From positions 1 through 64,000 of the forward strand of contig NZ_JAFEUN010000004.1 of NCBI RefSeq assembly GCF_016900895.1: 64,000 nucleotides of DNA, given 5' to 3'. The translations under genes and the position numbers were made by a program. Shown piece by piece: positions 1 through 64,000 of this stretch. Under the pieces are notes generated by a model, which searched no databases, had not been told where the DNA came from, and saw only the letters and a list, made by a program, of their open reading frames with translations. Positions within the stretch are counted from its first letter, which is position 1, and the number at the start of each line of letters is the position of its first letter. This DNA comes from Parashewanella hymeniacidonis. Lineage in GTDB: Bacteria > Pseudomonadota > Gammaproteobacteria > Enterobacterales > Shewanellaceae.

Positions 1-1
1 C

Positions 2-451
2 TTCCATAAGGCTTGGAAAACTGGTGCAGGAGCTGAGCGTCAAAGAATGACGGAGCCGAAAAACTTAGAAAGAGCCGTATCCATTCTTGCATTTATTGGT
101 GTTCGATTACTGCAACTCAGAGAAGCAATCACCATACCGTATTACTTGCGTAAAAAAGGATTAATAGAAGCGGCTAATGAACTTGAGAATCAAAGCTGTG
201 ACACCGTATTTGAAGAAGATGAGTGGAAGCTGTTAATGAAGATGAAAAAGCCAAGGGGCTGGAATGGCAAAGATACTCCAAGCCTAAAGTATGCTTATCA
301 ATCGTTGGCTAAATTAGGTGGTTTTACAGACACTAAACGCACAGGTATAGCAGGTTGGGAAACGATTTGGGAAGGTTGGGATACCCTTCAATCTTATGTC
401 GTTGGATATAGGATGGCGAAAGAAATGCTAGCTGACGGAGAAATGCACTAA
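2..451 (+). CDS. IS4-family (Tn5-like) transposase, C-terminal part
   Basis: The reading frame is open from base 2, so the gene starts outside the window; the first internal ATG is at 47. The translation begins FHKAWKTGAGAERQRM, which closely resembles the region of Tn5 transposase that holds the catalytic glutamate and the YREK-type signature. It continues into the C-terminal dimerisation region (LERAVSILAFIGVRLLQLRE, then GGFTDTKRTGIAGWETIWEG). About 150 residues are visible out of the roughly 470 usual for this family. Nothing in the visible part looks damaged, so the element may be active, but the N-terminal DNA-binding and catalytic Asp parts cannot be judged. Confidence 0.9.
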   Translation, partial: FHKAWKTGAGAERQRMTEPKNLERAVSILAFIGVRLLQLREAITIPYYLRKKGLIEAANELENQSCDTVFEEDEWKLLMKMKKPRGWNGKDTPSLKYAYQSLAKLGGFTDTKRTGIAGWETIWEGWDTLQSYVVGYRMAKEMLADGEMH

Positions 452-469
452 GATCTGATCAAGAGACAG
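451..469. repeat. IS50-type inside-end terminal repeat
   Basis: The 19 bases AGATCTGATCAAGAGACAG are, read on the minus strand, the sequence I recall for the IS50 inside end (CTGTCTCTTGATCAGATCT). This fixes the right boundary of the insertion sequence at 469. The first base is shared with the transposase stop codon. Confidence 0.85.
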
Positions 470-1141
470 GTGTTATACCCTGGTAGTTTTATTGATATAG
501 CAGAACAATCTGGGTTGATAGTACCAATAGGTGGATGGATTCTAGAGGCTGCGTGTCGCCAGTTAAATTTATGGCAACACTATAATCGAGAATTAACGAT
601 GCATGTCAATGTGTCAGCCAGACAGTTCTTTAGCGGAAATTTATTCGAGCAGGTTTGGGGGCTATTAAATCGCTACCAAATAAAGCCTAAATCTCTGATA
701 CTCGAAATCACCGAAACAGAATTAATGGAAGACATTCGTTTTGCTACGAATTTGTGCCATGAGTTATCTGAATTGGGTGTGGGCTTAGCGATTGATGACT
801 TTGGTACTGGCTATAGCTCCATGCGTTATTTAAAACAGTTTCCAATTTCAAAATTGAAAATTGATCGATCATTTATATCAGATCTTAGCGTCAGTAAAGA
901 AAGCCGAGAGATTGTAAGTGCAATTATAGCAATGGCGAAAGCATTAAATTTATCATTGACTGCTGAAGGTGTAGAAACGAAAGAGCAAGAACTCTTTTTA
1001 AGTGAACAAGAATGCCATCAGGCTCAAGGTTTCTTATACAGTCCCGCACTTCGTGAAGCTGAATTTAATAAATTTTTAGAAGATTCGGTGGTTCAAAAAT
1101 TGGAAGATGCTTTAGAAGAGACCCTGCATTTAAGCATGTAA
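470..1141 (+). pseudogene. EAL-domain c-di-GMP phosphodiesterase, N-terminally truncated by the insertion sequence
   Basis: This is the remainder of an EAL domain. Visible conserved blocks are FIDIAEQSGLIVPIGGWIL, the metal-binding region LEITETELMED, DDFGTGYSSMRYLK, KIDRSFI, and the C-terminal AEGVETKEQ and QGFLYSPAL segments. The EALxR signature itself would lie just upstream and is absent, because homology starts at LYPGSFI, immediately after the IS terminus. The protein must originally have extended left, probably with sensory or GGDEF domains. Without the catalytic Glu of the EAL motif the fragment should not hydrolyse c-di-GMP. The GTG at 470 lies at the junction and has no convincing ribosome-binding site. 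Confidence 0.85.
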
Positions 1142-1179
1142 TGACAAGGTCTTTTTAAAGTACTTTCCACAAATTTTGG

Positions 1180-1914
1180 CTACCTAGTTGTATAGCCACC
1201 ATCAATGACTTGCAGGCTGCCTGTAATGAACTTGGCTTTATCTGAGGCTAGAAATAGCGCATATTCTGCAACTTCCTCAGGTTGACCAAGGCGATTAATA
1301 GGTTGCAAAGCTGCTTCTTCTTTATGAATTTCACCTTTGTTTGCTTTTGATTCATTACAGTATCGATCAATCGCTGAATGGTAGAGTGGGGTCTCTATTG
1401 TGCCAGGACAAATGGCGTTGGCACGAATACCAAATTGGGCATAATCCAATGCTGTGGTTTTTGCAATCGATGCGAGCGCAGTTTTAGTTAGGTTGTATGC
1501 AAAAGAATTGTTTTTGGCTACTAAAGCTTGTTCTGACGATATCAAAAGAATATTGCCATAATTTTTAGCTTTCATATTGGGCAATACGGCCTTAATGGTA
1601 GCAATTGCACCTTTTACATTTAGGGAGAACAATGCATCAAAATCAGCTTCAGAAGTACTCTCAATAGTGGCAGACATATGCTTGCCAGCATTCAAAATAA
1701 CGGTATTGATATCGTATTTATTTGTTAACTGTTCAACACATTGAGTAACTTCATCAAATTTAGACATATCACAATAGTGGTAGTCGCCAAACTCACCTGG
1801 TTTTATGTCTAAGTTCAAAACTAAATAATTATTTTCTTGGAAAAGCTTACAAATGGCTTCTCCGATACCAGAGCTACCACCTGTTACTAGGCACACTTTA
1901 TTCTTCGTATTCAT
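1180..1914 (-). CDS. Short-chain dehydrogenase/reductase (SDR)
   Basis: A classical SDR of 244 residues. The Rossmann dinucleotide motif TGGSSGIGEAI is near residue 11, the NAG motif is in VILNAGKHMS, the catalytic Ser is in ILLISSEQA, and the YNLTK sequence supplies the Tyr/Lys pair. The C-terminus has the usual ITGSLQVIDGGYTTR ending. The substrate cannot be told from sequence; many relatives act on sugars or 3-oxoacyl compounds. The gene is the last of a minus-strand trio, 3 bp after ychJ, so it is probably co-transcribed with it. Length is normal and there is no sign of damage. Confidence 0.85.
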   Translation of the reverse strand: MNTKNKVCLVTGGSSGIGEAICKLFQENNYLVLNLDIKPGEFGDYHYCDMSKFDEVTQCVEQLTNKYDINTVILNAGKHMSATIESTSEADFDALFSLNVKGAIATIKAVLPNMKAKNYGNILLISSEQALVAKNNSFAYNLTKTALASIAKTTALDYAQFGIRANAICPGTIETPLYHSAIDRYCNESKANKGEIHKEEAALQPINRLGQPEEVAEYALFLASDKAKFITGSLQVIDGGYTTR

Positions 1915-1917
1915 ATT

Positions 1918-2382
1918 TTAAGCCCCACAACATTTCTTAAATTTCTTTCCGCTATTGCATATGCATGAATCATTGCGCTTAGGGGAGGGTACTTTTAAAT
2001 GCTCACCATCAGTGTAATACCATAGTCCGTCTATTTTTTGAAAATTAGACTGTTCATGAATCGCATCGAGCTGTCCATCAGCTTTGTACCAAGCGATAAA
2101 CGTTACTGTACCCGTGTTTTGAGATTCTGATGAGTTAATGACATTTAAACCAATCCACTCAGGGTGAGGAGGTTTAGAAAGTTCTTCTACGCTTCTGGCT
2201 TGCCAAAAATCTTCAGCATGAGTATCCATTAGATACTGAAATTCTTTTAAGACGAAAGCGGTGTAACGGGAACGCATTAGCTGTTCAGGTGTTTGGGCTA
2301 CAGCTTTCTTTAAATGAAGAGGCTGGCAGCAGTTCTGATATTTATTTGCAGAACCGCATGGGCAAAGTGTTGGCTTTGTCAT
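1918..2382 (-). CDS. ychJ: YchJ family protein with two SEC-C-type zinc motifs
   Basis: This 154-residue protein has the YchJ (UPF0225) layout. An N-terminal CPCGSANKYQNCC zinc motif is followed by LMRSRYTAFVLKEFQYLMDTH, a central NTF2-like region, and a C-terminal SEC-C motif [13 protein letters not shown]. The biochemical role of the family is unknown to me; SEC-C motifs bind zinc and often contact proteins such as SecB or ribosomal partners. The start overlaps the upstream gene by 4 bp, indicating translational coupling. Length and motifs look complete. Confidence 0.88.
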   Translation of the reverse strand: MTKPTLCPCGSANKYQNCCQPLHLKKAVAQTPEQLMRSRYTAFVLKEFQYLMDTHAEDFWQARSVEELSKPPHPEWIGLNVINSSESQNTGTVTFIAWYKADGQLDAIHEQSNFQKIDGLWYYTDGEHLKVPSPKRNDSCICNSGKKFKKCCGA

Positions 2383-2933
2383 TTCTTGATCAGTTTTAAA
2401 GGTTTTGTATCAGTATAAAATAACCCAGGTTTAGAATCTGCACCAAAATAAAATGTAGGTTTGGCCTTATTATTCATTTCAGTGACCCACTGCCAGTCGC
2501 CATTTTTCGTCGGTTTACTGATAACTAAAAATTTACCAGAGAACTCTGAGATCGGTTGTTCAGTATGGTCAGCTGGGATAAACCGTATTAAATAGTACCC
2601 AATATCGGTAGCTCTATCGGAAGAAATATCACGACTAATGATTCTAAAACCAACGCTCACTTTTGCATTTTTATGCTTAATGCGATTAAAGAAACGTTGA
2701 TAAATTAAGTCGATATCTTCTGAGCCTATAATTAAGTCATCACTTTTTTGCTCTGGGATGTAAATCGCATTTTTGTTATATACAGGCTGAATCAAGTCTG
2801 CATTAAGCTGTTTGAATGCATTAATAAAATGGCTGTAAGTGGCATTGATCTTTTCATTTATTTCACTTTTGTCGTGAGCATAACCAATGGTTGGTATGAT
2901 AAAAAGACTAATAAAAATAAGAAAAAAACGCAT
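2379..2933 (-). CDS. Exported SnoaL/NTF2-like protein of unknown function
   Basis: I place the start at 2933 because MRFFLIFISLFIIPTIGYAHDKSE is a typical Sec signal peptide with cleavage after GYA. The longer frame starting at 2990 would add 19 residues that are not signal-like. The mature part, INEKINATYSHFINAFKQLNADLIQPVYNKNAIYIPE, resembles SnoaL or DUF4440-type NTF2 folds, in which a helix pair precedes a cone-shaped sheet. It heads the ychJ/SDR operon. The function is unknown; a periplasmic location is inferred from the signal peptide. Confidence 0.65.
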   Translation of the reverse strand: MRFFLIFISLFIIPTIGYAHDKSEINEKINATYSHFINAFKQLNADLIQPVYNKNAIYIPEQKSDDLIIGSEDIDLIYQRFFNRIKHKNAKVSVGFRIISRDISSDRATDIGYYLIRFIPADHTEQPISEFSGKFLVISKPTKNGDWQWVTEMNNKAKPTFYFGADSKPGLFYTDTKPLKLIKK

Positions 2934-3028
2934 AGATAATCTTTGAAAATCGAAATTAGAATCACTATAAGCCAAACTGCCGCTTTGCAATAGAAATTAA
3001 TATTTACAAAGTGTGTCAGACTAAAAAC

Positions 3029-3058
3029 CCCATAAGCCCACGGAGGTGGGCTTATGGG
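3029..3058 (-). terminator. Rho-independent terminator of the M2 peptidase gene
   Basis: A perfect 13-bp stem (CCCATAAGCCCAC with its complement) encloses a GGAG loop. On the minus strand it is followed by a T-run, the A-run at 3023-3027 on the plus strand. It lies just beyond the stop codon of the minus-strand peptidase gene. Confidence 0.85.
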
Positions 3059-3075
3059 TTTACATTACTGCCTTA

Positions 3076-4926
3076 TTACCATCCGCATTGGTTATTTTGA
3101 GCTTTGTTTTGCTCGTCTAACCAAACTTTCAATGGTGCAAAGTAATCAAGAACGGCTTTTGCGTCCATATCTTTAGTGCCTGTTACGACTTCAAGAGCTT
3201 CTGGCCAAGGTTTACTTGAGCCCATTTCTAGCATCGTATTCAGTTTCTCACCAGCTTCTTTGCTACCGTAGATAGAACAACGGTGAACGGCACCTTCATC
3301 ACCAGCAATTTCACATAATGCTTTATGGAACTGGAATTGTAAGATGTGTGCTAAGAAATAACGGGTATATGGTACGTTGCCTGGGACATGGTACTTCGCA
3401 CCTGGATCGAAATCAGCTTCACTACGTGCAACAGGTGCTTGAACACCTTGATATTTTTGACGTAATTCCCACCAAGCTTTGTTGTATTCAGATGGCTTAA
3501 TTTCGCCATTAAATACTTTCCAACGCCATTGGTCAATCATCAAGCCAAAAGGCATAAATGCAACTTTATCAAGAGCTTGACGAAGCAAAAGACCAATATC
3601 TTTTGACTCATCAGGCACTTCGTTTAGTAGTCCAATTTGCTTCAAATATTTAGGCGTAATTGATAATGCAATAGTGTCACCAATCGCTTCATGAAAACCA
3701 TCGTTTGCACTGCCTTTGAAGATATGCGGTTGATTTTTATAGGCACGCTGATAGAAATTATGACCTAGTTCATGATGGATAACAGTGAACTCTTCAGCTG
3801 TCTTTTGGATACACATCTTGATTCGAATATCATCAAGGTTATCTAAGTCCCATGCTGAAGCGTGGCAAACTACATCACGATCTTGTGGCTGAGTGAATAA
3901 AGAACGAGTCCAAAATGTTTCTGGTAATGGTTCAAAGCCAAGAGAGGTGAAGAAACCTTCTGCCTGTTTAACCATTTTCTTTTCATCATAGGCATTATCA
4001 GCAAGAAGCTTTGTTACGTCATAACCAGGATCACCATTTTTTGGAGAAACTTCATTGTAAATATTACCCCAGCTTTGTGCCCACATATTACCAAGAAGGT
4101 GAGCAGGTATTGGCCCTGTTTTGTCTACAACATTATCGCCATATTTTTCGTTTAGCTCGCCACGAACATAACAGTGCAATAAATCGTATAAAGGTTTGAC
4201 TTGTCCCCATAAGCGATCTAACTCATCAGAGAATGCTTGTGGTTCCATGTCGTATTGGCTACGCCATAATTCTGAAAGGTCTTTAAAGCCTAAATCTTGT
4301 GCACCTTCATTAGCCAGTTTGATTTCATTTTCAAACAATGGACGCATAGGTTTTGAGATTTCACGCCAACCTTTCCATACCTCAAGAAGTTTAGCTGGGT
4401 CACGTGATTCAGCCATAATTGCTGATAATTCAGGTAACGTCATGCAGTTACCATCTTGGAAGCAGTACTTACCTTTGCCGTACATACCATTCAGTTCAGC
4501 ACTGATTTGAGCAAGCTCAGCATTCTTTTTGGGATCTAGAGGTGCGGGTAGTACGAGGCTTGTTCTTAACGCATTTAATTTACGCTCATCTACAGCGCCA
4601 AATGGTAGGCCTGCATATTTTGCTGATTCAGTTGCGAACTTAACCGAATTTGCTGTGTATTTTTCACCTACTGCAGCGGCTAGGGCAGCAGTATCTTCAG
4701 TAATAAAGTTACTGTAAATCCATTCAGCACGGCTCGCTTCTACAGAAAGATCGGCTAATTGTTGCTCTGCATCGTTAATAAAGGCTTTACCATCAGCTAC
4801 TGTTGGCTTTGCATCTACTTTTTTAGTGTCAGCTTGGGCTGTTTGCTCATTACCACACGCACTTAAACCAAGTGCTAATGCAATAACAAGAGACAACTTT
4901 GCTGGTCTCTGGTTATAGAATTTCAT
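3076..4926 (-). CDS. M2-family peptidyl-dipeptidase A (ACE-like), lipoprotein
   Basis: A zinc dicarboxypeptidase related to angiotensin-converting enzyme, expected to remove C-terminal dipeptides from periplasmic oligopeptides. It is 616 residues long. The N-terminus carries a lipoprotein signal with lipobox LSAC, so the protein is probably membrane-anchored. The zinc motif HHELGH lies near residue 383, and the third ligand Glu is in FHEAIGD about 29 residues later, both typical of M2. The C-terminal VPYTRYFLAHILQFQFH block is also family-typical. It is monocistronic, with its own terminator downstream and about 180 bp of divergent promoter space shared with psrA. Confidence 0.92.
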   Translation of the reverse strand: MKFYNQRPAKLSLVIALALGLSACGNEQTAQADTKKVDAKPTVADGKAFINDAEQQLADLSVEASRAEWIYSNFITEDTAALAAAVGEKYTANSVKFATESAKYAGLPFGAVDERKLNALRTSLVLPAPLDPKKNAELAQISAELNGMYGKGKYCFQDGNCMTLPELSAIMAESRDPAKLLEVWKGWREISKPMRPLFENEIKLANEGAQDLGFKDLSELWRSQYDMEPQAFSDELDRLWGQVKPLYDLLHCYVRGELNEKYGDNVVDKTGPIPAHLLGNMWAQSWGNIYNEVSPKNGDPGYDVTKLLADNAYDEKKMVKQAEGFFTSLGFEPLPETFWTRSLFTQPQDRDVVCHASAWDLDNLDDIRIKMCIQKTAEEFTVIHHELGHNFYQRAYKNQPHIFKGSANDGFHEAIGDTIALSITPKYLKQIGLLNEVPDESKDIGLLLRQALDKVAFMPFGLMIDQWRWKVFNGEIKPSEYNKAWWELRQKYQGVQAPVARSEADFDPGAKYHVPGNVPYTRYFLAHILQFQFHKALCEIAGDEGAVHRCSIYGSKEAGEKLNTMLEMGSSKPWPEALEVVTGTKDMDAKAVLDYFAPLKVWLDEQNKAQNNQCGW

Positions 4927-5080
4927 CAGTTATGACTTCCTGTTTAAATTTACCATAGTAGTTTACCTAAAATTAACCAAATTTGCATCGTAGTAGCATG
5001 AGTTTAAATTTGAGCAACAAGTCACTGAGATTGATTTTATTATTGTGATCTTGATTGACTTTGGGCGATTTAAGCAGTAA

Positions 5081-5100
5081 TTTTAAACGAGTGTTTAAAA
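5081..5100. promoter_or_regulatory. PsrA-type operator palindrome
   Basis: A perfect palindrome with arms TTTTAAAC and GTTTAAAA around a 4-nt spacer (GAGT) lies 6 bp upstream of the first possible start of the TetR gene. The core AAAC-N4-GTTT matches the operator type described for PsrA regulators of fatty-acid degradation. The position suggests autorepression and, through it, control of fadE. Confidence 0.7.
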
Positions 5101-5106
5101 TAAAGA

Positions 5107-5757
5107 ATGGGTCATGGAATGGCAACAAGACAAGACACAAAAATCAAAATTCTCAATGCGGCTGAAAAGCTGTTTGCAGAGCGTGGTTTTTCTGAAACTT
5201 CCTTAAGACTTATCACCAGCAAAGCAGAAGTTAACTTGGCTTCAGTCAATTATCACTTCGGTTCAAAGAAAGAGCTAATACGTGCTGTTTTAGCACGATA
5301 TTTAGACTTGTTTATGCCAGCAGCTTCACGAGCAATTGGAAGCTTAGATAAACAAAACTCTACTCTTGATGATGTTTTTTCGTGCTTAGTTCAGCCTCTG
5401 CTTGATATGAATCAGTTGCATGAACAAGGTACCAGTAATTTTCTTCAGCTTTTAGGTAGAGGTTACTTTGAAAGCCAAGGACATTTACGCTGGTTCATCA
5501 CGACACATTATCAAGAGCCTTTAATGAAATTTGTTCATGCTGTCCAAGCTTGTGCACCTCATATTCCTGCCGCTGAGATGTTTTGGAGACTACACTTTAC
5601 GTTAGGAACTGTCGTTTTCACTATGGCATCATCGAATGCACTAGTCGAGATTGCAGAATCAGACTTTAATGAAAAGAATGACATTGAAGCCTTGATAAGA
5701 AAAATGATTCCCTACATGGCTGCTGGTGTATCAGTTCCAGTGGCTAAAACAAACTAA
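5107..5757 (+). CDS. psrA: TetR-family regulator, PsrA-like
   Basis: The N-terminal TetR helix-turn-helix spans about residues 10-55 (KILNAAEKLFAERGFSETSL, then VNLASVNYHFGSKKELI) and is very similar to PsrA, which senses long-chain acyl-CoA or fatty acid and represses beta-oxidation genes. The remaining 150 residues form an all-helical ligand and dimer domain. Translation could start at 5107 or at the ATG at 5119 (MATRQDTK), which resembles PsrA starts better; neither has a strong ribosome-binding site. A palindromic operator lies just upstream and fadE begins 18 bp downstream, so the pair is probably one operon under autoregulation. Confidence 0.8.
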   Translation: MGHGMATRQDTKIKILNAAEKLFAERGFSETSLRLITSKAEVNLASVNYHFGSKKELIRAVLARYLDLFMPAASRAIGSLDKQNSTLDDVFSCLVQPLLDMNQLHEQGTSNFLQLLGRGYFESQGHLRWFITTHYQEPLMKFVHAVQACAPHIPAAEMFWRLHFTLGTVVFTMASSNALVEIAESDFNEKNDIEALIRKMIPYMAAGVSVPVAKTN

Positions 5758-5775
5758 CTGGCAAAAGGTTTTGCT

Positions 5776-8052
5776 ATGACTATTGTAGTACTGCTAATTG
5801 TAATCATCGCCGTTATCTTCGGCGTTAGAAATTTGCGGATGAAGTTGGTCACACGACCAGCTTTCAGTTTCTTTAAGAAAGTGCTTCCACCTTTATCTGA
5901 CACAGAAAAAGAAGCAATGGAAGCGGGCGATGTATGGTGGGAAGGTGAACTCTTTAGAGGTAAGCCTGATTGGAACACGTTACATAACTATGGACGCCCA
6001 CAACTAAATTCAGAAGAAAAAGAATTTATAGATAATCAGGTAAAGACGGCCATTAGCATGATGGACGATTACGATATTGTTCAAAAACGTCGTGATTTGC
6101 CGCCAGAACTATGGAATTACTTCAAAAAAGAAGGCTTTTTCGCTCTCATTATACCTAAAAAATATGGGGGTAAAGAGTTTTCGGCCTATGCTAACTCCAC
6201 AATCGTATCTATGTTAGCAACAAGAAGTGTAAGTGCTGCAGTTACCGTTATGGTACCTAACTCGCTTGGTCCAGGGGAGTTATTAACTCACTATGGTACT
6301 AACGAGCAACGTAACCATTGGTTACCACGCTTAGCTGAAGGGCTCGAAATTCCATGTTTTGCTCTCACAGGTCCTGAAGCTGGAAGTGACGCAGGAAGTA
6401 TTCCTGATGTTGGTATCGTTTGTCGCCGTGAGTTTGAGGGCGAAGAAGTCCTCGGTTTATCTTTAACTTGGAATAAACGCTATATCACGCTCGCACCCGT
6501 CGCCACAGTTCTAGGTTTAGCTTTCCAAATGCGTGACCCTGATAATTTACTGGGTGACAAAAAAGAGTTGGGTATTACTTGTGCATTAATTCCGACAAGC
6601 CATGAGGGTGTTCAGATTGGTGATCGTCATGATCCAATGGGTCTGGCATTTATGAATGGTACGACGCATGGTAAGGATGTATTCATTCCACTGGATTGGA
6701 TAATTGGTGGACCACAATACGCTGGTCGTGGTTGGAGAATGTTGGTTGAATGTTTGTCAGCAGGCCGCGGTATTTCGTTGCCAGCACTTGCAACAGCTTC
6801 AGGTCACTTAACGACTAAAACATCAACAGCCTACTGTTATGTGCGTAAGCAGTTTGGTCTAGCTATTGGCCGCTTTGAAGGGGTGCAAGAAGCGTTAGCT
6901 AAAATCATCGCAAACACTTACCAACTCGAAGCAGCAAGACGGTTAACGACTACGGGTATTGATCTAAAGGTTAAACCATCGGTGGTAACGGCGATTGCTA
7001 AGTATCATATGACTGAACTTGGCCGTAAAGTTGTAAATGATGCTATGGACATTCAATCAGGTAAGAGTATTCAGCTTGGACCCAAAAACTATCTGGGTCA
7101 TGGATATATGGGGCTGCCTATCTCCATTACGGTCGAAGGCGCAAACATTCTTACTCGTTCGTTGATGATTTTTGGTCAAGGTGCAACGCGTTGTCATCCA
7201 TATGTCATTCCAGAAATGGAAACGGCGATTATGGAAGATAAGTCTGCTGCATTAGATCGTTTCGATAAATTATTGATGGGTCATATTGGCTACGCACTTC
7301 GAAATGCGGGCTCCTCCTTTGGTCATGCGTTGACTGGGAGTCGATTAGCTTCCAGCCCTGTAGCGGGTGAAACACAGCAGTATTATAAGGATATGACGCG
7401 TATGTCAGCGGCTTTAGCTTTTGTTACTGACGTTGCGATGCTGATTCTGGGTGGAGATTTAAAGCGCAAGGAAATGCTGTCTGCACGTCTTGGTGATGTG
7501 TTAAGTCAATTATATTTAGGCTCTGCCACGCTTAAAATGTTCGAAGATAATGGTCATCAACAAGATGATTTACCGATTGTGCATTATGTGATGCAAGAAC
7601 GATTGCACTTGGCTGCTAAAGCGATGCAAGATGCGATTCGTAATTTCCCTAATAAGCCAATTTCTTGGGCATTAAGAGCGGTGATTTTCCCGTTCGGAAA
7701 TCGCTTTAAAATGCCATCTGATAACTTAGCGTCAAGTTTGGCAGATGCAATGCAACAGCCGAGCCCTGCTAGAGAGCGAATCACGTTCTTAAGTACAAGT
7801 TATGAGGGCGATAATGGCGGTGTAGCTGAAGTCGAAAATGCATTTTTAGCACAGTATGAATGTCGCCATCTATTTAAGAAAATTACTGAGGCTCAAAAAG
7901 AAGGTAAAGTTAAGCGTAAACTGAAAGGCATGATGTTGTTTGATATGGCTCTCGAAAATGAGATCATCAATCAAGATGAATATGAGCAACTTAAACAGGC
8001 TGATGAATTGCATTTAGCTGCGATAAATGTCAATGATTTTAAGAAACTATAA
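5776..8052 (+). CDS. fadE: Acyl-CoA dehydrogenase, FadE type
   Basis: This enzyme catalyses the first oxidation of fatty acyl-CoA in beta-oxidation. At 758 residues it is close to the long FadE class and clearly longer than ordinary acyl-CoA dehydrogenases. A hydrophobic N-terminal helix (VVLLIVIIAVIFGV) suggests membrane association. Family blocks include PCFALTGPEAGSDAGSIPD (FAD and substrate region), GMAFMNGTTHG-like GLAFMNGTTHG, and GRGISLPALATASGH. The C-terminal extension of about 200 residues is typical of FadE. An AAAGG ribosome-binding site precedes the ATG. It is co-directional with psrA and followed by a strong terminator. Confidence 0.92.
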   Translation: MTIVVLLIVIIAVIFGVRNLRMKLVTRPAFSFFKKVLPPLSDTEKEAMEAGDVWWEGELFRGKPDWNTLHNYGRPQLNSEEKEFIDNQVKTAISMMDDYDIVQKRRDLPPELWNYFKKEGFFALIIPKKYGGKEFSAYANSTIVSMLATRSVSAAVTVMVPNSLGPGELLTHYGTNEQRNHWLPRLAEGLEIPCFALTGPEAGSDAGSIPDVGIVCRREFEGEEVLGLSLTWNKRYITLAPVATVLGLAFQMRDPDNLLGDKKELGITCALIPTSHEGVQIGDRHDPMGLAFMNGTTHGKDVFIPLDWIIGGPQYAGRGWRMLVECLSAGRGISLPALATASGHLTTKTSTAYCYVRKQFGLAIGRFEGVQEALAKIIANTYQLEAARRLTTTGIDLKVKPSVVTAIAKYHMTELGRKVVNDAMDIQSGKSIQLGPKNYLGHGYMGLPISITVEGANILTRSLMIFGQGATRCHPYVIPEMETAIMEDKSAALDRFDKLLMGHIGYALRNAGSSFGHALTGSRLASSPVAGETQQYYKDMTRMSAALAFVTDVAMLILGGDLKRKEMLSARLGDVLSQLYLGSATLKMFEDNGHQQDDLPIVHYVMQERLHLAAKAMQDAIRNFPNKPISWALRAVIFPFGNRFKMPSDNLASSLADAMQQPSPARERITFLSTSYEGDNGGVAEVENAFLAQYECRHLFKKITEAQKEGKVKRKLKGMMLFDMALENEIINQDEYEQLKQADELHLAAINVNDFKKL

Positions 8053-8073
8053 AGCATAATTAAAATTTAGAGA

Positions 8074-8110
8074 CATAAAAAATCCGATATTTAATATCGG
8101 ATTTTTTATG
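8074..8110. terminator. Terminator hairpin after fadE
   Basis: A perfect 17-bp inverted repeat with a 3-nt loop (core AATCCGATAT-TTA-ATATCGGATT) is flanked by A- and T-runs on both sides. It can therefore stop transcription from fadE and also from the convergent operon that ends at 8145. Confidence 0.9.
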
Positions 8111-8144
8111 TGCGGTAAAGTATGATAATTGCGTTGGTTATAGA

Positions 8145-9044
8145 TTATAGGAAGGGATCAATAGGCCAACCAATCAATCCAATCATACCTTGTTTATGCT
8201 CCATTCGCTCAAGCTTTTCTGGTGTTGCATCCTTAATCATTTCTTCTCGGTACTTCTGAGCAAATTTGATGGTTTTCACAATTGAACTGGCAAAATGGCG
8301 ATTCAAGTCTGTACGAATAGTTTCTTGAAGTTGTTCTGGTAAGGTTTCAAGGTTTCTTTCAATCAATTCTTTAATAAAATCTTCTTTTAACCAAACCGAT
8401 TCAAATTCAATTTCAGGTAATCTTTTCTTAAGACCTTTTTTGACTTTTGCTTGCCCACCGCAAAGCACTCGATAAACAATTGCTTCAGCAAACATTTCTT
8501 CAATACTTAGACATTCTATAGGGTCATAAACTGGGTTAAAGAAAAATAAACTTTTAACCGCTTCAGCAGCTTGCTCTTTATGATGTTCTTTCAAAGCATC
8601 TTGATAAATGTCCCAGCCTGTCCATTCATCATGATCTGCCGGGCAAGAAATGGTTTCAAGTAAGCGTTGTTCAACTTCACCATAGACTGACTTGATATTG
8701 ATTAACTTATACTTGCTCACAGTTGCAAGCATCGTCCACCCTCTCTGAAATGACTTAACGAGTCCATCAGGTTTTTTGAGCAATAAAATTGCTTTTACTT
8801 GGTCTTGATTGGCTAGTGCCATCAGTCCTAGGCTCGCAACGCCTATAACATCTTGAGCAGCTTGCTCTAACAAGTGCATTTTGTACTTGTTATAGAACTT
8901 ATCTGCCAACTTCAAACTCATCAAAATGGCTTTCTTCTTGATATCTGCGAGTTCGGTTTCAGATAAAATTTCCTCTTCAGCAGCAAATTTCAGTGTTTTA
9001 AGAAGAAAAGGGCCCTGATTCGGATCACGTAATACAATTTGCAT
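8145..9044 (-). CDS. Unknown 299-residue protein, last gene of the J-domain operon
   Basis: I do not recognise this family. The protein is soluble, rich in charged residues and mainly helical by appearance, with no signal peptide or membrane segment. It carries a block of alternating hydrophobic and basic residues (KADDKFYNKYK-like and KSFQRGWTMLATVSKYK). The start ATG at 9044 follows the upstream gene by 10 bp. It is the last of four tightly spaced minus-strand genes headed by a J-domain protein, so a role with that co-chaperone is inferred from context only. It converges on fadE with a shared terminator between. Confidence 0.55.
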   Translation of the reverse strand: MQIVLRDPNQGPFLLKTLKFAAEEEILSETELADIKKKAILMSLKLADKFYNKYKMHLLEQAAQDVIGVASLGLMALANQDQVKAILLLKKPDGLVKSFQRGWTMLATVSKYKLINIKSVYGEVEQRLLETISCPADHDEWTGWDIYQDALKEHHKEQAAEAVKSLFFFNPVYDPIECLSIEEMFAEAIVYRVLCGGQAKVKKGLKKRLPEIEFESVWLKEDFIKELIERNLETLPEQLQETIRTDLNRHFASSIVKTIKFAQKYREEMIKDATPEKLERMEHKQGMIGLIGWPIDPFL

Positions 9045-9054
9045 TTATGACCTC

Positions 9055-17739: not shown

Positions 17740-18776
17740 TTATTTTTTTATTTTTACCCAAAATATTCCTCTAAAATCATTTAGCTGAAATCCTGTTGCT
17801 TGATCTTCTGGATAGACTTGAGTCAGTTTTTCAGATATAGGCTTTGCTATTTCAGTACCGTGGCAAGTCAGGCATGGTGCTTGGATTTTTATCGGCTCAA
17901 TAAAACCTTGATGCTCGTCATCTATTTTGAGCAGTTGCGGCTGAGATTGCTTACCTGAAGCGAAGAGTTTGATTGGTTCAACCAACCATTTTTCAGGTGC
18001 ATTTTCTGGATTACGAAGTTTGTGGCTGCTTCTGCCTAGAATTATTTGCTTGCTAGAATTAGCGAGTGCTATTTTGGCCGCTTGATCATTACAAGCATCA
18101 ATACCTTTTATTGGACCACCAGATTTAATTGCTGACATCAATGTAGACTTATACCCATGATCCTAAAAAACTCAGTTGAACGCTAAATGACTTTTTAAGC
18201 CCATGAAAGTAAATTAATAACCTGATTGAATATTATCACCTGTTGGGTGAATCGCTCTACGCTCACAAGCTGGTTAAAATTGCCGTTATCTGCGTTAGAA
18301 CATTTGCAAGTAGATTAACTACTTGCTGCACGCTCTGCCTTGCTACCGATAATTTTTTCTGCGCTTGAAAACGTACCCAACTGAGTTTTCTAGGATGATA
18401 CTTGAAGATGCATGTTTCAGGACTTTTTCAGCGCCCATTCTTTGAGGCGCATTAGCGAAGGAATATCGGGATTCTTTCGAGCTAATGTAACAAAGAAGAA
18501 TTGGCGCTGAAAAGTCCACGCAGTGCGAGTTGCACAGCTTGTTACTCTTCGTTGCCAGTGCTAACAATAGCTCACTATTGCCGCACACCGTCGCCTTGAT
18601 TAACAAGTTGTGCATTCTCGCTGAAATCGAGCATCTTCAGGTATCATGGGTATAAGTTGCTTTTTAAATGGCATCAAGCTTTGTTTTGCTTGTTGCATGA
18701 TGCCATGCTCTGTAGCAACCGCAGAGGTGGAGGTGTAAAGTAACCCGAAAAGAATAATAGCAACGTGCTTGTTCAT
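17740..18776 (-). pseudogene. DUF3365 (Tll0287-like) haem-domain protein, disrupted by a MITE-like insert
   Basis: The N-terminal part (18776 to about 18658) encodes a signal peptide MNKHVAIILFGLLYTSTSAVA and the helix QQAKQSLMPFKKQL. The rest (about 18146 to 17740) encodes SAIKSGGPIKGIDACNDQAAKIA and the haem-binding CLTCHGTE. Together they make one periplasmic DUF3365 protein of about 170 residues. A 511-bp repeat with inverted ends sits between them; it adds a few in-frame codons to the N-terminal piece and then stops. An AAGGAC ribosome-binding site precedes 18776. The product should be non-functional unless a short internal start (18141) is used, which would lack the signal peptide. Confidence 0.8.
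18147..18657. mobile_element. MITE-like non-autonomous repeat with 15-bp terminal inverted repeats
   Basis: The ends are perfect inverted copies of ACTTATACCCATGAT (18147-18161 and 18643-18657). Inside there is no transposase. An inner inverted pair, AACTCAGTTG near 18168 and CAACTGAGTT near 18390, is followed by GATGATACTTGAAGATGC, a variant of the right terminal region. So the insert looks like a composite or nested structure. A 90-codon frame inside (18343-18615) has no recognisable domain and is probably not a gene. No clear target duplication flanks the insert. Confidence 0.7.
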
Positions 18777-18884
18777 AGATGCGTCCTTAACAAAGCTAAA
18801 AAACATAATATCAGCAAGAGCTAATATTATGTTTTCCTGCTTGCTAAATCTACATAAACTTTGTGTTCTAGAACAAAATTTAAG

Positions 18885-20834
18885 TTATAGGCGATGTTTG
18901 TTTTTTATCAATTCCTCTATTACGGATGTATCGGCCAACGTTGTCGTGTCGCCCAAACTTTCAAGTTCATTAGCGGCAATCTTTCTTAAAAATCGACGCA
19001 TAATTTTGCCACTTCGGGTTTTAGGTAAATTTGGTGCCCACTGAATAATATCGGGTACCGCAATCGGACTCAGGTGCTTACTGACGTATTTTTTGAGTTC
19101 ACGCATTAAATCTTCGGTCGGTTCACTGCTATGAGTTAACGTGACATAAGCGTAAATGCCTTGTCCTTTTATATCATGTGGATAGCCAACAATAGCAGAT
19201 TCAGCGACATTAGGATGAGCCACCAGTGCGCTTTCAATTTCAGCCGTGCCTAAGCGGTGGCCTGACACATTGAGCACGTCGTCTACACGCCCCGTAATCC
19301 AATAGTAACCGTCATCGTCTCTTCTTGCTCCATCGCCAGTAAAAAATTTACCTTTAAAAGTAGAAAAGTAGGTTTGACCAAATCGTTTATGGTCGCCATA
19401 AACTGTGCGCATTTGACCAGGCCAAGAATCCGAGATCACAAGATTCCCCTCAGCTTTACCGACAAGTAGATTGCCTTCGTTATCGACTAACTCAGGCTTG
19501 ATACCAAAGAACGGTAAGGTTGCTGAACCTGGTATAGTCGTTGTTGCGTAGGGCAGAGGTGTGATCATGGCACCGCCAGTTTCAGTCTGCCACCAAGTAT
19601 CGACAACTGGACAACCTTCCTTACCGATATTTGAGTGGTACCAACGCCAAGCTTCTGGGTTGATGGGCTCGCCAACACTTCCAATCACTTTTAAACTTGA
19701 ACCATTATAAGCATCGAAATGATGTTCACCTTTTGCCATTAATGCTCTGATCAGCGTTGGTGATGTATAGAGAATATTGACTTGGTGGCGATCAATAATT
19801 TCACCTAAACGAGCAGGAGAAGGATAGTTAGGTACACCTTCATGTAGGATAATGGTTGCCGCATTTGCTAAAGGCCCATATACCATATATGTGTGGCCTG
19901 TAATCCAACCAACATCTGCTGCACACCAATAAATATCATCTGGCTGATAATTGAAAACGTATTCATGCGTCATTGATGCGTAAACGAGATAACCTCCAGT
20001 CGTGTGTAAAACGCCCTTTGGCTGGCCAGTTGAACCTGATGTATAGAGTAAAAATAAAGGTGCCTCAGCATCCATGATTTCAACAGGGCAGTCTGATGAT
20101 TGATTTGAAATGGCATTATGCCACCACACATCTCTGTCAGTATTCCACTCTACATTTGCTCCCGTTCTTTGATAGACAATTACAGTTTTAACTTGTTCTG
20201 AGTTATCAAGGAGTGAGATCGCTTCGTCAACATTGTCTTTTAATGGAATATGTTGGCCAGCACGAACGCTTTCATCAGCAGTGATGATGAGCTTAGAATT
20301 TCCATCAGTAACTCTGGCAGCAATAGCATCTGGTGAGAAACCCGCAAAAATCACTGAGTGTGGAGCTCCAATTCGAGCGCAAGCCAGCATGGCCACAACC
20401 GCTTCTGGAATCATTGGCATGTAAATGGTGACCACATCACCTTTGTTTACGCCTTGGCTTTTCAATGTGTTGGCAAATTGGCTAACTTGTTGATGCAGTT
20501 GTTTGTAGGTAATTCTTTGTTGTTGATTTGCATCGTCGCCTTCCCAAATGATGGCTACCTTGTCGGCATATTCATCTAAATGTCTATCTAGGCAATTGTC
20601 ACAGGCATTCAGCTGTCCATCATAAAACCACTCAATGGAGAGAGACTCTAAATCGTAGCTTGTCGATTTTACTTTGGTATAGGGCTTCGTCCATTTCAAT
20701 CTTTTGCCGTTTTCCCCCCAAAAAGCCTCAGGGTTTAAAATGGATTCTTGATAAAGTTGTTGGTATCTTGCGGAATCCATATTTGCTGTTTCAGCCAGAG
20801 CTTGATTTGGAGGGAAAACTTGTAGGTTATTCAT
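18885..20834 (-). CDS. acs: Acetyl-CoA synthetase
   Basis: AMP-forming acetate-CoA ligase of 649 residues, the usual length. Visible motifs are the P-loop-like [11 protein letters not shown], the acetate-site region [18 protein letters not shown], the hinge region [24 protein letters not shown] and the C-terminal [11 protein letters not shown], whose lysine is the known acetylation site. It activates acetate through acetyl-AMP for the TCA cycle and lipid synthesis. AAAGGA precedes the ATG. It is transcribed divergently from ybiT with a 195-bp gap. The gene is intact. Confidence 0.96.
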
Positions 20835-21029
20835 TGGCTTTCCTTTAGCTTGTTTAACTGAAGTTTTATGTGCTCATTGATTTAACATCGCCTGTTTTTA
20901 AAACAGTTGCAAGTCGAAATTGTGAAGACCTATTGTAAAATCTGGTGGAACAGCTGATTAAAGCGTATACTTCCGCCCATAAAATTATGGCACTTCGCCA
21001 GTTCAAACTTACATATCTGGAAATTAAGC

Positions 21030-22622
21030 GTGATCACAACAGCTAATATCACAATGCAATTTGGCTCTAAGCCATTGTTTGAAAATATCTCTGTTAAATT
21101 TGGCGGTGGAAATCGCTATGGTTTAATTGGAGCGAATGGATGTGGTAAATCAACATTCATGAAAATCCTTACGGGTGAATTAGAACCAACATCAGGTAAT
21201 GTATCCATTGATGTTAATGAACGTATGGGTAAATTAAGCCAAAATCAGTTTGGGTATGAAGAATATTCACTGATTGATACTGTTGTGATGGGACATGCTG
21301 AACTTTGGGAAGTCAAAAAAGAGCGTGACCGCATTTACTCACTTCCAGAAATGTCGGAAGAAGATGGCATCAAAGTCGCTGATTTAGAAATGCAGTTTGC
21401 AGAAATGGATGGTTATTCGTGCGAATCTCGTGCGGGTGAACTTCTTTTAGGTGTAGGTATTGAAGTTGATACTCATTTTGGTCTGATGTCTGAAATTGCA
21501 CCGGGTTTAAAGTTACGTGTTCTACTAGCCCAAGCACTGTTTTCTGATCCTGATTTGCTACTTCTCGACGAACCGACCAACAACTTGGATATCGATACCA
21601 TTCGATGGTTGCAGGAAGTTCTAAATCAACGTAACAGCACAATGATCATCATCTCGCATGATAGATATTTCTTAAATTCAGTTTGTACACACATGGCTGA
21701 TTTAGATTATGGTGAGTTGAAGATATTCCCAGGCAATTATGATGAATACATGATGGCAGCGACACAAGCTCGCGAGCAAATGATGTCTGATAATGCCAAG
21801 AAAAAAGCACAGATTGCTGAGCTTCAAGGTTTCGTGGCACGTTTCTCTGCTAACGCTTCGAAAGCGAAGCAAGCTACTTCTCGTGCTAAACAAATCGATA
21901 AAATCAAACTTGATGAGATTAAACCGTCAAGTCGTGTCAATCCGTTTATTCGTTTTGAACAAGAAAAGAAATTGTTCAGAAACGCATTGGTATTAGAGCA
22001 ACTGTCTAACGGTTTTGATGAGTTGCTATTCAATAAATTAGATTTAATTGTTGAAGTGGGTGAAAAAGTAGCCATTCTTGGTGAAAACGGTATCGGTAAA
22101 ACAACTTTACTTAGAACGTTAGTTCATGATTTACCACAGAAAGACGGTTTAATCCAATGGTCTGAAAACGTTAATATTGGCTACTATGCACAGGATCACG
22201 AAGCTGAGTTTGCTAATGACATGTCATTGTTTGACTGGATGAGTCAATGGCGTCAACCAGAAGATGACGACCAATCAGTACGTGGCTATTTAGGCAGAAT
22301 GTTATTTGGTTCTGATGATATTAAAAAATCAGTAAAAGTGCTCTCTGGTGGTGAAAAAGGTCGAATGATGTTTGGTAAGCTGATCATGCAAAAGCCAAAC
22401 GTCTTAATTATGGACGAACCAACGAACCACATGGATATGGAATCCATTGAATCGTTAAACAATGCGCTTGAGATGTACGAAGGGACATTAATGTTCGTAA
22501 GTCACGATCGCGCATTTGTGTCATCCATCGCTAACCGTATTTTAGAGATCACTCCAAAAGGCGTGACAGACTTCAAGGGTAGCTATGATGAGTTCCTTGC
22601 CAGTAAAGGGATTGAAGGTTAA
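21030..22622 (+). CDS. ybiT: ABC-F ATPase YbiT; 3' end supplied by the integrated element
   Basis: A cytoplasmic ribosome-associated ABC-F protein of 530 residues, equal in length to E. coli YbiT. Two ATPase cassettes are seen: Walker [10 protein letters not shown] and DEPTNNLD in the first, then [17 protein letters not shown] and DEPTNHMD in the second. The first cassette has the altered signature APGLKLR typical of YbiT. Downstream of the crossover at 22428-22441 the coding sequence belongs to the mobile element; it replaces about 60 codons, and the displaced original 3' end is at 63006-63200. The two versions give nearly the same protein (for example [10 protein letters not shown] against [10 protein letters not shown]), so function is probably kept. 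Confidence 0.93.
22428..22441. repeat. attL core
   Basis: CACATGGATATGGA, identical to 63006-63019. It lies in the second Walker B/D-loop codons of ybiT (THE HMDME residues of [11 protein letters not shown]). Identity drops to roughly 80 percent on the right of both copies, and there is no similarity to the left of the right copy, so crossover should lie within or next to these bases. The exact point cannot be told. Confidence 0.75.
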
Positions 22623-22640
22623 TTAGCTTTCTCTAAATTA

Positions 22641-22674
22641 AATGCGCTTAGCAAACGTTGAGCGCATTTTTTTT
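22641..22674 (+). terminator. Terminator after the hybrid ybiT, carried by the element
   Basis: AATGCGCT and AGCGCATT form an 8-bp stem with a 12-nt loop, followed by a run of nine T. It stops ybiT transcription before the integrase gene. The native ybiT terminator, of different sequence, remains at 63214-63240. Confidence 0.75.
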
Positions 22675-22791
22675 TGATTTTTCTCAGTTCATCCAAAAAT
22701 TTTTTTCTGTTTCTTGACCCAAAATTAATCTTTTTCTGGTTGCAATTTATTGCATAATATTTCATCGTTTTGGCTCTGTTATATTGGAAAG

Positions 22792-22812
22792 TGTGTACCC
22801 AGCTGTGTACCC
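22792..22812 (+). repeat. Paired TGTGTACC repeats, left end
   Basis: Two direct copies of TGTGTACCC with a 12-bp period just upstream of the integrase start. A matching pair with the same period and orientation occurs near the right end at 62912-62932. They are likely arm-type sites for the integrase or its excision partner, or operators of the integrase gene. Confidence 0.6.
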
Positions 22813-22836
22813 ACGAATCAAAAATTGGAGCAAGCC

Positions 22837-24081
22837 ATGGCACTATCAGATATGTGGTTAAGATCTGTTCTTGGTAAATCTCAAACTCAAAGAGTTGAAA
22901 AAGCAGATAGAGATGGGTTAAGTGTAAGGGTTACACCTACAGGTAAAGTTAATTTTCAATTGAGATTCAGAATAAACAAACAGGAGTCTCGAATTTATCT
23001 AGGAGAATACCCAGCAACCACTTTAAAACAAGCCAGAGAAGAAACCTTACGCTTAAAGGCCGAACTGGAAAAAGGCAATGATCCCCGCATTGTTAAAAAG
23101 CTCGAAAAGAAAGCCAATATTGAAGTTATTACGGTAAACGGTTTATTCGATATGTGGTTTGACGCATACTGCCTTCGTCACTACAAACATCCATACGAAA
23201 CTAAACGCAATTTTGATAAACATGTTGCACCAGCTTTGGGTGAATTGCCATTTGATAAAATTAGTATTCATCAGTGGTACGCTCATTTCGAAAAACTTGC
23301 CAAGAAATACTCCACAACAACCAAAAGCTGTTTAACGATTTGCAAATCGATGGCGCAATGGGGCGTAAAGCGTAAACTGATTGAATCAAATACGTTATTA
23401 GAAATCCGTGCAGCATCAGATCTAAAAGTCAAAAATAACAAAGTGGAACGAGTGCTTGATGACGACGAAATACGCTTACTGTATCGCTACCTTGAAGAAT
23501 CAGAAATGAGGGAGTCCAACAAAGTCTTATTGCAGTTATTACTCCATTTTGGCTGTCGGGGAGGGGAGCTTAGGCACGCTAAGTCCAAGGATTTCAATTT
23601 TAGAAGTAAGAAGTGGACAGTACCAGTAGAGAACCATAAAGCAGGTAAATATACGGGTAAACCTTTGGTGCGCCCAATCATCGATGAAGTCGCAATACTA
23701 TTAAAGCCATTGGTCAAAAAGTGTAAAACTGAATATCTGTTCCCAGCAACTGACGGTGGACTAATGACCAGAGAGTCGATGGTCAGTATGCCCAAATTGA
23801 TCTTGAAGTGGTATGCACGTCGAGATATCGAATTTGAAAAATGGACGGTGCATGATCTCAGAAGAACCATGCGCACTCGAATGTCAAAACTCGCCTCACC
23901 GGGAGTAGCGGAAATCATGCTTGGGCACACGCTTTCAGAAATGAGAGGGATTTATGATCGCTATGATTATTACGATGAGCAATACGCAGGTTACACAGCT
24001 TGGTGGCATCGGCTGAATGGAATTCTAAATCCAGATGAACCAGATAATGTGGTGCCGTTTAAGGCAGCAGATAAGACATAA
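22837..24081 (+). CDS. int: Tyrosine recombinase integrase (P4-type, DUF4102 N-terminus)
   Basis: The start is taken at 22837, because MALSDMWLRSVLGKSQTQ begins the usual DUF4102 arm-binding domain and GGAG lies 8 bp upstream; the frame stays open further 5' through the TGTGTACC repeats. The product has 414 residues. The catalytic domain shows Arg in FGCRGGELRHA, H-x-x-R in VHDLRRTMR, LGHT, and the tyrosine region GIYDRYDYYDEQY. It should recombine the attachment cores in ybiT. The gene lies about 400 bp from attL, reading into the element. Confidence 0.92.
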   Translation: MALSDMWLRSVLGKSQTQRVEKADRDGLSVRVTPTGKVNFQLRFRINKQESRIYLGEYPATTLKQAREETLRLKAELEKGNDPRIVKKLEKKANIEVITVNGLFDMWFDAYCLRHYKHPYETKRNFDKHVAPALGELPFDKISIHQWYAHFEKLAKKYSTTTKSCLTICKSMAQWGVKRKLIESNTLLEIRAASDLKVKNNKVERVLDDDEIRLLYRYLEESEMRESNKVLLQLLLHFGCRGGELRHAKSKDFNFRSKKWTVPVENHKAGKYTGKPLVRPIIDEVAILLKPLVKKCKTEYLFPATDGGLMTRESMVSMPKLILKWYARRDIEFEKWTVHDLRRTMRTRMSKLASPGVAEIMLGHTLSEMRGIYDRYDYYDEQYAGYTAWWHRLNGILNPDEPDNVVPFKAADKT

Positions 24082-24178
24082 CAAACCTGTATCAAGTACC
24101 TTATAAGGTGTAAGTTGACAGATTAATTAAACTGTTTAACACTGTTAAACATACTTAAACAAATTCAAAGGCCAAACG

Positions 24179-24442
24179 ATGTTAGGCGTTAGATTAGATT
24201 CGGAACTAGAAAGTAGGTTAGCAGCACTCGCTGAGCGCACACACCGTTCTAAAAGCTATCATGCTAAAGAAGCATTAGCTCGTTATATCGAGCAAGAAGA
24301 AGCAAAAGAGCAGGCTGATAGAGAATCATTAGAAAGATGGGAAGCTTATAAAGAAAATGGTGAATCCGTAAGTAACCAATCAGTAATGGATTGGTTAGAT
24401 AGCTGGGGAACCGATCAGGAAAAGCCATGTCCAGAGAAGTAA
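24179..24442 (+). CDS. Ribbon-helix-helix antitoxin, CopG/RelB type
   Basis: An 87-residue protein with an N-terminal ribbon-helix-helix (MLGVRLDSELESRLAALAERTHRSKSYHAKEALARYIEQEEA) and an acidic C-terminal tail with Trp residues for toxin binding. It overlaps the following toxin by 16 bp. It should neutralise the ParE-like toxin and repress its own operon. It is the first of three toxin-antitoxin loci behind the integrase. Confidence 0.82.
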   Translation: MLGVRLDSELESRLAALAERTHRSKSYHAKEALARYIEQEEAKEQADRESLERWEAYKENGESVSNQSVMDWLDSWGTDQEKPCPEK

Positions 24443-24717
24443 TTTGGTTGCCTGATGCGATAGCAGATTTAGTGCGGCTGCGAGAGTTTATTCAAGATAA
24501 AAATCCAAGTGCTGCTAAAAGGTCTGCAACTAAAATTAAAGAAGGAGCACTCACTTTAACTAATAACCCTGAATCGGGGAGACCAGTTAGGGGGTTGAGC
24601 CCCTTTCGGGAGATTTTAATTCCTTTTGGTGCAGGAAATTACGTTTTAAGATATAGAGAAGATAACCTCACTATCGTTGTAGTTCGTGTTTGGCATAGTA
24701 AGGAAGAACGAAACTAG
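24427..24717 (+). CDS. RelE/ParE-family toxin
   Basis: 96 residues with the ParE/RelE fold pattern: IWLPDAIADLVRLREFIQDKNPSAAKR, then LTNNPESGRPVRGLSPFREILIPFGAGNYVLRYRE and the C-terminal VVVRVWHSKEERN. The Arg-Trp-His ending is typical of RelE-superfamily toxins, which inhibit gyrase (ParE) or cleave mRNA (RelE). Coupled to the antitoxin just upstream. It appears intact and probably stabilises the element. Confidence 0.82.
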   Translation: MSREVIWLPDAIADLVRLREFIQDKNPSAAKRSATKIKEGALTLTNNPESGRPVRGLSPFREILIPFGAGNYVLRYREDNLTIVVVRVWHSKEERN

Positions 24718-24940
24718 ATATAGGCTCAGGTAGATAATCTCTTCACATTTGGCAATGTGTAGGTAATGCTGCTGTGGCGAAATTAGGTGGTTTTGGTAGC
24801 TCAGCTGAAGATTACGGATACCACGTTACAATGAAGGGGCTTATTACCCTGAGAAGATACAATTTCAGTTTGATCTACATTTGAGTATTGCACCGAGCTT
24901 CGCTACAGTTGTCATACTATGTATAACAAATGGTGGCATT

Positions 24941-25210
24941 ATGAAGACTGAAATGCTCAGCACTCGTATCGATAAAGATACCAAATTGGCCTTCACTCAC
25001 ATCTGTGATGAGGTAGGATTAAGCCCATCGCAAGCACTCAAACTGTTTGCTAAAGCGGTGATCAATTATGGCGGTATTCCGTTTGAACTACGCTCAAGAA
25101 CGCCGAATGCTAAGACATCGGAAGCCATTCAAGAACTAGAAAATGGTAAAGGCAACAAAGCTGATGACGTAAAAGCGTTGTTTAAAGAGCTTGGGGTGAA
25201 TGAGGCATAA
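24941..25210 (+). CDS. RelB/DinJ-family antitoxin
   Basis: 89 residues. The start at 24941 is chosen because MKTEMLSTRIDKDTKLAFTHICDEVGLSPSQALKLFAKAVINYGGIPFEL is the standard DinJ ribbon-helix-helix start; the 20 upstream codons are not protein-like. The C-terminal SEAIQELENGKGNKADDVKALFKELG segment is the usual toxin-binding part. A truncated YafQ-like toxin follows after 1 bp, so this antitoxin may now be orphaned. Confidence 0.82.
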   Translation: MKTEMLSTRIDKDTKLAFTHICDEVGLSPSQALKLFAKAVINYGGIPFELRSRTPNAKTSEAIQELENGKGNKADDVKALFKELGVNEA

Positions 25211-25211
25211 A

Positions 25212-25307
25212 ATGTATCAACTCGAATACTCAAGCCAATTTAAGAAGGATTTTAAAAAGGTTGCAAAACTCGCCAGAAATGGCTCACAAAGCGAATTGTT
25301 TCGTTAA
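25212..25307 (+). pseudogene. YafQ-like toxin, truncated after about 22 residues
   Basis: Directly behind the DinJ-like antitoxin an ATG opens a 31-codon frame that begins MYQLEYSSQFKKDFKKVAKL, the standard start of YafQ endoribonuclease toxins. After about residue 23 the similarity ends (NGSQSELFR) and a stop follows. The catalytic histidines of YafQ, which lie in the second half, are missing. The downstream DNA to 25443 shows no continuation, so most of the gene was deleted. Confidence 0.75.
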
Positions 25308-25443
25308 ACCTAATATTTCAAAATCGTACTCATGTTCTTTTTTAGTTGCTAAGAAAAATTCTCAGAGTATCCTAAGTTAATGATAAATGGTGAAAATAAA
25401 TTAGCTTATTTACTTATGAGCTTTGCTATGTGGTTGTACTTTG

Positions 25444-25725
25444 TTATTCAGCTCTAGGAAACTTTTGCTTTTGGTGTAAAACTCTAAGAATCCGAATATC
25501 ATCATTTTGAATATCATAAGAGACAATCATCGACACTTCAGGAATAATAAGTAATCGACCTCGTATACCGTCACGCTGAACGCCCATAAGCGGTTGCTCT
25601 ATAAGGTTCTCAACTTTCTTCTCGATGATCTCATCGGTCTTCTCTGCGGCAAGCGGGTTTACTTCATACAGAAACTCAAAAATCGCTTCACGATCATTTA
25701 GCGACTCTTCTTCCCAATAAATCAT
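25444..25725 (-). CDS. RelE/ParE-family toxin
   Basis: 93 residues, beginning MIYWEEESLNDREAIFEFLYEVNPLAAEKTDEIIEKK and ending VSYDIQNDDIRILRVLHQKQKFP, a ParE-like pattern. The start codon overlaps the stop of the antitoxin gene by 4 bp (ATGA). It is oriented opposite to the two preceding loci. It appears intact. Confidence 0.8.
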   Translation of the reverse strand: MIYWEEESLNDREAIFEFLYEVNPLAAEKTDEIIEKKVENLIEQPLMGVQRDGIRGRLLIIPEVSMIVSYDIQNDDIRILRVLHQKQKFPRAE

Positions 25726-26000
25726 GATTTATTCCGAATCTTGGCTTTACGCATAGCCATACTACTCTTTGCTTTGTCATGGGAAACAAAAACAGCTTGA
25801 CCTGAATCCATTTTCTCAAAGGCTTCATTCACTTGATCCGTTAACCAGTCATCATGAGACATCGCTTTTCTTTGCTGCTCAGCGAGCTGTTCAGTTAATT
25901 CACGGCAAGCATCACTTAATGTACGGCCTTGGCTTTCAGCCATTAACTGGGCTAAGCGCTTTGTTTCTTCATCAACACGAAATTGAATTCTTGTATCCAT
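25722..26000 (-). CDS. Ribbon-helix-helix antitoxin (RelB/DinJ-like)
   Basis: 92 residues. MDTRIQFRVDEETKRLAQLMAESQGRTLSDACRELTEQLAEQQRK gives a ribbon-helix-helix domain. The C-terminal half (HDDWLTDQVNEAFEKMDSGQAVFVSHDKAKSSM) should embrace the toxin. It is the promoter-proximal gene of the pair, as usual. Its promoter lies in the 670-bp space before virB2. Confidence 0.8.
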   Translation of the reverse strand: MDTRIQFRVDEETKRLAQLMAESQGRTLSDACRELTEQLAEQQRKAMSHDDWLTDQVNEAFEKMDSGQAVFVSHDKAKSSMAMRKAKIRNKS

Positions 26001-26180
26001 AATAAATTACTGAGTAAGAGCTTGTGAGTACAAATGTTAGCACTGATACTTCAGGTTAACAACTGAGTTAAATCCCGCTGTTGATTACATGGCAATGAAG
26101 TATGTTCAACATACGTCCAAGTCGTAGTAATGATAAGGTCGGTAAGATTATAAAAAATGCCTTTAAAACTTTTGGGTACG

Positions 26181-26460
26181 TCGGAAAATGGTGATTTTGG
26201 TAACCTAAAAAAAATAATCAACAAAAGCAATCAATTAAGTTTTTTGAGATGGTAACCAAAATAGTAATTTTATGGTAACTAGATTACCTTTTTTAAAGGT
26301 GATTTCTCACTATTGCTGTATCTTTATAAATCAATGAGTTAAAAAAATGATTACCATTATGTCACCATAAATGACCGTCTAATGGTAACCATAGGTTTGC
26401 AGCTATATATAGGCTTCCAGCCTCATTTTTGTGCAAATGACCAAAATCACCATTTTCCGA
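26181..26460. promoter_or_regulatory. Control region upstream of the conjugation operon: 21-bp inverted repeat and GGTRAC sites
   Basis: A perfect 21-bp inverted repeat has its arms at 26181-26201 and 26440-26460 (core AAAATGGTGATTTTGGT), 238 bp apart. Between and inside the arms are many related motifs. GGTAACC occurs at 26199, 26251 and 26384. Variants are GGTAACT at 26274, GGTGATT at 26298, and GATTACC, the reverse complement of GGTAATC, at 26282 and 26349. GTCACC is at 26361. A TATAAT lies at 26517-26522, about 150 bp before virB2. The arrangement suits a multi-site repressor controlling the transfer operon; an origin function is possible. No gene is seen between 26001 and 26672. Confidence 0.6.
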
Positions 26461-26672
26461 TGGGCTTAGGAATTTTCATTGTTTTGCTTTGAGTGAATAT
26501 CAGCACTGAAACTTTTTATAATATTGCATTATCTTGCAGTGTGTTTAATTGGAGAAAATATTTTAAATCAGCTATTTACCTTTGTTTTTTTACATGTAAC
26601 TGTCATTGCATTATCTGATGCTTTGAACGGATTTTAAGTGTCTTTCATTCAGCTCATATTTTGGAGTTAACA

Positions 26673-26999
26673 ATGAAAGTAGGCGCAGTTACTGACAGCT
26701 CAATTTTTCCTAACCTCGCTCTTAGGGCGCTTAGCGCCCAATTTTTTCTCTTGCTATTTTTATGGCTTTTCCCTGAATTGGTTTTTGCTAATCCAATAAC
26801 TGAAGGCGTGGATTGGGTGATGGATTTGCTCACCAATGGTATTGCTCGCAGTGCTGCAGTGATTGGTATTGCCATTCTTGGTTATTTGGCTTGGTTTGGT
26901 CGAATAACTGGCGAGACTTGCGGTAAATACATTGCCGGAATCGTGTTGGTGTTTGGAGGCACTACCATTGTCGACTTAATCATTTCAGCAGTGAAATAG
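26673..26999 (+). CDS. virB2: VirB2-like conjugative pilin
   Basis: 108 residues with GGAG 6 bp before the ATG at 26673. A long N-terminal signal sequence (LALRALSAQFFLLLFLWLFPELVFA) precedes two hydrophobic helices (ARSAAVIGIAILGYLAWFG and YIAGIVLVFGGTTIVDLII), the VirB2/TrbC pattern of a processed pilin. First gene of the type IV secretion operon, 11 bp before virB3. A short GC-rich hairpin (GGGCGC-TTA-GCGCCC) lies inside the signal-peptide codons. Confidence 0.85.
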   Translation: MKVGAVTDSSIFPNLALRALSAQFFLLLFLWLFPELVFANPITEGVDWVMDLLTNGIARSAAVIGIAILGYLAWFGRITGETCGKYIAGIVLVFGGTTIVDLIISAVK

Positions 27000-27010
27000 G
27001 GGAGTTGATG

Positions 27011-27340
27011 ATGCAATCTCAAGATCCTCTTATCGTGGCGATGACTCGTCCTGCAATGAAATGGGGCGTGACACTAGATGGTTTAATTGTCGGCGCAGGT
27101 ATTGTTGCAGTGTTGATGATAGCCACTAAAAGCCCATTTACTTTACTGCTTTATCTTCCCATTCATGCATTGATGTATGGCTTATGTTTACGTGATCCCC
27201 GTATATTTCGTTTGTTGTATTTATGGCTAAACACTAAAGCAAAGTCCGTTTGTTGGCGTTATTTCAATACCGCCAGCGCTAGCCCTTATTTGAATACTCG
27301 CAGTCCGCAATATGTTATCGGTCAATGGAGGCTCGGATGA
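27011..27340 (+). CDS. virB3: VirB3-like type IV secretion inner-membrane protein
   Basis: About 109 residues. The start is chosen at 27011 with GGGGAG 6 bp upstream; ATG at 27008 is also possible. The sequence shows the VirB3 layout: DPLIVAMTRPAMKWGVTLDG, then two adjacent membrane helices (LIVGAGIVAVLMIA, FTLLLYLPIHALMYGLCL), and RDPRIFRLLYLWL. It overlaps virB4 by 4 bp. It assists pilus assembly together with the VirB4 ATPase. Confidence 0.87.
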   Translation: MQSQDPLIVAMTRPAMKWGVTLDGLIVGAGIVAVLMIATKSPFTLLLYLPIHALMYGLCLRDPRIFRLLYLWLNTKAKSVCWRYFNTASASPYLNTRSPQYVIGQWRLG

Positions 27341-29841
27341 ATATCGCTCACGTTTTGCCTGCAAATTGGCACAAAGAAAACCCTGTGGCTGAGTTTGTTC
27401 CATATCAAACGTTATGCGATTACCACACAGTAAAAACTCGCAATAGTGAATATTTACAAGTGATTAAATTGCAAGGTATTGCACACGAAACCCAAGATGC
27501 AGAGCAAGTTCAGATCTGGAAAGAGCAGCTTAACCTAATGCTGCGTAATATTGCTAGCCCCAATATTTCCTTATGGTCGCACGTCATCCGCAGGGAGCAT
27601 CAGGTGTTTCCTGAAGGGAAGTTCGACAACGAGTTTGACCGTCAATTAAACCAAAAATATGCCGCAAAAGTATGTCAGAGCCAATTGTTTATCAATGAAC
27701 TTTATCTGACAGTCATTTATCAGGACGGTGCAAAGCACTCACTTAATCTTTTCAAACGTTCGCAAACGCAAGAACAATGTATCGCAAGACAGCTAAAAGC
27801 TATCCATCAGCTCGATGAAGTGGTGAATACGGTGTTGTCATCGTTATCTGAATATCAACCCAAACGCTTATCCACCTTCTATAAAGATGACCACTTTTAC
27901 TCTGAGGTTTTGACTTTTCTTGATTATCTCGTCAATGGTGACTGGCAGCAACGAACCTTGCCTAAAATGGATATTGCTTGTGCTTTGCCCAGAGTTAGGC
28001 CGTTATTTGGCAATAATGCTTTTGCGCTAAAAGGGTTAACCGATACTCATTTTGGTGCGTGCCTCAGCATTATTGAATATCCTGAACACACTGAAGCTGG
28101 ATTACTTAACTCGCTGCTATCTGCACCATTTAGCTTTATCTTGGCTCAAAGCTTTCAGTTTTTATCAAAACCATTAGCGACTGAATTACTCACTCGTCAA
28201 CAAAACCGCCTACAGGCCACAGGTGATTTAGCACAGTCACAAATCGATGCAGTAAGCTTCGGCTTAGATGAATTAACTTCAAACCGCGTGGTATATGGTC
28301 AGCATCATCTCAACATTACTTTATTTGCTAAGGGCATTGATGAGCTTGAACTGCATATTGCAGCAGTAAAATCGGAATTAGCTGATAGAGCAATTATTGC
28401 AGTGCGTGAAGATATCGGCTTAAAAGCTGCTTACTGGTCGCAATTACCTGCAAACAGTAAATACCGACCTCGACCAGCGCCGATTTCATCTCGTAATTTT
28501 TCAGGCTTTTGCGGTTTTCATAATTATCCATCAGGGCAGTTACATGGCAATCAATGGGGCAGCGCCATAACCTTGTTTAAAACCGCATCTGGCGCCCCTT
28601 ATTATTTTAACTTTCATGAAGTAAACAGGCATGACAGCCGAAATGAGCACCAACATCAAAGTAGTACGTCCCAACAACTACCCAAACTCACACACACTAG
28701 CACCAAGGAGGACAAACACTTTGATGACAATAAGGAAACCATTCTCAAGGAAGAGCATCATGCTCTAGGTAACACTCTTATCATTGGCGTTTCAGGCTCA
28801 GGCAAAACGGTATTACAAGGCTTTTTAACTTCACAAAGTAAAAAGCATCAACCAACACAAATCATCTTCGATAAAGACCAAGGTTTAGAAGTTTATGTCA
28901 GAGCATGTGGTGGTTTGTATCTACCACTAAAAATGGGAAAGCCAACCGGGTTTAATCCATTCCAGTTAGAAAACACGCCAGCAAATCGGCTTTTCCTTAC
29001 GGCCTTGTTAAGTAAATTATTAGGCAGTGAAATTGATCATACACAACAACTGGAATTATGCGACGCCGTTGAAGGTGTGATGGCTCTGGATAAACCACTG
29101 CGCCGCTTAAGCCGTTGTTTAGAATTTCTCGATCCCACGATGGAAAATGGCTGTTATTTGAGGTTATTGAAGTGGTGTGAACAAGGCGAATACGCCTGGG
29201 TTTTAGATAATGCTAGCGATGAGCTTGATGTCAGCAAAAATACATTGTTGGCCTTTGATGTCACTGAGTTTTTAGACACTCAAGACGTGCGTACACCCAT
29301 CATAATGTACTTATTTCATCGCATCGAGCAGTTGATTGATGGTAGGCGTTTACAAATTTTTGTGGATGAATTTTGGAAGCTGCTCGGTGATAAATATTTT
29401 GAAGATTTCGCTAATAACAAACAAAAGGTGATCCGCAAACAAAATGGCCTGATGGTATACGCCACTCAGTCAGCGAAAGACATTTTAGCATCACCCATTG
29501 CCCACAGTCTCATTGAACAATGTGCCACTTTCATATTTATGCCAAACCCTAAAGCCAGACGAGAAGATTACATTGAAGGCTTTAACCTAACCGAACGTGA
29601 ATTCGAGCTGATCCACAACGAGCTTGCACCCAACTCAAGGCAGTTTCTAATCAAACAAGGTCACGACAGTGTGGTGGTTACATTAGATCTCAACGGGTTT
29701 GAACAAGAACTAGCTGTGATCTCCGGCACCACTAATAAAGTGAATTTGTTACAGGGATTGATTGAACAGGTTGGTGATAAGCCTGCAACGTGGCTACCGC
29801 TCTACTTTCAGGCTTTATCAGAAAAGAGAGGTGAAGCATGA
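27337..29841 (+). CDS. virB4: VirB4-like conjugation ATPase
   Basis: 834 residues from the ATG at 27337, which overlaps the virB3 stop (ATGA). The N-terminal CagE/TrbE/VirB part is followed by Walker A GVSGSGKT near residue 490, Walker B in LQIFVDEFWKLL, and the later MVYATQSAKDI. It powers pilus biogenesis and substrate transfer at the inner membrane. Complete and close to the usual length. Confidence 0.93.
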   Translation: MNIAHVLPANWHKENPVAEFVPYQTLCDYHTVKTRNSEYLQVIKLQGIAHETQDAEQVQIWKEQLNLMLRNIASPNISLWSHVIRREHQVFPEGKFDNEFDRQLNQKYAAKVCQSQLFINELYLTVIYQDGAKHSLNLFKRSQTQEQCIARQLKAIHQLDEVVNTVLSSLSEYQPKRLSTFYKDDHFYSEVLTFLDYLVNGDWQQRTLPKMDIACALPRVRPLFGNNAFALKGLTDTHFGACLSIIEYPEHTEAGLLNSLLSAPFSFILAQSFQFLSKPLATELLTRQQNRLQATGDLAQSQIDAVSFGLDELTSNRVVYGQHHLNITLFAKGIDELELHIAAVKSELADRAIIAVREDIGLKAAYWSQLPANSKYRPRPAPISSRNFSGFCGFHNYPSGQLHGNQWGSAITLFKTASGAPYYFNFHEVNRHDSRNEHQHQSSTSQQLPKLTHTSTKEDKHFDDNKETILKEEHHALGNTLIIGVSGSGKTVLQGFLTSQSKKHQPTQIIFDKDQGLEVYVRACGGLYLPLKMGKPTGFNPFQLENTPANRLFLTALLSKLLGSEIDHTQQLELCDAVEGVMALDKPLRRLSRCLEFLDPTMENGCYLRLLKWCEQGEYAWVLDNASDELDVSKNTLLAFDVTEFLDTQDVRTPIIMYLFHRIEQLIDGRRLQIFVDEFWKLLGDKYFEDFANNKQKVIRKQNGLMVYATQSAKDILASPIAHSLIEQCATFIFMPNPKARREDYIEGFNLTEREFELIHNELAPNSRQFLIKQGHDSVVVTLDLNGFEQELAVISGTTNKVNLLQGLIEQVGDKPATWLPLYFQALSEKRGEA

Positions 29842-30593
29842 AAAGTTTAGTCGTTAGAACTTACACGTATGGTGGAAAAATAAAGCTCGTCATTCCCGCA
29901 TGTTGTAAGCGGGAATATTCGCTTCGCCCGCCATACAAAACTGGCGTTCAACGCCCTAGCGGGCTTTTGTCTTGCGCCTTTTTCTTTTCATTTTTAATAC
30001 TCTTTTTCGCCGTACCAGCCCATGCCTTCCCGGTTATTGATGTAGCCAATCTCCATCAAAACATCATTCAGGTGAAACATCTGCTTGAGGAAATCAACAC
30101 CCTTAAACAGCAATTGAGTACCGCAAAAGATCAGTTAAAAAGCATTAATGGCGTTCGAGGCATGGGCAACGCCATTGACTCTGTGTATGACATCAGCGTC
30201 AAAGTTGATCCCAATCTCACACTTAAACAGCAAGGTTTACACAACAGTCAAGAACTGCAACTCGGCAGTGATGTAGCTGGACTGTATGACGATATCAATC
30301 GTTATCGTGGTCGTTGGTTTGGACAAACACAATTATCACTGCAGCAAACTCAAGCTCGCTATCAACAACTGATGCGACTTATTCAGAAGATCAATCAAGC
30401 ACCACAACAAAAAGACATTGAGGACTTACAAGCTCGCATTGATGCTGAGGGCGTCATGCTGCAAAACGAGCAAGCTAAATTGCAACTGCTTAATGCACAA
30501 GCGCAAGCCAGTGAAGCCCTGACACAACAAAAAATCACCCAAATGGCCATTGAGTCTGGTGGAGAGTTACATCTGATCCATTGGAACTATTAA
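29838..30593 (+). CDS. virB5: VirB5-like minor pilin with palindromic repeat in its N-terminus
   Basis: 251 residues, overlapping virB4 by 4 bp. The mature part (FPVIDVANLHQNIIQVKHLLEEINTLKQQL) is coiled-coil rich, typical of VirB5/TraC pilus-tip proteins. The signal peptide hydrophobic core (FFFSFLILFFAVPAHA) starts only at about residue 47. The preceding residues 17-44 are translated from a palindromic repeat of the family described at 29887-29970. The extension of about 40 residues is unusual. A functional signal might still work, or translation may begin at a later non-ATG codon. Confidence 0.85.
   Translation: MKSLVVRTYTYGGKIKLVIPACCKREYSLRPPYKTGVQRPSGLLSCAFFFSFLILFFAVPAHAFPVIDVANLHQNIIQVKHLLEEINTLKQQLSTAKDQLKSINGVRGMGNAIDSVYDISVKVDPNLTLKQQGLHNSQELQLGSDVAGLYDDINRYRGRWFGQTQLSLQQTQARYQQLMRLIQKINQAPQQKDIEDLQARIDAEGVMLQNEQAKLQLLNAQAQASEALTQQKITQMAIESGGELHLIHWNY
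29887..29970 (+). repeat. Palindromic repeat unit inside virB5
   Basis: CGTCATTCCCGC, a spacer and GCGGGAAT form the first hairpin (arms 29892-29899 and 29909-29916). A second hairpin of GCCCGCC and GGGC follows. Its middle CATACAAAACTGGCGTT recurs as CATACAAAACTGTCGTT in the unit at 47546-47658. The unit is read through in frame by virB5. Confidence 0.7.
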
Positions 30594-30635
30594 CAGTATT
30601 CACCAAGGACGGGTACAACACAGAGAGCAGTACCC

Positions 30636-30932
30636 ATGAAAAAAGCATCTTTATTGTTCATCATTATCGGCTCAATTTTCTTAAGCGCTTGTTTTGATGG
30701 TAAGCATCAATCGTCTATTAATTCAGAGCCTACTCACACAGTTAGTTGGTTCTTAACCCACAACTCACAACTGGACGATACCTTAAGGCGCTGTAGTGAT
30801 AATCCAGCTGAGTTTCAAAAACAGCCGAATTGTATTAATGCCCAGCAAGCAGCCAATCAACGCAGCGGTGGCGAACTGCACCCTATCCATATCGCCCCAA
30901 ACAATATGCCTAACGGCAAAGGCTGGAATTAA
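30636..30932 (+). CDS. eexN: EexN-like entry-exclusion lipoprotein
   Basis: 98 residues. A lipoprotein signal MKKASLLFIIIGSIFLSAC has lipobox LSAC. The mature part contains HTVSWFLTHNSQLDDTLRRCSDNPAEFQKQPNCINAQQA, matching the EexN pattern of a Trp/Tyr-Phe-Leu stretch, a Cys before SDNP, and PNCINA. Such proteins reduce redundant conjugative transfer between cells that already carry the element. It sits between virB5 and virB6, a usual place for it in VirB-type systems. Confidence 0.8.
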   Translation: MKKASLLFIIIGSIFLSACFDGKHQSSINSEPTHTVSWFLTHNSQLDDTLRRCSDNPAEFQKQPNCINAQQAANQRSGGELHPIHIAPNNMPNGKGWN

Positions 30933-30946
30933 GCGAGGGTAGAGCA

Positions 30947-31963
30947 ATGGCAGCACAAAGCGACCTATATCAAAATATCTTCAACATGGTAGATAGCGCC
31001 TTAAATCATTATGTGCAACAAGGCTCTGCCAGATTGATAGATTTTTTGCTACCCATATTCAGCAGCCTAATGATTATCTGGATTGCGATTTGGGGTTATA
31101 GCCTGATGACGGGGAAAAGTGATGCACCACTGCAGCAAGGCTTTTTTCGTATACTGCGTGTTGGTTTTATCTTAACCCTTGGTCTGACGGCAGGGCGTTA
31201 CAATCAAACTGTGGTCAGCTTTTTAAGTGAAACACCACAATTACTCGCTTCGATAGTATCCAATTCTCATAGTCAAAATGCGGCTAGCTTATTGGATCAG
31301 CTTTTCAGCCAAATCTTTGCCCTTGCTGATAACTCATGGAAACAAGGCGGGGTAATGAATGGCAATTTCGGCATGTACTTTCTCGCCATAGCGGTTTTAT
31401 TGATTGGCAGCAGCTTAACCTTAATCGTGGCGTTCTTTATCTTACTCAGCAAAGTGATGGTTAGTGTGTTGCTGGCTATCGGCCCTGCTTTTTTTGTCTT
31501 ACTGCTGTTTCAAGCGACACAACGATTTTTTGAAAGCTGGCTTGGCATGGTGATTAACTTCGGTTTTATTTTGTTACTTGGCGTGGCATCAGGCCAGTTA
31601 ATGACTTCAGTAGCAGCCAGTTATCTGCATCAAATTGCCAGTAATCATTCCACCGTTTCAACCTTGAGTGACACATCAATGCTGTGCATTGTGCTCGGTC
31701 TGTGCATCTTGGTGATGAAACAAATCCCTGCAATGTCGGCAGCATTAGGTGGTGGCGTTGCCATTGCCGCTAATGGTGCTATTGCGCACAGCCTTCATGC
31801 TTTAAGACCCACAACCCTGCGCCACCAATACCGTAACTTACGCCGTGATATCAACTATGCAGGACATGCACTGCGTCAACCGCTAAAGCCCGTAGGCATT
31901 GGTTATCACGCCTATCAACAACGCTTTGGTGGTAATTCAATTTCTGGGAGGACGACACCATGA
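30947..31963 (+). CDS. virB6: VirB6-like polytopic membrane protein
   Basis: 338 residues with six or so hydrophobic helices, among them LLPIFSSLMIIWIAIWGYSLM, FLAIAVLLIGSSLTLIVAFFILLSKVMVSVLLAIGPAFFVLLLF and MLCIVLGLCILVM. The tail after residue 290 is basic and cytoplasmic in appearance. VirB6 forms part of the inner-membrane channel. It overlaps virB7 by 4 bp (ATGA). Confidence 0.88.
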   Translation: MAAQSDLYQNIFNMVDSALNHYVQQGSARLIDFLLPIFSSLMIIWIAIWGYSLMTGKSDAPLQQGFFRILRVGFILTLGLTAGRYNQTVVSFLSETPQLLASIVSNSHSQNAASLLDQLFSQIFALADNSWKQGGVMNGNFGMYFLAIAVLLIGSSLTLIVAFFILLSKVMVSVLLAIGPAFFVLLLFQATQRFFESWLGMVINFGFILLLGVASGQLMTSVAASYLHQIASNHSTVSTLSDTSMLCIVLGLCILVMKQIPAMSAALGGGVAIAANGAIAHSLHALRPTTLRHQYRNLRRDINYAGHALRQPLKPVGIGYHAYQQRFGGNSISGRTTP

Positions 31964-32139
31964 ATCGCTCTGTCATCAACCACCTAATCAGTATCAGTCT
32001 GGTTCTATGTTTAACGCATTGTGCCAGTGCTCCTAAACTGATGCACTGCAAAGATGATGGTAAAGGCTTAAAGCCAATTAATACACAAGCAGTAAAGCTG
32101 GACTCGACAAAAAAGAATAATAAGGAAAATCATGACTGA
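31960..32139 (+). CDS. virB7: VirB7-like small lipoprotein
   Basis: 59 residues, too short for many gene finders. The signal MNRSVINHLISISLVLCLTHC has lipobox LTHC. The remainder is short (ASAPKLMHCKDDGKGLKPINTQ) and contains a further Cys that could pair with VirB9. It overlaps virB6 by 4 bp and virB8 by 8 bp, so it is translationally coupled on both sides. Position and features fit VirB7 of the outer-membrane core complex. Confidence 0.75.
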   Translation: MNRSVINHLISISLVLCLTHCASAPKLMHCKDDGKGLKPINTQAVKLDSTKKNNKENHD

Positions 32140-32881
32140 AATGCTGCCTGATAGCTTAAACCGTCCTGTTTCCGATAAGCAATTTACCAAGATGTACTTT
32201 GCAGAGGTCAATCAGTGGGATGTTGAATTGAGCAGTCGCATTAAACAATCTGAACTTAGAGCATGGCGTTGCTGTGCTTTACTGACCTTTATTGCGGTGC
32301 TTCAGGGCGTAGCTTTGTTATGTTTATTGCCGCTTAAATCCATTGAGCCGTTTGTTATCCGAGTTGATAACAATACCGGCCTAGTGGATGTGGTTTCCAC
32401 TTTAACAGGCAGCGGCAAAGTAAAACCGCAGGCGCAAGAGGTGATGGATAAGTATTGGCTGACGCAATACGTAAATCATCGTGAAAGCTATCAATGGGAA
32501 ACCAGAGCTTATGACCGCAATCTGATTGGCGTGATGTCCAGTGAAACGGTGCAACAAGATTATGCGGCGTATACCGATCCAACAACTAACCGAAATGCGC
32601 CAATCAATCGTTATCAGCAACAAGCTCAAGTAAGAGTTTATATTCAGGCGATTAGCTTTATCGGTAATGAAATCGTAAAAGGTGAGCCCCGAAAAACCGC
32701 ATTGATCCGCTACAGCAAACAAGTAAAACGCCTTGGTGAATCTCACTCTCCAACTCACTGGATCGCCACCGTCACCTTTGCCTACCGCAATTCACCCATG
32801 AAGTTAGAAGATCGCCGTATCAATCCGCTAGGTTTTCAGGTGCTCAGCTATCGTAATGATCAGGCAACAGGAGGCGATTAG
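32132..32881 (+). CDS. virB8: VirB8-like assembly factor
   Basis: 249 residues. A cytoplasmic N-terminus is followed by one membrane helix (CCALLTFIAVLQGVALLCLLPL, about residues 48-70) and a periplasmic NTF2-like domain containing VIRVDNNTGLVDVV, YVNHRESYQWET and NPLGFQVLSYR at the end. This is the standard VirB8/TraE layout. The tgene stop is directly followed by the virB9 ATG. Confidence 0.9.
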   Translation: MTEMLPDSLNRPVSDKQFTKMYFAEVNQWDVELSSRIKQSELRAWRCCALLTFIAVLQGVALLCLLPLKSIEPFVIRVDNNTGLVDVVSTLTGSGKVKPQAQEVMDKYWLTQYVNHRESYQWETRAYDRNLIGVMSSETVQQDYAAYTDPTTNRNAPINRYQQQAQVRVYIQAISFIGNEIVKGEPRKTALIRYSKQVKRLGESHSPTHWIATVTFAYRNSPMKLEDRRINPLGFQVLSYRNDQATGGD

Positions 32882-33784
32882 ATGCCAGTATGTAACTTGC
32901 CAATCCCGTCACTCCTGCGAAAGCAGGAGTCTAGTGCCTTTTTTCTGGTTAAAAGTGTTAAAAGCCGCTGGATATCTGTGTTCTCAGGTATGACGTTCAT
33001 ATTTGTATCAACTTTCTGTTTTGCCCTAGAAACCCCGCACTACGGCAAACTCGACAAACGAGTGCGCCATATCAATTATCAAGCTGAGCAAGTAGTGAAA
33101 CTGGTTGGGCATTATGGCTTTGCAACCGATATTGCCTTTGCTCAAGGGGAAACCATTAAACAAATTGCGGTAGGAGACAGCGAGGCTTGGTCAGTCACGC
33201 CAGTAGCCAACCATATCTTTATCAAACCCAAAGCAGAAAAAGCCATTACTAATATGACGGTGTTGACCAGCCAACGAATTTACAACTTTGAGCTATCAGC
33301 CCATTGGTCACAACACGGCGCTCATCCGCATCCTAACGATATGATGTTTGCTATTGATTTCCGCTACCCAGCATTAGCTCAACAGCATAAGCAGCAAGCT
33401 AAACTGAAACATCAGCTTAATAGCGAGTCAGTGCCGCAAGTCGTTAATCAAAACTACTTCTACAAAGGCAATCGAAATATTGTGCCAATTCAAGCCTTTG
33501 ATGATGGCCGTTTTAGCTACTTAACCTTTAATCGCAAACAAGATTTACCTGCCATCTACATTATCAATGCTGATAACAGCGAAAGCTTAGTAAATACCCA
33601 TGTTGATCCTAATTATCCAGATACCGTGATTGTTGAACGAGTAGTGCGGCAAATAGTGCTTCGCCAAGGCAATACTCTTGCTTGTGTTTTCAACCAAAGT
33701 TTTCAGCAACAAGAGCCAGCTCAATATCAAACCAGCAATATTCCTCATGTGAACAGAAAAATAAAAGGAGGGATGCATGAGTGA
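32882..33784 (+). CDS. virB9: VirB9-like outer-membrane core protein with palindromic repeat in its N-terminus
   Basis: 300 residues from the ATG at 32882, which has AGGAGG in the 3' end of virB8. Residues 9-38 are translated from an 89-bp palindromic repeat (32907-32995). Only then comes the signal-peptide core (MTFIFVSTFCFA) and the mature protein LETPHYGKLDKRVRHINYQ. The rest matches VirB9/CagX: VGHYGFATDIAFAQGETIKQIAVGDSEAWSV, then IFIKPKAEKAITNMTVLTSQRIYNFEL, and a C-terminal YRNIVPIQAFDDGRFSYLTF-type segment. An alternative start is the ATG at 32990, whose ribosome-binding site is poor. Confidence 0.87.
   Translation: MPVCNLPIPSLLRKQESSAFFLVKSVKSRWISVFSGMTFIFVSTFCFALETPHYGKLDKRVRHINYQAEQVVKLVGHYGFATDIAFAQGETIKQIAVGDSEAWSVTPVANHIFIKPKAEKAITNMTVLTSQRIYNFELSAHWSQHGAHPHPNDMMFAIDFRYPALAQQHKQQAKLKHQLNSESVPQVVNQNYFYKGNRNIVPIQAFDDGRFSYLTFNRKQDLPAIYIINADNSESLVNTHVDPNYPDTVIVERVVRQIVLRQGNTLACVFNQSFQQQEPAQYQTSNIPHVNRKIKGGMHE
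32907..32995 (+). repeat. Palindromic repeat unit (89 bp) inside virB9
   Basis: Bounded by CGTCA at 32907 and its complement TGACG ending at 32995. The left arm holds the hairpin ACTCCTGC-GAAA-GCAGGAGT and then TAGTGCCTTTTTT. The right arm holds AAAAGCCGCTGG. Compare the units at 35956-36043 and 36053-36139, which have the same length and order. It is read in frame, without stop codons, by virB9. Confidence 0.78.
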
Positions 33785-34934
33785 TCAGCCATCTTTCAAT
33801 GAAGCCGAGTTCGTGAACCCAGAAGCCGCACCAGAATTAAATGCTGGGCAAGTTCGACAAACCTTGTCTAAGCCATTAATGGCCACGTTGAGTATCATTA
33901 TCATTGTATTACTGGTGTGGATTAATGGTGGTTTTAGTTCCTCAAAAGCATCAGCAGAACAGCAAAGTAGTAATAAAAGCATTGGCAACCATTTAGGTAA
34001 TCCACCTGATTTACCTAAAAAAGGTGAGCATAAAAACGGTCACACCAAACCAGATAATTCAAAGCCGGAAATATTACACACAGGATTAGCAGGCTTAGTC
34101 TCTACTCCAGTAACACCAGTAACGCCAACAACTCCCACTTATGCTTCCGCATCTCAGCGCCAACATTGGACGCCCAAACAACGTAAACAGTTCGATAAGA
34201 TTTTAGTGGTAAATCAGGCTGAGCAGGGCATTACTCAACAGCAAGAAATTGATACCGCAAATACTGATAATACCCCTCAACCATTACAAGCCAAGCTGCA
34301 AGTGACCAAGCTTAACGGCACAGTAGCCAGCCGTGTTATTGATCCCAACTTATTCATCACCAAAGGCGCATTTTTAGATTGTGTGCTTGAAACCGCCATT
34401 AGTTCTGATGTGCCGGGAATGACCCGTTGCCAACTCAGTCGAGACATTTATTCCGCCAATGGCAAGGTGCTATTACTGGAAAAAGGCAGTCATATAGTTG
34501 GTCAATATCAAGGTGGATTACAGCAAGGTGGATTACAGCAAGGCATCGCTCGGATTTTCGTGGTGTGGCAGCGCATTGAAACGCCAAACGGCGTGCTTAT
34601 CGACCTCGATTCACCGGGAACCGACACGTTAGGTCGTAGCGGTCATAGTGGCTTTATTGATGGTCATTTTAAACAACGCTTTGGCAGTGCCATATTACTG
34701 AGTTTAATTGGTGATGCTGGCAGTTATGCCGCCAACAAAGCGAACAGTGGAACCAATAATCAAATTCAATTCGGCAACACAATTGGTAGCAGTAAAGACT
34801 TAGCCGCCATTGCTCTGCAAGACTCGATTCGTATTAAACCCACCTTACTAAAAAATCAGGGTGAACACATTAACGTGTTTGTTGCTCGTGATTTAGATTT
34901 TAGGAGTGTCTATGAATTGCAGCTTAGCCATTAA
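33777..34934 (+). CDS. virB10: VirB10-like energy-sensing channel protein
   Basis: 385 residues. One membrane helix (LMATLSIIIIVLLVWINGGF, about residues 36-55), a proline-rich periplasmic linker (STPVTPVTPTTPTY), and the conserved beta-barrel domain: FITKGAFLDCVLETAISSDVPGMTRCQLSRDIYSANGKVLLLEKGS and LDSPGTDTLGRSGHSGFIDGHF. A 15-bp exact tandem duplication at about 34508-34538 repeats QGGLQ. It overlaps virB9 by 8 bp and virB11 by about 23 bp. Confidence 0.92.
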   Translation: MSDQPSFNEAEFVNPEAAPELNAGQVRQTLSKPLMATLSIIIIVLLVWINGGFSSSKASAEQQSSNKSIGNHLGNPPDLPKKGEHKNGHTKPDNSKPEILHTGLAGLVSTPVTPVTPTTPTYASASQRQHWTPKQRKQFDKILVVNQAEQGITQQQEIDTANTDNTPQPLQAKLQVTKLNGTVASRVIDPNLFITKGAFLDCVLETAISSDVPGMTRCQLSRDIYSANGKVLLLEKGSHIVGQYQGGLQQGGLQQGIARIFVVWQRIETPNGVLIDLDSPGTDTLGRSGHSGFIDGHFKQRFGSAILLSLIGDAGSYAANKANSGTNNQIQFGNTIGSSKDLAAIALQDSIRIKPTLLKNQGEHINVFVARDLDFRSVYELQLSH

Positions 34935-35943
34935 TCAACCACAGCAATCTGGGCATGAAGTCAGCCGTTCAATTGCACTGCTGGCACACTTGAAACTATT
35001 GCAATCATATTTGTTGAAAGATGATGTAACCGAAGTCGTGGTTAATCAACCTTATGAAATACAAACTGAGTCTAAACATGGCTGGAGCTGCTTTCAAGAG
35101 CGCAAACTTGATTTTAGTTATTGCCAACGACTCGCTAAATTGATCGCCACTTATTCAGGGCAAAAGCTCGATACTTCGCATCCGATTTTATCGGCAACAC
35201 TACCAACAGGAGAACGGGTACAAATTGCGATACCACCAGTGACCTTAACCAATCGAGTCAGTATTACCATTCGTAAGCCATCAGTAGTGAACTTCAGTTT
35301 GAATGATTATGAGCGGCAAGGATATTTTCAGCCTTGCTCTGCAGCGCCAAAAAATAACGATGAGAATCGACTACAGCAACTCAAAACCCAAGGGAAGATC
35401 AATGAATTTCTAACCTTAGCGGTACAAATGAGAAAAAACATCATCATTTCAGGTTCAACAGGCTCAGGCAAAACCACGTTCTTTCGCTCATTACTGCAAT
35501 TAGTACCAAACCAAGAGCGATTGCTCTCGATTGAAAATGTCGATGAGCTGCAACTGTATCGCACTCATTCCAATACCGTCAGTTTGTTTTATTCCGCAGG
35601 CAATCAGGGCATATCAGCGGTAACGCAAAAACAGCTATTAGAAGCAAGCTTGCGGATGAAGCCTGATCGTGTGTTTGTCGCAGAACTTATTCGTGGTGAC
35701 GAAGCCTTCTATTACCTACGCAATATCAATTCAGGGCATCCGGGGAGCATGACCACGATGCACGCTGGCAGCCCAAAATTGGCCTTAGAGCAGTTAGTGT
35801 TACTGCTCAAAGAATCCAACGCAGGTTCGTCATTATCTCGAACCGACATCAAACAGCTGTTGAATTTGTGTGTTGATGTGATTGTGCAATTGCAAAACAA
35901 GGATGGCAGACGATTCGTGAGTGAGGTGTATTACCGTGGCTGA
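34912..35943 (+). CDS. virB11: VirB11-like hexameric ATPase
   Basis: 343 residues from the ATG at 34912, with AGGAG 6 bp upstream; an in-frame GTG at 34906 is less likely. Walker A GSTGSGKTTFFRSL is near residue 182, the Asp box is at LLSIENVDEL, and the VirB11 signature MKPDRVFVAELIRGDEAFYYLRNINSGHPGSMTTMHA is complete. It energises pilus assembly and substrate transfer. The C-terminus (DGRRFVSEVYYRG) ends just before a pair of palindromic repeats. Confidence 0.93.
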   Translation: MNCSLAINQPQQSGHEVSRSIALLAHLKLLQSYLLKDDVTEVVVNQPYEIQTESKHGWSCFQERKLDFSYCQRLAKLIATYSGQKLDTSHPILSATLPTGERVQIAIPPVTLTNRVSITIRKPSVVNFSLNDYERQGYFQPCSAAPKNNDENRLQQLKTQGKINEFLTLAVQMRKNIIISGSTGSGKTTFFRSLLQLVPNQERLLSIENVDELQLYRTHSNTVSLFYSAGNQGISAVTQKQLLEASLRMKPDRVFVAELIRGDEAFYYLRNINSGHPGSMTTMHAGSPKLALEQLVLLLKESNAGSSLSRTDIKQLLNLCVDVIVQLQNKDGRRFVSEVYYRG

Positions 35944-35955
35944 TATCTATCTTTT

Positions 35956-36043
35956 CGTCATTCCCGCATGTTGTAAGCGGGAATCCAGCGCCTTTGATTG
36001 ATTCGAGAAAAGTCACTGGACACCAGCCTACGCTGGTGCGACG
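35956..36043 (+). repeat. Palindromic repeat unit between virB11 and virD4, first copy
   Basis: 88 bp from CGTCA to GCGACG. It has the left hairpin ATTCCCGC with GCGGGAAT, then CCAGCGCCTTTG, and the right part AAAAGTCACTGG followed by the hairpin CACCAGC-CTAC-GCTGGTG. Confidence 0.78.
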
Positions 36044-36052
36044 AACAAATGC

Positions 36053-36139
36053 CGTCATGCCAGCATGTTTTAGGCTGGCATCCAGCGCCTTAGATTTTTT
36101 GGCAAAAGTCGCTGGGCACCCACCTTCGTGAGTGCTACG
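36053..36139 (+). repeat. Palindromic repeat unit between virB11 and virD4, second copy
   Basis: 87 bp from CGTCA to CTACG, 9 bp after the first unit and in the same orientation. The left hairpin is ATGCCAGC with GCTGGCAT, then CCAGCGCCTTAGA; the right part is AAAAGTCGCTGGGCACCCAC. The two units fill the 218-bp gap between virB11 and virD4. Confidence 0.78.
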
Positions 36140-36161
36140 AGAAAACATAAAGAGGTAAGCA

Positions 36162-38024
36162 ATGACCAAACCACTGAGCATTAAACTGTACCTAATTATT
36201 ACCAGCTTAAGCATGATCATTAGCCTATGGCTTAGTGGTGCAATTTATCTTTATTTCGCACATTTAAATTATCGAAGTGCAACGCCGCTAACGGTTATTC
36301 AATACGGCTATTTTTATGGCCACGATAAACGCACTCAGTTTTGGCTAACCTTATCACTCATTCTTGGCTTTATGCCGTTTGGTTTACCGATTGCACTTAA
36401 GTTCAGACCAAAAAAGCCAGCACTTTATGGTGAATCAAGATTTGCCAATCAAAAAGAAATGAAGCAAGCAGGGCTGTTAAGTCCAAACGGTATTGTGGTT
36501 GGCAAACAAAGCAATCTATTAAATCAGCGTTATCTTCAATTTGCAGGTCAGCAGCATGTGTTGATGTCCGCACCTACTCGCAGCGGTAAAGGTGTAGGCG
36601 TGGTAATTCCTAATCTACTCAGCTGGCAAGACTCAGTGGTAGTGCTAGATATCAAACAAGAAAACTGGAACATCACCGCTAACTTTAGGCAGACTTATGG
36701 TCAGCAATGTTTCCTTCTAAACCTTGCACCACGAGATTACTGCAGCCATCGTTGGAATCCGCTGTATTACATATCAGTCGATCCAAACTTTCGCATCAAC
36801 GATATTCAGAAAATCGGTCAGATGTTATTTCCCAACATCGATAACGAATCTCCAATTTGGCAAGCTTCAGCTCGCTCATTATGGTTGGGGTTAGTCTTAT
36901 ATTTGCTAGAAACACCACCTTTACCCGTAACCATGGGCGAAGTGCTGCGCCAACTCAATAATGGCGATAGCTATTTGATTGAGCTCATCAACCAGCGGAT
37001 GCAAACCAGTCAGCCATTATCAAACCAATGCCATACCGCATTAAAAGAATATCTTGAAACGCCAGAGCGCACTCGTGGCTCAATTCGTAAAAGTTTTAGT
37101 TCAGCATTAGAGTTGTTTTATAACCCTGTTATCGATGCGGTAACTGCGTACAATGACTTTGACTTACGCCAGCTACGCAGCAAAAAAATCTCCATTTACG
37201 TTGGAGTAACGCCAGATGATCTGCAGCGGTTATCACCACTGATCAACTTGTTTTTTCAGCAGCTGATTGATCTTAATACTCGTGAATTGCCTGAGCAAAA
37301 TCCACTGCTCAAACATCAAGTTTTATTGTTGATGGATGAATTTGCTGCCATTGGTAAGTTGGGCATTTTAAGTCGTGGGATCAGCTACATTGCAGGTTAT
37401 GGTTTACGACTGCTGACCATCATTCAATCTCCTTCACAGCTCAGAGAAACCTATGGCCATGATGCTGCAGAAACCTTAATTGAAAACCATGCGCTACAAA
37501 TTATCTTTGCGCCTAAAAACTCCAAAGTGGCGAGAGAACTGTCTGAAACCTTGGGCATCAATACCATCAAGCAACGCAGCCGCAGTCGTCAATTAACGGG
37601 CAAAGGTGGTCGCAGTGAAAACATCAGCGATCACAGCCGAGCTTTAATGCTGCCACAAGAAATAATGCGCTTAGGTGCAAATAATGCCATTTTGTTGCTT
37701 GAAAACTGCCCACCCGTTAAGTGCCAAAAGATCCGCTGGTATCAAGATAAAGCGTTTATTCCAAGGGGTAACACGCAAGCTAACCGCAGCCCAAATGTGC
37801 CAAAAGTCACTGTTAAAGCAACCAAAGCCTCGGTTACACCCATTGCTGTATCTAAACCCTCTGTGGACGCTGCAACTACAGAACAACAAACCGCTTCAGC
37901 AATGCAAGAGAGAACGACAACCAAGCAAGAGATCCCAACCATCAAAACCGAAGTCGAAGAAAGCCAAATCAACGCCATGGTGGATGACTACATCGAACTT
38001 TATCAATCAGATAAAAGCAATTGA
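36162..38024 (+). CDS. virD4: VirD4-like type IV coupling protein
   Basis: 620 residues. Two N-terminal membrane helices (YLIITSLSMIISLWLSGAIYLYF and FWLTLSLILGFMPFGLPIAL) precede the ATPase: Walker A APTRSGKGVGVVIPNLL near residue 140 and Walker B LLLMDEFAAIGKLGILSRGI. The C-terminus after residue 530 is a low-complexity Thr/Ala/Lys stretch. It brings the relaxosome to the VirB channel. An AAAGAGG ribosome-binding site follows the palindromic units. Confidence 0.93.
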   Translation: MTKPLSIKLYLIITSLSMIISLWLSGAIYLYFAHLNYRSATPLTVIQYGYFYGHDKRTQFWLTLSLILGFMPFGLPIALKFRPKKPALYGESRFANQKEMKQAGLLSPNGIVVGKQSNLLNQRYLQFAGQQHVLMSAPTRSGKGVGVVIPNLLSWQDSVVVLDIKQENWNITANFRQTYGQQCFLLNLAPRDYCSHRWNPLYYISVDPNFRINDIQKIGQMLFPNIDNESPIWQASARSLWLGLVLYLLETPPLPVTMGEVLRQLNNGDSYLIELINQRMQTSQPLSNQCHTALKEYLETPERTRGSIRKSFSSALELFYNPVIDAVTAYNDFDLRQLRSKKISIYVGVTPDDLQRLSPLINLFFQQLIDLNTRELPEQNPLLKHQVLLLMDEFAAIGKLGILSRGISYIAGYGLRLLTIIQSPSQLRETYGHDAAETLIENHALQIIFAPKNSKVARELSETLGINTIKQRSRSRQLTGKGGRSENISDHSRALMLPQEIMRLGANNAILLLENCPPVKCQKIRWYQDKAFIPRGNTQANRSPNVPKVTVKATKASVTPIAVSKPSVDAATTEQQTASAMQERTTTKQEIPTIKTEVEESQINAMVDDYIELYQSDKSN

Positions 38025-38033
38025 AATATTTTT

Positions 38034-38070
38034 CGTCACTCCAGCGAAGGCTGGAGTCCAGTGCCTTTTG
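38034..38070 (+). repeat. Partial palindromic repeat unit between virD4 and the primase gene
   Basis: Only the left arm of the family is present: CGTCA, the hairpin ACTCCAGC-GAAG-GCTGGAGT and CCAGTGCCTTTTG. It lies in the 70-bp gap downstream of virD4, where it could also act as a partial terminator or processing site. Confidence 0.7.
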
Positions 38071-38094
38071 AAGATAAACAAAGGAGACAGCTAA

Positions 38095-40032
38095 ATGAAA
38101 CCTGAAACCTTGCTAGAACAAAATACCTATTTAGCCATTCCTTATGACAAACGCATTGAGGCGATGAAGTTTATCGGCAAACTTGCCAATGGCGAAAATG
38201 TGCTGGGGTTCGATAAAGATCAGAACTTATGGTTTGCCAAAGCCGGAACGCCACTGACCAAAGTTGAACCTTGGCTACCAAGACCTGAGCTGTTTGGTGC
38301 TCCAACACATCAAGATCCAATTACTGAATTTTCACAAGTATTGGCCAGCTCTGGTTTTGTGTTACATGAGCCACCAATATTTGATGGACAAAAGCACAGA
38401 GTTGCTACTCAAGATGACAAACGAGGCCAAAAAAGCGGTGTGTATTGTGGATATGGTGATGCTCACCCTGCAGGTTGGTATCAAGATCACCGCAATCATA
38501 GTGAACCACAAAAATGGCGAGCCAGTTTTACCCACAGTGATCCGCTCGCCAAACTGCATATCAAAGCTCAACAAGCCAATAACCGAACCCTCAGAGAAAT
38601 CACTGAGTCCAAACGCTATCAACATCATGCGAACCGTTGTTATCAAGCATTTCAGTTGATGCCGCAGGCTAAAGTTGAACACCCGTATTTAGTCAAAAAA
38701 GATGTGCAAGCTTTCCCAGATGTAATGCAAGACAAAAAAGGGCGCTTAGTGATCCCGCTTATGGATGAAAACCATAAAATTCATTCGCTGCAGCGTATTA
38801 GCCCTAACGGTTTTAAATGTCTAAAAAAAGGCGCACAAAAAGCAGGGCACTTCTTTGTGGTGGGTTACAAACCGCTTAAAAATGGTGAGCCAATTTTATA
38901 TGCCGAAGGTTATGCCACAGCCGCAAGTATTGCTGAAGCTACAGGTCGCAGTGTTGTGATGACGGTCGATGCAGGCAATATGCCTAAAGTGGCACAGACA
39001 TTACATGCTCACTATCCCAACAGTCAGCATTTGTTTCTGGCCGATGATGATCGCAATAACAAAAGCAATAAAGGCTTAGAAATGGCGCAAAAAGCGGCCA
39101 ATATCACTTGTGGGCGTTGGCTAGCACCATACTTCATACAAGATCAAATAGAAGTCGGAATGACCGACTTTAACGATTTACATATCAGCAGCGGCTTAGC
39201 TGTGGTGAAAACACAAATCGAAGGTTTCATCGAGCGCAGCTGGCCGCATCTGCACAAACTCAAATCTCAAGGGGCAAGCAGTATTGAGATTATCGAACAA
39301 GCCGCACTCCAAGCTGAAAAGCTTAAACCAGCCAATAAAACCTTAAGCGAAAAATTAACTCCTTTAACGGACATAACCAAACCACTCATTAAAAACGATA
39401 GCAGCAATACGGGAGGTGAAACGCATCAAAACCAAAAAGCCAAGTTCCCAGATTCCATCGCAAAACATTACATTGCACTTGAAAATAAATACTACTTTCA
39501 AAATCGCCCAAAGTGTCTCGCTTTTATCGATAAAGGCAGCAAGCTGCAAACCAAACTGGCCAATGCTCAACTGGTTAATGATTTGATTGATATCGCCAAA
39601 CAACGGCAATGGCAAGACATCAAAATCTCAGGCAGCAAAGCCTTTAAAAGCCAAGCGTGGCTACAAGCATCACTTCATGGAATTCGAGTGCGTGGTTATC
39701 GGCCAGATAAAACGGAAGTTCAGCAACTAATGACCATGCAAGCTAAAGCAGCGAAACAAAAAACTATCCAACCAAATGCAAATATTCAGGAGGTGCAATC
39801 ACCTGTAAATACCATCGAAGCGACTCACTTAGATTCAAGCAACACAACGCTTCAGAAGGCACAAACGTTTTGTAAAGACTTGCCGCCTGAAGCACAACAG
39901 CAGTTTTTAGATAAGGTCAAACAACGACTAGACAGCCTGTTTCAAAAGCCGCAGATGAATATTCCTAACTCATCACCTTCAAATCACAGAGAAATAAAGG
40001 AGCCAGAGCATGAACAAGCCCTTGAACACTGA
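38095..40032 (+). CDS. Conjugative primase with TOPRIM and LPD7 domains
   Basis: 645 residues. The N-terminus (YLAIPYDKRIEAMKFIGKLANGENVLGFDKDQNLWFA) resembles DUF5710. The middle has a zinc-free primase core with a TOPRIM domain (GEPILYAEGYATAASIAEATG, then HLFLADDDRNNKSNKG), the acidic catalytic residues being visible. The C-terminal part (PKCLAFIDKGSKLQTKLANAQLVNDLIDIAKQRQW) matches the LPD7 domain common on conjugative relaxases and primases. It probably primes the complementary strand after transfer. AAGGAG precedes the ATG. It overlaps the next gene. Confidence 0.83.
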   Translation: MKPETLLEQNTYLAIPYDKRIEAMKFIGKLANGENVLGFDKDQNLWFAKAGTPLTKVEPWLPRPELFGAPTHQDPITEFSQVLASSGFVLHEPPIFDGQKHRVATQDDKRGQKSGVYCGYGDAHPAGWYQDHRNHSEPQKWRASFTHSDPLAKLHIKAQQANNRTLREITESKRYQHHANRCYQAFQLMPQAKVEHPYLVKKDVQAFPDVMQDKKGRLVIPLMDENHKIHSLQRISPNGFKCLKKGAQKAGHFFVVGYKPLKNGEPILYAEGYATAASIAEATGRSVVMTVDAGNMPKVAQTLHAHYPNSQHLFLADDDRNNKSNKGLEMAQKAANITCGRWLAPYFIQDQIEVGMTDFNDLHISSGLAVVKTQIEGFIERSWPHLHKLKSQGASSIEIIEQAALQAEKLKPANKTLSEKLTPLTDITKPLIKNDSSNTGGETHQNQKAKFPDSIAKHYIALENKYYFQNRPKCLAFIDKGSKLQTKLANAQLVNDLIDIAKQRQWQDIKISGSKAFKSQAWLQASLHGIRVRGYRPDKTEVQQLMTMQAKAAKQKTIQPNANIQEVQSPVNTIEATHLDSSNTTLQKAQTFCKDLPPEAQQQFLDKVKQRLDSLFQKPQMNIPNSSPSNHREIKEPEHEQALEH

Positions 40033-40219
40033 CTTAACCGCAAAAGCTGAACAGATCTGGGAAGACCGATTATTCAAACTCAACATTCCCGGTGTCATTT
40101 GTGAATTTACCGAAGCCGAAGCTGAAGAACTTGGCGCATTTGAAGAAGATGCACTAACAGAAACTGATGCATTGGATGCCTCAGAAGAAGTCATTAACCA
40201 TTCAAATGATGAGGATTAA
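40010..40219 (+). CDS. Small acidic protein in the transfer operon, function unknown
   Basis: 69 residues, overlapping the primase gene by 23 bp, with AAGGAG upstream. The N-terminus is mixed (NTDLTAKAEQIWEDRLFKLNIPGVICEF). The C-terminal half is very acidic (TEAEAEELGAFEEDALTETDALDASEE). The family is not recognised. Tight coupling to the primase and ArdC genes suggests a role during strand transfer. Confidence 0.65.
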   Translation: MNKPLNTDLTAKAEQIWEDRLFKLNIPGVICEFTEAEAEELGAFEEDALTETDALDASEEVINHSNDED

Positions 40220-40222
40220 ACT

Positions 40223-41206
40223 ATGCCAGCAAAGAAAACCAATAAAGTGCCTTATCACGAACAAATCGCCAATAAACTGATTGAGCAACTAAAAGCTGGA
40301 ACAGCACCGTGGCAAAAGCCATGGCAAGCAGGAATACCACAACTGCCGCATAATCCAATTAGCGGTACACGCTATCGAGGTTCAAACGCAATCTGGCTAG
40401 CTATGCAGTGTAGAGATGATCCAAGATGGATGACTTACAAACAAGCTAGTTCCATTGGTGCTCAAGTTCAGCGAGGACAACATGGCACCATAGTTCAATA
40501 CTGGAAGTTGTACGATAAAATTGATAAAACCGATAGCAACGGCAACAAAATACTCGACGCTAAAGGTAAGCCGTTAAAAGTGACAGTAAAACTCGACCGC
40601 CCAAGAGTCTTCACTGCCGCAGTATTCAATGCTGAGCAAATCGACGGTTTACCAGAACCTGAAGTCAAACAACTACCAGAATGGCAGCGCCATGAACGAG
40701 CAGAGAAAATCATGCAAAACTCAGGCGTAACCATACAGCATGAACAATATGATAACGCTTACTATTGCCCAGCAACAGACAGCATTCACTTACCCGCAAA
40801 ATCTCAATTCAACTCCAGAGACTCCTATTTTTCAACAGTGCTCCACGAAATTTGCCATTCGAGTGGCGCACCAAATCGCCTTAACCGAGATATGACAGGC
40901 AGATTCGGCGATGAATCCTACGCCAAAGAAGAATTACGGGCAGAAATTGGCTCACTTATGCTTGGTGACGAACTCCAAGTTGGTCATGAGTTTGGCCAAC
41001 ATGCCGCCTACGTCGACCATTGGGTCAAAGTGCTGCAAGATAATCCCAAAGAAATTTTACGGGCTTCAAGGGATGCGGAGAAAATACAGGAATATGTGTT
41101 GGGGTTGGAGAATGAAAAAGCTCAAATTACAACGAACAATCAAACTATGAAGTATCATAACGTGATCGAACAAGTAACTAAACAGAAAGAAGAAGAGCTG
41201 GATTGA
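40223..41206 (+). CDS. ardC: ArdC-like antirestriction protein with zincin domain
   Basis: 327 residues. The N-terminal DUF1738/ssDNA-binding part (YHEQIANKLIEQLKAGTAPWQKPWQAG, then GTRYRGSNAIWLAM, then GQHGTIVQYWK) is followed by a metallopeptidase-like domain with HEICH near residue 212 and the downstream EELRAEIGSLMLG. This matches ArdC, which protects entering single-stranded DNA from restriction. It lies directly behind the primase gene, so it is expressed early with the transfer genes. Intact. Confidence 0.87.
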   Translation: MPAKKTNKVPYHEQIANKLIEQLKAGTAPWQKPWQAGIPQLPHNPISGTRYRGSNAIWLAMQCRDDPRWMTYKQASSIGAQVQRGQHGTIVQYWKLYDKIDKTDSNGNKILDAKGKPLKVTVKLDRPRVFTAAVFNAEQIDGLPEPEVKQLPEWQRHERAEKIMQNSGVTIQHEQYDNAYYCPATDSIHLPAKSQFNSRDSYFSTVLHEICHSSGAPNRLNRDMTGRFGDESYAKEELRAEIGSLMLGDELQVGHEFGQHAAYVDHWVKVLQDNPKEILRASRDAEKIQEYVLGLENEKAQITTNNQTMKYHNVIEQVTKQKEEELD

Positions 41207-41316
41207 TTTTCTATAGTGTAGTGATTTAAATAAGTGGAAAAGCAGCTTATTTTGTCTGTTATTATACGAGCTCTTTGTAGCATAATACGTTCAAAATTAT
41301 TTACTTTTGAATTAAT

Positions 41317-42306
41317 ATGAAATTTCTTTCAGATCCACTTCTAAAACCTTTTAAAGATTTTGATTTTAATACTTTTCCAAAAGAAGCGATTGAGTCACTA
41401 ATTGAAAATCAACAACAAAGTCAGACACTTTTATTAGACGCATATACAGACTTCATTACCACGCCAGATGACTATTCGGCTCATTCTGGTAATTATTTGC
41501 ATGTGATTTCTTTTGTGATGTTGGCTTATTTTAAAGAAAAGAACGCATGGTTTGGTTGCCGCAAAGTAATAGAGGCGCTAAGTATTGGTAGAGAATACGA
41601 TAACGGTTTTGTGGATATTTTTGATTGTATCAGAGTAACACAATTTGGAAGAATGATAGGCGTTCTTGGAAAGGAGCATACAGAAGAACTTATTGAGTTA
41701 CTTTTAAATGAAGATATAGAACCATTTGTGCGTGCTTCGGTTAGCTTTGCACTTCAATCGTGTTATTTAGAAGGAGATTTAGAACAGAACAAGTACATTC
41801 AGGTATTAGATAAATTGTTTGATTCATATGCAAATTCGAATATAGAAGATGATGAACAAGAGTTTGTTTGGAGTAGCTTACTGCAGGTTTGTAGTACAGC
41901 TAACAATATGGATTTAATGGAAAAACATTATCATCAAGTGCCTACAAATTTAAAGCAATACGATAAATTAGGTGAAATAATCGAGTCAGTACCTGAAGAT
42001 TATGAGTTCTTACCTTTAAATCAACAAGAAAGAGAGTTTTTGTGCGAAGAGTTTGGATATTTCAATGACCCTCTTCAAGATTTTAAAGAGTGGCAATTAC
42101 CTTTCGAACCCTATACTGAAGAAGAATTATTTGAGGCGATGAAGTCAGCTTTTGCTAGCATGCAAGAAGCATCAAATACTCCGATAACGGATATGCCAAA
42201 CTTTCCTTCTTCTCCTATTATTAGAGAGTCACCTAAGGTTGGGCGTAATGACCCTTGCCCTTGTGGTAGTGGAAAAAAATTTAAAAAATGTTGTGGTAAA
42301 AACTAA
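41317..42306 (+). CDS. DUF1186-like protein with C-terminal SEC-C zinc motif
   Basis: 329 residues. The first 250 are helical and resemble DUF1186 ([24 protein letters not shown], then [37 protein letters not shown], a HEAT-like pattern). The C-terminus is a SEC-C motif, [26 protein letters not shown] domains bind zinc and often serve as adaptors; the role here is unknown. It follows the ArdC gene after 110 bp and is followed by 388 bp without genes, so it probably marks the end of the transfer module. Confidence 0.75.
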
Positions 42307-42694
42307 CTTTCACCTAAAGATTAAAATGAAGTTGTTTAATGCGTTTGTGAGTATCTCAATAGCGCATTAAGCAAGGTTTATGCTTTTTACATTGGAGTTA
42401 GCTAGAGCATACAGGTTTGTAATCAATTACAGCCATTAATTCACAAAATCTAGTCAGGCTTTTGTAACCTAATTGACTCAACACAGAAAATTCTAAACCC
42501 CATTAAACATTAAATCTCCATCATGTGATCAAATTCAAATTTTTGATGGCGACACACAATTTAGAATGCAAAGAAATGCAGCCTTATGCTAACTGCCTAT
42601 TTTTAAATCACTTCTACTCACTTTAAACCGAACGGTATGTTCAGTTATAAAGATAACTGTGTAAAATGATTTAGATATTTTTTGGATTACGCAA
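42307..42694. other. Intergenic stretch of 388 bp
   Basis: No gene is seen here. A weak inverted repeat, TTAATGCG and CGCATTAA at 42336-42343 and 42363-42370, could be a terminator-like hairpin. The part directly before 42695 should hold the promoter of the exonuclease module. Confidence 0.4.
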
Positions 42695-43263
42695 ATGCTA
42701 AACAATAAAAATGCAAATACAGTTGTGGTACTTGATTTCGAAACCACAGGGTTATCGCCAAATATGGGTGACCGTGGTATCGAAATTGGTGCTGTATTGG
42801 TTGAAAACGGCAAAATAACTGATCGTTTTCAAAAGTTGATGAATCCAAATTTTCGTATCAATTCATTTATTGAGGATTATACAGGTATCACCAATGCAAT
42901 GGTGAAAGGTGCACAGTCTTGTTCAAAGGTGATGAAGGAGTTTGCAGAGTGAAATATGCTGGTACTTTTGCTTGTACTATGCTGCTCGCTCGCAGGCTTT
43001 ATCCACTTTCTTATAATCATAAGCTTGGCACTTTGGTTGAGTATAAAAGTCTGCCGACTGATGGTGTTTTTCACCGAGCATTGGCCGATGCTGAAATGAC
43101 TGCATATTTATGGCTAGCGATGCTGGATGATTTACAAAATCAATATGAGTTGGAAAATGTACCATTTTCATTTATGAAATCATTGTCTAAAAGAAAGGCT
43201 GATGACGTGCCTGCCTATCTAGAAAAACAAAAGAAAAAATATAGCAATAAGGAAACCGCTTAA
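42695..43263 (+). pseudogene. DnaQ-like 3'-5' exonuclease with an internal deletion
   Basis: The first part (42695-42952) has the DEDD motif [26 protein letters not shown], and ends KVMKEFAE followed by a stop. A second frame from about 42949 continues with YAGTFACTMLLARRLYPL, YNHKLGTLVEYKSLP and the motif III region DGVFHRALADAEMTAYLWLAML. Homologous proteins have about 30 residues between, containing the HNAxFD-like motif II. So a small deletion removed motif II and shifted the frame at about 42950. Catalysis should be lost even if both pieces were joined. It overlaps the methyltransferase gene by 1 bp. Confidence 0.8.
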
Positions 43264-43844
43264 TGGTTGAATACTACAACCGAAATGCTCAGGAATTTTT
43301 TGACGGTACTATTAGCGTTAATATGTTGCCATTATATGAAAAGTTTACTCCATTGCTTCCTGAAGCTGGCTCAATTATTGACGCTGGTTGTGGCTCAGGT
43401 CGGGATAGTAAATTTTTTGCTGAGCAAGGATTCCATGTGACCGCTTTTGATGCGAGTGCAAGTTTAGTTGAGCTTGCCAAGGTGCATACCAAGCTACCTG
43501 TTATTCACTCTACATTCCTTAATTTTGAAGCGAAGGAAAAAAGTGTTGATGGTATTTGGGCTTGCGCATCTTTGCTGCATGTACCACAAGCTGAGCTAAA
43601 TCAGACTTTCATTCATCTTGCTAAATTTTTAAAAGAAGGCGGCTTATTCTATTGCTCATTTAAGTATGGTGACAACGAAATTGAACGTGATGGGAGATGT
43701 TTTACCAATGTTGATGAAGTCTCACTACCTCGTTATCTTGAAATTTCGAATTTAGATATAAAAGAACATTGGATCACATCTGATCTTCGCCCCGGTCGTG
43801 AAAATGAAAAATGGCTGAATGCAATCTTAGTCAAAAGTGCATAG
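43263..43844 (+). CDS. Class I SAM-dependent methyltransferase
   Basis: 193 residues. The SAM-binding loop is DAGCGSGRDSKFFAEQGF, the acidic residue is in VTAFDASASLVELA, and WACASLLHVPQAEL is the post-IV motif of small-molecule or protein methyltransferases. There is no NPPY or DPPY signature, so it does not look like a DNA adenine methylase. The start overlaps the exonuclease stop. The helicase gene follows after 43 bp. The three genes look like one operon; the substrate is unknown. Confidence 0.82.
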   Translation: MVEYYNRNAQEFFDGTISVNMLPLYEKFTPLLPEAGSIIDAGCGSGRDSKFFAEQGFHVTAFDASASLVELAKVHTKLPVIHSTFLNFEAKEKSVDGIWACASLLHVPQAELNQTFIHLAKFLKEGGLFYCSFKYGDNEIERDGRCFTNVDEVSLPRYLEISNLDIKEHWITSDLRPGRENEKWLNAILVKSA

Positions 43845-43887
43845 CAGATGTTCTCAAGGTAATAATAAGCAGTAAAGGATTTTAGGT

Positions 43888-46803
43888 GTGCCTGAACAAA
43901 CTTTAGTAAAAACGGAACTTGAAAATGTATTAACGGTTGGTGGAAATAATGACCATCTTTTAGAGAAGATACGTTACGCCATTAACCACGCTACTGAGAT
44001 TGATATTGCGGTATCTTTTATAAAACAATCTGGTTTAAAGTTAATTTTACCCGCCATTCAAGAAGCCATTGAGCGCCAGCAAACATCAAAATCACCTTTA
44101 AAGCTTCGTATCATAACTTCAGATTATCTTGATATTACTTGCCCAATCGCTTTGCGAGAGTTAATAGCACTAGAAGGCACTGGTGTAGAACTTAAAATAT
44201 ATACCGAAAAGAACCGCAGTTTTCATATGAAATCCTACATCTTTGTACGGACAAATGAAGCTGGCAGTTTTTATCATGGCGCTGCATTTATTGGTTCTAA
44301 CAATATCAGTGAAAGTGCTCTTACTTTTGGACATGAATGGTGTTTACGTTATGATTATAAATCCCCTGATGACTCCTTTGAAGCACTGCAATTCAAGCGT
44401 ATTCGTAAAGAGTTTGATAATATTTTTGATCATCAGCACTCAACAACGCTAACAGATGGATGGATTAATCAATACATAAAGCGTCGTAAGAAACCGAGCT
44501 TGCAAATGGTCGGTGCTGATTGGATTGATGATGAAGAATATCTACCTAACTCAGCACAAGAAGAAGCGCTTCAAGCTTTGTCCGAAACTCGTTTATTAGA
44601 TTATGTTTCTGGTTTGGTAGTTCTTGCAACAGGAATGGGTAAAACTTGGCTAGCCGCATTTGACGCTAAACAAATGCAAGCGAAACGGGTGCTATTTGTT
44701 GCACACAGAGAAGAAATTTTATCGCAAGCATTGAATACCTTCGCCAAGCTTTGGCCTGAAAAAACGTCTGGTTTTTACAATTCGCAAAATAAAAATATCG
44801 ATAAAGGTATGCTGTTTGCGTCAGTTCAGACGTTAGGCAAACAATCTCATTTGAAGAAATTCAAACAAGATCATTTTGATTACATCGTGGTGGACGAATT
44901 TCATCATGCTAGTGCCAAAACCTATCGCAATATCATTAGTCATTTTGCGCCTAAATTCCTATTAGGCTTAACAGCAACTCCAGAGCGAACCGATCAAGCT
45001 GATATTCTATCGTTGTGTTCTGACAATCTAGTGTTTGAACGAACACTTATTGATGGCATTAACTCAAAATTGTTAGTGCCATTTCATTATTACGGGATTT
45101 GGGATGAGTGTGTCGATTACCAAGCTATCCCGTGGCGCAATGGTAAGTTTGATCCTAAAGCTTTAGATGCTGAGTTTGCGACCAAGAAACGTGCAAATCA
45201 TATTTTTAAACACTGGCACCAAAAGCAACAAAGCAGAACTTTAGCATTTTGCGTGTCGAAGAATCATGCCGATTACATGGCCGATGAATTTAACTCACAC
45301 TTTAATTCTCAGGATTACAAGGCTGTGTCCGTTCATAGCGAATCGAAAGTCAAACGTAACGAAGCATTAACCATGCTCGATAAGGGTGAGCTAAATGTGA
45401 TCTTTTCGGTCGATTTGTTTAATGAAGGAACTGATTTACCATCCATCGACACAGTAATGATGTTAAGACCAACAGAGTCGAATATCATTTTCTTGCAGCA
45501 ATTAGGGCGCGGTCTAAGATTATTTGAATCGAAAAAGCAGTTAGTTGTTTTGGATTTCATTGGTAACCATCAGTCTTTTGGCAAAGATATCGAAAAACTG
45601 GTTTCAGGTTCATCAAAAGATGATGGTGATAGGGGTGGACGACCAACTTTGCCTGATGGCTGTCATATTAATTACGACCCTGAGTTAGTCGATTTTTGGA
45701 GTTCGTTAGAACGAACGTTTACTAAATCTAATGATGAGTTTTTAGAGTTGATGACAAAGCTTAGCCATCGACCAACGGCTGCTGAGTTTTATCGAGCAGG
45801 TTATGATTTAAACAAGACAGTAAAACAGCATGGCAGTTGGTTTAATTTGGTGGCGAAGCAAACGAAAGATGCCAAGTTAGCAGACTTATTGATAAAACAT
45901 AATGATTTTCTGCTTCATGCCGTTCAGCAAACCAGAATGACTAAATCATTTAAGGGTATTTTGCTAAAAGCATTTATACAGTTAGATGGCTTTAGAACTC
46001 CACCATCATTAGAAAATTTAGCTATCAAGAGTCATCAAGTATTATCTTCATACCCAGAAATAAAAGCACTAGATCTTTCTGAAAAAGAAGCAAAGTTATT
46101 CGGGAGTGATAAGAAATGGTTGGCTTATTGGAATAAGAACCCAGTTAATTTTTCTTGTAAAGCTGATAAGAAAACAAACATATCTTGGTTCAGAATCGAT
46201 AATGATAAGTTGATAGCTAATTTTGATGTTAGCGCAGAAGATGTTGAACTATTGTCCGACTGCGTATATGAACTAGTTGAGTTTCAGCTATCTCGTTATG
46301 TTGATACAAAGAACAAAGCCAAAGTAAATCCTACAGTCCAACAGGGTCAAACAAGTATAGATAAACAAGCAATTACGAATGAAGCTGTTTCAGATAATGT
46401 GATTGAACTACCTTACTATCCCGATTTAAAAATTGCCTGCGGTCACTTTAAAACTGGAACCGATGAGAATGAAGAATTTAAGGCAGTTGATTTATACAAT
46501 GTCGACCCGCAAAAGCATTTTTTAGCTCGGGCTTCAGGTAACTCTATGAATGGCGGCAAAAATCCTATTGAGGATGATGATTTATTATTGTTAGAAAAAA
46601 TCACTCCGGTAAATGCTGGATCGATCACTGGTGTTACTGTAGCCATTGAGCGACAAAGTTATGCTGGCGATAATGAATATTTACTCCGAGTGGTTGAAAA
46701 ACGCAATGGTCAGTATTGGTTAAGAGCAAATAATCCTGACTATAAAACCATACCCGCAACGGATGATATGGTAACTTTTGCACGTTTTAAGCAAGTGCTG
46801 TAA
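43888..46803 (+). CDS. PLD-helicase fusion with a C-terminal S24/LexA-like domain
   Basis: 971 residues. An N-terminal phospholipase D-like domain (HMKSYIF and GAAFIGSNNISESAL, about residues 110-150) is followed by a superfamily 2 helicase: Walker A ATGMGKT near 250, DEFHH in motif II, GLTATPERTD in motif III, and FNEGTDLPSIDTVMMLRPTES with QQLGRGLRL in motifs V-VI. It resembles the PLD/ResIII/DUF3427 helicases. The last 120 residues look like an S24 peptidase fold (ARASGNSMNGG, then IEDDDLLLLEKI, ANNPDYKTI). The usual catalytic Lys position appears to be Arg (EYLLRVVEK). The start is GTG. Cargo, possibly defence or DNA processing. Confidence 0.8.
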   Translation: MPEQTLVKTELENVLTVGGNNDHLLEKIRYAINHATEIDIAVSFIKQSGLKLILPAIQEAIERQQTSKSPLKLRIITSDYLDITCPIALRELIALEGTGVELKIYTEKNRSFHMKSYIFVRTNEAGSFYHGAAFIGSNNISESALTFGHEWCLRYDYKSPDDSFEALQFKRIRKEFDNIFDHQHSTTLTDGWINQYIKRRKKPSLQMVGADWIDDEEYLPNSAQEEALQALSETRLLDYVSGLVVLATGMGKTWLAAFDAKQMQAKRVLFVAHREEILSQALNTFAKLWPEKTSGFYNSQNKNIDKGMLFASVQTLGKQSHLKKFKQDHFDYIVVDEFHHASAKTYRNIISHFAPKFLLGLTATPERTDQADILSLCSDNLVFERTLIDGINSKLLVPFHYYGIWDECVDYQAIPWRNGKFDPKALDAEFATKKRANHIFKHWHQKQQSRTLAFCVSKNHADYMADEFNSHFNSQDYKAVSVHSESKVKRNEALTMLDKGELNVIFSVDLFNEGTDLPSIDTVMMLRPTESNIIFLQQLGRGLRLFESKKQLVVLDFIGNHQSFGKDIEKLVSGSSKDDGDRGGRPTLPDGCHINYDPELVDFWSSLERTFTKSNDEFLELMTKLSHRPTAAEFYRAGYDLNKTVKQHGSWFNLVAKQTKDAKLADLLIKHNDFLLHAVQQTRMTKSFKGILLKAFIQLDGFRTPPSLENLAIKSHQVLSSYPEIKALDLSEKEAKLFGSDKKWLAYWNKNPVNFSCKADKKTNISWFRIDNDKLIANFDVSAEDVELLSDCVYELVEFQLSRYVDTKNKAKVNPTVQQGQTSIDKQAITNEAVSDNVIELPYYPDLKIACGHFKTGTDENEEFKAVDLYNVDPQKHFLARASGNSMNGGKNPIEDDDLLLLEKITPVNAGSITGVTVAIERQSYAGDNEYLLRVVEKRNGQYWLRANNPDYKTIPATDDMVTFARFKQVL

Positions 46804-46933
46804 TAAAAATTCATATTCTTAAATTGCTTTTTATTTGTTCAGTTGTCTGGCGGCTATCTAGTAAACATATTGAGGTTTGATAAGATAAATTTCAACGTGT
46901 TATGGATAGCACCAAGTACAAATGGAGTGTATT

Positions 46934-47482
46934 TTGAAGTTTATTTTTGTTGATGCTGAAAATGTAGGGTTAAACGCTGTTGCTGAGGTTAAAGCTTCGC
47001 TTTCGGACAAGGTTTATGTGTTTTCAAAGAACACGCAAATCATCGAGCTTTGTGAGCGTAAGCTATTTCAAGTGTTTTCTAGTTATCCAACAGGGGCTAA
47101 TCAAGCCGACTTTTACATTATTGGGAATCTTGTTGGCGTACTGGCATCGTTAAATGATGAGCAAAAGAAACAATGTCAGTTTGTTTTATTTAGCCAAGAT
47201 AATTCATTAATTATGGCGTTTAAGTTTCAATGTCACTTACATAGAGTTGCTTGTGCCATACCTTTATCTTCAAAAAGCCAAGCATTGGTGGAAACTAAAT
47301 CAGAACTTTCAGTTCATCAGCGGATTTTGCAGCAGCTTCAGCATCCAAAATCAACCGAAGATGTTAGAAAGAAACTGAGCATGCCCAAACCAGATTTTAC
47401 TTGTGCATTGAATGAGCTTATTAAAGATAAAAAGATCAAGCGGGTACCTGATAACCAGAAGAAGTGGATGAAGGTAGGATAA
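46934..47482 (+). CDS. PIN/NYN-like domain protein with C-terminal winged helix
   Basis: 182 residues from a TTG at 46934, chosen because GGAG lies 6 bp upstream; an in-frame ATG at 46922 has no ribosome-binding site. The N-terminus KFIFVDAENVGLNAVAEVK carries the first acidic motif of NYN/PIN-like nucleases. QADFYIIGNLVGVLAS and QFVLFSQDNSLIMAFKFQ match the central motifs. The C-terminal ILQQLQHPKSTEDVRKKLSMPKPDFTCALNELIKDKKIKRV reads as a winged-helix segment. It may be an RNase. It stands alone downstream of the helicase gene. Confidence 0.6.
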   Translation: MKFIFVDAENVGLNAVAEVKASLSDKVYVFSKNTQIIELCERKLFQVFSSYPTGANQADFYIIGNLVGVLASLNDEQKKQCQFVLFSQDNSLIMAFKFQCHLHRVACAIPLSSKSQALVETKSELSVHQRILQQLQHPKSTEDVRKKLSMPKPDFTCALNELIKDKKIKRVPDNQKKWMKVG

Positions 47483-47545
47483 TCCATTAAATTCAGCTAA
47501 AGGTAGAGAGCATTAGATATCTTATCGATCTATTTGGTTGTCTAT

Positions 47546-47658
47546 CGTCATACCAGCGTAGGCTGGTATCCAGTGTCTTTTTTGTTCGAGGTAAAGGCGC
47601 TAGACTACCGACATACAAAACTGTCGTTACTTCGTTTCCAGTCTACGCTGGAGTGACG
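47546..47658 (+). repeat. Palindromic repeat unit (113 bp), intergenic
   Basis: Runs from CGTCA at 47546 to TGACG ending at 47658. The left hairpin is ATACCAGC with GCTGGTAT, then CCAGTGTCTTTTTT. The right part contains AAAGGCGC, CATACAAAACTGTCGTT and the hairpin CCAGTC-TACGC-TGGAGT. It shares its middle with the virB5 unit and is longer than the 88-bp copies. It lies in the gap of 291 bp between the PIN-like and HNH genes, where I see nothing else. Confidence 0.72.
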
Positions 47659-47773
47659 GCAAAGTTAGCTGAACGTTGTTAATAATTAGAATCCATTTTT
47701 AGCTTCTTGGTTAACATAGCCATTTTATTTTCATAGAATCTGGTTTTTGAAGAAGTTCTCGATAGGTAAGAAG

Positions 47774-49003
47774 ATGTCAAAAAATCGTGATTTGTACCGT
47801 CGTATCATGGCGATGGAAAGTCGACATTTTAATATGTGCTTCTACTGCGGCTGTATAGCTACCGAGTATGATTTCGTTCCTCCCTTCAAGTTGACAGATT
47901 TTTATATTAGAACAGGCGAGGAGGCAGATTTTTATGAAGTGCCTGCTTGCAATGAATGTCATACGATTCTAAAAGAAGATAAGTCTGGTTTGTTAGGTCA
48001 ACGAGTCGATTTTGTAAAATCAAAATTGGCTAAGAAATACGAAAAGGCACTTCGAGTTTATCACTTGTGGCATCACGATGAACTTGAAAGTTTTGATCAT
48101 AACTTTCAAAAAAGCCTAAATGCTGGCATTGAGCTTGGCACTGAGACCTACGAACGTATAAAGTTTAGAGGATTCGAATTTGAAGTTGACGGCCAAAAAC
48201 GCCATTCAAATTTTGTCGAAGAAGTGAAGTTAACTGTATTTGGTGAGCCTTTTGATCATTTCCGTGATGCCCTCGACTATGCAAGTAAGTCTTACCGTGT
48301 ACCAAAAGCAAAACTCAAAGACTTATTCGCCAAACATCAGAATAGCTTTGATAAGGCAATAACAGCTTTTCAAAAAGAGTTTGAAGAAAAACAGCTTGAA
48401 AAGAAATGTCGTGAATTTGCCAAAGCGCACAAGCAAAATCCAAATTTTGTTATTCGTACTGTAAAACTATTTTTAAAGATGGAAGAGAGTTTTACAGTCG
48501 AAAAAGCACTTGAGAAGATTTATAACACTTATATCGCTCCTGAAGCGCAAATTCAGCAAACTTTGACAAAAGGGAACTCAATGACCGTCAAATATTCAGA
48601 TTTAGAAAGTGCATTCGATTTTGTTTCATTTGGTTCTTACTCTGACAATGAGGCTTATCTCAGCATCAAAACGGGTAAGATTTATTGGGTTTCAGATAAT
48701 ATTGATGAGGAAGATGAGCCACTCCCTGATGATTTGTATCAGTCCGATGAGTATATTCAAATACCTAATAAGCATGATTTAGATCTCGGTAAAAAATTGG
48801 TTTTCGATTTTGTTCATCAATTTTTAGCGAGTGATTTTGAAACAGTATCACAGTACTTCAGAAAGCAGGGCGCCTACGGTCGTTTTAAGTTGCTGTTAGA
48901 GCGTAGAGAAAAACTTGATGAATGGTACAAATTCGAAGAGCAAGAGAATAAGAAAACTTTGCTAGAGTGGGCTAAAGAAAGTGGAGTTACAGTAACTGAG
49001 TAG
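47774..49003 (+). CDS. HNH-like zinc protein fused to a UPF0158 domain
   Basis: 409 residues from the ATG at 47774, preceded by AGGTAAG; a TTG at 47747 is less likely. Residues 20-60 hold a Cys4 zinc core (CFYCGCIATEYDFVPPFKLTD, then VPACNECHTIL), like HNH endonucleases. A long charged helical region follows. From residue 270 the sequence MTVKYSDLESAFDFVSFG, LSIKTGKIYWVSD and YGRFKLLLERREKLDEWYKFE is a complete UPF0158 protein. An internal AAAGGGAA lies before that Met (48581), so the UPF0158 part may also be made separately. UPF0158 is normally a stand-alone gene. Confidence 0.7.
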   Translation: MSKNRDLYRRIMAMESRHFNMCFYCGCIATEYDFVPPFKLTDFYIRTGEEADFYEVPACNECHTILKEDKSGLLGQRVDFVKSKLAKKYEKALRVYHLWHHDELESFDHNFQKSLNAGIELGTETYERIKFRGFEFEVDGQKRHSNFVEEVKLTVFGEPFDHFRDALDYASKSYRVPKAKLKDLFAKHQNSFDKAITAFQKEFEEKQLEKKCREFAKAHKQNPNFVIRTVKLFLKMEESFTVEKALEKIYNTYIAPEAQIQQTLTKGNSMTVKYSDLESAFDFVSFGSYSDNEAYLSIKTGKIYWVSDNIDEEDEPLPDDLYQSDEYIQIPNKHDLDLGKKLVFDFVHQFLASDFETVSQYFRKQGAYGRFKLLLERREKLDEWYKFEEQENKKTLLEWAKESGVTVTE

Positions 49004-49085
49004 TTTTATATTCCGTACGGTTAAGGCATAATCCGCATCTCGATGTTCAGTCGCAATGACTGAGTTGTAACTATATGGATGTAAA

Positions 49086-49748
49086 ATGAAAAAACGTATT
49101 CTTGCCTTATCGGTATTGGCCTCTATCACTTCTTTTGTTTCTCAAGCTCAGGACTCAAGTTCAGCATTTAGCTACGATACCGTTAGCTTAGGTTATAAGA
49201 CTTTAAAGATTGATGATATGGATGGCAATTTTAAGGGCTTATCGCTTAAAGCCAGTAAGTCATTTGGTGGTTCAGGTGTGTTCGCTTTAGGCGAATATTT
49301 TACTGTTGAACATTCGGATTCAGTGACTCTAGATGATGGAAAGGTTGAATTAGAAAGTGATGTTAAACAGTATGAGCTTGGCTTAGGCTATAAATATTCA
49401 ATGACCGATAAATCAGATTTATTTGTTGAGTTAGCCTTTGGTAATTCTGAAATAAAGGGCGAAGAAAGATTCACAGATAATTTAGATCATAACTTTAACT
49501 TTGTATCTGAGTTGAAAGCTGATGATGATTTTTATCGTTTGGGCGTTGGCGGTCGTTCTCAAATTTATGATCAGTTTGAAGTGTTTGCTAAAGTCGATGC
49601 AATCAAATATTCAGACGGTAATTCTACCGAAATTGGCTGGACTGTTGGCGGTCGTTACAACATTACTAAGCAATTTGATGCTGAAGTCTCAGTGTTCAAT
49701 TATGAAGATCTAACAAGCTGGTTTGTTGCTGGCGTGTATCGTTTTTAA
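49086..49748 (+). CDS. Outer-membrane beta-barrel protein, OmpA/porin-like
   Basis: 220 residues. Signal peptide MKKRILALSVLASITSFVSQAQ. The mature part alternates short amphipathic strands (FSYDTVSLGYKTLKIDD, YELGLGYKYSMTDKSDLFVELAFG, FYRLGVGGRSQIYDQFEVFAKVDAI, WTVGGRYNITKQFDAEVSVF) and ends in GVYRF, the C-terminal Phe used for barrel assembly. It resembles small eight-stranded barrels. The role in the element is unknown; surface changes or receptor masking are possible. Confidence 0.75.
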   Translation: MKKRILALSVLASITSFVSQAQDSSSAFSYDTVSLGYKTLKIDDMDGNFKGLSLKASKSFGGSGVFALGEYFTVEHSDSVTLDDGKVELESDVKQYELGLGYKYSMTDKSDLFVELAFGNSEIKGEERFTDNLDHNFNFVSELKADDDFYRLGVGGRSQIYDQFEVFAKVDAIKYSDGNSTEIGWTVGGRYNITKQFDAEVSVFNYEDLTSWFVAGVYRF

Positions 49749-49760
49749 ACGAGGCATAAA

Positions 49761-50420
49761 CTAACGTTCAATGCTTGTGTCATTAGCATCGCTTTCATGA
49801 GCGAGTGTTGAGACTTGTTTATCTCTAAATTTTATCTTTTTAAAACTAGGCGTAGCCTCTGCTGCTATTCCTAAACTTTCTAGTTCATTTGCAAATTGTT
49901 CTCGCCATATTTGTGGCAAGCCTTTTCTTACGTGCAGTCGTTTACCGTCAAATCCTAAATTCTTAACTGTTAAATGAACGTGTGGGCTGTCGGTGTCAGT
50001 GTGTAGAGCAAACACATATTGATGGTTTTCGGCAAAAGTCTTTTTAGCAAATGAGCGAACAGCCTGTTTTACAGTTTTAGGCTCAGTTCCGAACGGCATG
50101 GATAGGACAAGGTGGGTGTTGTGGCGAGTTTTGAATCTTTGCTGAATGTCTGTGTTGCTCCAATCTTTAGCGAGTTGATGGATGTTAGGTTGGTTTTGGT
50201 AAATCAAACCTGTTTCATCTTCTAGTTCAAGTTTTCCATTACGGCTGATGTAGTCGAAATGATTCATGGTATGGGCGCTGTTGTAGCCAAAACCGCTAAC
50301 TTTAACCATAACTTCTGGTGGCTTTTTTGTATAACTACTGCTTCCTCGAATACGGTTGGACTTGGTTTTGACATCATTGTTGAGTAGATCAGAGATGGAG
50401 TCGTTAACTATTTTGCTCAT
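49761..50420 (-). CDS. Relaxase, short MOB-type
   Basis: 219 residues. The N-terminal nicking domain shows HTMNHFDYISRNGK with the likely catalytic Tyr, and the metal-binding motif HTDTDSPHVHLTVK. It is shorter than most conjugative relaxases, with no C-terminal helicase, primase or other domain; the separate TOPRIM/LPD7 gene may supply that. It overlaps mobC by 17 bp. Orientation is opposite to the virB operon. It should nick at oriT, probably the region right of mobC. Confidence 0.85.
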   Translation of the reverse strand: MSKIVNDSISDLLNNDVKTKSNRIRGSSSYTKKPPEVMVKVSGFGYNSAHTMNHFDYISRNGKLELEDETGLIYQNQPNIHQLAKDWSNTDIQQRFKTRHNTHLVLSMPFGTEPKTVKQAVRSFAKKTFAENHQYVFALHTDTDSPHVHLTVKNLGFDGKRLHVRKGLPQIWREQFANELESLGIAAEATPSFKKIKFRDKQVSTLAHESDANDTSIER

Positions 50421-50931
50421 AATCCAGCTCCCATCTTTTACAGTTTTTATGGATCAAGTCATTAACCAGTGTTTGGTGTGCGGTAAATTTGTTATCCAGC
50501 ATTTCAATCATTTCACGAGTGACTTTATCACTGTGGCGATAGTCGATGTTTAACACTCTGGCGATTTGATTCAGGTTACGGCCAATAGCGGCTAAGTGAC
50601 GGTTGGATTCTCTGAGTACTTTTATCTCGTCATCTGTTAATACGGGCTGACGATTTAGGTTTGCCATAATGGAAGCTCGAACCCAAGTGCTTTGGTTTAG
50701 GTAGCCTTCGGCAATTGCTTGCTGTGTGAGTTTATCCAACGTGTAACGGGTTAGGCGAACAGAGACTCGTTCAGTTTTAACTTCGTTAAAGTGATTGTCA
50801 TTGCCAGTAGCTGGTGTGACTTTGTTAAGCATCATTCGCAATGCATCAGATTGACTTAAACCACAGTCATTACAAAGCTGTTTTAGGTTAGATTTTTCAA
50901 TGTCTGTGAGACGTATTTCAACTCTGGCCAT
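50404..50931 (-). CDS. mobC: MobC-like relaxosome accessory protein
   Basis: 175 residues. The N-terminus (VEIRLTDIEKSNLKQLCNDCGLSQSDALRMML) and the middle (ERVSVRLTRYTLDKLTQQAIAEGYLNQSTWVRASIM) look like two ribbon-helix-helix segments. The following LRESNRHLAAIGRNLNQIARVLN is the MobC signature. It binds near oriT and helps open the DNA for the relaxase. It starts next to the candidate oriT region. Confidence 0.85.
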   Translation of the reverse strand: MARVEIRLTDIEKSNLKQLCNDCGLSQSDALRMMLNKVTPATGNDNHFNEVKTERVSVRLTRYTLDKLTQQAIAEGYLNQSTWVRASIMANLNRQPVLTDDEIKVLRESNRHLAAIGRNLNQIARVLNIDYRHSDKVTREMIEMLDNKFTAHQTLVNDLIHKNCKRWELDYEQNS

Positions 50932-51251
50932 ATAAAGCCCCTTGCTAAAAAATATCTACTACTCACAGCACAAGGTTGATTTTTGCACAATGGCGAACAG
51001 GATAAAAGCGGATTTTAGTGAGTTCGGGATTTGTCACCGCATATTCTGGTAAATGTCACCGATGTTTACGGAAAACGTCACCAGTTTGCGAATCCTGCAT
51101 TAGTCAATTAAAGCTGTTTCTGAGATTTAAGGTGCCTGATATTAACAAAAGTTTAGAAAAGCGGTTTTCACCAGATTTAGTAAACTAAGTACCTATCGAG
51201 AAGGGCTTTGAAGTTTAAGTTCAGGTACTTAGACTGCAGTAAACTTAACCA
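50932..51251. promoter_or_regulatory. Candidate oriT region upstream of mobC
   Basis: This 320-bp gap lies next to mobC and the relaxase gene, the usual place of oriT. It contains three GTCACC repeats with an exact 22-bp period (51033, 51055, 51077), about two helical turns. The nick site cannot be identified by eye. Confidence 0.5.
51033..51082 (+). repeat. Three GTCACC repeats with 22-bp period
   Basis: GTCACC at 51033-51038, 51055-51060 and 51077-51082. Exact phasing of about two turns places all copies on one face of the helix. The same hexamer occurs at 26361 in the control region of the virB operon. Confidence 0.7.
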
Positions 51252-52175
51252 TTACATCGGAAAATCAAGCTCGCTATCGGTTGATTCGACTATGCTTCTC
51301 TTTGCTTCATTCAAAATTGCAGTTAGAGTTGAGAGCATGTAGGTTTTGAACTTATCTGTAGCTAAGGTTGCTTCAAAAATATCTAGTGGTAAAAAACGCT
51401 TCATTTCATCTGATAAAGGAGCACCAAAAACAATCTGTTCAAGAGAAGCAATTCGATTATCGAGCATATCGATAAAACCGTCGAGCTTATAGTCTTCAAT
51501 TTTTTTACTTACTAAGTTTTTATCTACTTTTGCTCCCTTACGATGAAGAAAGACGAGATCCCACACATCTCTATGCCTCACATACTTCTGTGTTGCAGGT
51601 AAAGAGATGATTTTATCTGCCATTACTTCATTTAGACTTTCGGTGAAAATAAGTGTCGATGAGTAGCCGTCAGGCAAAAAATCGTAGTTGCTATTTAGAG
51701 GTAACGGCTCCTTTGTGTATGCGGGAATGTTTGCAACTTCAAGTTTCACCCTCTGTTTTGGAAGGTGTTTCTGTGTTGGCGATGTTACAACAGAAATTTG
51801 CCATTTATCGATATTTAGCTCAGCGTATTTAGGATCTTGTTTTAATGAACTAGGCTCTTTAACGCTCACCTCTAACCCATACCGATTGCCGATATATTTT
51901 TCGATAACGTGTTTGATGTCAGCAAGCATCTTGCTATTGAAGTTTTTACCTCCAGCAAAGTTTAAGTCCTCACTATATCTATTGGAGTCTCTACATAAGC
52001 GCAGGGATGTACCTCCTTGAAATACTAATTTATCGAGTAGCTTGGCTTCGTCTAATGCAAATAAGATATCGTAATGAAGGAGCTCCTTTTCAACGACAGG
52101 GCGCATATTTTTGATTTTGCCTTGTGACATTGCTAACTCTACCAGCGCATCAAAATCTTCTTTGGATTTAGTCAT
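51252..52175 (-). CDS. abiEii: AbiEii toxin (nucleotidyltransferase)
   Basis: 307 residues. The motif VFQGGTSLRLCRDSNRYSEDLNFAG is the nucleotidyltransferase core of the AbiEii/AbiGii family. Later regions DYLPDGYSSTLIFTESLNEVMADKIISL-like (YDFLPDGYSSTLIFTESLNE) and RHRDVWDLVFL are also typical. These toxins block growth by modifying tRNA and act in phage abortive infection. It overlaps the antitoxin by 8 bp. Intact. Confidence 0.9.
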   Translation of the reverse strand: MTKSKEDFDALVELAMSQGKIKNMRPVVEKELLHYDILFALDEAKLLDKLVFQGGTSLRLCRDSNRYSEDLNFAGGKNFNSKMLADIKHVIEKYIGNRYGLEVSVKEPSSLKQDPKYAELNIDKWQISVVTSPTQKHLPKQRVKLEVANIPAYTKEPLPLNSNYDFLPDGYSSTLIFTESLNEVMADKIISLPATQKYVRHRDVWDLVFLHRKGAKVDKNLVSKKIEDYKLDGFIDMLDNRIASLEQIVFGAPLSDEMKRFLPLDIFEATLATDKFKTYMLSTLTAILNEAKRSIVESTDSELDFPM

Positions 52176-52707
52176 CAGCCATTGCCTCCATATCTACTAA
52201 GTGGATGTTTCGACCTACACGTTTTAAATCTCTGAGTGCAGCCATCTTTGAGGCAACTCGAAGAGGGCTGTCAGTTGCGATTACTTGGTTCAAAATATTT
52301 TTGATCGTTCTTTTGGTGTGAGTGAACTCAATTACACCATAATTTGTTTTGTAAATACCTTTGACGCCGGTTGTCATTAGAGTAAGCCTGTCTACTGGGA
52401 TTTGAGAGATTACACCATATGATGATAATGCAGACTCTAGACTAATGTAGTTATAGGCTCCTCTTCTAAGTGCAGTGGCAATATATTCAATGGTCTTCGA
52501 GGAATGCTTATTTCTTGAAAAACCATATACGTAGACCCCCCTAGCAACACGCTCTAATAACCCTGTTTTAGCAAAACGTGCGAGGCTATCGTTCAGCGAG
52601 CGAATAGAGTCTTCGTGGAATATCTTTGCTAAGTCCCGATGTAAAAATACATAGTGACCTTTCGAGTCGAGGTCGTTAAGTCGACTGATTGCTAATTCTT
52701 GCCTCAT
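52168..52707 (-). CDS. abiEi: AbiEi antitoxin
   Basis: 179 residues. An N-terminal winged helix (GHYVFLHRDLAKIFHEDSIRSLNDSLARFAKTGLLERVARGVYVYG) is followed by the AbiEi domain (EYIATALRRGAYNYISLESALSSYGVISQIPVDRLTLMTTG). The protein represses its own operon and counteracts AbiEii. First gene of the pair, normal length. Confidence 0.88.
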   Translation of the reverse strand: MRQELAISRLNDLDSKGHYVFLHRDLAKIFHEDSIRSLNDSLARFAKTGLLERVARGVYVYGFSRNKHSSKTIEYIATALRRGAYNYISLESALSSYGVISQIPVDRLTLMTTGVKGIYKTNYGVIEFTHTKRTIKNILNQVIATDSPLRVASKMAALRDLKRVGRNIHLVDMEAMADD

Positions 52708-52867
52708 AGATTAAGTCATTACTTATTACGGTTATTGGCAGTATAAGTCATAACTTAAATAATACAATAAGTAGTGTCCAATTACAGTTAAAGGTTGTAT
52801 AAGTGGTTACTTAAGTTGAGAGTTGAGTTCCAATTAGAGTTAACCTTTTAAATCTATTGCACCAATA

Positions 52868-53158
52868 TTATTCAGATTTAAACTTGGACTTAACCCAACT
52901 TATAATTCGGTTTTTAGAACAAACTTTACGCTTACTGCTCTGCTGAATTTGCTGCTGAATTGAATCTTTAGTAAGAGTAATAATCGTATTTGCGGATTCA
53001 CGTTTTGCGGAAATACTGGTTTCGGATGGGTTCGGCTTGCAAGTGCATGTTGGGTGTTTACAACTGCTGGTTCCATCATCATTGGCCATGTTTAGTCGTA
53101 CAGTTTGACCGCCGCAAACTTCACAGTGGATTTTTATCAAAGGTTCCGTTTTATTCAT
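52868..53158 (-). CDS. Small cysteine-rich protein, unknown
   Basis: 96 residues. The first 40 contain possible zinc ligands: IHCEVCGGQTV and SSCKHPTCTCKP. The C-terminal half is basic (SSKRKVCSKNRIISWVKSKFKSE). No family is recognised. There is 324 bp of empty DNA on its upstream side, so it may have its own promoter. Confidence 0.5.
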   Translation of the reverse strand: MNKTEPLIKIHCEVCGGQTVRLNMANDDGTSSCKHPTCTCKPNPSETSISAKRESANTIITLTKDSIQQQIQQSSKRKVCSKNRIISWVKSKFKSE

Positions 53159-53482
53159 CCCAACATCCTGTTGTTTTTATGGCTTTGTATGAGAGTTTGA
53201 TCATAAAGCACATTTAACCGTACAACAATCAAGTTTATACTGAGTGGTGTTCTATTGAGCTGGTATGGGGGGAAAGTAGTTTTTAGCTAAGTAAAATCCA
53301 AAAGTTCCCTCAACCATTCAAAAATTAATCTTTCGCTACTCCTCCCGTATTTCCTAGGTTTGTTAGGCAATTCATTGTTTTTAAATTGAATATAGCCTGA
53401 ACGAATAGTTGATTAGTTTGACGCTTAAAAAAACAGCTGCGATGTTATTTACAAATAATTACCAGTAGTTGAACCAGAAAGA
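53159..53482. other. Intergenic stretch of 324 bp
   Basis: It separates the divergent cysteine-rich gene and the first XRE gene, so it should contain promoters for both. I see no repeat, hairpin or RNA gene. Confidence 0.4.
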
Positions 53483-53980
53483 ATGACTTTTGGAGAGCGT
53501 TTAGATTACACATTGCGGACACTGCATATTAATCAGTCTGAACTCAGTAGGCGCTCAGGTGTAGCGCAGCAGACCATTAATTACATCATTCAAAGAAAAC
53601 TTCATAAGTCTAAGTTCGCTTATCAACTTGCTGATGCTTTAAACGTAAACCCTACATGGCTAGTACATGGTTTTGGCCGATTTGAATCCAGTTTTTCGAG
53701 AGACACACCCATCATCAGAAGTTACGTCGACCTACAAACATTTCTCAGGCAAGGGCAGTTACCCAACCACAATAAATATCTCATTGTTGAACAAGATCTT
53801 GGCGAGTCATGTTTTGCATTTCAGACCGACTTAACCGAAGTCATTATTTGCACTAATCAAGACACTTTTGGCGCTAAAGAATTTTTAAAAATAGAACCCT
53901 TACAAATCGAAATAGTAATAAACCCAGGCAGTAACACTTACCCAATTTATGAGATAAGGAGGCGGTGTAATGAGTTTTAA
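53483..53980 (+). CDS. XRE-family regulator A
   Basis: 165 residues. The N-terminal helix-turn-helix (TFGERLDYTLRTLHINQSELSRRSGVAQQTINYIIQRKLHKSKFAYQLADALNVNPTWLV) is clear. The C-terminal part (TPIIRSYVDLQTFLRQGQLP, FAFQTDLTEVIICTN, NPGSNTYPIYEIRRR) matches that of regulator B at 55624 but not a family I can name. It overlaps a 110-residue partner by 11 bp. Together with the same pair at 55624-56443 it brackets a transporter and a VOC protein. Confidence 0.8.
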   Translation: MTFGERLDYTLRTLHINQSELSRRSGVAQQTINYIIQRKLHKSKFAYQLADALNVNPTWLVHGFGRFESSFSRDTPIIRSYVDLQTFLRQGQLPNHNKYLIVEQDLGESCFAFQTDLTEVIICTNQDTFGAKEFLKIEPLQIEIVINPGSNTYPIYEIRRRCNEF

Positions 53981-54302
53981 ACATTTTAAGGAATCTATTG
54001 ATTATGCGCTAAGCAGCTTGAGTGCTCAGTCTACCTATATTTTCATTGAACAGCTGGTATTTATGGATGGTAAATTTTGGTTGAAGTTTCGGCTTGGTAG
54101 TAGCTTAAAAGTTCATGCTGAGCCGATTGAAGTGCTCGACAAGCTATATGATTCATCGTCATTCAACGCCATTCAATATGCTAAATTTCAGCGATACAAA
54201 GGCATTAACCAAGTCTATCACGAATTCATTAAGCGCCAATGTCCTGAAGCTAAATCAAGCTACATTTCTTATGTGTTAAGAGAGGTGCAAAATGACGCCT
54301 AG
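53970..54302 (+). CDS. Partner protein A of the XRE regulator, unknown
   Basis: 110 residues, beginning inside the regulator stop (ATGAGTTTTAA). No known domain. It is similar in length and in the pattern LEQLVFMDGKFWLKFRLGSSLKVHAEPIEVLDKLY to partner B (HIEFLRLQYFDDQFWVEYKFNTSSKTYNEP), where FW-Y/F-K/R-F and a Glu-Pro occur at matched places. It overlaps the transporter gene by 11 bp, so the cassette is one operon. Confidence 0.65.
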   Translation: MSFKHFKESIDYALSSLSAQSTYIFIEQLVFMDGKFWLKFRLGSSLKVHAEPIEVLDKLYDSSSFNAIQYAKFQRYKGINQVYHEFIKRQCPEAKSSYISYVLREVQNDA

Positions 54303-54972
54303 TTCTGATGTAAAACTCATACTTAAACGCTCTTATATAAACTACTTACTGATTGGTTTATTGATCACATCATCCATTGCATCACATTTGATGGCGAATC
54401 GTTTGCTGGATATCTTTGGCTTTCCGGTGATACCCGCTACCTTCACTTATATGTTGGTATTTTCATTATCCGATATGTTGGCTGCTTTGAATCCTCGTCG
54501 ATTTGTGGTGTGTGTGCTGGTGGGTGAAGCTCTGGCAAACTTATATTGGGTGGGATTTGCAACGGGTGTCAATGCATCGCCTGCGCCAGAGTTTTTTCAG
54601 CTAAGCCAGTCTTATCAAGATGTGTTTGGCAGTGTGCCACAATTGTTTTTAGCGAATCTTGGCGGTGGTTTGATCATCAGCATCTTAGATATTTTCTTGT
54701 TTTCACACTGGTATCGAGTGAAAAAGCATTCCTTTTTTAGAGCCTCTTTATTTTCAACGGTTGTGAGCATCAGTGCTTACACCTATTTCACTGACTACTT
54801 TGGGTTCAAAGGCAGTTATCCGCACCATGTGCTTACATTGGCGCATGTGAATACCATTACCAATATGATGTTTGTTTTGGTGTATTCCATTATTAGCGCC
54901 TACTTAATGAAACACATCATTAAGTACATCAAAAGCAGCAATATTGGAGAATATCAGCATGATTCAGTTTGA
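54292..54972 (+). CDS. VUT-like membrane transporter (queuosine-precursor transporter type)
   Basis: 226 residues with about six membrane helices. The N-terminal segment SSIASHLMANRLLDIFGFPVIPATFTYMLVFSLSDMLAALNPRR resembles the YhhQ/VUT family (N-lle-x-A-N-K pattern and FxLSD). This family takes up queuosine precursors in several bacteria. The ligand here is unknown, because the family identity rests on general layout. Overlaps both neighbours, so it is strictly coupled. Confidence 0.6.
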   Translation: MTPSSDVKLILKRSYINYLLIGLLITSSIASHLMANRLLDIFGFPVIPATFTYMLVFSLSDMLAALNPRRFVVCVLVGEALANLYWVGFATGVNASPAPEFFQLSQSYQDVFGSVPQLFLANLGGGLIISILDIFLFSHWYRVKKHSFFRASLFSTVVSISAYTYFTDYFGFKGSYPHHVLTLAHVNTITNMMFVLVYSIISAYLMKHIIKYIKSSNIGEYQHDSV

Positions 54973-55534
54973 AGGTTTTAGCCACATTAATATCGTTGTC
55001 GATGATATGGACGCAGCACTAGCCTTTTATCAAAACCTATTCGGTGCCGTTCCACAGCAAGCTTTTCCACATTTTAAGAATGTAGGCTTTGCAAAATCAG
55101 CTGGATTTATGGAGCAGCCTGAAGATGTTGATGTTTCTATCACATTCTTAGAGATCCCAAATACTGGCGTGTTTTTGGAATTAATGGAATATCACAACCC
55201 ACAAGGCATGGAAAATCTCGATGAAAAATACAGTAATGATTTAGGAAATGTCGGTCACATTGCATTGAAGGTAAAAAATATTGAGCAGGCTTTTGAGTTT
55301 GTAAAAGCGCAAAAAAGTGTGCAATTGATCTCTGATGATGAAGGTTATCAGCCGTTTAAAATCGATAATATTAATAAGGATGAGTTTTACTTCTTTGATA
55401 AAAGCAAAGAACAAGATGACGCTGAAAAACAAGCCGTGTGTGATGTGGTTTCAAATATTCGGTATTTCTATTTCGTGGATCAATATGGCGTGCAGTGGGA
55501 ACTTGAGCAAGGGCATAGTGATATAGGCTCGTAA
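54959..55534 (+). CDS. VOC-superfamily (glyoxalase/dioxygenase-like) protein
   Basis: 191 residues from the ATG at 54959, with GGAG upstream, overlapping the transporter by 14 bp. Two beta-alpha-beta-beta-beta modules: FSHINIVVDDMDAALAFYQNLFGA with His, FLELMEYHNPQG with Glu, NVGHIALKVKNIEQAFEFV with His and VQWELEQG with Glu. These are the usual metal-binding positions. The substrate is unknown. Confidence 0.78.
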   Translation: MIQFEGFSHINIVVDDMDAALAFYQNLFGAVPQQAFPHFKNVGFAKSAGFMEQPEDVDVSITFLEIPNTGVFLELMEYHNPQGMENLDEKYSNDLGNVGHIALKVKNIEQAFEFVKAQKSVQLISDDEGYQPFKIDNINKDEFYFFDKSKEQDDAEKQAVCDVVSNIRYFYFVDQYGVQWELEQGHSDIGS

Positions 55535-55623
55535 TCACTGTTTTGATTATCAATAATTAATTTGACTAATAATACAAAAACGCTTGTATTTAAGGGGAAT
55601 AAAAATCCCTCAGAGACAAGTTA

Positions 55624-56127
55624 ATGGAAACCACATTAGGCGAACGACTAGAGCGTGCACTGATTGAAGTGCAAATGACCCAAAGCCAGCTTGCACAAAA
55701 GGCTGGTGTAACTCAACAAGCCATCAGTTACATCATAAAACATAAGGTTGATGAGACTAAGATGGCACCAAAACTCGCAGAGGCGCTCGGTGTTAACCCA
55801 AGTTGGTTGATACTAGGAATAGGGCGGTTATACAAAGATTTTGGTACAGAGCTGCCAATTATTAGTAGCTTTGTATTGCTACAAAAATTTTTGAGAGATG
55901 GTGTTACACCGCCGGGAACACCAACGGTTTTGACTGAAGCTGATTTAAGTCCATCAGCATTCGCATATCAAACCGAATTACATAAGGTAGCGCTTTGTGA
56001 TTTAAGTGATGACTTTAATGCAACGGAGTTTTTGCATGTTCAAGGGGCGCAATTGGAAGTGGTCACTGAGCCGATGACAAACGCTTATCCGATTTATGAG
56101 TGGAGAGTACGTAGTGTCGAGTTTTAG
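55624..56127 (+). CDS. XRE-family regulator B
   Basis: 167 residues. Helix-turn-helix TLGERLERALIEVQMTQSQLAQKAGVTQQAISYIIKHKVDETKMAPKLAEALGVNPSWLI. The rest parallels regulator A (ELPIISSFVLLQKFLRDG, FAYQTELHKVALCD, TNAYPIYEWRVRSVEF). The similarity is clear but not close, so the duplication is old. It overlaps partner B by 14 bp. Confidence 0.8.
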   Translation: METTLGERLERALIEVQMTQSQLAQKAGVTQQAISYIIKHKVDETKMAPKLAEALGVNPSWLILGIGRLYKDFGTELPIISSFVLLQKFLRDGVTPPGTPTVLTEADLSPSAFAYQTELHKVALCDLSDDFNATEFLHVQGAQLEVVTEPMTNAYPIYEWRVRSVEF

Positions 56128-56443
56128 TCCGTTAAGGCAAGTTAAAGATTGGTTTCTCTTTCACAAAGGTAATGGCGGTGTGAGTAAGCTGCATATTGAG
56201 TTTTTGCGATTGCAGTATTTCGACGATCAATTCTGGGTGGAGTATAAATTCAATACTTCATCTAAAACCTACAACGAACCGCTAGGCATTGTTGCTGAAA
56301 TGATGAAGTCCTATCAAGTTACTAAAAAACAGTATGAAACGTTTCAACATTACCTCTCACTCAATAGCCTATACTGCGGCGTGTTTCAGTTCTTGCCTAA
56401 TCGTTTAAAACAGAAGTATGTGGATTATGCTCTGAGCGATTGA
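56114..56443 (+). CDS. Partner protein B of the XRE regulator, unknown
   Basis: 109 residues from a GTG at 56114, chosen because it corresponds to the partner A start (same place relative to the regulator stop) and has GGAG 8 bp upstream; an ATG at 56096 is possible. No known domain; rich in aromatic residues (FWVEYKFNTSSKTYNEPLG, YETFQHYLSL). The end of the cassette. Confidence 0.6.
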   Translation: MSSFSPLRQVKDWFLFHKGNGGVSKLHIEFLRLQYFDDQFWVEYKFNTSSKTYNEPLGIVAEMMKSYQVTKKQYETFQHYLSLNSLYCGVFQFLPNRLKQKYVDYALSD

Positions 56444-56529
56444 GTGAGTTGTTGAGTTGGAAGTTGGCAATTAGCAGTTACTTTCTTTTTGGCCGTTGCG
56501 TAGTGAATGGTTAATGCTTTGATGGGTAA

Positions 56530-56787
56530 TTATTCTAGCCATTCTTCCATAATCACCTTAGCTTCGTCATGCATAGATATATTGTTATCACCAATTTCCC
56601 GCTCACCTCGTGCTATTCCTTCTAAGATAGCAAGACGATTTTGCATAAATTCAAAATGATCAACATCGACTAAGTAAGCTGATGGTTTTCCATGTTCAGA
56701 GATTAAGACTAGCTCTTTCGTCATTCGAAGTTCAGCTAATATTTTTTCAGCTTGCCTGTTCAAAGTGGTAGCTAATACAGTTTTCAT
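56530..56787 (-). CDS. Phd/YefM-family antitoxin, no partner seen
   Basis: 85 residues: MKTVLATTLNRQAEKILAELRMTKELVLISEHGKPSAYLVDVDHFEFMQNRLAILEGI is the Phd/YefM fold. No toxin gene lies on either side: the region downstream (56444-56529) is too short and the upstream one is empty. It may be a leftover antitoxin or an anti-addiction module against a toxin elsewhere. Confidence 0.8.
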   Translation of the reverse strand: MKTVLATTLNRQAEKILAELRMTKELVLISEHGKPSAYLVDVDHFEFMQNRLAILEGIARGEREIGDNNISMHDEAKVIMEEWLE

Positions 56788-57141
56788 TGGGCTCTATGAT
56801 TTAATTGATACCGATAATTTACTGCCACTGTAATCAGGAGGAAGAGCAAGTCAACTTTGATAGAAACTTGAAAAACTTTGTTGTACTTGCTTTAAGAAAA
56901 GCCTGTTATCTCTAAACATCTCACCTTGTTAGCAATAAATCCAATCAATCATTAAACAAGTTTAATCAATATTAATTTGATTGATTTGTTATTTGTCGGC
57001 ATAAACAGAAATAAATACAACATATTTTGTATATTTGTATTTGTTTGCATCGTTTTACATTTTTAATCGGCGTAAACACAGAGCTGTCATGGACATAATT
57101 ACAGGGACGAACTCTTATGGTTTTTAAAGTTGGAGTGCGTT
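56788..57141. other. Intergenic stretch of 354 bp with inverted repeats upstream of alpA
   Basis: Contains the nested palindrome ATTAAAC-AA-GTTTAAT (56951-56966) and the flanking 9-bp inverted repeat AATCAATCA/TGATTGATT (56943-56951 and 56978-56986). It could be an operator for alpA or the antitoxin. The rest is AT-rich without recognisable structure. Confidence 0.45.
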
Positions 57142-57348
57142 ATGAAAACTGGAACTAAGCTTGAACAAACTTGGTATACCCAACGTGAACTTTCTGAATA
57201 CTTAGGAATTTGTGAATCCACCCTGTGGCGTTGGCGTAAAGATAAGCGTTTTCCTCAGCCTCATATGAGAGTTAGACGCAACGGTAAATTGCGTGGTGGG
57301 CGTTATCATATCAAAATGGTTGAGGCTTTTATGCGCCACAAACTGTAG
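57142..57348 (+). CDS. AlpA-like excisionase/regulator
   Basis: 68 residues. The ATG at 57142 has TGGAG upstream. The helix-turn-helix YTQRELSEYLGICESTLWRWRKDKRFPQPHMRV matches the AlpA family of phage and island regulators, which drive integrase expression or act as excisionase. The following primase-helicase gene starts 10 bp later. Likely controls excision of this element. Confidence 0.8.
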   Translation: MKTGTKLEQTWYTQRELSEYLGICESTLWRWRKDKRFPQPHMRVRRNGKLRGGRYHIKMVEAFMRHKL

Positions 57349-57358
57349 GGCTTGCATT

Positions 57359-60022
57359 ATGCGCTCCCAACTACAGCAAGAAATTCTTAGGCGTTTGTTA
57401 TCAGACTTTGATTTCAAAAAACAAAATTCTGATTTTTTACAACAAGGTATTTGCCCTAATTGTTCAGAGCGTGAACTCTATACCAGCAAACAAAACCCTT
57501 GGATTATCCGTTGTGGACGCTTAAATAAGTGCGCCTATGAAGCTCATATCAAAGAACTCTATACTGATTTGTTTTCTTGTTGGAGTGATAGATTCAAAAC
57601 TGAGATCGTTCAAACAACTGGACAGGTGATTAACCCAAACGCTGCTGCAGAAGCATATATGGAGTTAGCCAGAGGGTTTGATAATTCGAAACTAAAATCT
57701 TGGTATCAACAAGGTGCTTATTATTGCAATGACAAAAAAATTGGTACAGCTACAGTTAAGTTTGTTTTGAGTAATGGCAGCACATGGGAGCGGTTCATTG
57801 ATAAACCTGAACGCTTTGGCAACATGAAAGCTTATTTTTCAGGTAAATACCAAGGCCATTGGTGGCAACCTCCTGATTTTAGTGTGGATAAATCACATGG
57901 TGAGTTGTGGCTTACAGAAGGCATTTTTGATGCGATAGCATTACTCCAAGTCGGAATAAACGCAGTCAGTGTGATGAGTTGCAACAATTTTCCATACAAA
58001 GAATTATCTATGTTAGTTGAGCGTGCTAAGTCTAAGCCTGCACTTATTTTTGCGTTCGATAGAGGTAAAGCAGGTGAGTCATTTGCCAAAAAGTTCGTTA
58101 ATAAAGCTCGTGCCCTTGGTTGGAAGGCTAGTGCTGCACTGCCTCCTGAACAAAGTCTTAAACTTGACTGGAATGATTTACTCCAGAGGAACCGTTTAAC
58201 CAGAGAGCACATAAAAGAATACCGTTATTATGGTCAACTATTGCTTGCTAAGACTGCAATAGAAAAAGGGGCGCTTGTTTATCAAAAAACGGCTCAGTTG
58301 TCTTTCCCGTTTGAATTTGAGCAGGTTATATATTGGTTTGCTCTTGATATAAAGAAGTTAGAAAAAGAGATTGGTGCTGACGTTGGTGGTGGAAATGATC
58401 ACCTGCAGCAGGTGAGAACAATTGCTGAGGCAAGCAATGTTCAAGAGTTGATGAAGTGTCATCCTCAACCGTTATACTTCCAAGAAAATAAGCTGACCAA
58501 TGAAAGCTGGTACTACTTAAAAATAGACTTTCCTCACAACAATTCAGCGGTTAAAAATACCTTTACAGGTAAACAATTAGGCTCAGCTTCTGAGTTCAAA
58601 AATCGTTTGCTTTCTGTTGCACCGGGCGCAATTTTTGAAGGTAAAACCTATCAGCTCAATCGATTTCTTGCGCCTAAAATTTTCAACATTAAACGTGTTA
58701 ATACCATTGACTATGTAGGGTATGTCAAGGAGCAGCAATGTTATGTATTCAATAAAGTAGCGGTAACAAATGGCAGCATATATCACTTAAATGATGAAGA
58801 TTTTTTCGATATTGAAAAACTCAGTATTAAGACTATTCAAAGGTTGGAGTTAACAATGGAAATTGATGAAAAACAATATGACCAGCAGTGGCTGGAATAT
58901 CTTTGGCAAGCTTTTGGTGAAAAAGGCATTGTGGCACTAGCGTTCTGGTTTGGTAGTTTATTTGTACAGCAAATACGTGATAAACAAAAAAGTTACCCGT
59001 TTTTAGAAATTGTTGGTGAACCGGGAACGGGTAAGTCTACGTTACTAGAGTTTTTGTGGAAGCTATTTGGACGGCGAGATTATGAAGGCTTTGATCCCAG
59101 CAAATCGACATTAAGCGGTCGAACTCGAAATTTTGCTCAGTTGAGCAATTTACCTGTGGTATTAATTGAGGGAGATCGGGGCGATGGCAAAGATGCTAAA
59201 CAGAAACGGTTTGATTGGGATGAATTAAAAACGGCTTACAATGGCAGAAGTATTAGAACGAAAGGGCTAAAAAATGCGGGTAACGATACCTGTGAACCAC
59301 CGTTTCGCGGCAGCATTGTGATAGCTCAAAATGCTGATGTACAAGCTTCAGATGCAATTTTACAGCGGATTGTTCACCTCAAAACGGATAGAAAGCACCA
59401 CAATGCGCAATCAAAGTCAGCAGCGGATTGGCTTGGCAAAGTGCCTACTGAACAAGTCAGTGGCTTTATGGTGAAATCGTTATTAAAAGAGCAATGTATT
59501 GTAGAAACTATTCTTAATCGAACTAAAGTTTATGAGCAACAACTTGCCGATGAGGCTGATGTTTGTCATATCCGTGTGATATTAAATCACGCCCAAATTT
59601 GTTCTTTAGTGGATGCTTTGTCAATTGTCGCATCTTTATCAGATGAACAAAGAACATTAACTAAGCAGCACATTTTTTCGATGGCTAAAGAACGTCAGCA
59701 AGCCATCAATTCTGATCATCCTTATGTTCAAGAATTTTGGGACGTTTACGATTTTATCGAAAGTGAAGGAATACATACCTTAAATCATGCGAGAGATTCA
59801 AATTTAATCGCCATTAATTTTAATCATTTTATCGAACTGGCAACTGAACGTAAGCAAAGAGTGCCACCACTTCTTGAATTAAAACGATTATTAAAGGCTG
59901 GTGTTACGCATAAGTTCTTAGGACAAAAATCAGTAAATAGTGCGGTAAATGCTGAATACAACAAAAATTCGATGACAAATCATAAGCCTTTGTCAGTTAA
60001 GTGTTGGGTGTTTGCTAAATAA
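57359..60022 (+). CDS. TOPRIM primase fused to a superfamily 3-like helicase
   Basis: 887 residues from the ATG at 57359. N-terminal zinc-finger-like region (GICPNCSERELY and RCGRLNKCAYEAH), then a TOPRIM domain (GELWLTEGIFDAIALLQVG, then KPALIFAFDRGKAGESFAKKF, then KLDWNDLL). The C-terminal ATPase has GEPGTGKSTLLEFLWKLFG and LPVVLIEGDRGDGKDAKQKRFDWDELK. Such proteins replicate plasmids and islands. It may permit rolling or theta replication of the excised element. Intact. Confidence 0.78.
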   Translation: MRSQLQQEILRRLLSDFDFKKQNSDFLQQGICPNCSERELYTSKQNPWIIRCGRLNKCAYEAHIKELYTDLFSCWSDRFKTEIVQTTGQVINPNAAAEAYMELARGFDNSKLKSWYQQGAYYCNDKKIGTATVKFVLSNGSTWERFIDKPERFGNMKAYFSGKYQGHWWQPPDFSVDKSHGELWLTEGIFDAIALLQVGINAVSVMSCNNFPYKELSMLVERAKSKPALIFAFDRGKAGESFAKKFVNKARALGWKASAALPPEQSLKLDWNDLLQRNRLTREHIKEYRYYGQLLLAKTAIEKGALVYQKTAQLSFPFEFEQVIYWFALDIKKLEKEIGADVGGGNDHLQQVRTIAEASNVQELMKCHPQPLYFQENKLTNESWYYLKIDFPHNNSAVKNTFTGKQLGSASEFKNRLLSVAPGAIFEGKTYQLNRFLAPKIFNIKRVNTIDYVGYVKEQQCYVFNKVAVTNGSIYHLNDEDFFDIEKLSIKTIQRLELTMEIDEKQYDQQWLEYLWQAFGEKGIVALAFWFGSLFVQQIRDKQKSYPFLEIVGEPGTGKSTLLEFLWKLFGRRDYEGFDPSKSTLSGRTRNFAQLSNLPVVLIEGDRGDGKDAKQKRFDWDELKTAYNGRSIRTKGLKNAGNDTCEPPFRGSIVIAQNADVQASDAILQRIVHLKTDRKHHNAQSKSAADWLGKVPTEQVSGFMVKSLLKEQCIVETILNRTKVYEQQLADEADVCHIRVILNHAQICSLVDALSIVASLSDEQRTLTKQHIFSMAKERQQAINSDHPYVQEFWDVYDFIESEGIHTLNHARDSNLIAINFNHFIELATERKQRVPPLLELKRLLKAGVTHKFLGQKSVNSAVNAEYNKNSMTNHKPLSVKCWVFAK

Positions 60023-60136
60023 CTTTTTATTATGCTAGCTGTATGTATAGAGCGGTAGAGCAGAATAACTAAATTCATTGATTAATCCATTGGAGTCAGT
60101 AAAGTACTGTCATCAACTCCACACTGCAATTTCCAA

Positions 60137-61876
60137 ATGAAGTTAATTGACTCATTGATCATGGCTAATGCTGATAGCCTTAAAGTTCGTTATAAAAAAT
60201 ATTTCTCAAAAAGTCCTTCTATGACCCGTAAAGCTGATATTGCTGTAGAGCTAGAAAAAGGGTTAATGGCACCAATGGTTTTAAAAAACTATTGGGAGAA
60301 TATGCCAGAGCTTGAAAAGATCCTTATACAGGAAGTCATATACAACTTTCAGGGCATGATTGATGCAATACGTTTTAAGGCAAAATATGGCGCATTTCCC
60401 GGTAAGCCTCCAAGCAAGTCATTATACGGTTATGAAAAAGAAATTAATGCCTATCAGGTGTTTTTCTACCCACAAGAGCGATATGGGCAGAGCTTAATTC
60501 ACCAAACTTTGATTGAACAATTAAAGCAGTTTGTTCCTGCACCCAAAGCAGAAAAAATAGCGACTGTCGATTTTTCAGAGCCATTAGAAGAACATTATAC
60601 AATGCATAATCGAGAGCAGAGTGCTTTCTCTGATCTCAATACGATGCTGACATCACTGAATAATAAAGAGCTTAAAGTCAGTGACAAGACTGGAGTACCT
60701 ACCGCTGGTGCTTTAAAAAAACTGTCTGCTAAATTGTCAGAATACTACTCTGCTTCGGATCTGGATGAAGTAAAAGGAGAGGAACATATTCTTGCATATG
60801 GCTGGATAAGATTACTTGCTAATAGTCGCTTTGCCAAAGCTCAAGCCTCGTTAATTCCTTCAAAACAACAAGCGAAATCCACAGCGGAAACGATAAAATC
60901 AATTTGGGATGATTGGTGTTATAAAAGTAAAGATGAAGAATTTAATCGAATTGATGTAATCAAAGGTCAAAAAGGCAAAGCGAAAAGATATTTTTCTGAT
61001 GCTGTAGATCGTCGACTCAACGTGATTGAAGCTTTACTTGAATGTGAAGTAAATCAGTGGGTTTCATTTGATGAATTTTCCAGATTTATTTTGGCGACTG
61101 GCAGAGATATTCAAGTTACCGATGCGCCAGAGCATTTATATATTTACGATGCGCATTATGGCGGTTTGTATAATGGTGGCTGGGATATTATCGAAGAAAG
61201 TTACTTAAAGTGTTTACTTGTCGAATATATGGCAACACTGGGGGTAATCGATGTAGTCATGTACGATTTATCTCAAATATCAGACAGCAATGATGATTAT
61301 TGGGGAACGGTTGATTTGGACTGCTTGCATCGTTATCAAGGTCTAAGGTATTTCAAACTGACAGAGCTTGGTGCTTATGTACTTGGTAAAATGCCATCTT
61401 ATGACGGCAGTAATATTCCACAGAGTAAAACTTCATTAACCGTTAAAAGAAGGGGAAAGATCACTTGTAATAGTGCACTTGAGCCTTGGGAAGTTCAATT
61501 TTTATCTCTTTATGCCAAGCAAATTGATGATGATGTTTGGCAGCTAGAGCGGAAAAATATCGTGCAAGCATTGCAAGCTGGTAGTGATATAAAAGAGCTG
61601 ACAGAGTTTTTGCTAGAACGAGAGTCACAACCTTTTTTACCTGAAGATTGTGAACAATTATTTCAACAGCTCGCAAAAAACATCGATGGTGTAAAACTTC
61701 AGTCAGAAGCCATTATTTTTAAGTGTAAAAATAAAGAGATCTTTGAATTGATAACTAAAGACAAAGCGCTTTCGAAGTTATGTCAGCCATTTGAAGCTTT
61801 ACAGCTCATTATTCCTAAAAACAAAGAGTCGACCTTTAAATCAAAATTGAATGAGATTGGAGTAGGGTATTTGTGA
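60137..61876 (+). CDS. XPB/Ssl2 N-terminal-like (Helicase_C_3) protein
   Basis: 579 residues. No ATPase motifs. The C-terminal region KTSLTVKRRGKITCNSALEPWEVQFLSLYAKQIDDDVWQLERKNIVQALQ, DIKELTEFLLERESQPFLPEDCEQLFQQL resembles the XPB/Ssl2 N-terminal domain family, and the N-terminal part (RYKKYFSKSPSMTRKADIAVELEKGL) fits the helicase-associated proteins of that group. It is 114 bp downstream of the primase-helicase, same strand, so may assist it. A defence role is also possible. Confidence 0.6.
   Translation: MKLIDSLIMANADSLKVRYKKYFSKSPSMTRKADIAVELEKGLMAPMVLKNYWENMPELEKILIQEVIYNFQGMIDAIRFKAKYGAFPGKPPSKSLYGYEKEINAYQVFFYPQERYGQSLIHQTLIEQLKQFVPAPKAEKIATVDFSEPLEEHYTMHNREQSAFSDLNTMLTSLNNKELKVSDKTGVPTAGALKKLSAKLSEYYSASDLDEVKGEEHILAYGWIRLLANSRFAKAQASLIPSKQQAKSTAETIKSIWDDWCYKSKDEEFNRIDVIKGQKGKAKRYFSDAVDRRLNVIEALLECEVNQWVSFDEFSRFILATGRDIQVTDAPEHLYIYDAHYGGLYNGGWDIIEESYLKCLLVEYMATLGVIDVVMYDLSQISDSNDDYWGTVDLDCLHRYQGLRYFKLTELGAYVLGKMPSYDGSNIPQSKTSLTVKRRGKITCNSALEPWEVQFLSLYAKQIDDDVWQLERKNIVQALQAGSDIKELTEFLLERESQPFLPEDCEQLFQQLAKNIDGVKLQSEAIIFKCKNKEIFELITKDKALSKLCQPFEALQLIIPKNKESTFKSKLNEIGVGYL

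Positions 61877-64000: not shown

Follow-up and report, generated by a model that had tools for sequence, protein, structure and literature searches.

A SauUSI-family nuclease-translocase with a LexA-like S24 domain and a linked methyltransferase in Parashewanella hymeniacidonis

Our analysis of a 64,000-nucleotide stretch of Parashewanella hymeniacidonis DNA (contig NZ_JAFEUN010000004.1; hereafter, the window) identified a module of two genes, a methyltransferase and a 971-residue helicase, that is carried by a mobile element and is not the three-gene unit proposed in a preliminary description of this DNA. The 971-residue protein is almost certainly a SauUSI-family nuclease-translocase; its C-terminal domain is an S24 domain of the LexA/CI/UmuD type. 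A possible, still speculative, reading of these features is that a natural non-cleavable LexA-like domain steers the nuclease-translocase to RecA-coated single-stranded DNA, in which case the state of the DNA, and not a modified base or a sequence, would be the trigger, and the partner methyltransferase would set self/non-self discrimination or activity.

A two-gene module and its passengers

All three genes of the preliminary description were found where it had placed them, and all lie on the + strand. The features of the locus are listed below, with residue numbers referring to the 971-residue protein.

42695..43263, + strand: DnaQ/ExoX-like exonuclease remnant, a passenger of the element (RNase_T matches in two frames)
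43263..43844, + strand: class I SAM-dependent methyltransferase, 193 aa (Methyltransf_25, E=1.3e-14)
43888..46803, + strand: SauUSI-family PLD nuclease/SF2 translocase/coupler/S24-like protein, 971 aa, intact (PDB 7clg, E=3e-80)
43981..44361, + strand: PLD nuclease domain, residues 32-158 (PF13091, PLDc_2, just above cut-off)
44224-44232, + strand: H113xK115 of the PLD domain (invariant residues)
44545..45567, + strand: SF2 helicase/translocase core, residues 220-560 (PF04851, E=2e-40; PF00271, E=2e-13)
45655..46323, + strand: helical coupler, about residues 590-812 (AlphaFold2 model mostly helical from residue 598 to 819)
46402..46800, + strand: LexA/CI/UmuD-type S24 domain, residues 839-971 (PF00717; AlphaFold2 pLDDT 93)
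46435..46443, + strand: Ala850-Cys851-Gly852, cleavage-like site (HMM alignment to UmuD 8gmt)
46543..46545, + strand: Ser886, nucleophile position of the S24 dyad, GNSM (invariant, 88/88)
46687..46689, + strand: Arg934 at the catalytic Lys position (Arg in 88/88 aligned relatives)
46922..47482, + strand: PIN7-like protein, passenger (PF18475 below cut-off)

Both core genes are intact in the window. The exonuclease is broken, as had been described: its RNase_T similarity is split over two frames (N-terminal half, E=1.5e-16; C-terminal half, E=1.4e-5), and nucleotide alignment with an intact relative reveals one 82-bp deletion and the resulting frame change, with loss of the Exo II region. A true module of exonuclease, methyltransferase and helicase would accord with the one-base overlap between the DnaQ stop and the methyltransferase start. 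This arrangement is contradicted by the comparative data, and we regard it as next to untenable: a DnaQ homologue lies near the helicase in none of the 88 homologous loci, an intact DnaQ copy stands beside a MobA relaxase in a sister genome (L134) without the methyltransferase-helicase pair, and in another locus (L032) the pair has Type I R-M-like neighbours and no DnaQ. Given its position beside the relaxase in the sister genome and its absence from the 88 loci, the DnaQ gene is part of the mobile element and not of the nuclease system. For this reason, its breakage is uninformative about whether the system is inactive, and the earlier suggestion of partial inactivity does not follow. A PIN7-like homologue also adjoins the pair in L032. 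The PIN7-like and UPF0158-like neighbours were considered as parts of the system and set aside, as they stand beside the pair in Parashewanella only.

The nuclease-translocase core and its methyltransferase

SauUSI is the top match of the 971-residue protein by sequence, by PADLOC model (mREase_IV) and by structure, the structural match to 7clg reaching a Z of 23.2 with 34% identity over 499 aligned residues. Both proteins have the same order of PLD nuclease with an HxK motif, SF2 ATPase and helical coupler. The PLD residues H113, K115, N139, S141 and E150 are invariant across the 83 rows that cover these positions, the Pfam ResIII/Helicase_C matches span residues 220-544, and the SF2 motifs are intact, with Walker A GKT, DEFHH and QQLGRGLR conserved in the family alignment. 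The coupler region was likened to PF18780, which matches somewhere in the chain of 5/8 and 6/46 relatives. EcoBLMcrX, considered as a candidate for the closest enzyme, was rejected, because the domain terms looked for are missing from its paper and the protein matches SauUSI instead.

The two proteins differ at their C-termini. SauUSI, a Type IV enzyme, is a single polypeptide with a C-terminal SRA-fold reader of 5mC/5hmC, whereas the window protein ends in the S24 domain and has a separate, linked methyltransferase; the window protein has no Pfam match to DUF3427, and the SauUSI-type SRA/DUF3427 tail is absent. Some relatives, unlike SauUSI, carry both domains, with DUF3427 placed C-terminal to S24 in 13 of 46. 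In the tree of the core, the S24 domain was gained once and the methyltransferase was fused once, and DUF3427 was lost repeatedly after the S24 gain, being kept in about a quarter to a third of copies. Because these copies retain DUF3427, the reading of modified bases is not given up across the family. The S24-type helicases constitute a widespread and apparently undescribed branch of the SauUSI family; in the genome collection, the C-terminal region is present in 292 candidate stretches. PADLOC annotates R-M and defence genes here and there among 130 neighbours, and the Pfam matches form a largely mixed background in which seven neighbours match NERD. The defence-like character proposed earlier is borne out by the affiliation to a family of restriction nucleases and by some helicase homologues whose surroundings include R-M and further defence genes.

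The presence of the methyltransferase closely tracks that of the S24-type helicase: 108 of 114 copies have it as a direct neighbour or as a fusion, and it is missing beside 40 of 44 SauUSI relatives that lack S24, with double counting of some genomes in these sets. The S24-type copies without an adjacent methyltransferase are mostly truncated, split or at a contig edge, and three of the four S24-lacking entries that do have one (L022, L025 and L052) are broken fragments of S24-type genes. The gap between the two genes has a median of -0.5 bp (54 pairs). In three loci (L027-L029), the methyltransferase comes from another deep clade, as would be expected if the original one had been displaced while a methyltransferase was still required. 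The association of S24 and methyltransferase is largely one ancestral event preserved by descent, and the methyltransferase is very probably coupled functionally to the S24-type helicase. Of the three genes previously taken as coupled, it is this pair that stands.

In a second reading of the system, the protein would be a restriction enzyme recognising some feature of the DNA with its S24 domain or coupler, and the methyltransferase would provide the cognate, host-protecting modification, as in single-chain Type I/ISP R-M. The helicase core does resemble Type ISP LlaBIII and HsdR structurally, enzymes that likewise link an SF2 translocase and a nuclease to a methyltransferase; 27 rows of the tree are fusions of the methyltransferase with the nuclease-translocase, and related methyltransferases adjoin HNH endonuclease genes on plasmids, with no S24 domain found in these HNH partners. 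However, the nuclease is of the PLD type and not PD-(D/E)XK, there is no known specificity domain, and to our knowledge no S24 fold acts as a sequence reader. The SAM motif AGCGSGRD is conserved among the methyltransferase homologues, but the [DNS]PP[YFW] motif of DNA amino-methyltransferases is absent from the window's methyltransferase, the corresponding segment being CASLLHVP, which is still compatible with a C5 or unusual methyltransferase. Among solved structures, it is closest to the uncharacterised RPA2492, to TehB and to small-molecule methyltransferases. On both sides of this evidence, the second reading appears rather improbable.

The S24 domain and its serine-arginine pair

The proposed S24 fold was upheld by structure prediction. 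Pfam places a Peptidase_S24 match at residues 848-960 (E=2.4e-11), and the domain was folded alone because the structure search with the full model returned mostly helicases. The resulting AlphaFold2 model (pLDDT 93) has its best structural matches in LexA and lambda CI. It is nearest to cleavage-ready LexA (1jhe, Z 15.8) and RecA-bound CI (8gmu, Z 15.5), with Z values of 15.1-15.8 for 1jhe together with the RecA-bound LexA/CI entries 8gmu, 8s7g, 8gms and 8trg, of 13.7-13.8 for the LexA entries 1jhh and 3jso, and of 11.8-12.1 for 1jhf, 1jhc and 7b5g; the differences between conformers are modest. RecA-bound UmuD reaches a Z of only 10.8, over a shorter stretch. It is important to consider that this docked-like conformation may be what AlphaFold2 produces by default for any S24 domain.

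The domain has in common with LexA, lambda CI and UmuD the fold, the GxSM serine and the Ala/Cys-Gly segment; Ala850-Cys851-Gly852 aligns with the Cys24-Gly25 site of UmuD and the Ala-Gly cleavage site of LexA. It differs from them in having an invariant arginine in place of the dyad lysine, a GGK after the serine motif, an insertion of about nine residues before the strand that bears the arginine, and a fusion to a nuclease-translocase with no HTH. Arginine occupies the dyad-lysine position in a motif check of 94/94 distinct sequences as well, and lysine stands there in 8/8 aligned reference S24 proteins (six encoded by the P. hymeniacidonis genome, plus two repressors of viral origin), which confirms the substitution first noticed in the window. 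As Ser886, Ala850-Cys851-Gly852 and Arg934 are invariant across the 88 aligned relatives, the arginine, judged from sequence, is not a product of decay.

A slow or conditional self-cleaving switch, in which a RecA filament or another trigger would induce a cut between Cys851 and Gly852 and so remove the tail (together with DUF3427 where present), turning the nuclease on or off, would make use of the invariant serine and Ala-Cys-Gly segment, of the model's similarity to cleavage-ready LexA and of a second invariant lysine, K891, five residues past the serine. Arginine is a poor general base, as established chemistry has it, and it replaces the general-base lysine in every relative; in LexA, the K156A substitution abolishes cleavage (PMC3834820). 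We consider this switch unlikely. The literature searched contained no report on the effect of a Lys-to-Arg change specifically on S24 cleavage. LexA boxes (CTGT-N8-ACAG) upstream of 83 regions were about as frequent as expected from single-base shuffles, a result that bears on transcriptional SOS control only, and such control was rejected. Damage-triggered control by self-cleavage, as earlier suggested, is weakened by the family-wide arginine and by the lack of LexA-box enrichment.

Another use of the fold would be as an integrated decoy or partner that dimerises with, or mimics, CI-like repressors of phages, such that phage antirepressors hitting the S24 domain would activate the nuclease. 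Lambda CI and viral CI-like proteins are among its closest structural matches, and HTH-S24 repressors are the only S24 relatives recovered from viral contigs; tblastn recovered no S24 relatives in phages at E 0.01. A surface decoy would not need an invariant serine, arginine and cleavage site, and we judge this role very improbable.

The S24 domain is, on balance, likely to be a non-cleaving binding domain, in agreement with the earlier suggestion that the arginine variant may only sense or bind. It is read as a docking or sensing module because the serine and the cleavage segment are kept while lysine has become arginine in every relative.

A possible mechanism and its significance

Overall, we tentatively propose a two-component, SauUSI-derived anti-invader nuclease whose ligand is left open. 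By analogy with SauUSI (PMC7913695), the protein would dimerise through its PLD domains, move along double-stranded DNA at the expense of ATP and then introduce double-strand breaks. Its S24 domain would act as a docking or sensing module and not as a self-cleaving switch, and the nuclease would be recruited or licensed by host RecA filaments that assemble on phage or plasmid DNA during replication or recombination or after damage. Sensing of RecA-coated DNA may thereby replace the reading of modified bases or add to it. The RecA filament is the most likely ligand, held with a confidence clearly short of even, because engineered Lys-to-Ala domains of LexA and CI do not cleave and bind RecA-ssDNA stably. 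The C-terminal domain of LexA(K156A), a non-cleavable form, is the sole form that stably binds the RecA filament (PMC3834820), and lambda CI(101-229) with K192A binds RecA-ssDNA with a KD of 36 nM (PMC6363387). The latter, mCI (lambda CI 101-229 A152T P158T K192A; PMC6363387), resembles the domain described here in that it is a C-terminal S24 domain lacking the catalytic lysine; it differs in being an engineered, stand-alone RecA-filament probe with alanine and not arginine, and in its demonstrated binding to RecA, which for the present domain is proposed by analogy. The methyltransferase probably sets self/non-self discrimination or the activity of the protein, a role suggested by its joint appearance with the S24 domain and its retention alongside it.

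No report combining SauUSI with LexA/S24 was found in the literature searched. This branch of the family has repeatedly lost its modified-base reader yet keeps the S24 domain and the linked methyltransferase. We know of no characterised restriction enzyme with a trigger linked to SOS or recombination; should this S24 domain prove to bind RecA filaments, the SOS/recombination machinery would be joined to restriction. The invariant serine-arginine pair offers a natural test of whether conservation of an S24 domain can reflect binding and not proteolysis.

Gene content of the window and the nuclease-translocase core

All three genes that the preliminary description had placed here, for an exonuclease, a methyltransferase and a helicase, were found in the window, which also carries genes of mobility:

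42695-43263, DnaQ exonuclease gene, split over two frames
43263-43844, + strand, methyltransferase (193 aa), a class I SAM enzyme
43888-46803, + strand, helicase ORF (971 aa) with PLDc_2, ResIII/Helicase_C and Peptidase_S24 matches
22750-24081 and 49761-50931, phage-type integrase and MobA/MobC relaxase genes

The window's own genome holds one copy of the helicase, full-length and intact. SauUSI (7clg) is its best solved relative by sequence (E=3e-80), its best PADLOC models are those of Type IV mREase, and SauUSI also tops the structural matches of the full AlphaFold2 model (mean pLDDT 82; Foldseek E 4e-38). The two superpose with a VIA Z of 23.2 over 499 residues at 34% identity, and the overall rmsd reaches 20 A because domain placement differs. 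The helicase motifs and PLD catalytic residues are kept across the whole family. At the C-terminus of SauUSI stands a DUF3427/SRA domain that reads 5mC (PMC3874153, PMC7913695); the window protein lacks it and has S24 as its last domain.

Family history and coupling to the methyltransferase

A search of the genome collection with a profile of the helicase C-terminal region returned 292 candidates; the best 80, which were fetched, include Vibrio, Shewanella, Pseudoalteromonas, Pseudomonas, Betaproteobacteria and others, with Parashewanella curva as the nearest relative among them. Among 88 aligned proteins, 59 have neither a tail nor a fused methyltransferase, 26 combine an N-terminal extension (the methyltransferase) with a tail of ~140 residues, and three have the tail without the extension. 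This tail was identified as DUF3427 (E=6e-27), present in 13 of 46 members. A FastTree phylogeny of the nuclease-helicase core places one gain of S24 within a family that carries DUF3427 and gives the methyltransferase fusion a single origin; the five state changes of DUF3427 are compatible with several losses inside the S24 clade. The sister group (L023, L024, L146) has DUF3427 and no S24, and no methyltransferase was found beside its genes.

S24 occurs with an adjacent or fused methyltransferase in 108 of 158 family entries (some genomes were entered twice), while 40 have neither, four a methyltransferase without S24, and six S24 without a methyltransferase. Of these six, L009 and L031 are one truncated copy met twice, L052 is a split copy, L085 is a fragment, L059 lies close to a contig end, and L067 has a long N-terminal extension with no methyltransferase recognised. 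Descent from one event accounts for most of this association. Two observations support coupling beyond shared descent: first, in three loci the original methyltransferase was swapped for a member of another deep clade; second, the methyltransferase and helicase frames overlap or abut (median gap -0.5 bp, 54 pairs). Two methyltransferases flank the S24-type helicase of L144, and in L155 a DUF3427-only helicase has a divergent methyltransferase 140 bp away.

Related methyltransferases adjoin HNH endonuclease genes (~340 aa) on Acinetobacter, Roseomonas and Pseudoalteromonas plasmids; the methyltransferase therefore appears to partner more than one nuclease, and this combination is possibly a second two-gene system. 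The neighbouring HNH endonucleases of L161, L162, L164, L165 and L166 show weak PtuB/Cas9-HNH similarity.

The exonuclease and the host element

The exonuclease had been described as broken and as one of three genes in a module. The break is genuine, an 82-bp deletion relative to the intact gene of a sister genome having split it over two frames. Its membership of a module did not hold: a DnaQ profile search found none near the pair in 88 homologous loci, and the intact sister gene adjoins the MobA relaxase, so that DnaQ is baggage of the element. Compared with this sister element, the pair and its neighbours sit between DnaQ and MobA in the window. Homologues of the same exonuclease occur in 114 of 146 host-family genomes searched, nearly all as an open frame, and the host genome carries a further copy, which is intact, at a different site (G000:C32).

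Between the integrase and MobA/MobC genes lie those for a type IV secretion ATPase and a coupling protein; the pair is probably carried by an integrative mobile element. An ArdC-type anti-restriction protein (40223-41206, + strand) shares the element with this restriction-like nuclease, and so does an AbiE pair, an AbiEii toxin (PF08843) and AbiEi_4 antitoxin gene near the relaxase (51252-52707, - strand). PIN7-like and UPF0158-like genes (46922-49003) have homologues adjoining the P. curva pair in reversed order.

The P. curva pair, 73.5% identical to the window in nucleotides, adjoins hsdM/hsdS-like genes, as read from translations. Among 130 neighbours of homologues, the neighbourhoods to which the PADLOC scan was confined, hits include subunits of Type I R-M systems and Type IV paralogues, among others, placing some homologues close to other defence genes; Pfam gave a mixed background. 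In L055, L057, L058, L067, L072, L075, L078, L080, L084 and L088, the S24-type pair has a second SauUSI-type enzyme, with DUF3427 and no S24, no more than a few kb away.

The S24 domain and its proposed role

Predicted alone (pLDDT 93.4), the S24 domain matches cleavage-ready LexA 1jhe best (Z 15.8), with RecA-bound CI and LexA among the best matches (Z 15.1-15.5), followed by LexA 1jhh and 3jso (Z 13.7-13.8) and 1jhf, 1jhc and 7b5g (Z 11.8-12.1). By sequence profile, the domain matched a single PDB protein, UmuD as solved in complex with RecA (E=0.005), and the Cys-Gly site of UmuD aligns with invariant Cys851-Gly852. All 88 aligned proteins share Ser886, Ala850-Cys851-Gly852, Lys891 and Arg934. 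The preliminary description was right to read an Arg in place of the catalytic Lys: a motif match likewise gave Arg at this position in 94 distinct sequences, and all eight reference proteins, two viral repressors and six S24 proteins encoded by the window's own genome, have Lys. The Arg thus characterises the family as a whole.

It has been reported that the C-terminal domain of LexA(K156A) is the one form with stable RecA filament binding (PMC3834820), and that a CI domain carrying K192A is a specific probe for the filament (PMC6363387). Because these Lys-substituted domains bind RecA filaments, we infer that the natural Arg-bearing domain could likewise dock onto them and, once docked, might recruit the nuclease or license it. 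Of the possible mechanisms, docking on RecA lends itself best to testing. The window system is a variant of the SauUSI-type nuclease-translocase: a methyltransferase is linked to it, and its LexA-like domain has a Ser-Arg pair. Judged by their family, the two genes likely function in defence.

Follow-up and report, generated by a model that had tools for sequence, protein, structure and literature searches.

The locus at positions 53483-56443 of a 64,000-nucleotide stretch of Parashewanella hymeniacidonis DNA (that whole stretch being termed the window below) raises the question of why two pairs, each of a regulator (XRE) and a small partner protein (PAR), should stand around a VUT-type transporter and a VOC metalloenzyme, and of whether the six genes are one system or more than one. 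The answer put forward here, for which the prospects seem evenly balanced, is that two modules share one mobilizable element, namely an XRE-PAR switch and a VUT-VOC cargo pair, with one copy of XRE-PAR heading the cargo operon. The cassette is real, conserved and under selection, and its gene set is a travelling unit on the mobile DNA of several host-associated bacteria. To our knowledge it is undescribed: an earlier note on this DNA knew of no system of such a layout, and none with the order XRE-PAR-VUT-VOC was found in the literature.

Gene order, coupling and recurrence

The six open reading frames, all confirmed, and the promoter region between the fourth and the fifth are as follows.

53483-53980, + strand: XRE1, 165 aa, first gene of the operon; a 434-Cro/cI-type repressor with a short C-terminal domain that lacks the S24 catalytic serine
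53970-54302, + strand: PAR1, 110-aa partner, overlapping XRE1 by 11 nt; no known family or fold match
54292-54972, + strand: VUT-type transporter (COG1738/Vut_1), 226 aa, of a divergent clade
54959-55534, + strand: VOC metalloenzyme, 191 aa from ATG 54959 (the start in the open reading frame list is TTG 54944)
55535-55623, + strand: XRE2 promoter region, TTGACT-17-TGTATT with an embedded candidate 434-type operator
55624-56127, + strand: XRE2, 167 aa, paralogue of XRE1
56114-56443, + strand: PAR2, 109 aa from GTG 56114, partner of XRE2

The first four genes all overlap, as the earlier note had observed, with PAR1/VUT sharing 11 nt, as XRE1/PAR1 does, and VUT/VOC 14 nt. The start codon of the partner is buried inside the last codons of the regulator, and an AGGAGG within the IRRR-coding stretch of XRE1 could act as the ribosome site for PAR1. 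PAR2 overlaps XRE2 by 14 nt from its GTG or, from an alternative start at ATG 56096 that would yield 115 aa, by 32 nt. That the two regulator/partner pairs are paralogues is borne out by identities of 46% for XRE1 and XRE2 (E 7e-56) and 26% for PAR1 and PAR2 (E 3e-11). The description as a single six-gene cassette is refined to a four-gene operon and, after an intergenic gap of 89 nt, a second pair, XRE2-PAR2, which has its own promoter and, being retained even in elements that have lost VUT and VOC, is assigned to the surrounding mobile element.

When 84,980 species genomes were scanned with an alignment of VOC, 21 loci came up. The complete six-gene layout is also present in P. curva (L061, identical with L033), and a further P. 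curva locus, L034, has five of the six genes, PAR1 persisting there without XRE1. The four-gene order, with overlaps of 8-17 nt, is found on Arsenophonus nasoniae plasmids (L027, L029 and L030), and the same order in a draft genome of that species (L039); on two A. nasoniae plasmids, VirB genes adjoin the cassette and diverge from it. Three Photorhabdus species have the four-gene order as well (L043-L045), and in the one that was measured XRE and PAR overlap by 26 nt and a gap of 19 nt precedes VOC. In Vibrio sagamiensis (L049), VUT and VOC stand near a contig end without a recognised regulator, and for the remaining VOC homologues among the 21 loci VUT is not alongside. The transporter is present in every locus found that has XRE, PAR and VOC, in keeping with the conserved unit that the earlier note envisaged; the lack of conservation of the transporter that it had named as a refutation did not appear.

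Identity between the Parashewanella, Arsenophonus and Photorhabdus cassettes is 55-58% for VOC, about 30% for VUT and XRE, and below 20% for PAR. Since the same layout recurs in other species and dN/dS estimates for XRE1, VUT and VOC are low (0.07-0.15, rough values given that dS is high), a chance layout is excluded. PAR is the fastest-evolving gene of the cassette (dN/dS about 0.33-0.49).

The neighbourhood of the cassette in the window contains AbiEi/AbiEii and the following genes, the last of them of phage type.

49761-50420, - strand: MobP1-like relaxase, a mobile-element gene
50404-50931, - strand: MobC/NikA-like relaxosome protein, a mobile-element gene
57130-57348, + strand: AlpA-like small DNA-binding protein, with an equivalent gene at the same place in L026, L060 and L061
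57293-60022, + strand: toprim DNA primase/helicase (phrog_1139), a core mobile-element gene

In all elements for which the downstream side was visible, AlpA-primase follows XRE2. At the end of the same gene series L061 has a tyrosine integrase and another AlpA-like gene, so that the host element is probably both mobilizable and integrative. Relaxase and integrase are both present in L061; in the window copy relaxase and MobC were found, and no integrase was seen among the open reading frames after the primase. MobP1 mobilizable elements with AlpA, primase and tyrosine integrase are the closest parallel, L061 likewise having MobC, a MobP1-like relaxase, AlpA, a phrog_1139-type primase, the second AlpA-like gene and the integrase, whereas the XRE-PAR-VUT-VOC load, and in the window copy the fact that no integrase was seen, set the present elements apart.

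Attention is drawn to two sister elements, one in the window's own genome (L026) and one in P. curva (L060), which have an XRE2-type gene and PAR before AlpA-primase, with no VUT and no intact VOC. A decayed 3′ stump of VOC lies just upstream of PAR, at tblastn E 5.6e-4 in L060 and, in L026, as 11 residues only at E 0.35. Where VUT and VOC would be, both elements carry a ThiE/TenI-like gene (PF02581, 115.6 bits) and a LuxR-type gene, whose product could not be aligned with the autoinducer-binding-like protein beside the VOC of Fangia. These elements keep XRE2-PAR and have lost VUT-VOC; XRE2-PAR therefore travels with the element, and VUT-VOC can be lost. Occurrence of the partner proteins alone, which the earlier note had taken as a ground for refutation, is thus seen in part: PAR does occur without VUT and VOC, but in these elements beside an XRE2-type regulator.

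The regulator, its candidate operator and its partner

By sequence and by fold, the best match of the XRE helix-turn-helix (HTH) is 434 Cro (Z 11.8 over 64 residues, rmsd 1.3, 36% identity, in a list of fold matches that spans residues 1-66 only). Nearly all XRE proteins retain the QQ pair in their recognition helix, and a 434-like HTH with such a helix fits a 434-type repressor. The C-terminal domain is alignable with that of an S24 repressor from a viral contig (L062) up to the catalytic region, in which the L062 serine is replaced. An assignment as a self-cleaving repressor of the LexA/cI type was considered and rejected, the catalytic serine being missing and the C-terminal parts of XRE giving no Peptidase S24 match; because of the missing serine, self-cleavage is not expected. 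Viral contigs yielded no relative of XRE2, and the matches of the XRE profile were mostly to the HTH part only.

The consensus operator of 434-type repressors is ACAA-N6-TTGT, and two exact sites of this form are pertinent.

55574-55587, no strand assigned: operator-like palindrome ACAAAAACGCTTGT (ACAA-N6-TTGT), 36 nt before the XRE2 start
57017-57030, no strand assigned: second exact ACAA-N6-TTGT site, upstream of the AlpA-primase genes

A site of this type occurs 33-37 nt ahead of the XRE2 start in all five elements, exact in four and with one mismatch in the other; because the XRE2 promoters are homologous, these are not five independent events. In the other elements nothing ahead of AlpA clearly corresponds to the site at 57017, and the window as a whole has five sites of the type against three expected by chance. 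The operator is absent at the XRE1 promoters and at the Arsenophonus XRE promoters, and none is clear at the Photorhabdus and P. syringae promoters; because the XRE1 promoters lack it, XRE1 may read another site. As a separate observation, one recognition glutamine of the L061 XRE2 is replaced by lysine and one of its half-sites is TCAA instead of ACAA, a pairing that fits, as a single case. Common to phage 434 Cro/cI and XRE are the HTH fold, the QQ recognition helix and, as a candidate site at the XRE2 promoter, ACAA-N6-TTGT; XRE differs in its short C-terminal domain without the S24 serine, its translationally coupled partner and its location on mobilizable elements or plasmids. XRE1 and XRE2 of Parashewanella group together in a tree, apart from those of Arsenophonus and Photorhabdus and with several weak forks, which places the duplication inside Parashewanella at a tree support below the starred level.

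PAR has no family match in Pfam, NCBIfam, PHROGs or PADLOC. An AlphaFold2 model of PAR1, for which the input alignments were without plasmid rows, has an alpha-beta fold at pLDDT 88.8, and a fold search against PDB and viral folds gave nothing at E <1e-3, the best E being 0.075 and the top matches unrelated PX and chromo domains. Its identification as a known toxin, antitoxin or phage protein was discarded on the outcome in these four libraries and in the fold search. The PAR profile was not found in 368 other Gammaproteobacteria. The Arsenophonus and Photorhabdus PAR proteins are called homologous, as a presumption, by position, length and gapped alignment, pairwise similarity not being significant. 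PAR may be an antirepressor or co-repressor; it is gene coupling only, PAR being without a known relative, that suggests its binding to XRE.

A compact pair of overlapping genes on a mobile element, one for an HTH protein and the other for its fast-evolving partner, could also suit a toxin-antitoxin module that stabilises the element, VUT-VOC being a passenger. However, no toxin family match for PAR came from the four libraries, XRE2 reaches 28 bits against the HigA cut-off of 47.7, the C-terminal domain of XRE is of repressor type, and the persistence of PAR1 without XRE1 in L034 is unexpected for a toxin, which together make the toxin-antitoxin reading very improbable. In the two-module proposal, by comparison, XRE-PAR would be the switch of the element, a 434-type dimeric repressor incapable of self-cleavage and co-translated with a small binding partner that would act on it as antirepressor or co-repressor. 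XRE2 would repress its own promoter via the ACAA-N6-TTGT candidate operator and, in the window element, probably also the AlpA-primase promoter at 57017, with the XRE-PAR copy at the head of the VUT-VOC operon setting the dose of that operon.

The transporter, the metalloenzyme and their possible cargo

Against Pfam Vut_1 (PF02592), VUT scores 42.3 bits, above the gathering cut-off of 27.2, and so is a member of that superfamily; the Arsenophonus VUT has no Pfam match. Characterised Vut_1 members are queuosine precursor transporters, and transporter specificity is not readable from similarity alone (PMC11130926). The idea in the earlier note, that VUT serves salvage of a queuosine precursor, derives some appeal from that membership and from the interruption of the host's resident yhhQ-like gene by an insertion, for which a second copy could compensate. 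It is not borne out. The score against TIGR00697 (queuosine precursor transporter) is 32.3 bits, below the equivalog cut-off of 50.95, and seven Shewanellaceae YhhQ homologues have 16 residues without variation, of which a single one is retained throughout the cassette VUTs; one divergent member of that reference set lowers the count of such positions. The host genome has QueC and TGT, and therefore the host can probably make preQ0; the linked VOC is without a known queuosine role. Queuosine salvage is accordingly regarded as extremely improbable, and the cargo molecule of the cassette is probably not queuosine. With QPTR/YhhQ (COG1738, TIGR00697), VUT has in common its Vut_1 membership and a similar length, and differs from it in falling below the equivalog cut-off, in the loss of nearly all YhhQ-invariant residues and in forming a separate clade; the VUT profile had no match at E 1e-15 among 394 further genomes from the order. 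The clade is thus one that wrongly invites a queuosine label.

A score of 45.6 bits against Glyoxalase (PF00903) places VOC in the VOC metalloenzyme superfamily, and the metal-ligand pattern H9/E74/H100/E181 is invariant in 23 of 23 homologues. We take this H-E-H-E ligand set to fit an isomerase or lyase of the glyoxalase I/epimerase branch. Family and ligands are shared with glyoxalase I and methylmalonyl-CoA epimerase, whereas the cassette enzyme is about 60 residues longer and reaches no NCBIfam equivalog cut-off (for methylmalonyl-CoA epimerase, 33.5 bits where 114.95 are required). No relatives of VOC were found in viral contigs or in phages. In the two-module proposal, VUT would take up (or release) a small non-queuosine metabolite, which the metal-dependent VOC would isomerise or cleave.

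VOC homologues also occur solitarily in Shewanella, Vibrio, Endozoicomonas and Photorhabdus, in unrelated contexts and with neighbours that have no common theme, and because it is solitary in many genomes the function of VOC is not dependent on the cassette. Detoxification and catabolism are common tasks of VOC enzymes. To this background and the solitary occurrence may be added the strong purifying selection on VUT and VOC, and all three would be accommodated if VUT-VOC were plain cargo for the uptake and use, or the detoxification, of an environmental compound, with XRE1-PAR1 a mere local repressor carried along. That reading, which leaves the long-range co-travel of XRE-PAR with VUT-VOC and the shared overlaps unexplained, is considered rather unlikely.

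The metabolite and the switch

More speculatively, the metabolite might relieve XRE repression. Taken to the level of the whole element, the molecule imported by VUT and converted by VOC would induce XRE (or PAR), and the spread of the element would follow that molecule, in host tissue or among neighbours with the same element. The four coupled genes have stayed together on different mobile elements despite divergence to about 30% identity, the plasmid copies are beside VirB genes, and the sister elements have another enzyme-regulator pair, the ThiE/TenI-like and LuxR-type genes, at the same place; moreover a repressor for which induction by self-cleavage is not expected needs another inducer. 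Weighing on the other side, ligand and ligand pocket are both without a known instance, the switch persists in two sister elements that are without VUT-VOC, so that its existence does not require the molecule, and in Photorhabdus the cassette sits on the chromosome, no transfer genes having been seen in its vicinity. Such a gating of transfer is judged unlikely, and decidedly doubtful is the specific proposal that the imported and VOC-converted molecule acts, directly or via PAR, on the non-cleavable 434-type repressor and so decides when the element undergoes replication and transfer. Were a metabolite indeed to feed back on the repressor, gene transfer would be coupled in a new way to the chemical surroundings.

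From a practical perspective, PAR is a protein family without an assigned role, and the cassette is small enough for testing in E. coli. Parashewanella shares the operon, which sits on mobile DNA of more than one kind, with bacterial symbionts of insects and nematodes.

Other genes of the window

Besides the cassette, the window has the following genes.

43888-46803: 971-aa protein in which a PLD-like domain is fused to a ResIII helicase and, at the C-terminus, to an S24 peptidase domain
51252-52707, strand opposite to that of the cassette, which it adjoins: AbiEi/AbiEii pair
60137-61876: 579-aa protein whose sole family match is a weak one to Helicase_C_3

The 971-aa fusion protein is matched by PADLOC to type IV methyl-directed restriction enzymes. 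The 579-aa protein sits where AlpA and integrase stand in related elements. In the two sister elements, that of the same genome (L026, 8629-10033) and that of P. curva (L060, 8750-10225), the position of AbiE together with VUT-VOC is occupied by two other genes, one encoding a ThiE/TenI-like enzyme, the other a LuxR-type protein.

Cassette and VOC genes in other genera

The order XRE-PAR-VUT-VOC is present in three Photorhabdus species (L043-L045), and in six others there is VOC only (L035-L038, L040, L042). In the loci read (L035, L036 and L043), a dusA-like gene follows the cassette or VOC site, and genes that by eye are phage-like take the position that XRE-PAR-VUT would occupy. A megaplasmid of Xenorhabdus bovienii has a VOC resembling that of the cassette (44% identity) inside a gene cluster (L032, 2165-12552) that also contains leucyl-tRNA ligase, LD-carboxypeptidase, asparagine synthetase A, nucleoside phosphorylase and methyltransferase, and this cluster looks like one for an antibiotic with self-resistance. 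The VOC of Fangia hongkongensis (L041, 2445-6579) is adjoined by an S24-type regulator, a dehydrogenase and an MFS transporter, its neighbours also including a protein that weakly matches an autoinducer-binding domain.

Other transporter genes of the host and its genus

The host's resident yhhQ-like gene (L084, G000:C82, 245-3305) is divided in two by an insertion of ~2.3 kb, whose ORFs, judged by eye, resemble an IS66-type element. A second regulator-transporter pair with overlapping genes (L085, G000:C89, 1309-2602), present also in three further Parashewanella genomes (L093, L096, L099), has as its first gene one for a regulator-like protein (215-221 aa) and as its second one for a divergent VUT distinct from that of the cassette, and in three of the four loci a short-chain dehydrogenase adjoins the pair.
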